Part shown: in pieces, positions 1 to 35,402 of the stretch
Layout of the letters: every line of letters begins with the position of its first letter
Numbering within the stretch: position 1 is the first letter of the stretch
Virus record (IMG/VR): IMGVR_UViG_3300025120_000221
Location: 1-35,402 of that record
Length of the DNA: 35,402 nt
Strand: one strand, 5' to 3'
DNA from: a virus
Program-made: the position numbers and the translations under genes
The notes under the pieces: generated by a model
What the model was told of the DNA's origin: nothing
Database searches by the model: none
What the model saw: the letters and a program-made list of their open reading frames with translations, nothing else

Positions 1-193
1 GTTTGCATTACCACCTGCACCTAATTGTAAATTACCTGAAGTTTCTCTATTGTAGATAAAAGCTGTATCGCCTGATTTAGAAATTTGTAAAGCATCACTT
101 GCTGTGCTTCCATTATCAGCATCAGTGACATAAATAATACCACCACCTGATACACCTGCTGCACCTTCTACATGAAGAGTACCTTGTGGCGAA
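1..193. repeat. 193-bp near-identical repeat, copy A
   Basis: Bases 1-193 match 34884-35076 with a single mismatch (G at 127, A at 35010) and then diverge. Both copies lie in the same reading frame of fibre coding sequence. The identity runs to the first base of the window, so the true left limit of the repeat is unknown. Confidence 0.95.
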
Positions 194-2067
194 CTGGTGC
201 CTATGCCCAATCGTCCATTATTATCAAACCTAGCAACCTCTGTAGCTCCTGTGTTTGAAGCTGATGTAACAAGACCAAATGCTAAATGACCTGTAAAGTT
301 GCCAACACCTATATAATCAATATAACCAGCATCTCCGTCTCTAGCTGGGTTACCAAAACCTATTCTGTTGTTATCGCTGTATGAATCATTTTTAAAATAA
401 AAATAACCATCGTCTATTTGTAACTTGGCTTGTGGGTTGGTAGTCCCGATTCCAACTGAGCCATCTGCTGTTGGTATAAGAGATACATCATTTGTTCCAG
501 TTGGATTTACAACCATTAACTGACCAGAAGGATTAAACATTGCAAAGTCATTTGCAGTTCCTGTCACTCCATGAAAGGCTAATCCATGATTACTTGCTTT
601 ATAGATTCTTCCTGATTTGTTTGAATCAAAACTAATATTTGCAGTAAGCCTTAATGCTCCTCCTACGTCTAATTTGTCGGAAGGCGAATTTGTGCCTATA
701 CCAAGACCTGTTGAATTTAATCTCATGCGTTCTGTGCCATTACCATCAAATCGCATGTAATTAGCACTATTGACGTATTGAATGCGACCTTTAGATTCAG
801 TGGTGGAGTCTCCCATTAAGATTTCTGAACCACCTGAACCTGATGCACCCTCTAGTCTAATTTGTGACCAGCCATCTGATTCTTTTAAATGTATTCCTCT
901 TGTCGGTGCTGTAGTTCCCAGTCCCAATCTCTCAGCACTAGCATCCCAAAATAAAGCTTGGCTAGTTCCTGCTGAGTCATAGAATGATATGTCTCCGTTG
1001 TTGTCAATATTTAATCTTGTTCTTGTACCCGTGCCATTATGCGTACCTTTAAAAACATAACCACCATATTGTTCGTCTTGTATACTATCTAAAATTAAAT
1101 CATTATCATCTACATTTAAAGCTGCTGATTCGCTGGTTACAGTACCATATCTAGTTATATATAATGCTCTACCAGCATTATTAGTATCAAAGTAAGCATC
1201 ACCCTGAACAGTCAAACCATCACTTTTAACTGTTCCTGTTACGTCTATGCCTGTTGAGTTAATTCTTAGGCGTTCTGTGCCACCTTGATTGAATGTGGTT
1301 GTATCATTACCTGCAAACGTAATGTTGGTATTATCATCTGCATCACCCTTAATTTTATCAAGTGCAATAGTTCCTACGTTAAGAACACTTCCGTCACCAA
1401 GGTCTAAACCATCAGCAGTAATCGTTCCTGTTACGTCTATACCTGTTGAATTAACTCTCAATTTTTCAGAACCGCTTAAATCAAAACGTATACCTACAGC
1501 ACTAGATTCAATTTCATTAACTGTGTCGTTATCTTCTAATACTATAGTTACTGTATCGTCTGAAGATTTAAATCTAACTGTATCATTTGTAGTCCCTGAA
1601 TTAACATCTAGTGTATATGCTGGGTTGGTTGTTCCAATACCCAATTGTTCATCAGACGCATCCCAAAAAAAACCTTGAGTTGTACCTGTTGAATCATAGA
1701 AAGAGATGTCTCCGTTAGCATCAATTCTTTGTCTTGTGATTATGTTCGTACCGTTGTAAGACTGAAACAGAGTCCTTCCATGAGATGTTCCATCTTGAGC
1801 CATTATTGTATTAGCTCCATTAGACTGCTTTAAAAATGTTTTTTGGTTTGTACCATCAAGGTCTTGAATTAAAATTTGTGGAATACCTGTGTCACTAACA
1901 GTCAAACCATCCAAGGTAACAGCACCCATAGATACTGCTGTACCACCTGAACCAAAGATTGCATCAAGAGAGTCTAAGTCAGCGTTAAGCGAAATACCCC
2001 AGGTATCTTCTGCTGCACCTGGTTCTGGTTTTGTTAAGTTTAGATTAGTTGTATATGTATCTGCCAT
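1..2067 (-). CDS. Tail fibre protein, N-terminal part (3' end outside window)
   Basis: The frame is open from an ATG at 2067 to base 1 (689 codons, no stop), so the C-terminus is missing here. The first ~40 residues ([17 protein letters not shown], then WGISLN.DLD..DAIFG) are a virion-anchoring type N-terminus nearly shared with the second fibre at 31076-32305. The rest is made of repeated units with a GIGTTSP-like turn (LGIGTTNP, LGLGTTAP, LGIGTNSP, VGIGTTNP, LGIGTSSP) followed by short beta strands, as in trimeric fibres with a C-terminal S74 chaperone. The start codon directly abuts the stop of the gene at 2068. The last 193 bases are almost identical to 34884-35076. The frame at base 1 joins in phase with the frame at 35402, so this is probably the front of the protein that ends at 32670. 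Role: host recognition at the tail. Confidence 0.85.
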   Translation of the reverse strand, partial: MADTYTTNLNLTKPEPGAAEDTWGISLNADLDSLDAIFGSGGTAVSMGAVTLDGLTVSDTGIPQILIQDLDGTNQKTFLKQSNGANTIMAQDGTSHGRTLFQSYNGTNIITRQRIDANGDISFYDSTGTTQGFFWDASDEQLGIGTTNPAYTLDVNSGTTNDTVRFKSSDDTVTIVLEDNDTVNEIESSAVGIRFDLSGSEKLRVNSTGIDVTGTITADGLDLGDGSVLNVGTIALDKIKGDADDNTNITFAGNDTTTFNQGGTERLRINSTGIDVTGTVKSDGLTVQGDAYFDTNNAGRALYITRYGTVTSESAALNVDDNDLILDSIQDEQYGGYVFKGTHNGTGTRTRLNIDNNGDISFYDSAGTSQALFWDASAERLGLGTTAPTRGIHLKESDGWSQIRLEGASGSGGSEILMGDSTTESKGRIQYVNSANYMRFDGNGTERMRLNSTGLGIGTNSPSDKLDVGGALRLTANISFDSNKSGRIYKASNHGLAFHGVTGTANDFAMFNPSGQLMVVNPTGTNDVSLIPTADGSVGIGTTNPQAKLQIDDGYFYFKNDSYSDNNRIGFGNPARDGDAGYIDYIGVGNFTGHLAFGLVTSASNTGATEVARFDNNGRLGIGTSSPQGTLHVEGAAGVSGGGIIYVTDADNGSTASDALQISKSGDTAFIYNRETSGNLQLGAGGNAN

Positions 2068-2610
2068 TTAAGCTGCCTCTTGTTTGTCTAATTCAGTCCA
2101 ATTTGTTGATGGGTTACTTTGATCTGTCCATGTTGCACTTGCAACTATCTGATCTGTCCATGTATCGTCTGGAACAATTATATCTTCCCATTTTAGACCA
2201 CCAACAGCTACAAGGCTACTGGTTTGGTTGATCGTTGATGCGGCTGCGAATGTTGCTCTACCTGTTGCATCAAAGCCTGATGTTTGTGCAATGGTTGAGA
2301 AACCAGCTGCGGTTATAAATGCTTGTGAGTCAAAGTCTGATACTGCTGCAATGGTTGCATTAGCACCGTGTGTTTTTCTGCCTACTGCATTGACATCTGA
2401 TACAGCTACAATGTTTGCAACTGCTCTATCAATCTGTGTACCAGTTGCAGTAAAGCCTGAAACAGCCTGTATGACTGCTGTGGTTCTATCTATTTGTGTT
2501 CCAGTAGCGGTAGCTCCTGAAACGACTTGAATGGTTGCTTCGGCTTGTATAGCAAGATCGTTATACTTTGATCTTGAGTAGTAGCCTTTGTTATAGCCTA
2601 TACTGGCCAT
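2068..2610 (-). CDS. 20-residue-repeat virion protein (fibre or spike accessory)
   Basis: This 180-aa protein lies between the gp80-like protein and the tail fibre, so a virion role is likely. Residues 23 to about 138 are six repeats of exactly 20 residues with the pattern A.I.AVSG..ATGTQIDR; the serine recurs at 31, 51, 71, 91, 111 and 131. The C-terminal 40 residues carry three W-T-D/E motifs (TWTDQ, TWTDQ, NWTEL). I do not recognise a named family. The even repeat length suggests a beta-solenoid or fibrous stalk, but that is inference. Its TAA directly precedes the fibre ATG, suggesting coupled translation. The ribosome binding site is weak, so expression may depend on the upstream gene. 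Confidence 0.75.
   Translation of the reverse strand: MASIGYNKGYYSRSKYNDLAIQAEATIQVVSGATATGTQIDRTTAVIQAVSGFTATGTQIDRAVANIVAVSDVNAVGRKTHGANATIAAVSDFDSQAFITAAGFSTIAQTSGFDATGRATFAAASTINQTSSLVAVGGLKWEDIIVPDDTWTDQIVASATWTDQSNPSTNWTELDKQEAA
2197..2544. repeat. 60-bp-period tandem repeat inside a coding region
   Basis: About six copies of a diverged 60-bp unit encode the 20-residue repeats of the 180-aa protein. The recurring segment on the + strand is of the form gcaatggttg followed by GCCTGAT or GTCTGAT at the same offset. No unit is out of phase, so copy number can change without a frameshift. Confidence 0.8.
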
Positions 2611-2614
2611 GATC

Positions 2615-3007
2615 TTAAGCCAGTGTTACGTCTAAATCACCAGTGTTGAATCTGAATACATCTCCTGTACTTACAACTTTTGATGTAGTTAAGTTTGCGT
2701 ATGCTAACAAGTTTCCTGATGATAGTGCATCAAAGATACCAACTGCAACGACTGTTCCGTAGTTTGCTGTAGCTGTTGGATATTCAACTGCACCTGTGTT
2801 ACTTGCTGTTGTTGGGTTAGTTCCAGACACAGTAAATGCTGATGTCTTTCTTACATAACCGCCACCAGATACTTCAGTTCCACCGCCTGTATCAGTTGGT
2901 GCTACTGTATATAAAGCAACATATAATGTTGACGGTGCTGAATAAGCATTGCCACCAAAGACATGCTCTAAGACCTTGTCTTCTAAATAATCACTAAATC
3001 CTGCCAT
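2615..3007 (-). CDS. gp80-like phage virion protein (putative head fibre)
   Basis: This 130-aa protein opens with GFSDYLEDKVLEHVFGGN, followed by APSTLYVALYTVAPTDTGGGTEV. That arrangement is typical of the phage gp80/putative head-fibre family. The rest is beta-rich and ends in GDVFRFNTGDLDVTLA. A clear ribosome binding site (AAAGGAGAATACG) precedes the ATG. It lies between the head-tail adaptor and the repeat protein. The family is found in virions, but its exact position (head decoration or fibre base) is not settled. Length matches the family, and no truncation is seen. Confidence 0.75.
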   Translation of the reverse strand: MAGFSDYLEDKVLEHVFGGNAYSAPSTLYVALYTVAPTDTGGGTEVSGGGYVRKTSAFTVSGTNPTTASNTGAVEYPTATANYGTVVAVGIFDALSSGNLLAYANLTTSKVVSTGDVFRFNTGDLDVTLA

Positions 3008-3018
3008 CGTATTCTCCT

Positions 3019-3666
3019 TTAATTACCGTAGTAGTAATTTCTTTTTTGTTTTGTTCCGTAAGTCTTTCTTCTCATCATTAGAGAACCCTTACCAAATGCA
3101 GCTTTCTCTTGAGCAAGTCTCATTTCTTCTAATGCTTTCTCAAACTGTTGTGTGAACATTGCTATTCTGTCGTCTTCCATCAAGTAGATAGAAGCGTGTT
3201 TCAATGCACCGTATAAGTAAACATCTGGGTTTGATACTGATACAAAGTTAGTTGCATTGGTATCACTCAGTGCATTTATTTTACCATAATAAGTTAGCTG
3301 TAGGGTGTAAGGAGTGTCAGGAGTTGGTGCTAATTCTATAGTACCATCAACCATTGCATAAAATACTGGTTGACCTGTTAAGTTGTTATTTGATTTTCTA
3401 TAAACATCTAAAGATTCTATAGACTGTTGAAATAACGGACTAAAATCATTTGATGTTATTTCTACATTGATAGCTTCTAACCAATCATCTGGTACTGCTA
3501 AGTATTGAGCATCTGCTGTTGCAGTAGCTCTTACAATCATGTCTTTTGTTCTTAACTTTCTGTTAAGTTCAGCTTCTACATTATCAATAAATGTATCTAT
3601 GGTAGATGTTAAATCTGATCTGTTTAGATAACCAGCTATGGCTGTTTTTAATTCTGCATATGTCAT
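3019..3666 (-). CDS. Head-tail adaptor protein (SU10 adaptor-like)
   Basis: This 215-aa protein starts MTYAELKTAIAGYLNR and has the conserved order of this family: N-terminal helices with FI..VEAELNRKLR, then AVPDDWLEA, a small beta region ending in LQLTYYGKI, and a PDVYLYGALKHA segment before a helix and a basic tail (MMRRKTYG). SU10-type and T7 gp11-type adaptors form the dodecameric ring between portal and nozzle in short-tailed phages. The ATG overlaps the stop of the upstream 99-aa gene in an ATGA junction. Its position downstream of the major capsid gene is normal for this group. Assignment is by recognised sequence pattern, not by alignment. Confidence 0.8.
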   Translation of the reverse strand: MTYAELKTAIAGYLNRSDLTSTIDTFIDNVEAELNRKLRTKDMIVRATATADAQYLAVPDDWLEAINVEITSNDFSPLFQQSIESLDVYRKSNNNLTGQPVFYAMVDGTIELAPTPDTPYTLQLTYYGKINALSDTNATNFVSVSNPDVYLYGALKHASIYLMEDDRIAMFTQQFEKALEEMRLAQEKAAFGKGSLMMRRKTYGTKQKRNYYYGN

Positions 3667-3962
3667 ACTTTACCTTGCCAAGTTCTAAAGACGTTATTGT
3701 CTGGATTGTTTAGCCATTGTTTCCACTTTGCGGGATCTTTTGACCAACCTTCTCGTAATGCTTTTTGCCAAATTACCATGGGTACTTCAGCTATGTGTCG
3801 CATATCTTTTCCAGGCTTAAGTGTATTGTCTCTTAGTTTCTTAACGTGGTCAATGACAGGAGCAACATCTTGAGTTGTGTGATAAACAAACTTGTCATCC
3901 TCTGTAATGAACTCTGATTTGTAACCAGTTTTGTGATCGGTGATTGTACGTTTTGTTGCCAT
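3663..3962 (-). CDS. Conserved small phage protein, 99 aa, unknown
   Basis: A soluble, charged 99-aa protein with a C-terminal segment WSKDPAKWKQWLNNPDNNVFR. Proteins of this look occur between capsid and adaptor genes in related phages, where they are usually unannotated. It lies immediately downstream of the capsid terminator-like hairpin and overlaps the adaptor start by 4 bp, so it belongs to the same transcript. No catalytic motif or membrane segment is seen. A minor virion or assembly role is inferred only from position. Confidence 0.7.
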   Translation of the reverse strand: MATKRTITDHKTGYKSEFITEDDKFVYHTTQDVAPVIDHVKKLRDNTLKPGKDMRHIAEVPMVIWQKALREGWSKDPAKWKQWLNNPDNNVFRTWQGKV

Positions 3963-3976
3963 ATTTAATAAAGGGT

Positions 3977-3996
3977 GGGAAGGCCGAAGCCTTCCC
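3977..3996 (-). terminator. C(UUCG)G hairpin after the major capsid gene
   Basis: A perfect 8-bp stem reads GGGAAGGC TTCG GCCTTCCC on the - strand, a very stable UUCG tetraloop closed by C-G. It sits 14 bp past the capsid stop (4011), ahead of the 99-aa gene. The downstream run is only moderately T-rich (ACCCTTTATT), so it may act as a partial terminator or as an RNA-stability element that raises capsid mRNA relative to downstream genes. Confidence 0.75.
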
Positions 3997-4010
3997 TAAG
4001 TTTAACTAAC

Positions 4011-4946
4011 TTATGAAGTTGTTAAGTCTGCGACTATACCGTGAGCAGCTTCGTTGCTCATTTCTAATCCATACTCACATAAAATCATTTTAGTTACTGC
4101 ATCACCTATTGTAGAGATATCAACTGTTTTAAAGTCTCTTAAGTAAGATACTTTAGCGAAGTCTGGATCAACTAATAAAAGTGATCTTTCTCTACTGAAG
4201 TTAGATGGTACTATTTTCAACTCACCAAAGTCTGATGCGTAAATAGAAACAGAAGCCTCTACTGTGTTTGCATCAACCATTTGTCTTGCTGAAGCTCTAC
4301 CTGTGAAACCAGATATTTTTTGCTTATTAACTGGGCCACAGATTGCCATTGAAGGCTCTCCGCCATTAGCGAAACAGTCTTGCAATACAGATTTTAATAA
4401 TGTTTCTGTTAAAGCTCTTTGTGTTCCGTCAGTTGGAGCAGCTCCGCCACCAGCACCGCCGCCGCCAGTTCCTCTTGATACGTTAGATGTAATCCAAGAT
4501 TCGAAACCACCAGTTACTCTTGCTGTTGTAGCATTACCAGTTGTTTTAGCGCCTTTTTGACAAAGTGCTGTTTCCATATCTCTCTTAAGAGCTTTAGACA
4601 TGATTGCTAGTTGGTGAGCCATTTCTGACTTCTTACCAGCTGGATCAGATGCTTGTTGAGAACCAGATACAGTTGCATCTCTTTTTGATATTTGAGCCAC
4701 GTTACTAACTCTTGCTGTAGCTGTAGCAGCTGATCTTGCAAGTTCAAAACCCTCTAATTGCCCAGCACCACTTGGAGTTGGTAAGTTTTCTGTTTGCCAA
4801 TCAAAAACTACGTTCCTGATTGAGTTTTTTCCTATAGCACTCAAGAACGGAGTTGTTTGAGGACTGATGTTATAGATAACATTACTTAGCTGTTCTCTAT
4901 CTGAAGACGCCGAGTAAGTATCAAATGCGTTTGTTACTTTAGCCAT
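4011..4946 (-). CDS. Major capsid protein (SU10-type HK97 fold)
   Basis: This 311-aa protein opens with AKVTNAFDTYSASSDREQLSN and then VIYNISPQTTPFLSAIG, the signature of the SU10 major capsid family (formerly DUF5309). This family has the HK97 fold, with no propeptide visible. A glycine- and alanine-rich stretch (residues about 158-170, RGTGGGGAGGGAAP) probably lies in a surface loop. The following DGTQRALTETLLKSVLQDCFANGG and GPVNKQKISGF are also characteristic. An AGGA ribosome site precedes the ATG. The gene lies between the scaffold-like gene and a strong hairpin, the expected place for the most expressed structural gene. Confidence 0.92.
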   Translation of the reverse strand: MAKVTNAFDTYSASSDREQLSNVIYNISPQTTPFLSAIGKNSIRNVVFDWQTENLPTPSGAGQLEGFELARSAATATARVSNVAQISKRDATVSGSQQASDPAGKKSEMAHQLAIMSKALKRDMETALCQKGAKTTGNATTARVTGGFESWITSNVSRGTGGGGAGGGAAPTDGTQRALTETLLKSVLQDCFANGGEPSMAICGPVNKQKISGFTGRASARQMVDANTVEASVSIYASDFGELKIVPSNFSRERSLLLVDPDFAKVSYLRDFKTVDISTIGDAVTKMILCEYGLEMSNEAAHGIVADLTTS

Positions 4947-4969
4947 GATATTTTCCTATGTTTAAAAGT

Positions 4970-5971
4970 TTATATAATTTGTTCAAATAATTTAGCCGCA
5001 TCCTGGACTTTGCCAGTTTTAGCTAACCTTTGATGCGCTCTTTTCGCTGGTGTTGAACTTTTAGGTACATTTGAAGTGCCAGGTCGGGCGGTTCGAGCTG
5101 CCGCTTTCTTTTCAGTTGGCTTTACTTTAGTAGCTTGTTGTGTCTTATGTTGTAACCATGCGTTTCTTAAACCAAGTAAAACTCGGTAGTCGTAAACGCT
5201 GTCCATCTCTTGAGATGAATAGCCTAAAACATTAACACCATAATCCCGAATAGAGTTTTTTTCTTTAACTGCTATTTCGTTGTCTTGCCATTCTGGAATT
5301 TGTGTTAGCAATTGTTCATTACCGTACTTGACGAACTTTTCAAGTTCCTCTTGTTGCTTTGCAGTTTGCTCCTGTTGGAGTCTAGTTGCTTCAGCTTCTG
5401 CGGCTTGTAACCTTTGCTTCTTCTCATTCCATAAGTCTTTTTCACGGACATAGGCAATAGGATCAGCGTCATAAAGTGCATTCCAATCTGGCTCGTTTCC
5501 TAACTCGCCTTTCAAAGTTGCTTCCAGTTTTGGTAACAACTGCGAATAAATTGCATCTTTTTGAGAAACCTCTTTTTGTTGAGCTTCAATAGCTTTACGC
5601 TGTTCAGCTAACTCTTGAGTTTTTCTCGTATAATCTCTTTGGCGACTGTATCCACTTTGGAGTTCTTCAAGCGTGACCTGGGTATCTTCACCATCTACTT
5701 TAATAGTATATAGCTGTGGTTGCTCGGACTCCTCTACTTCAACTTGATCTTCTTGAGGTTCGTCTTCATCTTCTTCAAAGTCGTCTTCTAGGTCTTGGTC
5801 TTCTTCAATGATTTCATCATCTTCAATGACTTCGTCTTCGTTGACTAATTCTTCTGATGGTTGTTCTAGTTCGTTTTCTGGTTGTTCCGATGGAGTCAAA
5901 AAACTTTCGAAAGATTGTTCTGTCTGTTCTAAATTTGTTTGTAAACCAATCGGCTTTGCGTTGTTGGTCAT
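4970..5971 (-). CDS. Capsid scaffolding-like protein
   Basis: The protein is about 333 aa and sits directly upstream of the capsid gene. Its N-terminal third is extremely acidic (long runs of E and D, residues about 25-85), followed by TIKVDGEDTQVTLEELQSGY and a long charged coiled-coil (RKTQELAEQRKAIEAQQKEV onward), then a basic C-terminal tail (KRAHQRLAKTGKVQDAAKLF). This architecture is typical of scaffolds of the portal/SU10-capsid cluster, where the basic C-terminus binds coat. An upstream in-frame ATG exists at 5977. The AAGGA site is spaced correctly only for the ATG at 5971, which I chose. The function is inferred from position and composition. Confidence 0.78.
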   Translation of the reverse strand: MTNNAKPIGLQTNLEQTEQSFESFLTPSEQPENELEQPSEELVNEDEVIEDDEIIEEDQDLEDDFEEDEDEPQEDQVEVEESEQPQLYTIKVDGEDTQVTLEELQSGYSRQRDYTRKTQELAEQRKAIEAQQKEVSQKDAIYSQLLPKLEATLKGELGNEPDWNALYDADPIAYVREKDLWNEKKQRLQAAEAEATRLQQEQTAKQQEELEKFVKYGNEQLLTQIPEWQDNEIAVKEKNSIRDYGVNVLGYSSQEMDSVYDYRVLLGLRNAWLQHKTQQATKVKPTEKKAAARTARPGTSNVPKSSTPAKRAHQRLAKTGKVQDAAKLFEQII

Positions 5972-6022
5972 ATTCATTCCTTAAAAATGTAAAGTAGTAT
6001 TTTAACAATACTAAATTAAATT

Positions 6023-6283
6023 TTACACAACTTTATGCAATCTTCCTAGTTGTGACTTTGTGATCTTACCCTTCTCTACTATTATTCTTAAATGTTTTTC
6101 TATTTCGGGTAAAAGTTTGATTGCTTTGTGTAAATTTTCTCTTTTATTTATATCACTGTCTTTGGTTAATAACCATAAATTTATGTAATCTTCTTTGAGA
6201 TTGTTTACAGCGTGTGTGAATGTTTCTGAGTTTAGAATTAACTCTGCTTCGTTTGAGTTTAAGATATCTTCTTGTGAGGGCAT
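6023..6283 (-). CDS. Hypothetical protein, 86 aa
   Basis: A small helical protein (EDILNSNEAELILN at the start, basic KGKITKSQLGRLHKVV at the end). The ATG lies one base after the TAA of the 192-aa gene upstream (TAATATG), so translation is probably coupled. No domain is recognised. It lies between lysis and scaffold genes and is expected to be expressed late. Confidence 0.6.
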   Translation of the reverse strand: MPSQEDILNSNEAELILNSETFTHAVNNLKEDYINLWLLTKDSDINKRENLHKAIKLLPEIEKHLRIIVEKGKITKSQLGRLHKVV

Positions 6284-6284
6284 A

Positions 6285-6863
6285 TTAACCTATGTTGTCT
6301 ATTAGTCTTTGTAGTCCAGAATAATCAAAGCCTTGATAGCCACTTTTACCAACTTCTTGTTGTGTGTAGCCTTGAGGCACTTGTGATGAATAGCTTTGAC
6401 CTTGGCTAATCATATTGTCTACGTTAGAACCATCTGCGATTGATCTAGCATAATCTAAACCAGATGAATAAGTGTTGTCTGGAATCATAGAGTTAAATCT
6501 ATTTAGTCCATCAATGTTTGTTCCAAAGTAATCATAAAAATCAAAATCCCTTATTGGACTTCTATCTCTGTCGTCATACTTAGACATTTCAATAGGCTCT
6601 GGCTCTGTGTTTGTGTTTGCAAATAAACCTTTCGGTATGTTTTCAAAGTTCATTCCTACTGGCCCAATGGTTTGTCCAGGATTAAAATCTTCTTCTATAA
6701 AGTCGTTAGCAATACTAAAACCAGGTTGTCTATTGCTAGACATTTGGTTTGTTACTGCTGGTAGCATGGGTACGTTTTGTATTTGTGGTGCATCTACAGC
6801 AGGAGTGATTGCATAAGATGGTATGTAGTTTAGATTGTTATTTAAGTGATCGTATCCTGGCAT
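6285..6863 (-). CDS. Hypothetical low-complexity protein, 192 aa
   Basis: The protein is rich in N, P, Q, S, G and D, with few hydrophobic runs (PGYDHLNNNLNYIPSY, SSQVPQGYTQQEVGKSGYQG), and looks largely disordered. No membrane segment or catalytic motif is visible. It sits between the lysis cassette and the scaffold-like gene and ends in LQRLIDNIG, a possible amphipathic helix. A minor virion role is possible but only from context. Confidence 0.6.
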   Translation of the reverse strand: MPGYDHLNNNLNYIPSYAITPAVDAPQIQNVPMLPAVTNQMSSNRQPGFSIANDFIEEDFNPGQTIGPVGMNFENIPKGLFANTNTEPEPIEMSKYDDRDRSPIRDFDFYDYFGTNIDGLNRFNSMIPDNTYSSGLDYARSIADGSNVDNMISQGQSYSSQVPQGYTQQEVGKSGYQGFDYSGLQRLIDNIG

Positions 6864-6872
6864 AATTAATTC

Positions 6873-7109
6873 CTAGTTAGCTATTAGTTTATCAATTTTT
6901 TCGTCTAATTTGTCTAGTCTGTCAAAAATTCTTTGCATGTCTAAATGCAAGTCTTGTTTGGTAGCGTAGCGTGTAGGTATTTCTTCTCTTGTTTTATTAA
7001 CCAATATTTCAACCCTTTTGACATCAGCAGCGTTAGTACGGATGCTGTATATAATAGGAACATAAACGAGAGTGATAATCGCGTTCCAAAATAAAATAGG
7101 GTTGTCCAT
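6873..7109 (-). CDS. Small membrane protein with coiled coil, third gene of lysis cassette
   Basis: This 78-aa protein has an N-terminal hydrophobic segment (residues about 4-22, PILFWNAIITLVYVPIIY) followed by a charged coiled coil (DLHLDMQRIFDRLDKLDEKI). I chose the ATG at 7109: GGAG is 6 bases upstream and it overlaps the endolysin stop as TGATG. A TTG further upstream has no such support. N-in/C-out topology with a periplasmic coiled coil would resemble an inner-membrane spanin or a membrane anchor working with the holin. No lipobox partner is visible, so the spanin reading is uncertain. Confidence 0.7.
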   Translation of the reverse strand: MDNPILFWNAIITLVYVPIIYSIRTNAADVKRVEILVNKTREEIPTRYATKQDLHLDMQRIFDRLDKLDEKIDKLIAN

Positions 7110-7480
7110 CAATAACTCCAAATATGCGGCCTTGGTCTGTTTTCTTTTTCTTCCGAGATGTCTAAGTGTATAAAACGAGCATCTCCTTTTTGATTTACAC
7201 CAACGCCAGTAAATCCATAATCTTTAGCTTTTGATACTATGTTGAGTGCTTTACTTCCTCTTACATATACATCAGCAGCCAATCCTTCTGCATGAGTACC
7301 TGGTGTTTTCTTTCTCGCTTCTATTGGATGTTCTTCGCATCTGTAACCAGATGTAATAATAAAAGGAAAACCCAGCTCAGTTCTAAGTGATTGTAACTTA
7401 TTTATTAGTTCGTGTGAAATACCATTTTTACCACAATGTTTGCAAGCAAACTCTTCTTCTTTGAAGTTTTCCCAAGTCAT
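7109..7480 (-). CDS. Endolysin, M15 family D-Ala peptidase-like
   Basis: This 123-aa single-domain protein would cleave peptidoglycan cross-links or stem peptides. It has a CKHCG pair near the N-terminus, TSGYRCEEHP (residues 43-52), the zinc ligands H63 and D70 in THAEGLAADV, and H105 in FIHLDI with D107, the pattern of the peptidase M15A/VanY-like group. The start is the ATG at 7480, which has a GGAG site and overlaps the holin stop as TAATG. The open frame continues upstream of this ATG only inside the holin gene. No signal peptide is present, so export depends on the holin. Length is normal for the family. Confidence 0.88.
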   Translation of the reverse strand: MTWENFKEEEFACKHCGKNGISHELINKLQSLRTELGFPFIITSGYRCEEHPIEARKKTPGTHAEGLAADVYVRGSKALNIVSKAKDYGFTGVGVNQKGDARFIHLDISEEKENRPRPHIWSY

Positions 7481-7851
7481 TATTTTCCTACTCCTTTTAC
7501 CCTTTCGTAAGACCTCATTCCGCCAAGACCAAGCATACCCATAAGGACAGGTAGCATAGTTGATGTATCTGCTTGAGGTACGATAATACCAAAAGGTGCA
7601 GCGAGAGGACTGATTAAAAAGTTGACTGCAAATCCTGCAACACATATCCATGCTGTAGCTGGTCGCCAAGATGATTGAAACCAATTACCTTTGGCTTCTT
7701 CTTTGTTTACATCTATTTGTGCTTTAGCAATTTCATGGATGTGCTTTTGCGACATGGTTGCGATTTCATGTGCAATCTTTTGTTTTGTATCCGCGTCTGG
7801 AATAAACTTATCTAGTAGTTCGCTTACGGGTTTTATTAGTTTGTCTATCAT
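7480..7851 (-). CDS. Holin, 3TM (gene-transfer-agent release) type
   Basis: This 123-aa protein has an amphipathic N-terminus (IDKLIKPVSELLDKFIPDAD) and a charged helix (KQKIAHEIATMSQKHIHEIA). A conserved FQSSWRPATAWICVAGFAVN leads into hydrophobic stretches at about residues 65-82, 83-90 and 96-107. The W-R-P motif before the first membrane helix is characteristic of the 3TM holin family first described in gene transfer agents. It forms the membrane lesion that releases the endolysin encoded by the next gene, to which it is coupled by a TAATG junction. Confidence 0.85.
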   Translation of the reverse strand: MIDKLIKPVSELLDKFIPDADTKQKIAHEIATMSQKHIHEIAKAQIDVNKEEAKGNWFQSSWRPATAWICVAGFAVNFLISPLAAPFGIIVPQADTSTMLPVLMGMLGLGGMRSYERVKGVGK

Positions 7852-7927
7852 ATGTATATTTTTTGTGCAGGTTGTTTGCGTGTCGTTGGAATGACCACTC
7901 TAAAAACTTATCAAACCAACCAAACAA

Positions 7928-8059
7928 TTACTTCTTCTTTTTCTTTTTAGGGAAGCCAGCTTTCATGTTGGCGTAGGCTTTTTTAGAAATAGTAGATTTC
8001 TTTTTTGGTCTGCTTGTTTTAGCTTTTTTTCTTTTATTTATATTTGCATATAGTGACAT
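7928..8059 (-). CDS. Tiny basic protein, 43 aa
   Basis: MSLYANINKRKKAKTSRPKK, then STISKKAYANMKAGFPKKKK. Short basic proteins with this arrangement are common beside portal or lysis genes of marine phages, and their function is unknown. A GGAGATACT ribosome site directly precedes the ATG. About a third of the residues are lysine, suggesting nucleic acid contact or a virion-internal role. The 76 bases between it and the holin gene hold nothing recognisable. Confidence 0.75.
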   Translation of the reverse strand: MSLYANINKRKKAKTSRPKKKSTISKKAYANMKAGFPKKKKKK

Positions 8060-8068
8060 AGTATCTCC

Positions 8069-8341
8069 TTACCATTTTACTTTGTTAGCCCAGTAAGCTG
8101 CGGACAACTTACCCCTTGCGATATTCTTGGCGTGTCTTGCCTTGAATGATTTTCTTCTTGCTTTACCTTTTTCAGTCATTGGTTTTTTACCAGCACCACT
8201 TACGCCTTGTTGACCAAAGCGAATTAATTTTATGGTGCTACCGACTTTTGCTAAGACAGCGTGTGATTTAGTTTTATGGCTTGGGGTACGTTTAGGTTTG
8301 TTGTAACCAGCGAACTTTTCGCCTCTATAGGTTATTGCCAT
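8069..8341 (-). CDS. Conserved basic phage protein, 90 aa
   Basis: The protein runs ITYRGEKFAGYNKPKRTPSH, then KSHAVLAK, IKLIRFGQQGVSGAG, and ends KARHAKNIARGKLSAAYWAN. The IRFGQQGV and FKARHAKNI...AAYWANKVKW motifs belong to a small basic protein family widespread in marine and large phages whose function is unsettled. The strong positive charge suggests DNA or RNA binding or a virion-associated role. The start ATG overlaps the stop of the upstream 32-aa gene as TAATG. Confidence 0.78.
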   Translation of the reverse strand: MAITYRGEKFAGYNKPKRTPSHKTKSHAVLAKVGSTIKLIRFGQQGVSGAGKKPMTEKGKARRKSFKARHAKNIARGKLSAAYWANKVKW

Positions 8342-8439
8342 TATTTCTTTTTCCTTGGTCTGCCTCTTTTCTTAATGATTGGTTTAGGCTTCATTAGGTT
8401 GTCTAACCATTGCCAAGTTTTAATTAAATATTTTTTCAT
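8341..8439 (-). CDS. 32-aa AT-hook-like microprotein
   Basis: MKKYLIKTWQWLDNLMKPKP followed by IIKKRGRPRKKKK. The RGRP core flanked by basic residues is a textbook AT-hook, a minor-groove AT-DNA binding motif. The N-terminal half is an aromatic amphipathic helix. Its ATG overlaps the upstream stop (TAATG at 8437-8441) and its TAA overlaps the downstream ATG (TAATG at 8339-8343). Two tight junctions are strong evidence that this very short frame is translated. The function is unknown; DNA condensation or packaging is inference. Confidence 0.7.
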   Translation of the reverse strand: MKKYLIKTWQWLDNLMKPKPIIKKRGRPRKKK

Positions 8440-8621
8440 TAGTGTATCAATGTCTCCGTACAAGATATTAGCTCTGAGTCTGGTGGTATTTGTAGAAACA
8501 CTCTTGCGACTCTTTTGGCTTCTTCTAAGTTCTTAGCTTTTATGTCCGAACCAACATAAATAAAATCTCCATCAAGAAATTCTAAATCGTATATCTTATC
8601 CGATTGGTTGGTTGTTTCCAT
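8439..8621 (-). CDS. Hypothetical protein, 60 aa
   Basis: A small acidic protein (DKIYDLEFLDGDFIYVGSDI, then KAKNLEEAKRVARVF) that overlaps the portal gene's 3' end by 26 bp and the 32-aa gene by 3 bp. The predicted beta-beta-alpha pattern is compact. No family is recognised. Its place in the chain of overlapping genes after the portal supports it as a real late gene. Confidence 0.65.
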   Translation of the reverse strand: METTNQSDKIYDLEFLDGDFIYVGSDIKAKNLEEAKRVARVFLQIPPDSELISCTETLIH

Positions 8622-10737
8622 TTGTAAACATTCCTTGAGATTGATTCTTTGCTACTTGTCTAATAGCTTCCCTATCTCTTTCCATGATAGCGTTGATCTC
8701 TGCTACATTTACTTGCGTACCATACTTAGCTTCTAGTTCAGCTATTTTTACCTTTAGATCAGCTTCATGTTCATCACGGTTTCTGTCGTCATCCATGATA
8801 ATTTTCATTCTGTCTGTCTCTGCATCAATGATAGCTTTTTGTGCTAAGTTCTGTGCCTTCATTGCTTCTGCTTGAGCTAACATTTCTTCAGGAGAGGGTT
8901 TCTGATCTTGCGGTTGCTGTGGTGGCATTGGTGGAACGGTTGTGTTTATAAATGAATTAGCATCTTTAAAACCAGCCATCTCAATCATTTTTGTCAATGT
9001 GTTAGCGTACTGCTGTAGATTGAGTAAAGGATTATCAGGGCCTAGTGTTTGTAAGATTTGTTCTTGTTTTTGTGATAAGGCTGTTAAGACTTGGAACTTC
9101 TCTTCATCAGATGATTTAGATATACCAACATTTATAACTAAGTCTTTGTCAGCATCCCAGTATCTAGGATCAATAGGTATAAACTCATTGTTAAGTCTCA
9201 TCATATCTTGACCTTCTTGGTGCTTGATGACAAGTGAGTTAACCAGTTTAAATAAATCTTTCATTCCGTCTGCGAAGTGTCTGCAAATAAGTTCTACTCT
9301 GCCTTGCGCTCCAGACATGGTTGCTGATACTGCTTGGGCGGTAGAAGATTGAAGCGCGTCAGCGTTTAGTCCAGCGGAGGCTTTAGAAACGCCTGTGCGG
9401 TTCTCCTTGGCTTCGTCAAGATAAGACAATACAGGGAATGCTTCTTTACCAACAAAAGGCACAGCGAAAGGCTGTACCATTCCTGGCGCTCTCATTCTAA
9501 TAGGTTGTCCTATATCGGTGTTAAGGACATCGTCAATATTAACTTGTCCTTCAACAATTCCCATTCTCGGAAAGATGGCGTGGCCTAGACTATCAAGGGT
9601 GTCTCTCATTATCTGAGATTTAGCCGCTTGAATAGGCATTAGGTAGTCCGCAGGACATGAACCAATGGAGGTGTGAGGTTCAGGATCGGGACAGAAGAGT
9701 GTAATAGGTAGATCGTCCCAAGGTGTTGCGTTAACAATGTTCATCCCATTGCCTACAGTGCATACCCTAATCCTTTCATCTATACCATCGCCATCTAAAT
9801 CATAAAAAACATAATGCTCTACATAAAGAACATTATTTTGATCAGTTCTATCTACGCCAGAAAAATCAGCGTAAGGATTTCTTGCTTGTTCTTCGTCATA
9901 GCTTTCTGCATCTATAGAGTCACCAGAACCAGCATATTGTTCCATGTCTTCTTTGTTGTAACCCATAGCAACTAAGTCGCTTACAGTTTTTACCATGCGG
10001 TGTGCAACGTAAGGTGATGATTCTAAGTCTCTAGCATTTCTTGATATTAAAACTTCTTCAGGTGGTACTGCTTCTATAACCACCTGGTCTTTAGGTTTAA
10101 TTCTTCTAATTTTAATGTCGTAACTGGCTGGTGTTTCTTGAGTCATCTCTTCGCCAGTCTCAGGATTTTGCAGTGTCATGCTTTGCATTTCTACAGACTC
10201 TTTGATTACCTCTACGTTAGGATCAAGTGTGAGTGCTTGGTAGGCTTCAGGAGAAATGTTTGTGTATTCGTGTGTTGATGCAGTAATGCTGTCATCCCAG
10301 TAGGCTTTTACAAAACCAGTTTTTCTAATCAGTGCGTCTTTGAAAGCATCGTATAAAACTTTGAAGCCAGGGTTTTTTTGCTGGATGACGTAGTTAATGT
10401 AATCGGTTTGCTGTGTAGCAAGTTGTATGTCTTCAGGGCCTTTAGGTATGAACTCAACTATCTTGCTAGTACCAAAAAAGGTACGCATGATAGAGGGAAG
10501 CATAAACAGTACGCTGTCTCTAACGTCTGTTGATATAAACTCTGATTGAAGAGAAGATGTTGATCCAGGCTGATTGCCTAGATAGTAGTCTGTTGCATCT
10601 GCTCTTTGTTCACCAATTTGGTCAATGAAGTCTTTAGCGTCATCCATTTCGGATTTGAGTACGCCTTGTAATTTTTGTTCGTCATAAGACTCTTGTTGTT
10701 CTTCTGTTGCTTCAACTATGTCTTTATCATATTCCAT
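8596..10737 (-). CDS. Portal protein (P22/SU10-like)
   Basis: The 713-aa protein forms the dodecameric DNA channel at one capsid vertex. It has an acidic N-terminus, then helices with DATDYYLG and the conserved STDVRDSVLFMLPSIMRTFF, DALIRKTGFVKAYWDD, a DPEPHTSIGSCPADYL segment, and the stem/wing region ENRTGVSKASAGLNADALQ. The C-terminal 100 residues (EEMLAQAEAMKAQNLAQKA onward) are a long charged helix that would form the barrel. Size and motif order match P22-type portals. It lies 6 bp after terL, the standard packaging order. C-terminal P/Q-rich linkers (PPMPPQQPQDQKPSPEEM) separate the core from the barrel. Confidence 0.92.
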   Translation of the reverse strand: MEYDKDIVEATEEQQESYDEQKLQGVLKSEMDDAKDFIDQIGEQRADATDYYLGNQPGSTSSLQSEFISTDVRDSVLFMLPSIMRTFFGTSKIVEFIPKGPEDIQLATQQTDYINYVIQQKNPGFKVLYDAFKDALIRKTGFVKAYWDDSITASTHEYTNISPEAYQALTLDPNVEVIKESVEMQSMTLQNPETGEEMTQETPASYDIKIRRIKPKDQVVIEAVPPEEVLISRNARDLESSPYVAHRMVKTVSDLVAMGYNKEDMEQYAGSGDSIDAESYDEEQARNPYADFSGVDRTDQNNVLYVEHYVFYDLDGDGIDERIRVCTVGNGMNIVNATPWDDLPITLFCPDPEPHTSIGSCPADYLMPIQAAKSQIMRDTLDSLGHAIFPRMGIVEGQVNIDDVLNTDIGQPIRMRAPGMVQPFAVPFVGKEAFPVLSYLDEAKENRTGVSKASAGLNADALQSSTAQAVSATMSGAQGRVELICRHFADGMKDLFKLVNSLVIKHQEGQDMMRLNNEFIPIDPRYWDADKDLVINVGISKSSDEEKFQVLTALSQKQEQILQTLGPDNPLLNLQQYANTLTKMIEMAGFKDANSFINTTVPPMPPQQPQDQKPSPEEMLAQAEAMKAQNLAQKAIIDAETDRMKIIMDDDRNRDEHEADLKVKIAELEAKYGTQVNVAEINAIMERDREAIRQVAKNQSQGMFTNGNNQPIG

Positions 10738-10743
10738 AAATTT

Positions 10744-12276
10744 TTATCCCACTCGTATTATTCTTGATGTCAATGGTTTCTTGAAATTATACCCTAAAAA
10801 GTTCTCTCCTCCACTAAAACTTGCAGCCGAGGATGCCATGGTCAATGCAAGTGCATCTGCTTTGTCGGGCGATTTGATTCCTCTTTTTTTCATTTCATCC
10901 TTGGACTCTATTTTTATTTTTCCTGTTGATGTATATTTATAAGAAGGCGCTGCCAATTCTGATACAAGCTCATCATCATTAGGAAGTCGGCAATTACGCA
11001 GCGCCAACCAATCCTTAATAGCAAACCATAACTCAGCTCGTAGGTTGAGATAGTTTTTCTTTGACGATGGTGACTCGGCTACGTTGATACCTCTTACTGG
11101 TAAATTTTGTTCCGCTAGTCTATCTACAACTCCTGCACCAAGACCAATAACATCAATAAGTATTTCTTCTGGTCTTTCTATAACTGTGCAATCATCAAAC
11201 TTATTTTTAACTGCACCGCATAATTGCATTAAATCCATCGATTTGTAAGTATTAATTTCAAAAACTGTGTTGCCTTGTCGTACACAAAGTGCTGAGTTGT
11301 CTCCACCAAAACGTGCTACGTCCAGTCCCCAGATGATTGGTGCTTTTGCTGTTAGTGATACATCTCTGTTTACTGCGTTTCTAGCAAGTTCCATTGGTAT
11401 GACTGAGTCATCATCGGAGTTTGGAAACTCTCCGAGTACCTCTACTCTTGCAACGGTAGAATCTTCACCGTACTGCTCTAGCATAGTTTCAAAAAGTTTT
11501 TGGTCAGTACCCTCTACAGTTCGTGAGTCTATTTGTTTTAAATTCCAGAACTTACGTTTAGATGTAAAGCTGTCGTAGAAAGGGCCTGAGTTTCTTCTAG
11601 GGTTGGAGAAGGTAAACCAGTAACGGTTTTCAGTTGGCTCGGAGAAGAAACCCTCGGATACTGAGTAGATAGGAGCTGGAATACCTGATGCTTCATCCAT
11701 AATTAAACATACACCGTATGATGAATGGATACCTGCAAACGCGTCTGGGTTTTCCTCGCTCCATAATTGTGCTTGGGCATAGTAGTAACCAGTGTCTATT
11801 TTTAAATCTCTTCTGAGTGCTTCTTCAAACCAGCCTTCTGGTTTAATTGTGGTGGCTGTCTTAGAGTACCAGTGATTGTTTATTGCTAGGGTTAGCCACT
11901 TACCTAGCTCTGCCCATGTTCTTGATCTGAGCTGTTGTTCGGTGTTAGCAGTTACGATTATGGTTGAGCCTAGTCGTGTGGATAGCATCCATAGTATTAG
12001 CCAGGAGACAAGTGCAGACTTTCCGATACCACGACCAGATGCTACAGCTAATCTAAACATTTCGGGATCAACACGTCCTTGGTTACGTTGGATGTGGACT
12101 GTCATTTTTTTTAAAATTTCTTCTTGCCACTTCCTAGGGCCTTCAAAGTCTTCAAGGGGGGTGTCCTTCTGTCCCCAAGGAAAGATAAACTTTACAAAGT
12201 TGTATGGATCATCTTTTATGTAGGGCGACCATATCTCGGTCATCAATTCCTTTTCTTGTTCTGCTCCGTATTTCAT
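10744..12276 (-). CDS. terL: Terminase large subunit (packaging ATPase and nuclease)
   Basis: The 510-aa protein pumps DNA into the prohead and cuts it. The ATPase domain has Walker A GRGIGKS (81-87) and Walker B CLIMDEA with D194/E195. The RNase H-like nuclease domain has D319 (WGLDVARFGGD), D375 (EILIDVIGLGAG) and D471/D474 (SPDKADALAL), so all catalytic acids are present. The ATG overlaps the stop of the 29-aa gene upstream (ATGA). I did not assign a packaging class from sequence alone, so the choice between headful (pac) and cohesive ends is open. Confidence 0.95.
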   Translation of the reverse strand: MKYGAEQEKELMTEIWSPYIKDDPYNFVKFIFPWGQKDTPLEDFEGPRKWQEEILKKMTVHIQRNQGRVDPEMFRLAVASGRGIGKSALVSWLILWMLSTRLGSTIIVTANTEQQLRSRTWAELGKWLTLAINNHWYSKTATTIKPEGWFEEALRRDLKIDTGYYYAQAQLWSEENPDAFAGIHSSYGVCLIMDEASGIPAPIYSVSEGFFSEPTENRYWFTFSNPRRNSGPFYDSFTSKRKFWNLKQIDSRTVEGTDQKLFETMLEQYGEDSTVARVEVLGEFPNSDDDSVIPMELARNAVNRDVSLTAKAPIIWGLDVARFGGDNSALCVRQGNTVFEINTYKSMDLMQLCGAVKNKFDDCTVIERPEEILIDVIGLGAGVVDRLAEQNLPVRGINVAESPSSKKNYLNLRAELWFAIKDWLALRNCRLPNDDELVSELAAPSYKYTSTGKIKIESKDEMKKRGIKSPDKADALALTMASSAASFSGGENFLGYNFKKPLTSRIIRVG

Positions 12277-12362
12277 ATATGTACCAGTATTAAAAATATT
12301 GCAATGTTGCCTACAGCACCAATGCTAAGTATTGCTAAGATTTCTCGTATTGCCTCTTTCAT
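12273..12362 (-). CDS. 29-aa membrane microprotein between terS and terL
   Basis: MKEAIREILAILSIGAVGNI followed by AIFLILVHI: a short charged start and one hydrophobic helix of about 20 residues. A GGAG site lies 6 bases before the ATG, and the TGA overlaps the terL ATG (ATGA). The same frame stays open upstream to 12539, but those codons have no usable ribosome site and cross a hairpin and T-tract region. I therefore call only the short form. It may be a leader peptide coupling terL translation or a small membrane protein. Confidence 0.55.
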   Translation of the reverse strand: MKEAIREILAILSIGAVGNIAIFLILVHI

Positions 12363-12549
12363 ATTTTGCTCCAAAAAAAATTCAAAAAAATTAAAAAAAA
12401 TTATCGCAAGGGTTACACGTAATATACCCCGTGCGAAAAAATCAAGGGGGGGTATAAGCATCATATTTGTTGGAGCATCTAACAAATCTCTACTTATTGG
12501 CGAACCCTTGAACGCTGTTGCCATGAGGAGGAGCAACAACCGCCATTTA
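12363..12549 (-). promoter_or_regulatory. terS-terL intergenic region with inverted repeats (possible packaging site)
   Basis: These 187 bases separate terS from the next gene. They contain the inverted repeat at 12405-12435, a G7 run at 12446-12452, and a second inverted repeat TTTGTT (12466-12471) / AACAAA (12481-12486). They also hold three A-runs (T-tracts on the - strand) at 12373-12400. Packaging recognition sites often lie in or near terS, so this is a candidate pac/cos region. Nothing in the sequence proves it. Confidence 0.35.
12372..12435 (-). terminator. Hairpin followed by T-tracts downstream of terS
   Basis: On the - strand an imperfect stem (CGCA, mismatch, GGG pairing with CCC and TGCG across 12405-12435) is followed by ATAA and three T-tracts of 7-8 bases spaced by AA or GA. 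Inside the loop is the palindrome TTAC-AC-GTAA. The arrangement is that of a Rho-independent terminator acting on leftward transcripts between terS and terL. It could instead be part of a packaging site. Confidence 0.45.
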
Positions 12550-13047
12550 TTACTTCTTTTTCTTATCAGTCTGATTAATTACCAGACTGTTCATCTCCTT
12601 AGATGTTGTAGGTAAGGGATTTATTTCCTTAGCCTTTAATCTATCCGTACTATATCCGTGCAATCTATCCTTTGCACCAGATAGAACATCATTAAGGTTG
12701 ATAGTTGCATGGACATTCTCAACGCGATCCTTCCATGTCTTCGCGTCTTGATTCTTTAAGTAGAATATCTGAGCGGTAACATTGCCATCAGTTGCTGAAG
12801 TGAACAGGGAATTTGTCACCTGGGCAAGTCCACGAGCCTTTCCCCTTTTTATAGCATCCTCAAATTCCGCAGATCGTTTTCTGTTGCGGTCTATAGTTGA
12901 CCATGAAACGCCCAAAGCACGGGCGATCTGGGTAGTTCCTAGACCTCTTGATGCTAAGTTCTCTACCTGCTCTAAATCAATATTAATCTTCTTTCTACCG
13001 CCCTTTTTAAGAGATTTATTGTCTTTTTTGGGTGTTTTTTGCTCCAT
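12550..13047 (-). CDS. terS: Terminase small subunit
   Basis: This 165-aa protein binds phage DNA and loads terL. It has a lysine-rich N-terminus, then a helix-turn-helix (LASRGLGTTQIARALGVSWS), RKRSAEFEDAIKRGKARGLA, and the oligomerisation segment VTAQIFYLKNQDAKTWKDRV typical of phage small terminases. A K-rich tail follows (DKKKK). It is the first gene of the leftward virion operon, downstream of a promoter at 13132-13160. A GGAG lies rather far (about 17 bases) upstream of the ATG, so initiation may be modest. Confidence 0.85.
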   Translation of the reverse strand: MEQKTPKKDNKSLKKGGRKKINIDLEQVENLASRGLGTTQIARALGVSWSTIDRNRKRSAEFEDAIKRGKARGLAQVTNSLFTSATDGNVTAQIFYLKNQDAKTWKDRVENVHATINLNDVLSGAKDRLHGYSTDRLKAKEINPLPTTSKEMNSLVINQTDKKKK

Positions 13048-13095
13048 AACTGATTTTTTTTATTGCTCCTTAAACCCTTATATTACAGCATCTTT

Positions 13096-13129
13096 CACTT
13101 AAACACTAAGATTTATAAAATAAGTGTTT
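13096..13129. promoter_or_regulatory. Inverted-repeat operator candidate at the late promoter start
   Basis: Two overlapping inverted repeats lie here: CACTTA (13096-13101) with TAAGTG (13121-13126), and AAACACT (13101-13107) with AGTGTTT (13123-13129). They cover the expected start point of the leftward promoter at 13132-13160. A dimeric repressor or activator bound here would control terS and the virion operon. Confidence 0.5.
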
Positions 13130-13131
13130 GA

Positions 13132-13160
13132 AATATAAGTAGTTTTGTGTAACAATTCAA
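13132..13160 (-). promoter_or_regulatory. Sigma70-like promoter for the leftward virion operon
   Basis: On the - strand: -35 TTGAAT (13160-13155), 17-bp spacer, -10 TATATT (13137-13132). It lies in the 152-bp divergent gap between terS and the rightward gene at 13200. A weaker rightward candidate (TTGAAA at 13128-13133, 17 bp, AACAAT) overlaps it, so the two directions may compete for polymerase. Confidence 0.5.
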
Positions 13161-13199
13161 ACAGTCAAGAAAAACTATATTACTTTAGGAGGTAACAAC

Positions 13200-13397
13200 A
13201 TGACAAGAACAAGACAACAAAGAATAGAACAGGTGAAAGCGTTCATTACTATTTCAGAGCTACACAAAGCTAACGGCATTGAGTACAAGGACAAAAACAT
13301 TGACGACCATATCCAAGGTCTTAAGTGGGAACTAGAAGCTCTTACTAACGATGCTATAGTGACTGAACTAGACAGAGTCTGGGCTACCATAAACTAA
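13200..13397 (+). CDS. Hypothetical protein, 65 aa, first gene of rightward island
   Basis: A charged helical protein (TRTRQQRIEQVKAFITISEL, later HIQGLKWELEALTNDAIVTE). It is preceded by a strong site (TTTAGGAGGTAACAAC), nearly the same leader as the gene at 13482. It is followed at once by a Rho-independent terminator, so it can be made as a separate short transcript. No family is recognised. Confidence 0.7.
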   Translation: MTRTRQQRIEQVKAFITISELHKANGIEYKDKNIDDHIQGLKWELEALTNDAIVTELDRVWATIN

Positions 13398-13416
13398 ACC
13401 AACCCCCAACCCAATC

Positions 13417-13440
13417 AACCCCGCATCTGTGGGGTTTTTG
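13417..13440 (+). terminator. Rho-independent terminator after the 65-aa gene
   Basis: Stem AACCCCGC (13417-13424), loop ATCT, stem GTGGGGTT (13429-13436) with one G-T pair, then TTTG. It lies 20 bp past the stop at 13397 and ahead of the next leader. Confidence 0.75.
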
Positions 13441-13481
13441 GGTGCAAGTCATATAATTTAATTACTTTAGGAGGTAACAAA

Positions 13482-13895
13482 ATGACAAAGAAAAACGAGA
13501 TATATTTAAAAGTTAGATTAGCTGAGCATCTTGATTGCGATATAGAGGACATAGAGCAAGGTTATGATGAATCAACTTTTAATCTAGGCGATCAAGAATA
13601 TTTATTATTAACTGATGAAGAAGCCGACCAAAGAGCCGAGGAATACATTAAAGACTCAATATGGGCATTTATCCCCTCTTTCCTTGCAAGTCATACGGGA
13701 CTTGATGAAGAGATAATAAAGCATTTACAGGACAAGAGCGAGAGAGCAAATGATGCTTTATTAAACGCTATTAAAGACATTGATTCTTTTATTAGTGATG
13801 CTATCCGCTGTGATGGTAGAGGGCATTTTATGCATAGCTATGATGGTTATGAGCAAGACTTAGATGATAATTTATTTTTATATAGAATTAATTAA
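13482..13895 (+). CDS. Conserved phage protein, 137 aa, unknown
   Basis: An acidic protein with LLLTDEEADQRAEEYIKDSI, WAFIPSFLASHT, and a C-terminal GRGHFMHSYDGYEQD...LYRIN. The DEEAD..A.EYI.DS.WAF and GRGHF...YDG...YRIN pair is a pattern I associate with conserved small proteins of large phages and mobile elements. It has no known function. The leader ATTACTTTAGGAGGTAACAA is almost the same as that at 13200. Expected to be expressed early, from position. Confidence 0.75.
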   Translation: MTKKNEIYLKVRLAEHLDCDIEDIEQGYDESTFNLGDQEYLLLTDEEADQRAEEYIKDSIWAFIPSFLASHTGLDEEIIKHLQDKSERANDALLNAIKDIDSFISDAIRCDGRGHFMHSYDGYEQDLDDNLFLYRIN

Positions 13896-13905
13896 GGGGT
13901 AAACA

Positions 13906-14004
13906 ATGACATTCAAACAACTAATAACCAAACTAATAGAGAAGCCACGCAACAGAAAAGCGTGGCATGGCTCTTATCTTATTAACCATTTTTTAAAAAA
14001 CTAG
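13906..14004 (+). CDS. Small basic protein, 32 aa
   Basis: MTFKQLITKLIEKPRNRKAW followed by HGSYLINHFLKN, preceded by AAGGGGTAAACA. It begins 11 bp after the 137-aa gene and is followed 9 bp later by the next ATG, so it fills the gap neatly. A perfect 7-bp inverted repeat (GCCACGC 13944-13950, GCGTGGC 13960-13966) lies inside it. The segment could therefore instead be a structured RNA, so I hold the protein call moderately. Confidence 0.5.
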   Translation: MTFKQLITKLIEKPRNRKAWHGSYLINHFLKN

Positions 14005-14012
14005 GGGAAATT

Positions 14013-14228
14013 ATGAAAGCAGATAAAAATTATTTAGTAGATTTCTTACAAAGCGATTTACAGGACGTTGAGAAAATTTTAAACCTTTACCATTTAACAG
14101 CATCAAAAGAAGAGGATAGACAGAACTTTAGCACCCTTCTTGACACTGTTTATTATTGGCAAAGACACGCCAAAAGTTTCAAACAACAGGAGCAAACCAA
14201 TGATATTAAACAAATATGGAGCAGTTAA
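14013..14228 (+). CDS. Hypothetical protein, 71 aa
   Basis: A helical, charged protein (KADKNYLVDFLQSDLQDVEK, later LLDTVYYWQRHAKSFKQQEQ) with an AGGGGAAATT ribosome site. Its 3' end overlaps the next gene by 29 bp. No domain is recognised. Context: rightward island of early-type small genes. Confidence 0.65.
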   Translation: MKADKNYLVDFLQSDLQDVEKILNLYHLTASKEEDRQNFSTLLDTVYYWQRHAKSFKQQEQTNDIKQIWSS

Positions 14229-14397
14229 AACCGATTCCAGATATTGGGATTGTGAATGTGATAATAATTATATTCACAAAAAATCTATAACCCTAGAATG
14301 TGAAGTTTGTAATTCAGAAGAAGATGAATGTTCTGATTCAAGACCAAACGAAATTAAAATGTACTACAAATACTATAAGGAACAACCAAATGATTAA
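14200..14397 (+). CDS. Small zinc-finger-like protein, 65 aa
   Basis: MILNKYGAVKTDSRYWDCEC, then NYIHKKSITLECEVCNSEED and DSRPNEI. A CxC pair (with a nearby H) and a CxxC pair form a likely zinc site. Small phage proteins with YWDCEC..NYIH.KS...C..C....DSR are common and of unknown role. I chose the ATG at 14200, which has AGGAG 7-8 bases upstream, over a TTG further up. It overlaps both neighbours. Confidence 0.7.
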   Translation: MILNKYGAVKTDSRYWDCECDNNYIHKKSITLECEVCNSEEDECSDSRPNEIKMYYKYYKEQPND

Positions 14398-14488
14398 CTG
14401 TATACAAATTTTAATCGTGCTTTCATTCATGGCTTTTTGCCTACATGGAGCATATCTAATAATTACCAAAGAGGATCAAGAGAAATGA
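14390..14488 (+). CDS. Single-pass membrane microprotein, 32 aa
   Basis: MINCIQILIVLSFMAFCLHG followed by AYLIITKEDQEK: one hydrophobic helix (residues about 4-26) and a short charged tail. It starts 8 bp inside the preceding gene's end, with AAGGA upstream, and its TGA overlaps the next ATG (ATGA). Small membrane proteins of this size in early phage regions often interfere with host envelope or superinfection, but no specific role can be read here. Confidence 0.6.
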   Translation: MINCIQILIVLSFMAFCLHGAYLIITKEDQEK

Positions 14489-14580
14489 AAATAGATAGAA
14501 GAACAATACCCAAGCATTTAAGAAGTCTAAGAGATGACCAATTGCATTTATTAATATTACTATTCAAGGAAAGACTATGA
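14485..14580 (+). CDS. Microprotein, 31 aa
   Basis: MKIDRRTIPKHLRSLRDDQL followed by HLLILLFKERL. Basic start, then a leucine-rich amphipathic helix. Both ends are ATGA junctions (with 14390-14488 and with 14577-14735), which is the main reason to believe it is translated. No family is recognised. Confidence 0.55.
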   Translation: MKIDRRTIPKHLRSLRDDQLHLLILLFKERL

Positions 14581-14735
14581 AGCAAGACATGAAATACTTA
14601 AAACGAAAGTACCCCGAACTTTCAAGAATCACCGCTAAGTTTAGCAATGATAAAAAAGATAATATGCGAAGAGTTAAGGTGATGATGTCAACTAAAGACC
14701 ATGAGTTATATTTAAAATTAACGAGTTCTAAATAA
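14577..14735 (+). CDS. Small basic protein, 52 aa
   Basis: MKQDMKYLKRKYPELSRITA, then KFSNDKKDNMRRVKVMMSTK, then DHELYLKLTSSK. Strongly basic with a likely helix followed by two beta strands. It starts in an ATGA overlap with the 31-aa gene and ends in a TAATG overlap with the next. No family is recognised; nucleic-acid contact is possible from charge. Confidence 0.55.
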   Translation: MKQDMKYLKRKYPELSRITAKFSNDKKDNMRRVKVMMSTKDHELYLKLTSSK

Positions 14736-14989
14736 TGACATTACAAACTTACAATATAAGAGTACAAGCAAAATATACAATTAAGGCTAATAATCAAAAT
14801 GAAGCCATTGATAAAATGCAAACCATACTAAACAAAAACAATGGAAGTATTACAAAGGTTTCCAAGATAAATACTAAGTGTAACCATTGTAAAAAAGAAA
14901 TGATAAATAAGACTGCTAGAGCTAAATACTGTAACAGCTCTTGTAGATCAGCTGTTCATTATGCGAAAATAAAAGAACAAGAACTTTAA
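14735..14989 (+). CDS. Small protein with C-terminal zinc ribbon-like motif, 84 aa
   Basis: The N-terminal 45 residues (LQTYNIRVQAKYTIKANNQN, EAIDKMQTI) look like a small alpha-beta domain. The C-terminal part has CNHCKKEM and ARAKYCNSSCRSAVHYAK, two CxxC-type pairs of a zinc-binding fold that often carries DNA- or RNA-binding function. It is the last gene of the rightward island and runs into a two-sided terminator. Confidence 0.7.
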   Translation: MTLQTYNIRVQAKYTIKANNQNEAIDKMQTILNKNNGSITKVSKINTKCNHCKKEMINKTARAKYCNSSCRSAVHYAKIKEQEL

Positions 14990-14996
14990 CCGATCA

Positions 14997-15056
14997 GAAA
15001 GCCTTGGAGGGTGATATTATCAACTCCCCCTAAAGTAGTCACCCTTCTTGGCTTTC
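14997..15056. terminator. Two-sided terminator between convergent genes
   Basis: Arms of 18 bases (14997-15014 and 15039-15056) pair as GAAAGCC / GGCTTTC and AGGGTGA / TCACCCT, with 3 mismatches between the two blocks and a 24-base loop. It sits between the rightward gene ending at 14989 and the leftward gene ending at 15039, and it overlaps the latter's stop codon. Confidence 0.7.
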
Positions 15057-15473
15057 CTCTAACATCACACCCAAACCAACAAACAAAAAATGCTTATGTT
15101 GCACCCCACGTTTTAGGCTTCGCAACACTTTCTTCTCCCCATCAATAGCACACCAAATAATATCTAAATCCATCAAATTCTGAATACCTTTACTAACGGT
15201 CTTTCTGTTCATACCAATCATTAACGCCAAGTAGCTAACCGCATCATGGCTAGAATAATCCTGTGCTGAATACCTTTCGCAAAGTGCATACAATACCAAT
15301 TTCTCCCTACTCTTGATATCAGTTCTCCCCAACTGCTTCTTATACCACTTCCAGACAACCTGTTTAAGCTTGGCATAGCTCTTATACTTCATTGCTACCC
15401 CAAACTTTATTAACCCACTCCTCTCGGGCTTCTCAATTGCTTCTATGACCAACCACCATTTTTGTTCTTTCAA
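15039..15473 (-). CDS. Winged-helix DNA-binding protein (regulator or replication initiator-like)
   Basis: Up to 144 aa from a TTG directly after the upstream stop, or 117 aa from the ATG at 15392, which has a GGGG site. The core SREKLVLYALCERYSAQDYS with YLALMIGMNRKTVSKGIQNL and MDLDIIW is a helix-turn-helix of the replication-protein type (helix_turn_helix_36-like). Such domains occur in phage replication initiators and in transcription factors. It is the last gene of the leftward replication operon, downstream of the GGGTACCC repeats, so it could bind them. Start choice is uncertain. Confidence 0.65.
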   Translation of the reverse strand: MKEQKWWLVIEAIEKPERSGLIKFGVAMKYKSYAKLKQVVWKWYKKQLGRTDIKSREKLVLYALCERYSAQDYSSHDAVSYLALMIGMNRKTVSKGIQNLMDLDIIWCAIDGEKKVLRSLKRGVQHKHFLFVGLGVMLEESQEG

Positions 15474-15839
15474 CTAACTAACCGCCTTAAGACTAAAATC
15501 CCTGTTTGTATAATACTGATTAACCAATAACATTGGCTCTTTGCAAATCCTATATACTCGTTTCCTTTTATCCTTCCCCCTCTCCTTGCACATATATTCT
15601 CTTGCCACAAAATCATCTAACACTGTCGCTATCGTTGACCTACTCCCCATGCTTCCCGGCAATAGCTTCACTATTGCTTCAAAGTTAATGCTTTTGCTAC
15701 TCGCGTTAGCAATAGCAACCTCTAAAACTAAAACATAATGTAAAGGATCAGACCACCAGAACGACATGAATCCTCTCTTCCTTCTATTCCGATGGAATTC
15801 ATCTCTTGCTTCTGTCATTCTTGCTTCTAACTGCTTCAT
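15474..15839 (-). CDS. Winged-helix (MarR-like) DNA-binding protein
   Basis: About 121 aa. Charged N-terminal helix (KQLEARMTEARDEFHRNRRK), then DPLHYVLVLEVAIANASS, a recognition segment GSRSTIATVLDDFVAREYMC and a wing-like ERGKDKRKRVYRI. This resembles MarR-type winged helices. An ATG at 15860 exists, but AAGGA is correctly spaced only for the ATG at 15839, which I chose. It lies directly downstream of the hairpin and GGGTACCC repeats and abuts the next wHTH gene. It is a candidate for the missing phage regulator. Confidence 0.65.
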   Translation of the reverse strand: MKQLEARMTEARDEFHRNRRKRGFMSFWWSDPLHYVLVLEVAIANASSKSINFEAIVKLLPGSMGSRSTIATVLDDFVAREYMCKERGKDKRKRVYRICKEPMLLVNQYYTNRDFSLKAVS

Positions 15840-15931
15840 GTATGTTTCCTTTTGTTGCATTGCATTTAGTTATTAACCTAACAATTACAACCCAACTTTA
15901 TGAGTAAATATTACTGATACTTTTACCCACC

Positions 15932-15960
15932 GAGAGATGAGCCTAAAGGCTCACTCTCTC
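15932..15960. terminator. Strong hairpin upstream of the winged-helix genes
   Basis: GAGAGA-TGAGCC (15932-15943), loop TAAA, GGCTCA-CTCTCTC (15948-15960): a 12-bp stem with one bulge. It sits between the 43-aa gene and the winged-helix genes. It is not followed by a clear T-tract in either direction, so it may be an attenuator or a protein-binding RNA/DNA structure rather than a terminator. Confidence 0.5.
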
Positions 15961-15983
15961 TATTAGTTTAGTCTAGGATATAT

Positions 15984-16045
15984 GGGTACCCGTGTACCCA
16001 ATCATTGACCATACGGGTACCCTTGTATTGACCATACGGGTACCC
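15984..16045. repeat. GGGTACCC palindromic repeat cluster (iteron or operator candidate)
   Basis: GGGTACCC occurs at 15984-15991, 16015-16022 and 16038-16045, with a one-base variant GTGTACCC at 15992-15999. The last two are inside perfect 19-bp direct repeats ATTGACCATACGGGTACCC (16004-16022 and 16027-16045), 23-bp period. The cluster ends 2 bp from the stop codon of the 43-aa gene and is noncoding. Together with the flanking hairpin it fills the gap 15861-16047. Confidence 0.85.
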
Positions 16046-16047
16046 AA

Positions 16048-16179
16048 TCACTTTTGCTTTGGTTTATCTTTTTTAGGTTCTTTTTTCTCTTTCTTTTTAC
16101 CAAATGCTAACTCCCAACGATCAGCAAAAGTTTTTTTATCAATCTGCATTGGTCTTCTATCGCTTCCCTTTCCATTCAT
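16048..16179 (-). CDS. Small conserved phage protein, 43 aa
   Basis: MNGKGSDRRPMQIDKKTFAD then RWELAFGKKKEKKEPKKDKP. The GKGS.RRP...F...W...FGKKK layout recurs in very short proteins of many phages, often near replication genes; its role is unknown. AAGGAG precedes the ATG. It follows the primase-helicase gene by 13 bp and ends beside the GGGTACCC cluster. Confidence 0.75.
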   Translation of the reverse strand: MNGKGSDRRPMQIDKKTFADRWELAFGKKKEKKEPKKDKPKQK

Positions 16180-16192
16180 TATTATTTACTCC

Positions 16193-18055
16193 TTAGTCCC
16201 ATTCAAAAGACTTTTTATTTTCATCTAAAATTTCTAAAACTGCACCCTTTCTAAAAAGAGTTTTAATACTTGTGTCACATTTAAAGTTGCTCTTAACAAC
16301 TGCACCCTTAACAACTTTCATTGGATCAAAGTCTTCACCTTGCTCAAAACAAACCTTCTCAGCTTCATCCTTACCCGCATTAAAGACAACAATTCCTTGT
16401 CTACTTCCATCAATTATGCTTGAAGCTCCTCTGATATTTTGTCTCATTTTTGTTAATGATTGGTCTTCGCCTTCATTTAATGCTTGCTTGCTCATGTGAT
16501 GCATTGAAATGCAGGTAATACCAAGTTGAGCAGATATACCCGCAGTAAATGTTGACCACAATTGCCCTGCTTCATTAGAGCTACTGATTGGCATTGATGA
16601 TCCAATAAATGCCTGGATAGGATCAAAGATAACTAACTTTAAATTCTTTAAGGATTTTAACTCTTCAATCAATTCGTTTGCACGTTGGGAAAGTTCATCA
16701 TCTTTTAATAATATTAATGGTTTACCACTGTCTGCAACTGTATAAATAAATACATCATATAAAGAATCAAATCGCTTACCCGTTTTATCTATCTCAGATA
16801 TCCTTCTCCAAACTTCGCTGTGACTGTCTTCCGCAGAAATAATAAGTGCATCACCTCTGCCAAGAACTGTTTTACCTAACCAACTGCCACCATTGGCTAC
16901 CTTCATAGCTAGATCAATACCGAGAAATGATTTACCGATACCACCTACACCCGCCAATACTGAATTAATACCAAGAGGAATTAAATCATCAACTAACCAT
17001 TCAATAGGTGGCGGACTTCCAACCAAGTTACGAATTGCATAATTTCTTAAACCGAAGGCATGTTCAGTTAATTCAGTTTTAACCTGTTCCAAACCTTTAG
17101 ATAAATGCAGATCATTAAAATCACCTGTAATGCTTGGTAGTCTGGAAACACAATTACTAACTGCATTAACTACTTCGTTAGCATTTTTCTCACCAATACC
17201 AGACGTATCGTTATCAAGTGCAATAACAAACTTAGCACCCGTTACCTCACGCAACCTAACACTCGCTGTTAAACAGAAATTAGCAGAGAAGACCACCGCA
17301 ACAGGTAATCCTGTAGCTTCAAATATAGAGCTTCCTGTAGCGTATCCCTCGCATAAAATTAGGGTATCAAGATAGGGCAATTCAGTTGCTTCACAACCAA
17401 TTAAAAATACATTGCCTTTAATCTCGCCACCACCGACAAACTTTTTACTGCCATCTGGAAAGATATATTGGAGGGACTTTATATCGTTTACTAATATACC
17501 GTTATCACTTTTGGTGATAGAATGCACGGGAATCAATAGGTTTCCATTGATTGTTTTTAAACCATAGCTTTTAACCTTTTTATCATTTAAATAATTATGA
17601 TCCGTCACTTCATTCGCACTAGCAAACTTTTCTTTGGCATATATGGAAACCTCTTCTTGCTTCTTAGTCTTAGCTTCCTCTCGCCTTTTTTGACTTTCCT
17701 CCAACTTAGTCTGCATTAATCGTTTTTGTTCAGCAGACATCTCGTTAGGATTATAAGAAGTAAACTTCCACTCCTGGGACGTTCTCCAATTACCGTAAAT
17801 GCAGACAAAGTTATTGTCTAATTGATTGTATGCATAGTAACCAGATCGTTCATTTGATTTATCTGGTCTTGTCGTTGCAGTTGCACTAACGCTAACTCTA
17901 ACTAGATTGCCTGTGGTGTCTAAAAAATCTACAAGCAAACCATTAGAACGCATCTCACTAATAAGATCGCCATTAGATTTACTGGTACTTGTAAAAGCAA
18001 AGTTCTTGTCTATTACTAAACCTTGCTCACCATAAAATTGTGTTAAATCAGTCAT
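16193..18055 (-). CDS. Toprim primase-helicase
   Basis: The 620-aa protein would prime and unwind phage DNA. Residues about 230-315 form a Toprim domain: CEGYATG with E236, ALDNDTSG with D281/D283, and GDFNDL (311-316). Residues about 350-590 form a RecA-like ATPase with Walker A GVGGIGKS (369-376), ISAEDS, Walker B KLVIFDP with D478, and a SMHHMSK sensor-like strand. A coiled-coil linker (residues about 108-145) precedes the Toprim region. The N-terminus lacks the cysteines of a CHC2 zinc domain; a zinc-binding protein is encoded just upstream and overlaps by 8 bp. No polymerase gene is present, so host polymerase is presumably recruited. Confidence 0.88.
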   Translation of the reverse strand: MTDLTQFYGEQGLVIDKNFAFTSTSKSNGDLISEMRSNGLLVDFLDTTGNLVRVSVSATATTRPDKSNERSGYYAYNQLDNNFVCIYGNWRTSQEWKFTSYNPNEMSAEQKRLMQTKLEESQKRREEAKTKKQEEVSIYAKEKFASANEVTDHNYLNDKKVKSYGLKTINGNLLIPVHSITKSDNGILVNDIKSLQYIFPDGSKKFVGGGEIKGNVFLIGCEATELPYLDTLILCEGYATGSSIFEATGLPVAVVFSANFCLTASVRLREVTGAKFVIALDNDTSGIGEKNANEVVNAVSNCVSRLPSITGDFNDLHLSKGLEQVKTELTEHAFGLRNYAIRNLVGSPPPIEWLVDDLIPLGINSVLAGVGGIGKSFLGIDLAMKVANGGSWLGKTVLGRGDALIISAEDSHSEVWRRISEIDKTGKRFDSLYDVFIYTVADSGKPLILLKDDELSQRANELIEELKSLKNLKLVIFDPIQAFIGSSMPISSSNEAGQLWSTFTAGISAQLGITCISMHHMSKQALNEGEDQSLTKMRQNIRGASSIIDGSRQGIVVFNAGKDEAEKVCFEQGEDFDPMKVVKGAVVKSNFKCDTSIKTLFRKGAVLEILDENKKSFEWD

Positions 18056-18419
18056 CAGCCTGTGCCTTAGAATTGTTTAAATAGCTAGACACAAGCCTTC
18101 GGACAAAATTTATTCTGTCTTCCTTACTCCACTCATGCAGAACGTAAGATTTATTTTTTTTGGAAGCCTCTAAGTATTTAGATTTGCTTTCCGATAATGC
18201 GACAGATAACAACTCCTCGTTGATCTGTGCAAAGTTTTTGATATGCTCCATTTTTTTATTTTCCCCGATAAGTTTAAGATGTTTATAACTACAAGCTGCT
18301 TTAATCTTGCCATTACGAATATGAAGTAAAGGAGAAGCCAAGCCATGACAGTAAGAACATAAACTCGGCCTCCGATACTTGAGATCATCTTGCTTAAAAA
18401 GGAAGGTCGTCTTCGTCAT
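18048..18419 (-). CDS. Zinc-binding protein upstream of primase, 123 aa
   Basis: The N-terminal 50 residues carry C21-x2-C24-H25 and C43...H47 (SLCSYCHGLASP, AACSYKHL), a zinc site. The rest is charged and helical (KSKYLEASKKNKSYVLHEWS). It overlaps both the SSB-like gene (26 bp) and the primase-helicase (8 bp), so these three are made together. It could supply the zinc-ribbon function missing from the primase-helicase, but this is inference. Confidence 0.7.
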   Translation of the reverse strand: MTKTTFLFKQDDLKYRRPSLCSYCHGLASPLLHIRNGKIKAACSYKHLKLIGENKKMEHIKNFAQINEELLSVALSESKSKYLEASKKNKSYVLHEWSKEDRINFVRRLVSSYLNNSKAQADD

Positions 18420-18882
18420 CTACGCCACTCGGAAACATCTCTTCTTTTGGTAGTTCCTCTTTAGGATTTAGATTGTTATCACTCGCTCCAGGAGTCATCC
18501 AAGTCTTACCAAAGTTATCGTTTATTTCTAAGTAACCTTTCTCACCAACAATGAGTTCTGCTTCTACTTTTTTACCAAGTAGTTCATCAGTATTTTTCAT
18601 TGATCCTACACCCATTGCATTAAGCATAAGAGACAATGATTGTCTTCCTATCTCAACAGGCTTCTCGTTATTGTGTGCCATAGTGAAAGCATGATTGACT
18701 GATATGATTTCGCCTTCAACATCAAATAAAATCTTTAATGCTTTCCAACCGTTCCTACCCTCAACCATGTCTGAACCAGAATACTTTAAATTGTATCTGC
18801 CAGGTTTCACTCTTGCTTGTTCTCCACCAGAACTCTCTGCTCCAGCCTCAAACTTATCCATACCAAATTGTGTTAAATCCAT
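18394..18882 (-). CDS. ssDNA-binding-like protein (DUF669-like) with SSB-type acidic tail
   Basis: The protein is 162 aa. A beta-rich core (KPGRYNLKYSGSDMVEGRNG, WKALKILFDVEGEI, LLGKKVEAELIVGEKGYLEI) resembles phage DUF669 proteins. It ends in an acidic tail DDEDDLPF, the same kind of tip (D/E-rich, then PF) that bacterial SSB uses to dock partner proteins. A GGAGG site lies 8 bases before the ATG. Placed between the Sak4-like ATPase and the primase, it fits a role in coating replicating DNA and recruiting host SSB partners. Confidence 0.78.
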   Translation of the reverse strand: MDLTQFGMDKFEAGAESSGGEQARVKPGRYNLKYSGSDMVEGRNGWKALKILFDVEGEIISVNHAFTMAHNNEKPVEIGRQSLSLMLNAMGVGSMKNTDELLGKKVEAELIVGEKGYLEINDNFGKTWMTPGASDNNLNPKEELPKEEMFPSGVDDEDDLPF

Positions 18883-18918
18883 GTTCGTTACCTCCGTAAA
18901 AAATTTAACTATTAATGT

Positions 18919-19113
18919 TTAACCAGGATCATACTCTTCGTAATCACTGGCTCTATCAATCTCTTCTTTAAGGGCATCAACAACGTCTGTTAAAACTCTG
19001 TTTGCACCTAACGGGAGAATATGATCGTCATCTCCGTTACTTTCGCTCACCTCTTCAACTAAAAACTTAGCTTTAGTTAAATAGTAGATTGCTTTTTCTT
19101 GGTCAGTAATCAT
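18919..19113 (-). CDS. Hypothetical acidic protein, 64 aa
   Basis: ITDQEKAIYYLTKAKFLVEE at the start, acidic end (RASDYEEYDPG). Helical and soluble, with no recognised domain. The ATG overlaps the stop of the Sak4-like gene (ATGA), so it belongs to the replication operon. It may be a partner of its neighbours. Confidence 0.65.
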   Translation of the reverse strand: MITDQEKAIYYLTKAKFLVEEVSESNGDDDHILPLGANRVLTDVVDALKEEIDRASDYEEYDPG

Positions 19114-19895
19114 TTCTTAGCGATTAGCTTTCCAATCTCTGCCCAAGTTTTCTCAGCTCTAACAATAAAGTCATCACCTTCGTCAATCACTTGTATCTCT
19201 TCTGGTAAACCGTATCTGTTTTTAGCCACACATGCAGGTGACTCAGTAGTGACTAAGACTCTTCCAGACTGAACAGTTTTACTTGTTAATCCTTTATTGC
19301 CTTGTACTTTTACCGTTCCCTTTTTGTAGTTTAAAAACAAACACATATCACTTGCTTCTAACACCAAGGCTGAAGCTGCTTTATGTAGCTTAAGCTCATG
19401 CCTGTCGTAAGACTCTGTGCTTGGATCGTGAAACGCTTTGATTTGGTTATGAGCAATCAACACTACTCGCATTTTCTTTTCGTTTCTTAATCTATTAACT
19501 AAATCAAGGACTTCTCTAAAATACTTAAGCGCCTCATTGTAACCACGACCATAACCAAAACTTTCTATTGAAGGTTGCTTATGTGCTTCACAGGTTTTTT
19601 GATGTATTAATGGCTCTAACCAATCTAATGAATCAATAACCAATGTGTTGTATTCAAGTTCATCTGCATCAACAAGTGATCTAAGATAACCAATAAAAGT
19701 ATCGTAATCTTTTGCTAATGGAAAATGAGCTATATCCCTATTGTTAGTAAGAATACCCAGTCCCTCTTCAGTTTGAATTACGACTGGGTTTTTGCTACCA
19801 ACAGCAAGTGTTGTTTTACCTAGACCAGAAGGGCCATAGATAATTGTTATTGACGCTTTAGCCTTACTTTTCTTTTGTATTGCTGCTAACGACAT
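19110..19895 (-). CDS. Sak4-like RecA-fold ATPase (AAA_24)
   Basis: The protein is 261 aa. Walker A GPSGLGKTT (21-29), Walker B TLVIDSLDWLE with D88, and a strand MRVVLIAHNQ with the polar residue expected at the end of the third core strand. This arrangement matches the phage Sak4/AAA_24 recombinases, which promote single-strand annealing with a cognate SSB. The SSB-like gene lies two genes downstream, and an exonuclease-like gene lies upstream. Its ATG overlaps the preceding stop (TAATG). Confidence 0.85.
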   Translation of the reverse strand: MSLAAIQKKSKAKASITIIYGPSGLGKTTLAVGSKNPVVIQTEEGLGILTNNRDIAHFPLAKDYDTFIGYLRSLVDADELEYNTLVIDSLDWLEPLIHQKTCEAHKQPSIESFGYGRGYNEALKYFREVLDLVNRLRNEKKMRVVLIAHNQIKAFHDPSTESYDRHELKLHKAASALVLEASDMCLFLNYKKGTVKVQGNKGLTSKTVQSGRVLVTTESPACVAKNRYGLPEEIQVIDEGDDFIVRAEKTWAEIGKLIAKK

Positions 19896-20191
19896 TATTT
19901 ACCTACCTTGTCAGCACCTTCAATTACAATTGGTTTCTTGTAAGGTGGCAAAACATCTTCTAATTCCTTTACTGAATTTCCAATACACCTTCTAAGAGTT
20001 TCCATGTGATGAACAGTTTTAGTTGCTTCTACATAAGCAGGTTCAAGCTGTTCTTGCGCTTTTAAGTCTTGACTAATCTGTTGAATTAAAGGTCTATTCA
20101 AATCAGTTAAGTCTTTCTCAAATATCTCTCTTGGGTTTCCATCTTTATCTTGGAAACTTAAAAGAGGTTGCTCTTTTTTATTATCTACCAT
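19895..20191 (-). CDS. Hypothetical protein, 98 aa, replication operon
   Basis: A charged protein (LLSFQDKDGNPREIFEKDLT, later VHHMETLRRCIGNSVKELED) with mostly helical character. It sits between the DUF2800-like nuclease (2-bp gap) and the Sak4-like ATPase (TAATG overlap). I do not recognise a family. Co-expression with recombination proteins suggests an accessory role. Confidence 0.65.
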   Translation of the reverse strand: MVDNKKEQPLLSFQDKDGNPREIFEKDLTDLNRPLIQQISQDLKAQEQLEPAYVEATKTVHHMETLRRCIGNSVKELEDVLPPYKKPIVIEGADKVGK

Positions 20192-20193
20192 TA

Positions 20194-20928
20194 TTAATCC
20201 TCCTTTGGATTGTTATATGTTTCGCAAACTTCTTTGTGTGAACAGAATTTGCACCAGTCTCCAGCATTAAAGCTAGGCTCATCACCCATTGCTTCATCAC
20301 AAGCTGGTTTCAAAATATTCAAACCCCAATCTGCAAGATCGACAGCTTGAATATCCCAAGTTCTTATTTGCCCGTCTTTATGAAAGGCTCTTTTGTTTGG
20401 TTGTATGATTGTCATTTCAATCACAGTATCTTCGTTTCCCCATCTAGCCAGACATGCTAATGAGTAAGTCATTAACTGCTCATTCATCACTACATCTACA
20501 GGCCATGCACCAGACTTTAAATCTGCTACTACCATTCTATTGCTTTCACCTAAGATGACTGCATCAGCAGTTCCCCATAGATCATCACTAATCTCTGGAG
20601 CATTTACTTTTTCTTCAATCAATAATTTACCGTTAAGTTCTTCTGTTCGCTGATTAATATAATCAACATAGATTTCAGCTATAGCAATATCATCTTTAGT
20701 AATGTCAAAACTAAAACCATCTACATCAACAGTTCTACCAAGGTAGTAATCAGCTAATGTAATACCATCTAATCTATTCTTAAGTAGTGCTTCACACATT
20801 TCGTGAACCGCAGTACCTCTAGCCGCAGCTATACTTCCTCTTCGTTCTGCTACAGCATTAATCTTAGCTGAAGCGGGACATCTTATAATTCTGTTTATGC
20901 TACTAGGTGATAATATCGCGTGTGCCAA
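20194..20928 (-). CDS. DUF2800/Cas4-like PD-(D/E)XK nuclease
   Basis: This 244-aa protein begins AHAILSPSSINRIIRCPASA, with GTAVHEMCEALL, IEEKVNAPEISDDLWGTADA, VVADLKSG and QLMTYSLACLA, the motif order of RecB-like nucleases (H in AVHE, D in GTADA, D-x-K in DLK). C17 and the C-terminal C226, C229 and C235 could hold an iron-sulfur cluster as in AddB or Cas4. The start is a TTG at 20928 preceded by GAGAGGAG; no ATG is better placed. It probably supplies single-strand ends to the Sak4-like annealing system. Confidence 0.82.
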   Translation of the reverse strand: MAHAILSPSSINRIIRCPASAKINAVAERRGSIAAARGTAVHEMCEALLKNRLDGITLADYYLGRTVDVDGFSFDITKDDIAIAEIYVDYINQRTEELNGKLLIEEKVNAPEISDDLWGTADAVILGESNRMVVADLKSGAWPVDVVMNEQLMTYSLACLARWGNEDTVIEMTIIQPNKRAFHKDGQIRTWDIQAVDLADWGLNILKPACDEAMGDEPSFNAGDWCKFCSHKEVCETYNNPKED

Positions 20929-21322
20929 TGTTGTACTCCTCTCTTGCTATTGCCGCCCAAAGTTCTGGACTGATAATTGAAGCAATGTTTACATCTTCAA
21001 CTGGAAAAAAATCTTTCTCGCTAGAATATGGACATGGTATCGCCACCTTCCAATCTGCTCTGTCTTGTCTGAACCAAAGACATGGTAATAAATCTACTTT
21101 CTTTGCCTGTCTGACTGTTTGATCCCACCAGTTTTTAATATCTGATTGTGTGATTGCTTTACGTCTTTTGACTTCTATTGCATAACCTGGCATTCCTAGT
21201 AGGTCGTGACCGCCACCAAAAGTCTGAGCATAATTAACTTCTAGCTCTATGCCTAAAAGTTCTTTAATTTCATCTATGACTTCGCGCTCACCTCTACGCC
21301 CTTTGTTTCGTGCGTTGACCAA
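20903..21322 (-). CDS. PD-(D/E)XK nuclease, Holliday-junction resolvase-like
   Basis: The 139-aa protein has NKGRRGEREVIDEI (E12), FGGGHDLLG (D40) and YAIEVKRRK (E50, K52), the active-site pattern of archaeal-type resolvases and related phage nucleases. WWDQTVRQAKK and LPCLWFRQDRADW complete the core. The start is TTG at 21322 with GGAG 7 bases upstream. It probably resolves branched replication intermediates before packaging. It overlaps the next nuclease gene by 26 bp. Confidence 0.78.
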   Translation of the reverse strand: MVNARNKGRRGEREVIDEIKELLGIELEVNYAQTFGGGHDLLGMPGYAIEVKRRKAITQSDIKNWWDQTVRQAKKVDLLPCLWFRQDRADWKVAIPCPYSSEKDFFPVEDVNIASIISPELWAAIAREEYNIGTRDIIT

Positions 21323-21323
21323 A

Positions 21324-21509
21324 CTACTCTCCAGATACGTCTGATTTATTTTCTATTTCTACTATGTCGCTAAGACGATATAAAACTTTGCCACCAATCT
21401 TTTGATATGTTGGGCCAGTTCCTTTTGTTCTCCAGTTCTCTAATGTTCTAGGAGAACGTAACCATCTTTTTGCTAGTTCGTTCTGATCTAAAAATATTTT
21501 TTCTTCCAT
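21324..21509 (-). CDS. Excisionase/AlpA-like helix-turn-helix protein, 61 aa
   Basis: DQNELAKRWLRSPRTLENWR followed by TKGTGPTYQKIGGKVLYRLS is the MerR-like winged helix of the helix_turn_helix_17 group, which includes excisionases and small regulators. It is the first gene of the leftward replication operon, about 440 bp from the integrase stop and divergent from the DUF3310 gene. It could act as Xis or as the early regulator; the sequence cannot separate these. Confidence 0.75.
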   Translation of the reverse strand: MEEKIFLDQNELAKRWLRSPRTLENWRTKGTGPTYQKIGGKVLYRLSDIVEIENKSDVSGE

Positions 21510-21538
21510 GTTGTTACCTATTACTTCGTGATTATGTT

Positions 21539-21568
21539 ATTCTACTCTAAGTAAATTTAATAAAGCAA
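21539..21568 (-). promoter_or_regulatory. Promoter candidate for the leftward replication operon
   Basis: On the - strand: TTGCTT (21568-21563), 18-bp spacer, TAGAAT (21544-21539), about 30 bp before the HTH gene's ATG. It lies in the AT-rich 161-bp divergent gap 21510-21670. A rightward promoter for the DUF3310 gene should also lie there, but no convincing pair stands out. Confidence 0.4.
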
Positions 21569-21670
21569 GTAACTGACAAGAAATAATAGAAATATTATTC
21601 AGATTAAATCTTCAGAAAAAATTTACAGAAAATTTATCAATAACATTTACGCATTAATAAGGAGGTAAAA

Positions 21671-21952
21671 ATGAGTATAGATAAAGTTACAAGAGAGGAG
21701 TGGGATAAATTGGAAAAATTAAAAAAAACCAACAAGGTAGATTTAGTTAACAAGCCACCGCATTACCAGGGCAAGATAGAATGTATAGACTTAATAAAAG
21801 ATAGGGTTGGTTCTAATAACTTTCCAGCTTACTTAGAGGGAAATATTTGGAAATATTTATATAGACATAAGGACAAGGACAGCAACATCCAATGTCTAGA
21901 AAAAGCACAATGGTATTTAAACGCTTTAATTAAACACTACGAAGAACTTTAA
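21671..21952 (+). CDS. DUF3310 family protein (phage nucleotide kinase-like annotation)
   Basis: The protein is 93 aa. It has the family core NKPPHYQGKIECIDLIKD, then FPAYLEGNIWKYLYRHKDKD and CLEKAQWYLNALI. The family is very common in phages and is often labelled a nucleotide kinase, though without a Walker motif. An AAGGAGG site precedes the ATG. It is convergent with the integrase gene, and their stop codons share bases 21950-21951. Confidence 0.85.
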   Translation: MSIDKVTREEWDKLEKLKKTNKVDLVNKPPHYQGKIECIDLIKDRVGSNNFPAYLEGNIWKYLYRHKDKDSNIQCLEKAQWYLNALIKHYEEL

Positions 21953-23040
21953 TTAGACATCATTATCTTCTGCATATAGTTACCAACATTCTGCATTTCT
22001 TCGGTGGCTATATGCTCTCTAGTTTTACGGTAACGCTCAGTAGCCTTAATGCTTTTATGTCCCATAAGAGTCTTCACATCTTCAATCTTCATTTGCTCAC
22101 CTGCCATAGTACCAAAGTTATGTCTTAGATCGTGGAACGTCACATCTGGACATCCCGCAGCTTTTCTAATTTTGTTCCAAGTATGGAACGGATATTTAAC
22201 ACCAAGTATTGTTTCGCTGTTTCTATCGCAAGAGTTAATGATTGCCATAGCTTGATTGTTTAGATGTATTACTCTTGGCTTACCTTGGTAGTCTGTCTTA
22301 TGTTCTTGCAAGACTAATTTATTACCATCAAGATCAGACCACTTAGCACTACCAATTTCGCTAACACATCTACCACCAGTCAAGATACATAGCCTTATAT
22401 ACTTGATAGAATTTAAGTGTCGCTCATGTGTTTGTGACTCTATGATATTGATCTGCTTATTTATTTCAGCGAACTCTTTATCTGTTAAAGGCCTATCACG
22501 TTGCATCTCAGGGTTCTTTTTAACGTACTTTGCAGGATTATACTTAACTAAAGACAATCTAATGCTGTTCTCAAACACAGAACTAATCAATTGCACCACT
22601 CTATTAGCTTGATACTTAGCTCTCTTACTTACTGCAATATGTAGCTTAGTTATATCACCAGTCTCAACGCTTTCTAGTTTCATCTTACCTAAAGTATTCT
22701 TAACATCTCTATCCCACATACGTCTTGGCTCACCATCTATCTTGCCATCCTTCATCTCTACGCACTTCTTATTATTGTTGAACAAGTCTTCTAGCTTTAA
22801 CTCAAACGCCTGGTTTAAGGTATAAGCATCAGCTTCTACTTTCTTTGCTTCTAATGGATCAATGCCTTGAGCTACTTCACCAAGTATCTTTTGTGCTTTG
22901 TTTCTTGCAACACCAATCAAGACATCTTTACTTGCTATCTTCATCTCTCTGGTCTTCTTGTTGTACCTATAATGCAGATAATAACCTGTCTTATATATCT
23001 TTAATGCGCTCACTTGTTTATCAGTCTGGTATCTTGCCAT
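21949..23040 (-). CDS. int: Tyrosine recombinase integrase
   Basis: The 363-aa protein has all catalytic residues: R224 (TGGRCVSEI), K248 (QEHKTD), H303 and R306 (FHDLRHNFGT), H328 (LMGHKS) and Y337 (ERYRK). The N-terminus (KIYKTGYYLHYRYNKKTREM, DPLEAKK) is the arm-binding domain of P4-like integrases, followed by a core-binding SAM-like region. A good site (GAGGAGCAAAGC) precedes the ATG. A candidate attP with arm sites lies directly upstream. It shows the phage is temperate. Confidence 0.93.
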   Translation of the reverse strand: MARYQTDKQVSALKIYKTGYYLHYRYNKKTREMKIASKDVLIGVARNKAQKILGEVAQGIDPLEAKKVEADAYTLNQAFELKLEDLFNNNKKCVEMKDGKIDGEPRRMWDRDVKNTLGKMKLESVETGDITKLHIAVSKRAKYQANRVVQLISSVFENSIRLSLVKYNPAKYVKKNPEMQRDRPLTDKEFAEINKQINIIESQTHERHLNSIKYIRLCILTGGRCVSEIGSAKWSDLDGNKLVLQEHKTDYQGKPRVIHLNNQAMAIINSCDRNSETILGVKYPFHTWNKIRKAAGCPDVTFHDLRHNFGTMAGEQMKIEDVKTLMGHKSIKATERYRKTREHIATEEMQNVGNYMQKIMMSN

Positions 23041-23122
23041 GCTTTGCTCCTCGTTTATCCATCCGTGTTTTATCCGTCTTTTGACTGCGGATTGATGTGT
23101 ATTTCTGTTACCTATTCAGTAG

Positions 23123-23152
23123 ATTATAAATTGAATCTTGTAAAGAAAACAA
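23123..23152 (-). promoter_or_regulatory. Promoter candidate for int
   Basis: On the - strand: perfect -10 TATAAT (23128-23123), 18-bp spacer, TTGTTT (23152-23147). The -35 overlaps an inverted repeat CTTGT...ACAAG that could be an operator. It lies inside the candidate attP, so integration may change what lies upstream of it. Confidence 0.5.
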
Positions 23153-23200
23153 GGGTTTTTAGTAATAAAAAGTAATGATGTGAAATTGTGTGATGGCTTT

Positions 23201-23236
23201 AAAACATAGTGCGCTACCAGGCTGCGCTACTCCCCG
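23201..23236 (-). other. 5' half of a tRNA-Pro-like sequence (attP core)
   Basis: On the - strand: CGGGGAG (acceptor), TA, GCGC-AGCCTGGTA-GCGC (D arm), A, CTATG (anticodon stem), TTTT. The D arm equals that of bacterial tRNA-Pro. Similarity ends in the anticodon loop; the 3' half does not follow. It begins 5 bp beyond the stop of the nuclease gene at 23242. Confidence 0.75.
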
Positions 23237-23241
23237 AACTG

Positions 23242-23721
23242 TTAAATAACCGCTAATTCCTTGGGTTTTTTAAGAGGTGCGTCATGGACAGATATACCCA
23301 TCCGAGTTATATCCGAGTTAATTATTGCATCCATAGCCTCTTTAAAATTCTCTATTGAATCAGTGGTTTTCATAATTTCGTCCTTTATCGTTATTTGTGT
23401 AGTTTTACAATCAGAAAAGGCTCGGAAGCATACAGTCTGGTACTTAAGATTAACCATTGCGATTATATCTATTTGATTTTTTTTATAATGTCTTCCCGTT
23501 GCATTCTTGCCTTTACGAATATCAAATCGCCAGTTCTTTTGTGTCTTTTCTATATGGGTAACTGTCTTAACTTGACAGCGATACATTTTGTTTTCCCATT
23601 CAAAGATTACGTCAGTATGAGAACCATGAGGCAAAACTGTTACAGTATCGGTTTCTCTTGCTATCACTGAGCAAGTTAGGTATTCGCCACTCCTACCTAT
23701 TCTCTCCGTTGCTCGTGTCAT
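23242..23721 (-). CDS. PD-(D/E)XK endonuclease-like protein (PDDEXK_5-like)
   Basis: The protein is 159 aa, with RIGRSGEYLTCSVIARETD (E13), HTDVIFEW (D37) and YRCQVKTV (Q50, K52), then NQIDIIAMVNLKYQTVCF. This resembles the PDDEXK_5 group found beside phage and intron elements. It lies at the end of the long virion operon, overlapping the 1212-aa gene by 29 bp, and next to the attP core; one arm site lies within its 3' end. It could be a nicking or resolvase enzyme or a homing-type nuclease. The role is not determined. Confidence 0.7.
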   Translation of the reverse strand: MTRATERIGRSGEYLTCSVIARETDTVTVLPHGSHTDVIFEWENKMYRCQVKTVTHIEKTQKNWRFDIRKGKNATGRHYKKNQIDIIAMVNLKYQTVCFRAFSDCKTTQITIKDEIMKTTDSIENFKEAMDAIINSDITRMGISVHDAPLKKPKELAVI

Positions 23722-26700
23722 TAAATGTTTTCCAAGTAATACCCTTTTCAGCTAATAACTTTTTCATATATTTAGGCTGTCTATTAAACGCTGCTTTCTG
23801 GAACGCCTCTTCATTTATCTTATTTGCTTTTATGTAGTCATTTGCAGACTTTCTTATTTGTTGTAAGGTTTTTCTTAATAACAAATCTTTTTCTGCATTA
23901 GTCTTAGACTTATACATTGGCGATTCAACTAAAGCTCCTACGATTATCTCTACTTTTTCACCCATATATTCTGCTCTTGTCTGATCTACAATAGTGTTAC
24001 CAGAGTAAGGTAATATATCTCTTCTTTTAAATCCTAATCTATCAAACTCTCTTTCTGCTGCATTCTTTTCTTCTCTTACAGTAGCACCAGTAAGCTGTCT
24101 TACTAAAGGGCCTGGAGCATCAATCCCAGTAAAAGGTATCTGTACTGTATCTGGTCTTCCAGGATTAGCCTCCCTTGTTGGTGACTCTGATTCTGGGAAT
24201 TGTTCTTTTACAAAAGGTATATTTGTTTTTAATTGATTTGCTGTATCAGTTAAGAACTCACCAGTTGGAACAGGTCTTCTAAATTTTTGTCCTTCGAAAT
24301 CTTCGTCTAGGTAAAATCTTCCAGCATCTATAAAGTCACCAAACATTCTTACTGGTGTTAAATAACCACCAAGAACATTAGAAGTATAATCAGAAAAAAA
24401 CTTATTAATTTTTTCTTCCGTATCTAATTCAGACATTCCATCTATAACATTTTGTACCAACTGAATACTAGCACCAGCTCTAAACTGTGCGCCTGTTAGT
24501 CCTTGTAAAACATCTTTGGCATCTGGGCCGCCTCTTCCACTTTCATTTCTAACAATCATATCAGCAACTAAAAGGTAAGGTGTTAATGGAAAGTATGGTC
24601 GCATATCTACAGTCTTACCAGATGATGTTTCCACCTCATACCATTTGTGATCTTCTGATCCTTTTCTTTTCATCTCTACGGCTGTAAGCAATAAGGTTGT
24701 TCCTACTACCGCTTGAGATAAAGTTTTATAATCACCAGCTTTTAATTTAGCAATTTCTCCAGGAGTTAATAGAGAAGCAAATCCTGCTGGACTATGCTTA
24801 AACTGGAATGCAAGTGCGTTAGCTATAAACCTAGGAAAAGGTATTACACCAGTTAAAAGAAATGGTGCTTTATTAACAACATCAACAAGACCTTTAACAA
24901 TAGGTATTTCTGGAGTTTTTGAATAAGTAAAATACAAAGCATCGTCAACTGCTTTTTCTATATCAGCCTTGTTTACATATTTTAAAAGATCATCACTTAT
25001 ACCAGCTTCATTTATATCTATTCCCTTTTTTAATAAAACATCAGTAATAGTGTTTGCGAATATTGCCCTTCTATACCAGTAATCTTGCATCCTATTAAAT
25101 ACATTTAATCCATCAGTAACTTTTTGACCAACTTTTAACACTCTAGCAGAATTAGTTGTTTGTGATGCGTCTGTTACATCTGAAGAATATCTGGTATATA
25201 AATTTTCTGCATCATTAACATAATGTTTAGTTAATAAGTCTGTTAAATCTTTGGCTTGTTTTTTATTTTTTGTTAAATTTAAAATTAACTCAAATGATCT
25301 AGCATAATTAACAGGAGCTTCTTCAGCACCAAAAGCCTTTCTTACAGGATTGAAAGTTTGCTTTAATGTGTTGTCAAATAAATCTATTAATGTGTGCATA
25401 CCAACCCTACCAAACTGTGCTGAGTTGTTACGCATTGCTGTAGATATTTGGCTAACCAATAAACCCCTTCTTATGTTGTCGGCTTGTTTTATGAAGCTAG
25501 ATAACTTTGATGTCCAAGTTTCAGGTTTTGCTGTCTTTCCTATTTTTTCTGATAAATTTGCTATTGCCCTACTAACAGCACTAAGTTTTTGCATACGTCT
25601 TGCTGAGTCTGCAATGCTTCCTCTAAATAATTGTGATAATTCTTCAAAAGTAATATCGTTTCTTTTTAATACAGGCTCTAATTTTTCACGAGCAGCAGGG
25701 TTTTTTTCTGCTTGAAATATTACTTCCTCTAACTGATCTGATATTTTAACTTCTGGATTTCTTGGTATTTGCAAGTCATCCATTATCTTAACACCAACTT
25801 CAACCAGTCTATTGTTAAGGTCTACTGTTGTATCAGTTTGAAAGTCTTTGCCATCTGGATTATCAATAACATCATCTGCTTTAACTTTATTAATGTTACC
25901 GCCTTCTGCTGCTACAAACTCATCTGCTAAAGCATCTTGTTCTTTATAGAAAGATTTAGGTTCAATTGGTCTTGGAGGTATTTCGTTATTGATAACATCA
26001 CTATAGGTTTGGCGCACATCATCATCAGACATTCCTCTATAGTCTATATTAAAATCATCTAAAGTTTGTCTGATTGTTCTTGCTTCTTCTGTCTGTCTTT
26101 CCCAGTTGCTTAATAGTAATTGATCGTCTTGATGCACCCTGTCTGTTTGCAAATCATCTATTATTCTGTTTGTAAAATCTGGCACTTCACCATCAAATGT
26201 TTGCAACTCTGGAAGAAATCCATCTTCTTGCATGGCTTCTTGTATCTGGTCAAAGTCTGTAAAGCCTCTTGAGTTTTTTGGTGCTAAATATTTAGAAGTA
26301 ATAATCCCTTTATCACTTTCTAAGATTTGCTCTAGCTCACCCATTCTTGAGAAGTCTCTGCTTATTGCTCCGCCTTCAATATAACTTTTAGCAGTTCTTA
26401 CTTTTGGCTTTTTAGGTGTCTTTAATATTTCTGGAATCTTTGTGCTTTTAGGTTTAGCAGTTTCTACTTTAGGTGTAACAACCTCTGGAGCTATTGGTAT
26501 TTCTAATTTAGGTTGAGGTACGTCTACTCTTGGGCCAACCATATCTGTTGGGCCAACCATTTCGTTTACTTGTACTGGTACTTTGTTTTTATTTTTAAAA
26601 TATGAAGCAGCACTACCTATAGTGCCACCTAATCCAGCACCCAATCCAGCACCAAGTCCAGCAGCCTTTGCTGATTGTCCTAACTCAAAACCTTCTTGTT

Positions 26701-27331
26701 GACCAGACATTACCCTGGCTGATTGTCTTAGTGCGTTATCAACTGTTGAATAAGCAGCACCCTCTATAGCTCCTATCTTTGCTCCTTGTTTTGCGCCTTG
26801 TTTAACAAGTTCTTTTATACCTTGTTTTGCTGTTGCCTTTGCTCCCTCTCTTGCAGCCAAACCAGCTCCAAAAGTTCCTATACCTACATAAGTAGTTGGA
26901 TCAGCAGCAAGTCCTTTTATTAATCTTCCAGTACCAGCAACACTGGTTTTCTTATTGTCATACATATCCATCAAGGTAACGAAATCTTCTCGTTGTTGCT
27001 GGTTTGCATTTGTTTTTAGATCAAGAGCTTCTTTACCCATTTTGGGTATATTGTAATTAAACCAACCCATGTATCTTAGGGCATAGTCTGCATACTGTTT
27101 GTCGGAGTTTAGCTTTTTAACTTCTTCAGAATTTCTACCTTCATTCCACTCATAGATATTTTTAGCAGCTCTGATCCATTCTGGATTTTCTTTTAATTCT
27201 GATTCAGATAGTTTTTGTGGAGAGCTAGATTGCTCTAAAGGAACAAATTTAGATTTGTATTCCTCTATAGGAATAAACTTTGTATCTTTTTTTTCTTTAG
27301 GCTTGTATTCTTCTATAGGAACAAATGGCAT
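23693..27331 (-). CDS. Large internal virion / DNA ejection protein
   Basis: The protein is 1212 aa. The N-terminus has three imperfect repeats (FVPIEEYKP, FIPIEEYKS, FVPLEQ). Residues about 130-240 are rich in G and A with amphipathic stretches (AGTGRLIKGLAADPTTYVGI, LGAGLGAGLGGTIGSAASYF) that could enter membranes. A long helical centre and a C-terminal domain (DRLGFKRRDILPYSGNTI) follow. Such very large proteins near the end of the tail cluster are typical of ejected core proteins of marine podoviruses. No lytic transglycosylase motif was recognised, so cell-wall cutting may be absent or divergent. Confidence 0.75.
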   Translation of the reverse strand: MPFVPIEEYKPKEKKDTKFIPIEEYKSKFVPLEQSSSPQKLSESELKENPEWIRAAKNIYEWNEGRNSEEVKKLNSDKQYADYALRYMGWFNYNIPKMGKEALDLKTNANQQQREDFVTLMDMYDNKKTSVAGTGRLIKGLAADPTTYVGIGTFGAGLAAREGAKATAKQGIKELVKQGAKQGAKIGAIEGAAYSTVDNALRQSARVMSGQQEGFELGQSAKAAGLGAGLGAGLGGTIGSAASYFKNKNKVPVQVNEMVGPTDMVGPRVDVPQPKLEIPIAPEVVTPKVETAKPKSTKIPEILKTPKKPKVRTAKSYIEGGAISRDFSRMGELEQILESDKGIITSKYLAPKNSRGFTDFDQIQEAMQEDGFLPELQTFDGEVPDFTNRIIDDLQTDRVHQDDQLLLSNWERQTEEARTIRQTLDDFNIDYRGMSDDDVRQTYSDVINNEIPPRPIEPKSFYKEQDALADEFVAAEGGNINKVKADDVIDNPDGKDFQTDTTVDLNNRLVEVGVKIMDDLQIPRNPEVKISDQLEEVIFQAEKNPAAREKLEPVLKRNDITFEELSQLFRGSIADSARRMQKLSAVSRAIANLSEKIGKTAKPETWTSKLSSFIKQADNIRRGLLVSQISTAMRNNSAQFGRVGMHTLIDLFDNTLKQTFNPVRKAFGAEEAPVNYARSFELILNLTKNKKQAKDLTDLLTKHYVNDAENLYTRYSSDVTDASQTTNSARVLKVGQKVTDGLNVFNRMQDYWYRRAIFANTITDVLLKKGIDINEAGISDDLLKYVNKADIEKAVDDALYFTYSKTPEIPIVKGLVDVVNKAPFLLTGVIPFPRFIANALAFQFKHSPAGFASLLTPGEIAKLKAGDYKTLSQAVVGTTLLLTAVEMKRKGSEDHKWYEVETSSGKTVDMRPYFPLTPYLLVADMIVRNESGRGGPDAKDVLQGLTGAQFRAGASIQLVQNVIDGMSELDTEEKINKFFSDYTSNVLGGYLTPVRMFGDFIDAGRFYLDEDFEGQKFRRPVPTGEFLTDTANQLKTNIPFVKEQFPESESPTREANPGRPDTVQIPFTGIDAPGPLVRQLTGATVREEKNAAEREFDRLGFKRRDILPYSGNTIVDQTRAEYMGEKVEIIVGALVESPMYKSKTNAEKDLLLRKTLQQIRKSANDYIKANKINEEAFQKAAFNRQPKYMKKLLAEKGITWKTFNDTSNGENR

Positions 27332-27336
27332 TTTTA

Positions 27337-28131
27337 TTAATCCTGGAATACATATTCTTTACCACCATTTACATATACCTTGCTTCCATCTGAATTTGTT
27401 TTTAAATAAGTGTATGTTTTGTTATTTTCTGTAATAGTTTTTTGTATTTCATCACCGCCACCAGAGTCACCAACAAGCATACTAGCGAGTGCTTGGTCAA
27501 GAGACAAGACTCCTTGATTATTCAAATCATTGTTATAAAAATCTTTTTTTTGCTGAGTTAATTTAGGACTCTCAATACCTTCATTCATTACAATTCTTTT
27601 AATATTAGCAACTTCTTCTTTATATATATCTGCTTCTGACTGTTCTTCTTTTACTGTTATGTTAGGAAACATCCTTGTGCCATCATCTACAAAATATCTA
27701 TAGCCATCTTTAGCTACATAAGAATCTCTTTTTGCAGGCTTTGGAATATCCATACCAAATAGTTGGTTCATTCTAATTGCACCTGCTAATTCAGGATTTT
27801 GTTTTATAAATAATTCTTGATCTCTTTCAAACTGCTCCTTTTTCATTAGAGCTTGTGCTTCTTTCTGCCTAGCTTCTTGCTCTGCTTTTCTTTGTGCTAG
27901 TCTGTTTGAGAACATCATAGACTGTTGATAGTTACCAGATTGGTTTGCATTAACCATACGAAGAGTATCAGCAAAGTTTTTTAACTTCATTGATTTTTCG
28001 GCTCTTGCTCTCTCTTCCTCTTCTAGTTTTTTTTGTTCGTTGATAGGTGATATGTTTATAATTGGATCATCTATGTTATTTGGTTTTGCCTTAAGCAAAC
28101 TAAACGGATTGTTAAACTCTGATATTGCCAT
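27337..28131 (-). CDS. Virion-associated coiled-coil protein (ejection protein candidate)
   Basis: The protein is 264 aa. N-terminal FNNPFSLLKAKPN, a long charged coiled coil (KLEEEERARAEKSMKLKNFA and KAEQEARQKEAQALMKKEQF), then KRDSYVAKDGYRYFVDDGTR and a beta-like C-terminus (KTYTYLKTNSDGSKVYVNGG). It lies 5 bp upstream of the 1212-aa gene and overlaps its predecessor (TAATG). Clusters of three such genes correspond to the internal proteins ejected with DNA in podoviruses. Function is inferred from position and composition. Confidence 0.65.
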   Translation of the reverse strand: MAISEFNNPFSLLKAKPNNIDDPIINISPINEQKKLEEEERARAEKSMKLKNFADTLRMVNANQSGNYQQSMMFSNRLAQRKAEQEARQKEAQALMKKEQFERDQELFIKQNPELAGAIRMNQLFGMDIPKPAKRDSYVAKDGYRYFVDDGTRMFPNITVKEEQSEADIYKEEVANIKRIVMNEGIESPKLTQQKKDFYNNDLNNQGVLSLDQALASMLVGDSGGGDEIQKTITENNKTYTYLKTNSDGSKVYVNGGKEYVFQD

Positions 28132-28979
28132 TATTTACCTTCACCATAAAATGTGTCGTAGATATCAGCCGCATCACCTATTCTTCCAAGTAAACCTTGA
28201 TTGGTTGATGATGTATTTGTCATGCCTGGTGTTCCACCGAATACAGCACCAGATAATAAGCCTAACTGTTGAGGGCCATAATTTATGCCTCTCATAAACT
28301 CGCCATAGTTTGCATCTAGTCCAGCTTGTCCTAGTCCTTGTTGCTGGTTTCCAATACCAGACATTAAACCTAATCCTCTGTATTGATCTGCTAACTGATT
28401 ACCAAACAAACCAGCTCTAAAGTTTCTGTCGCCCATTGCTAGGTTTGCCGCGTTGTTAAATCCAGACTGTCTTAAGTTACCAGCAGTTCTACCTGCTACA
28501 TCTGCAAATTTTTTGTTTGTTTCTGATTCAAGCAATGCTGAACGAGAGCCACCAAAAGCACCTCTGCCTATTGCTGCATCTTGATCGCTTTGTATTTGCA
28601 TCTGTCTTGCATCATTAAGATCGCCAAGTGTGTTATTAATAACTTGTTCGTTATAAGGATTCTGAAATTGTTGTATGTTAAGTGGGCCTTGAGCTAAGTT
28701 GTTTAGTTGTCCTGTAGGATCAAAAGATAATGATCTACCAAACATGTTTCTTGTTGCATCAAAACCAGCTAGTTGGTCTGGATTAAATCCAGCTACTCTA
28801 GCACCTGTGTATGGTGTAAATGGTTGACCTGCTACGCCTTGCGCTCTGTTATATAAATCGTCATAACGTGCCTGAGTTGCTGGATCAACTGTAGATGATT
28901 GTGTTGTTTTATCACCGCCGCCTTTAATAGCTCCGTATGCGGTAGCTCCTGCTGTGATGTATGGTAATGCTGATGCCAT
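28131..28979 (-). CDS. Internal virion / DNA injection-like protein
   Basis: The protein is 282 aa. It starts with a small hydrophobic segment (ALPYITAGATAYGAIKGGGD), then G/Q/N-rich repeats (NPYNEQVINNTLGDLNDARQ, IGRGAFGGSRSALLESE, NNAANLAMGDRNFRAGLFGN). The RGAFGGSR.A motif is common in ejected phage proteins. Small residues and glutamine suggest a flexible protein able to pass the portal. It is coupled to the next gene by TAATG. Confidence 0.7.
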   Translation of the reverse strand: MASALPYITAGATAYGAIKGGGDKTTQSSTVDPATQARYDDLYNRAQGVAGQPFTPYTGARVAGFNPDQLAGFDATRNMFGRSLSFDPTGQLNNLAQGPLNIQQFQNPYNEQVINNTLGDLNDARQMQIQSDQDAAIGRGAFGGSRSALLESETNKKFADVAGRTAGNLRQSGFNNAANLAMGDRNFRAGLFGNQLADQYRGLGLMSGIGNQQQGLGQAGLDANYGEFMRGINYGPQQLGLLSGAVFGGTPGMTNTSSTNQGLLGRIGDAADIYDTFYGEGK

Positions 28980-28987
28980 AATATATC

Positions 28988-29413
28988 CTATAAGTCCTTA
29001 CTAATTAAATATTCTTGTTTAAATCCTAGGTGCTTAACTTTTCTTAACCAACCCTTACGACCACTACCAGTTATCTTGTTAATGCCGATTGACCTGGCGT
29101 ACTTCTCTATTGATTTAAACATTTCTTCTACTTCTTCATAATCTCCAGCTATACAAAGAATATGTAAGACATTTTTCTTGGGGAAAACTACGAACTCTGT
29201 AATTATAACTGTTTGTTTTCCACCCCAAATTGAGGCTATTCCATTTTCTATTTTATACTTAACATCATCAATTGTATAGGAATCTTGATAGTCAATAGCC
29301 TTTTCAATTAAGTCTTTATATTTATCAAACTGTGTCTCCCAGTCTTCTTTAGACTGTTGCTGTGGCGGAGATTGTTCCGTTGTCTGCGATACTAAGTTTA
29401 TATTTTGTTCCAT
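28988..29413 (-). CDS. GNAT-like conserved phage protein, 141 aa
   Basis: DKYKDLIEKAIDYQDSYTID, then IWGGKQTVIITEFVVFPKKN, LHILCIAGDYEEVEEMFKSI and ITGSGRKGWLRKVKHLGFKQ. The order of strands and the (S)GRKGW.R..K..GF end resemble the acetyltransferase-like small proteins found between nozzle and ejection genes in marine phages. The catalytic activity is unproven. It overlaps the 75-aa gene by 65 bp; the first ~20 residues are low complexity, and a later start cannot be excluded. Confidence 0.65.
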   Translation of the reverse strand: MEQNINLVSQTTEQSPPQQQSKEDWETQFDKYKDLIEKAIDYQDSYTIDDVKYKIENGIASIWGGKQTVIITEFVVFPKKNVLHILCIAGDYEEVEEMFKSIEKYARSIGINKITGSGRKGWLRKVKHLGFKQEYLISKDL

Positions 29414-29576
29414 TTGGACTCACCAATACGAGTTCAGTAGCGTCTACACCACTAACCTCTATTCTTTCACCTTTCTTAAATGCTAACCCGTCTCTGTACT
29501 CTATTTCAGAAATCAGATAGTTTTGATAATCTGTATCTAATACTGGCCCTGGTCTTCTTAATGCCTTTCGTGCCAT
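29349..29576 (-). CDS. Hypothetical virion-cluster protein, 75 aa
   Basis: A basic start (ARKALRRPGPVLDTDYQNY), then beta-rich (EIEYRDGLAFKKGERIEVSG, TELVLVSPNGTKYKLSI). It may be a small SH3-like or fibre-adaptor fold. The ATG overlaps the nozzle gene stop (TAATG), and the 3' end overlaps the GNAT-like gene by 65 bp. No family is recognised. Confidence 0.6.
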   Translation of the reverse strand: MARKALRRPGPVLDTDYQNYLISEIEYRDGLAFKKGERIEVSGVDATELVLVSPNGTKYKLSIADNGTISATATV

Positions 29577-31075
29577 TACCTACGACCTCTTTTTTTAACA
29601 TCTAGTCGTATATTACCAACTTTAAATAACTGGTCTGTGTCGCCTGTTACTTTCATCTTAACTTGTCTTGCTGTAAATCTTGCGTCTGTGTAACCATCAG
29701 TTTCAAAAGTAAAGCTACCAAAATCTGTCTCTGCACCAAGTGGTGTAAATCTTCCTGTAAAACTTAATACAACTCCAGGTAAGGTGTTTGCTTCTTCATC
29801 TGGGATAATCTGATTGCATTGTACATAGTTATCACCAACGCCTATCTCAATAGGCCCTGACGTTGCGTAGGGTACTGCTGAACCTAAGTTCTCTGAGTTA
29901 GTTAATGTTGTGCTGTCGTGTTCGTAAACAAAACCAGCGTTATCACATGCTGTTGGAAAATCTAATACGCCTTGGTCTAACCAACATCCTCTATCCATTG
30001 ATCCAATACTCCATACGTTCTCTATGTAGTTCCAGATAACATATTTGTTTGGTGTTAACTGATCTGTGCCAACAGGGAAGAAAAACCACATCTCATTAAA
30101 GTTAGAGTTGTGACCACCACATGATGTTTTTCTATATGGGCTATTTATATTGTCATAAACAAAATCATGTACTTCGCATTTTATTTCTTTGACTGATCCA
30201 TCAAATACAAAGAATGAGTTTTCACCCATCCAACATAAGAATGAATCAGCAGCTATAACTGTTCTTGGACTGATTGCTTTACAGTTAGTACCAGCGTCTT
30301 GTATGCCATAGATAAAAGGAGAACCTGTGTAATACAATCTAGCTACACCAGTATCAGTAAAGATAATAACGTCTGTTTGCCATTTAACTGCACTTAGTAC
30401 TCTACCACCTGTAGGTATTTGTAAATCACCAGCAGTATTAGTTGATGCAGCAGTCCATGTTGTTAGTGTTTCTCTTGATGACCATTGTATCTTTCTTGGA
30501 TCGCCACCTGCGCCCAAAGCTACAACGTGTCTTTCGTTGGTAACTAATACACCAGAACAGTTAGTTGGCGCACCTGAAACGGGTGCTGCTATTGTGCTAG
30601 GTGTGTTTGGATTCCATTGAAATATTCTTCCGTCTGATGGACAACAAAAAAGTAATATCTCGCCAAAGTTGTCAAAAGAAAAAGAGTTAGTGTTAAATAA
30701 TAAACCAGATTGTGAACGTGCATCACCATAGTCTTCAACGTCATAGTGATATGCACCATATCCTAAAGGATCAAAAGATGCGTCTGTAACAAAACCTGAT
30801 GGTGTGATGTCATACCAAGTATCGTTTATTAAAACATTAATGGTTTCTCTTGTTCCAACTACTAATACTTTTTTACCGCCATTGGTTATGTAGGAGAACA
30901 TACCAGTAGGAGTACCAGTAAGAGCTGATGTGTTGAGTTTTGTCCATCCACCGATTGGTCTTAGGTATCCGTTTTCAAAACGTACTAAGTCACCGTCTGT
31001 CCATCTTCCTTTGTTGGCATAATCAGTACCGTTAGTGACAATGCCAGGTGGAGGAGTCACTTGTATTAATGGCAT
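29576..31075 (-). CDS. Tail nozzle / stabilization-type protein
   Basis: The protein is 499 aa and beta-rich throughout, beginning PLIQVTPPPGIVTNGTDYAN then GRWTDGDLVRFENGYLRPIG, GMFSYITNGGKKVLVVGT, VVALGAGGDPRKIQWSSRE and WNYIENVWSIG. The repeated blade-like strands and opening are characteristic of the phage tail-tube/nozzle proteins (P22 gp10-like stabilization, T7 gp12-like). The nozzle attaches below the adaptor and carries fibres. The basic end (DVKKRGRR) is unusual. It is separated from the second fibre gene by no spacer. Confidence 0.8.
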   Translation of the reverse strand: MPLIQVTPPPGIVTNGTDYANKGRWTDGDLVRFENGYLRPIGGWTKLNTSALTGTPTGMFSYITNGGKKVLVVGTRETINVLINDTWYDITPSGFVTDASFDPLGYGAYHYDVEDYGDARSQSGLLFNTNSFSFDNFGEILLFCCPSDGRIFQWNPNTPSTIAAPVSGAPTNCSGVLVTNERHVVALGAGGDPRKIQWSSRETLTTWTAASTNTAGDLQIPTGGRVLSAVKWQTDVIIFTDTGVARLYYTGSPFIYGIQDAGTNCKAISPRTVIAADSFLCWMGENSFFVFDGSVKEIKCEVHDFVYDNINSPYRKTSCGGHNSNFNEMWFFFPVGTDQLTPNKYVIWNYIENVWSIGSMDRGCWLDQGVLDFPTACDNAGFVYEHDSTTLTNSENLGSAVPYATSGPIEIGVGDNYVQCNQIIPDEEANTLPGVVLSFTGRFTPLGAETDFGSFTFETDGYTDARFTARQVKMKVTGDTDQLFKVGNIRLDVKKRGRR

Positions 31076-32305
31076 TTAATTCTCCAATGCGTTAATTCTA
31101 TCTTCTAGTGTTTCTATTTTTGTAATAGCTTCTTGTAGTGCTTTGGTAAGAAGTGGAACAAGTTTGGCTTGGTCTAACTGCTGTATAATAATGTTATTAT
31201 CATTATCTACAGCATCTTTTTCACCCATCACCGCTTCTGAAACTACGCTTGAAACTTCGTGAGCCAAAAAACCGTCCATGGTTTTTGTAATATTACCAGC
31301 TTCATCTTTGTGAACTTTAAAATTAAACCTAGCAGGTTTAAGTTGTTTCAATCTTGTTGTTGCATCAAATGTATAATTAACATTTTCTTTTAAACGATAA
31401 TCTGAAGAAGTATTATATGAAGTGCTTCCATCAGTATAACCAATACTTCCCTTTACACTTCCACCATGACAGAATTGTAAAGCTGTAGAGGTATTACCAC
31501 CTTGTCCTGAGCCTCTATCCCATTTTGCAGTTGTTGTCGTGGCAGAGTTATCAGCAAGTAATTGTAATTGACCTTGTGCAAAATTTAAATCTCCACTACT
31601 ATTAATAACCATCCTCTCATTACTTCCATTGGTGCTAAATCGCATGGAGTTATCTGAGTGTTTGTATTGTATTCTTCCATTAACAAAACCGTTGGAGCTG
31701 GAGAAAAGAATGTTTCCTGTACTTGAACCTGGGTTCAACAACATAATACCTGTATTATTATCGTTCTCTATTACAAGCTGTGTATTTGATACTATCGATG
31801 ATATTGTTCCAGCACTACCAGTCTTAAGATGTAAGCCTGTTCCTAGGTCTTTGCTAGATAGTCCAGATGTTGCAAAGTAATTACTTACTGTAACTGGTGG
31901 TGTGCCAAATCCTAGGGTTACAACATTATTGGTTACGTTTGTAGCAATTAAAGCTGTACCATTAGATGTGTTTGTAGTGTCGGGTAACACCAATGTTATG
32001 TTTGTATCGTTTAAATCTGCTGGTGCTTTTAGTCCAACTGAGAAACCATTTTCATCAACAAACTTTAATGCGTTTTGTGTTCCGTTTCCATTTAAAAATA
32101 CATCAGTACTTGCTGTTAATGTACCATTTACTTTTAAATTTTTACCAGTTCCCACATGTAGGCCAACACTTGTTCCTGCTCCATTTGCCGAGAAGACTGC
32201 ATCTACTTGATCTAAATCTGTATTAAGTTTAGTACCCCAAGTATTAGTAGAACTTCCTACCTCTGGTTTTCTTAGTTGTAAGTTAGTTGTATAAGTATCA
32301 GCCAT
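31076..32305 (-). CDS. Tail fibre with C-terminal S74 intramolecular chaperone
   Basis: The protein is 409 aa. N-terminal anchor [20 protein letters not shown], shared with the long fibre at 1-2067. The middle is beta-rich ([34 protein letters not shown]). The C-terminal ~109 residues form a peptidase S74 domain: SDYRLKEN with S301 and K306 (S-D-x-R-x-K), [13 protein letters not shown], and a C-terminal coiled coil ([14 protein letters not shown]). The domain trimerises the fibre and then cleaves itself off. It is a shorter paralogue of the long fibre, possibly giving a second receptor specificity. Confidence 0.88.
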
Positions 32306-32311
32306 AATATT

Positions 32312-32668
32312 TTACTCGCCTATAGTTTTTGTTTCAGTCGTAGGTGTTATCTCTTCAGATATCTTAGCATCTAAAGCAGACTTTAAGTTTGCTACTTCCT
32401 CTTCACCCATGATGCCCTCAACCCAACCAGTAACTACTGCATTGGTTAAGTCTGCAAAAGGTACAAAGTCTGTACCAATATCATCAAGTGATAAAGACTG
32501 AGTGCCATAAACACTAGCTGTATATGGTACTTCTTGACCATCTACTTCGTGTGTCTCGCTGCTCTCAGCGTTTAATCTCCAATGCACATTGTAAACTGTG
32601 TCACTGTGTTCTTCGTATGTGGGATAAACATCTACTGTTTTACAATCCCAATTGTATGTATTTGCCAT
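32312..32668 (-). CDS. Conserved small protein beside tail fibres, 118 aa
   Basis: MANTYNWDCKTVDVYPTYEE, then VYNVHWRLNAES, YGTQSLSL, FVPFADLTNAVVTGWVEGIM. Proteins with NTYNW......YP......V..VHW.L and F.PFADLT...V..WV are frequent in marine tailed phages beside fibre genes. Their function is unknown; a fibre assembly or structural accessory role is inferred from position. It lies 1 bp after the long fibre gene's stop region, between the two S74 fibres. Confidence 0.72.
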   Translation of the reverse strand: MANTYNWDCKTVDVYPTYEEHSDTVYNVHWRLNAESSETHEVDGQEVPYTASVYGTQSLSLDDIGTDFVPFADLTNAVVTGWVEGIMGEEEVANLKSALDAKISEEITPTTETKTIGE

Positions 32669-32669
32669 G

Positions 32670-35402
32670 TTATTCTCCTTTTAAGTTAGCAATTTCTTCT
32701 TTTAAAAATTCTATTTGTTCTTGTTGTTCTTTCATGCCTTTAACAAGATGTGTTACAAGTTTACTGTAATCCATTTGATAATGCTCATCTTCAGAACCTG
32801 TTACTGCATTTGGTACTAGCTCTTTAACTTCTTGAGCTATAAGACCTTCGTCTGCTTTACCATCTGCTTTCCAATTATACGCTACTGGGTTTAGTTTGGT
32901 AATTACTTCTAAACCACGAGCTTCACCTGTAACGTCTTTTAATCTTGCATCTGATGATGTGTTGTATGTGGTTGCTGTAGTAGTGGTTGTGATTGAGCCA
33001 ACACTAGTTCCACCATTTTTAAAAGATGCCATAGTTCTTCCAGCACCTGAAGCTCTAGCTACAAGTATTTCACCATTAGCAGTTACTGAAAAACTATCAT
33101 CTTGACCATAAAAAGTTCCACCAACTAAAAAATTGCCCGATGTATCAAAACGTCCAGCCTCTCCTGAACCCAAGGTACTATTATTGACACAAAATTTAAT
33201 TCCTTTTGATGAACCACCTTGAACAACAGCCGAAGAAGCACCATCATAACCAAACTTTGCTCTTGGTCCTGCTATTCCAATATTAAATGGTGAATTAGCA
33301 TCTCCAATTTGAAAATCTCCATCGTCAGGGTCAGTTGTTTTTATGCCAACGTTTCCAGATGAGTCTATTCTCATGCGTTCTGTGGCATTGACATTAAACT
33401 GCATATAATTAGAAGAATTGATGTAACGTATACCACCTATATCAATATCACCGCTGTCACCAAAGTCTACTCCAGAAATACCTGATGTACTTGAACGAAG
33501 GCGTAATAGTGCATTTCCAGAATCGTTTTGTATCTGTAGATTACTGTTACCGTCAATAGAGCTAGTGCCAATGCCAACTTTTCCATCTGACGATATTCTC
33601 ATGCGTTCTGCGGGTGTTGATGCATCTCCGCTTGTTGCAAAAATCAAGTCATGCTTATTGCCAGTCCCTCTTACTTGACCTTCAATATATGTACCTCGAG
33701 TTGTAGCATTTGAACCTGATAACCAAAGTTGTGCACCTGTCCCTACAACACCTGAATTGGGGTTTATCAAAGCACCAACTATTTTAGATGTACCAGAACT
33801 TGAACTCTCAACGTGCAAGGCTTGACTTGGCGAAGCTGTGCCTATTCCTAAATCACCACCGATATATACATCACCATCACCTCGAGCTTGGAAAGCTAAA
33901 ACTGTTGATGAGTTATAACATTGAATAAAACTATTTCCATCTGTAGTTGTTTGTAAAGTTAAAACTTGCTTTCCTGAAGCACCTTTAATTGATGTCTGAG
34001 CGTTGTTTAGTGTTGAGGGTCTACCAACAAGTAGATTGCCCGAGGAATCCAGTCTGGCTCTCTCGCTTCCATTATTCCAAAATCTTAAATTAGCTGTTCC
34101 ATTATTAACAACCAAAGCATCTTGTCCTGTACTATAAAAATCTGCACTTGCTGTGCTTTGTACTCTAAGACCGCTACCACCTACTGTTAATGTTTTTCCT
34201 ATGCTTGTTGTGCCTATTCCCACGTTTCCAGCAGTATTGATGGTCATTCTGCCTGAACCATTAGTTTTTAATTGTAGTTCATGGTTTGTGTCTGTACCTA
34301 TAACACCTCTTGCAGATTGTGCTTGTAAATTAATTAAAGCACCACTAGCTCTTTCTATTTCTATTTCACCATTACCTGAAGACAAAACATGAAGATTAGC
34401 GTTTGGCGAAACTGTGCCAATTCCAACGTTTCCACCATTTATAATACGGACTGCTTCGTTACCAGCAACATTAAATGCCATTGAGTCACCAGTATGACGA
34501 TAAAGAATACGTCCAGCAGTTGAAGAACCAGAGTCACCAAAATTTATTATGTTAAGACTTGTAGTATCAGCAACTCGTAAATGTATATTAGAATCTCCAG
34601 AAGTAGAGTTGACGCGTACTGCTGAGCCAGAGCCTTCAACATCTAGAAGGTAATTTGGCGAATCAGTTCCAATTCCAACGTTTCCAGCAGCACTAATGGT
34701 TACTCTATCTACACCTGCAAATCTGTCTCTAAAAGCTAATGCACTTGAAGCTGATGTTCCTCTATAACCAAAAGTAACCTTTGTATCGTTTTGTACAATA
34801 ATATCGCCATCTTCTATGCTTAGTTTTTCTGCTGGTGAAGTTGTGCCAATTCCAACTTTTCCGTCAGTTCTAACAATCATGTGGTTTGCATTACCACCTG
34901 CACCTAATTGTAAATTACCTGAAGTTTCTCTATTGTAGATAAAAGCTGTATCGCCTGATTTAGAAATTTGTAAAGCATCACTTGCTGTGCTTCCATTATC
35001 AGCATCAGTAACATAAATAATACCACCACCTGATACACCTGCTGCACCTTCTACATGAAGAGTACCTTGTGGCGAATCAGTTCCTATACCAATGTTTCCA
35101 TCATAATTCATGTGCAGAACTGTGCCACCTGATTCAGATATAAACTGGAAATCGCTACTGGTATGCCCTATGTCCCAATAAAAAGAGTTGTCTCTTGAAA
35201 ACCTTATAGTCGGTGAACTTGAATCTGTTATGTGTAAATTTTTGGCTGGTGCTGTGTTGCCTATTCCAACGTTTCCATTTGCTAATATTCTGAGAGCTTC
35301 CGTTCCAGCAGTAGAAAAAGCTAATGAATCGCCATTATGTCTATACCAAATATATCCAGCATTGGTTGAACCTGAGTCACCAAAATTAACACCTGTAATA
35401 CT
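32670..35402 (-). CDS. Tail fibre protein, C-terminal part with S74 chaperone (5' end outside window)
   Basis: The frame is open from base 35402 to the TAA at 32670 (910 residues), so the start is missing. An internal ATG at 35111 is in the middle of the repeats and has no ribosome site. About ten repeat units carry GIGT.SP-like turns (IGIGTDSP, VGIGTTSP, VGIGTVSP, LGIGTASP). The last ~94 residues are an S74 chaperone: SDARLKDV with Ser and Lys in S-D-x-R-x-K, then KLNPVAYNWKA, DEGLIAQEV and a coiled coil (EQQEQIEFLKEEIANLKGE). In phase with 1-2067 if the ends are joined, giving about 1,599 residues. Confidence 0.88.
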   Translation of the reverse strand, partial: SITGVNFGDSGSTNAGYIWYRHNGDSLAFSTAGTEALRILANGNVGIGNTAPAKNLHITDSSSPTIRFSRDNSFYWDIGHTSSDFQFISESGGTVLHMNYDGNIGIGTDSPQGTLHVEGAAGVSGGGIIYVTDADNGSTASDALQISKSGDTAFIYNRETSGNLQLGAGGNANHMIVRTDGKVGIGTTSPAEKLSIEDGDIIVQNDTKVTFGYRGTSASSALAFRDRFAGVDRVTISAAGNVGIGTDSPNYLLDVEGSGSAVRVNSTSGDSNIHLRVADTTSLNIINFGDSGSSTAGRILYRHTGDSMAFNVAGNEAVRIINGGNVGIGTVSPNANLHVLSSGNGEIEIERASGALINLQAQSARGVIGTDTNHELQLKTNGSGRMTINTAGNVGIGTTSIGKTLTVGGSGLRVQSTASADFYSTGQDALVVNNGTANLRFWNNGSERARLDSSGNLLVGRPSTLNNAQTSIKGASGKQVLTLQTTTDGNSFIQCYNSSTVLAFQARGDGDVYIGGDLGIGTASPSQALHVESSSSGTSKIVGALINPNSGVVGTGAQLWLSGSNATTRGTYIEGQVRGTGNKHDLIFATSGDASTPAERMRISSDGKVGIGTSSIDGNSNLQIQNDSGNALLRLRSSTSGISGVDFGDSGDIDIGGIRYINSSNYMQFNVNATERMRIDSSGNVGIKTTDPDDGDFQIGDANSPFNIGIAGPRAKFGYDGASSAVVQGGSSKGIKFCVNNSTLGSGEAGRFDTSGNFLVGGTFYGQDDSFSVTANGEILVARASGAGRTMASFKNGGTSVGSITTTTTATTYNTSSDARLKDVTGEARGLEVITKLNPVAYNWKADGKADEGLIAQEVKELVPNAVTGSEDEHYQMDYSKLVTHLVKGMKEQQEQIEFLKEEIANLKGE
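34884..35076. repeat. 193-bp near-identical repeat, copy B
   Basis: Partner of bases 1-193 (192 of 193 identical), inside the fibre gene. If the window ends are joined, copy A and copy B lie 519 bp apart (173 codons), so the region would be a partial tandem duplication of a fibre module. Confidence 0.95.

Follow-up and report, generated by a model that had tools for sequence, protein, structure and literature searches.

In the window, by which we mean the whole 35,402-bp stretch of viral DNA analysed here, a cluster of short palindromes lies next to a primase-helicase gene, which raises the question of whether this block acts in replication or in gene regulation. An earlier note had offered both answers, proposing either the iterons of a replication origin or the operator set of a lysis-lysogeny regulator. 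Our analysis indicates that the block is probably the iteron array of a phage replication origin, bound by an O-like initiator that we designate WH2. The origin function is deduced from the family that WH2 resembles, from where the array lies and from the plan of its repeats. The iteron half of the original proposal is thus well supported by the conserved repeat architecture, by co-variation of the array with WH2 and by the likeness of WH2 to O-type proteins, while the lysis-lysogeny half found no support.

Most genes of the window, including the replication module, are carried on the minus strand, with small ORFs on the plus strand between 13.2 and 15.0 kb. The minus-strand genes include an integrase (21949-23040), an exonuclease, a Sak4-like protein, the primase-helicase and SP43, which are followed by the array and by two winged-helix genes, WH1 and WH2 (Table 1). 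The structural model of WH1 is a MarR/TubR-like winged helix (pLDDT 83). On the plus strand, two nearly identical 28-bp ribosome-binding blocks (ATTACTTTAGGAGGTAACAA[C/A]ATGACAA; 13179-13206 and 13461-13488) precede two small ORFs.

Table 1. Coordinates of the array and of the features around it in the window.
Feature	Position	Strand	Remarks
WH2, 144-aa winged-helix protein, putative initiator	15039..15473	-	tracking codons 89 (15207-15209), 91 (15201-15203) and 122 (15108-15110)
WH1, 128-aa MarR/TubR-like winged-helix protein	15474..15860	-	does not track the array
AT-rich segment, candidate unwinding region and/or WH1 leader	15861..15931	-	28.6% GC over 15861-15930
Bulged stem-loop adjoining the array	15932..15960	-	GAGAGAgTGAGCC-TTTA-GGCTCATCTCTC; compensatory changes; without U-tract
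Putative iteron unit 3	15984..15999	-	GGGTACACGGGTACCC
7-bp spacer, units 2/3	16000..16006	-	AT-rich; length constant in the 35 distinct arrays measured
Putative iteron unit 2	16007..16022	-	GGGTACCCGTATGGTC
Spacer, units 1/2	16023-16029	-	
Putative iteron unit 1	16030..16045	-	minus strand reads GGGTACCCGTATGGTC; half-sites GGGTA and GACCA
SP43, 43-aa basic gene	16048..16179	-	ends just before the array; adjoins the array in most relatives
Primase-helicase (Toprim_3 and AAA_25), likely replisome component	16193..18055	-	

Read on the minus strand, the block consists of three tandem 23-bp units, each of which comprises a 16-bp hyphenated dyad, GNNYA-N6-TRNNC, and a 7-bp spacer. The palindrome cluster described in the earlier note is real, with exact copies of GGGTACCC at 15984-15991, 16015-16022 and 16038-16045 and the near-perfect copy GTGTACCC at 15992-15999. 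The perfect 19-bp direct repeats, ATTGACCATACGGGTACCC, were likewise confirmed at 16004-16022 and 16027-16045 (spaced 23 bp), and no further copy occurs anywhere in the 35,402-bp record. The block is noncoding, as had been stated, and lies between the stop of the 43-aa gene (16048) and the WH1 start (15860); it begins 2 bp past the SP43 stop codon, and a gap of about 120 bp or more separates its far end from WH1. When up to one mismatch is allowed, the 35 kb contain 4 copies of GGGTACCC, an ordinary number by itself, as 42 of 100 shuffles reach 4. What is unusual is the clustering and periodicity: the tandem dyad GNNYA-N6-TRNNC-N7-GNNYA-N6-TRNNC is found twice, both times in the array, against 0.01 expected, and class-specific single dyads are found three times, all within the array, against 0.055 expected. 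GGGTACCC itself was rejected as the functional unit, being exact in 7 of 35 distinct arrays and missing from the other 28; the palindrome is a by-product that arises because the GGGTA half-site is followed by CCC. The natural unit is instead the 16-bp dyad, repeated three times at a 23-bp period. Arrays with GGGTACCC (15984-16045 in the window) contain GGTACC, a KpnI-type restriction site that is absent from the other array classes and that might bear on restriction or on nearby methyltransferases.

Relatives of the locus were found among uncultured IMG/VR contigs, the samples of which we take to be marine. None was confirmed in the genome contig collection, and the primase has only distant matches in cultured phage records. 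Because an anchor motif downstream of the arrays, and not the dyad, was used to find them, the invariance of G1, A5 and C16 in the units is not built into the search. The array-bearing loci comprise 54 distinct combinations of array, WH1 and WH2, and the unit statistics are based on 105 units from 35 distinct arrays. The place of the array is constant, either right after SP43, the small gene that follows the primase-helicase, or shortly after it where a further gene is inserted, and every array-bearing locus has three 23-bp units except for one irregular case (L019). Positions 1 (G), 5 (A) and 16 (C) are invariant in 105/105 units and position 12 is T in 100/105, while the letters vary widely, with 41 distinct units among the 105; the spacers are AT-rich and fixed at 7 bp in the 35 distinct arrays measured. 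Conservation of the repeats in relatives had been named as a test of the proposal, and it is the repeat plan that is conserved and not the letters. No orphan array without the phage was found, although one new contig, L131, ends just after its array.

DNA methyltransferase genes, recognised by eye from sequence motifs, are often inserted between the primase-helicase and SP43, beside the array; the window has none. Insertions of the C5-cytosine type are present in L007, L010-L012, L016, L019, L033, L034, L041, L046 and L131, and other methyltransferase-like insertions in L020, L030 and L131. Another cargo insertion, a 252-aa ORF of phosphoadenosine-phosphosulphate-reductase type as judged by eye, lies between SP43 and the array in L039 (12139-12897).

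The half-site sequences fall into three main classes, which track residues 89, 91 and 122 of WH2. Proteins that read NKR at these positions accompany the half-sites GGGTA/GACCA, those with HHA accompany GTATA-type half-sites (GTATA/GTACA/GGACA/GTAAG), and those with NHA or NHR accompany GGCTA/GGATA plus some GTATA; the distant locus L035 pairs the code SVK with GGATA/GTAAA/GGAAA. WH2 code and half-site class agree in 36 of 38 distinct rows. Both code-breaking rows, L003 (GGGTA array with an HHA protein) and L074 (GTATA array with an NKR protein), originate from metagenome 3300046167. L003 is likely a chimeric assembly because L041, a contig with a GTATA array from the same metagenome, breaks off inside the WH1 start in sequence that is shared with L003. 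Alternatively, the code-breaking rows are possibly real recombinants.

A segregation scan was applied to the window's clade without L003 and took in 377 variable sites, those of the array excepted, in a stretch that begins shortly upstream of SP43 and runs past WH2. Perfect segregation with the array class is observed at five of these sites, all of which are located in WH2 codons 89, 91 and 122, about 770-940 bp away from the array. No intervening site segregates in the same clade (0/117 in WH1 and 0/30 in the intergenic region), and no site segregates perfectly when L003 is included. Once the three residues are masked, the identity of WH2 amounts to 97.0% within classes and 96.4% between classes. 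Simple linkage was rejected as the cause of the co-variation in the window's clade, since the masked protein is as alike between classes as within them and no intervening site follows the class. A tree with the three columns masked contains nearest neighbours that differ in class; the number of supported independent pairs does not suffice for significance, and none of them points the other way. A single-column mutual-information ranking was confounded by many-state columns and by SP43, which abuts the array, and was replaced by the clade-restricted test. WH1 was rejected as the specificity determinant, as it has no segregating site. The earlier note had expected either winged-helix protein to be the binder, of which WH2 tracks the array and WH1 does not. 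That the array sequence changes in step with three WH2 residues points to WH2 as the initiator, and we are highly confident, on the strength of this co-variation, that WH2 would bind the array dyads specifically.

Family searches show a distant similarity of WH2 to the DNA-binding domain of lambda-O-type initiators. With matches counted at E up to 0.1, phrog_678 ('replication initiation O-like') is matched by 38 of 41 WH2 members (best 2.4e-8) and TIGR01610 (phage_O_Nterm) by 36 of 41 (best 3.2e-6). The WH2 of the window scores 15.8 bits against TIGR01610, for which the curated cut-off is 45.5, and its HTH_36 match is also under the curated cut-off; PF04492 matches are weak and occur in 6 members. 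The homologous domain spans residues 47-108. In the structural model (pLDDT 62), a helix (residues 90-102) is followed by two strands (107-110 and 113-116), with residues 89 and 91 at the start of the helix and residue 122 just past the two strands. This arrangement is what one would expect of a recognition helix and a wing. A fold search against the PDB gave no significant match, and no WH2 relative was matched in cultured phage records. WH2 thus resembles an O-type DNA-binding domain and probably works like one.

The fold of the stem-loop that adjoins the array is kept in relatives, together with its bulged base, through compensatory changes (TGAGCC/GGCTCA, TGCCC/GGGCA and TGGCC/GGCCA), and the outer A-T pair is swapped for T-A with a shift of the bulge. 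The tail of the stem-loop reads GGTGGGTAAAAG. An intrinsic terminator was rejected because there is no U-tract; terminator-like sites are absent from 15000-16300, and Rfam returned nothing at or above the gathering score, with the single hit within E 1 far under its cut-off. The stem-loop may serve for priming or for helicase entry, or it may be a terminator of atypical form. The stability of the 40-bp windows in 15861-15930 ranks at the 6th-24th percentile in this genome of 37% GC, so that the flank is moderately but not extremely unstable. Between the hairpin and WH1 (15900-15931), a palindromic segment, AGTAATATTTACT, is conserved in most relatives and is possibly a WH1 regulatory site. A turn of the GC skew at the array, which had been suggested as a check, is absent. 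The third-codon-position GC skew of the minus-strand genes flips sign near 12.4 and 28.1 kb, away from the array, and these flips could mark module borders or replication/packaging landmarks.

Four other explanations of the block were weighed against an origin, the most serious of which is regulatory. An operator of the CI/Cro type overlaps divergent promoters beside the repressor gene. In contrast, the genes on both sides of the array are co-directional, the array closely follows a stop codon, a hairpin and about 120 bp or more separate it from WH1, and the array carries no promoter-like site. More broadly, WH2 might be a transcription regulator and the array its operator or enhancer, which would control WH1-WH2 or shut off the replication operon. 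The small size and winged-helix nature of WH2, the binding of tandem dyads by many phage regulators and the location of the array upstream of WH1-WH2 in the direction of transcription all agree with such a role. However, the start of the array 2 bp past the stop codon, the roughly 120 bp and conserved hairpin that separate its end from WH1, the lack of an overlapping promoter-like site, and the best family matches of WH2, which are replication initiators, render this explanation unlikely. Autoregulation is possible as a second role of the initiator. A partition or segregation (centromere-like) site bound by a winged-helix protein is suggested by the resemblance of the WH1 model to MarR proteins and to the plasmid segregation protein TubR, but we consider it very improbable: WH1 shows no co-variation with the array, the phage encodes an integrase, and no ParA- or TubZ-like product appeared among the matches of the proteins scanned, a subset of the genes.

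The array could also work as a single-stranded or cruciform structure and not as a set of protein sites, as pairing is possible between the GGGTACCC copies and the DNA folds strongly (z -6.0). Only 28 of the 105 units have complementary halves, however, which argues for protein half-sites over base pairing; a hairpin or cruciform array was rejected on the 77 units with non-complementary halves. Each half is drawn from the set allowed for its class, and the co-variation is with protein residues, so that a structural role is slightly less probable still than partition. The idea that chance or mutational decay left functionless repeats finds some footing in the ordinary near-palindrome count, but can be practically dismissed, as three units are maintained at a fixed 23-bp period in 35/35 distinct arrays measured even though the variable letters have turned over almost completely.

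We therefore return to an iteron origin as the preferred reading, in which WH2 would bind three sites at 23-bp spacing, each 16-bp dyad most likely being occupied by a WH2 dimer. The GNNYA half-sites would be read by the start of the recognition helix (residues 89 and 91) and by the residue just past the wing (122). Once assembled, this nucleoprotein complex would melt AT-rich DNA close by and bring in the primase-helicase that the phage encodes, much as lambda O, bound to its iterons, recruits the helicase of the host. Several results weigh against an origin of this type: the GC skew does not turn at the array, its AT-rich flank is no more than moderately unstable, the WH2 of the window falls under the curated cut-offs of TIGR01610 and HTH_36, its model is of middling confidence and has no significant fold match, two rows depart from the code, and the tree-based test does not reach significance.

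In lambda, an O dimer binds each iteron, an 18-bp hyphenated inverted repeat (PMC6022878), and the iterons lie within the O gene, next to a tract rich in AT (PMC6022878, PMC7466680). The present locus resembles lambda O and ori-lambda, as well as the P22 and Shiga-phage types, in its tandem hyphenated dyads, in a predicted winged-helix-type N-terminal DNA-binding domain, in its place in the replication module and in having type-specific replication modules (PMC6022878, PMC7466680, PMC3349717). The feature that defines lambda iterons, tandem hyphenated inverted repeats of ~18 bp, is found here as three 16-bp dyads at a 23-bp period, compared with four 18-bp repeats in lambda. Whereas the lambda iterons are inside the initiator gene, the array (15984-16045) is outside WH2 (15039-15473) and beside the primase-helicase gene. 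WH2, with 144 aa, lacks the long C-terminal domain by which lambda O binds the helicase loader P, helicase and primase appear to be phage-coded, and a conserved bulged hairpin flanks the array. The PLE satellites also carry three semi-palindromic iterons, and mismatch tests are available for their initiator domain, which covaries with the origin (PMC8263062, PMC7145576). The RepA of these Vibrio cholerae elements belongs to a different family, RepA_N, for which no match appeared with WH2, and a whole domain is exchanged in PLE, whereas three residues switch here in a nearly constant protein. The IncQ plasmid RSF1010 encodes the initiator RepC, the helicase RepA and the primase RepB, and possesses oriV iterons and hairpin priming sites. 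It is comparable to the phage locus in its small iteron set bound by an initiator, its element-coded hexameric helicase and primase, and its hairpin priming sites, for which the phage stem-loop is a candidate counterpart; primase and helicase are fused in the phage. On the best reading, the locus is of a known kind, an iteron origin with an O-like initiator, and is new in that the array is outside the initiator gene, the initiator is minimal, the primase-helicase is phage-coded, and specificity would be switched by three residues.

More tentatively, the phage population might keep at least three interchangeable origin-specificity classes. A switch between these classes would involve about three residues of the O-like initiator, which is minimal at 144 aa, along with a concerted change of all three iterons, and the covarying bulged hairpin would be a primase or helicase entry site; we hold these elements, taken jointly, to be a possibility worth entertaining. 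If true, interchangeable classes would suggest that being different at the origin is selected for, for instance as a way to evade satellites, competitor origins or nucleases that target the origin. A plasmid that carries lambda origin DNA inhibits those phages that use the lambda replication module (PMC3349717), and such inhibition could plausibly drive the diversification of origin types. Which phages, satellites and competitor plasmids can interfere with each other depends on origin specificity, as has been shown for lambda (PMC3349717) and for PLE satellites (PMC8263062). The locus offers a natural experiment on how initiator specificity changes, with nearly identical proteins, three switching residues and three repeat classes, and provides an uncultured marine phage group with a concrete candidate for its replication origin and initiator.
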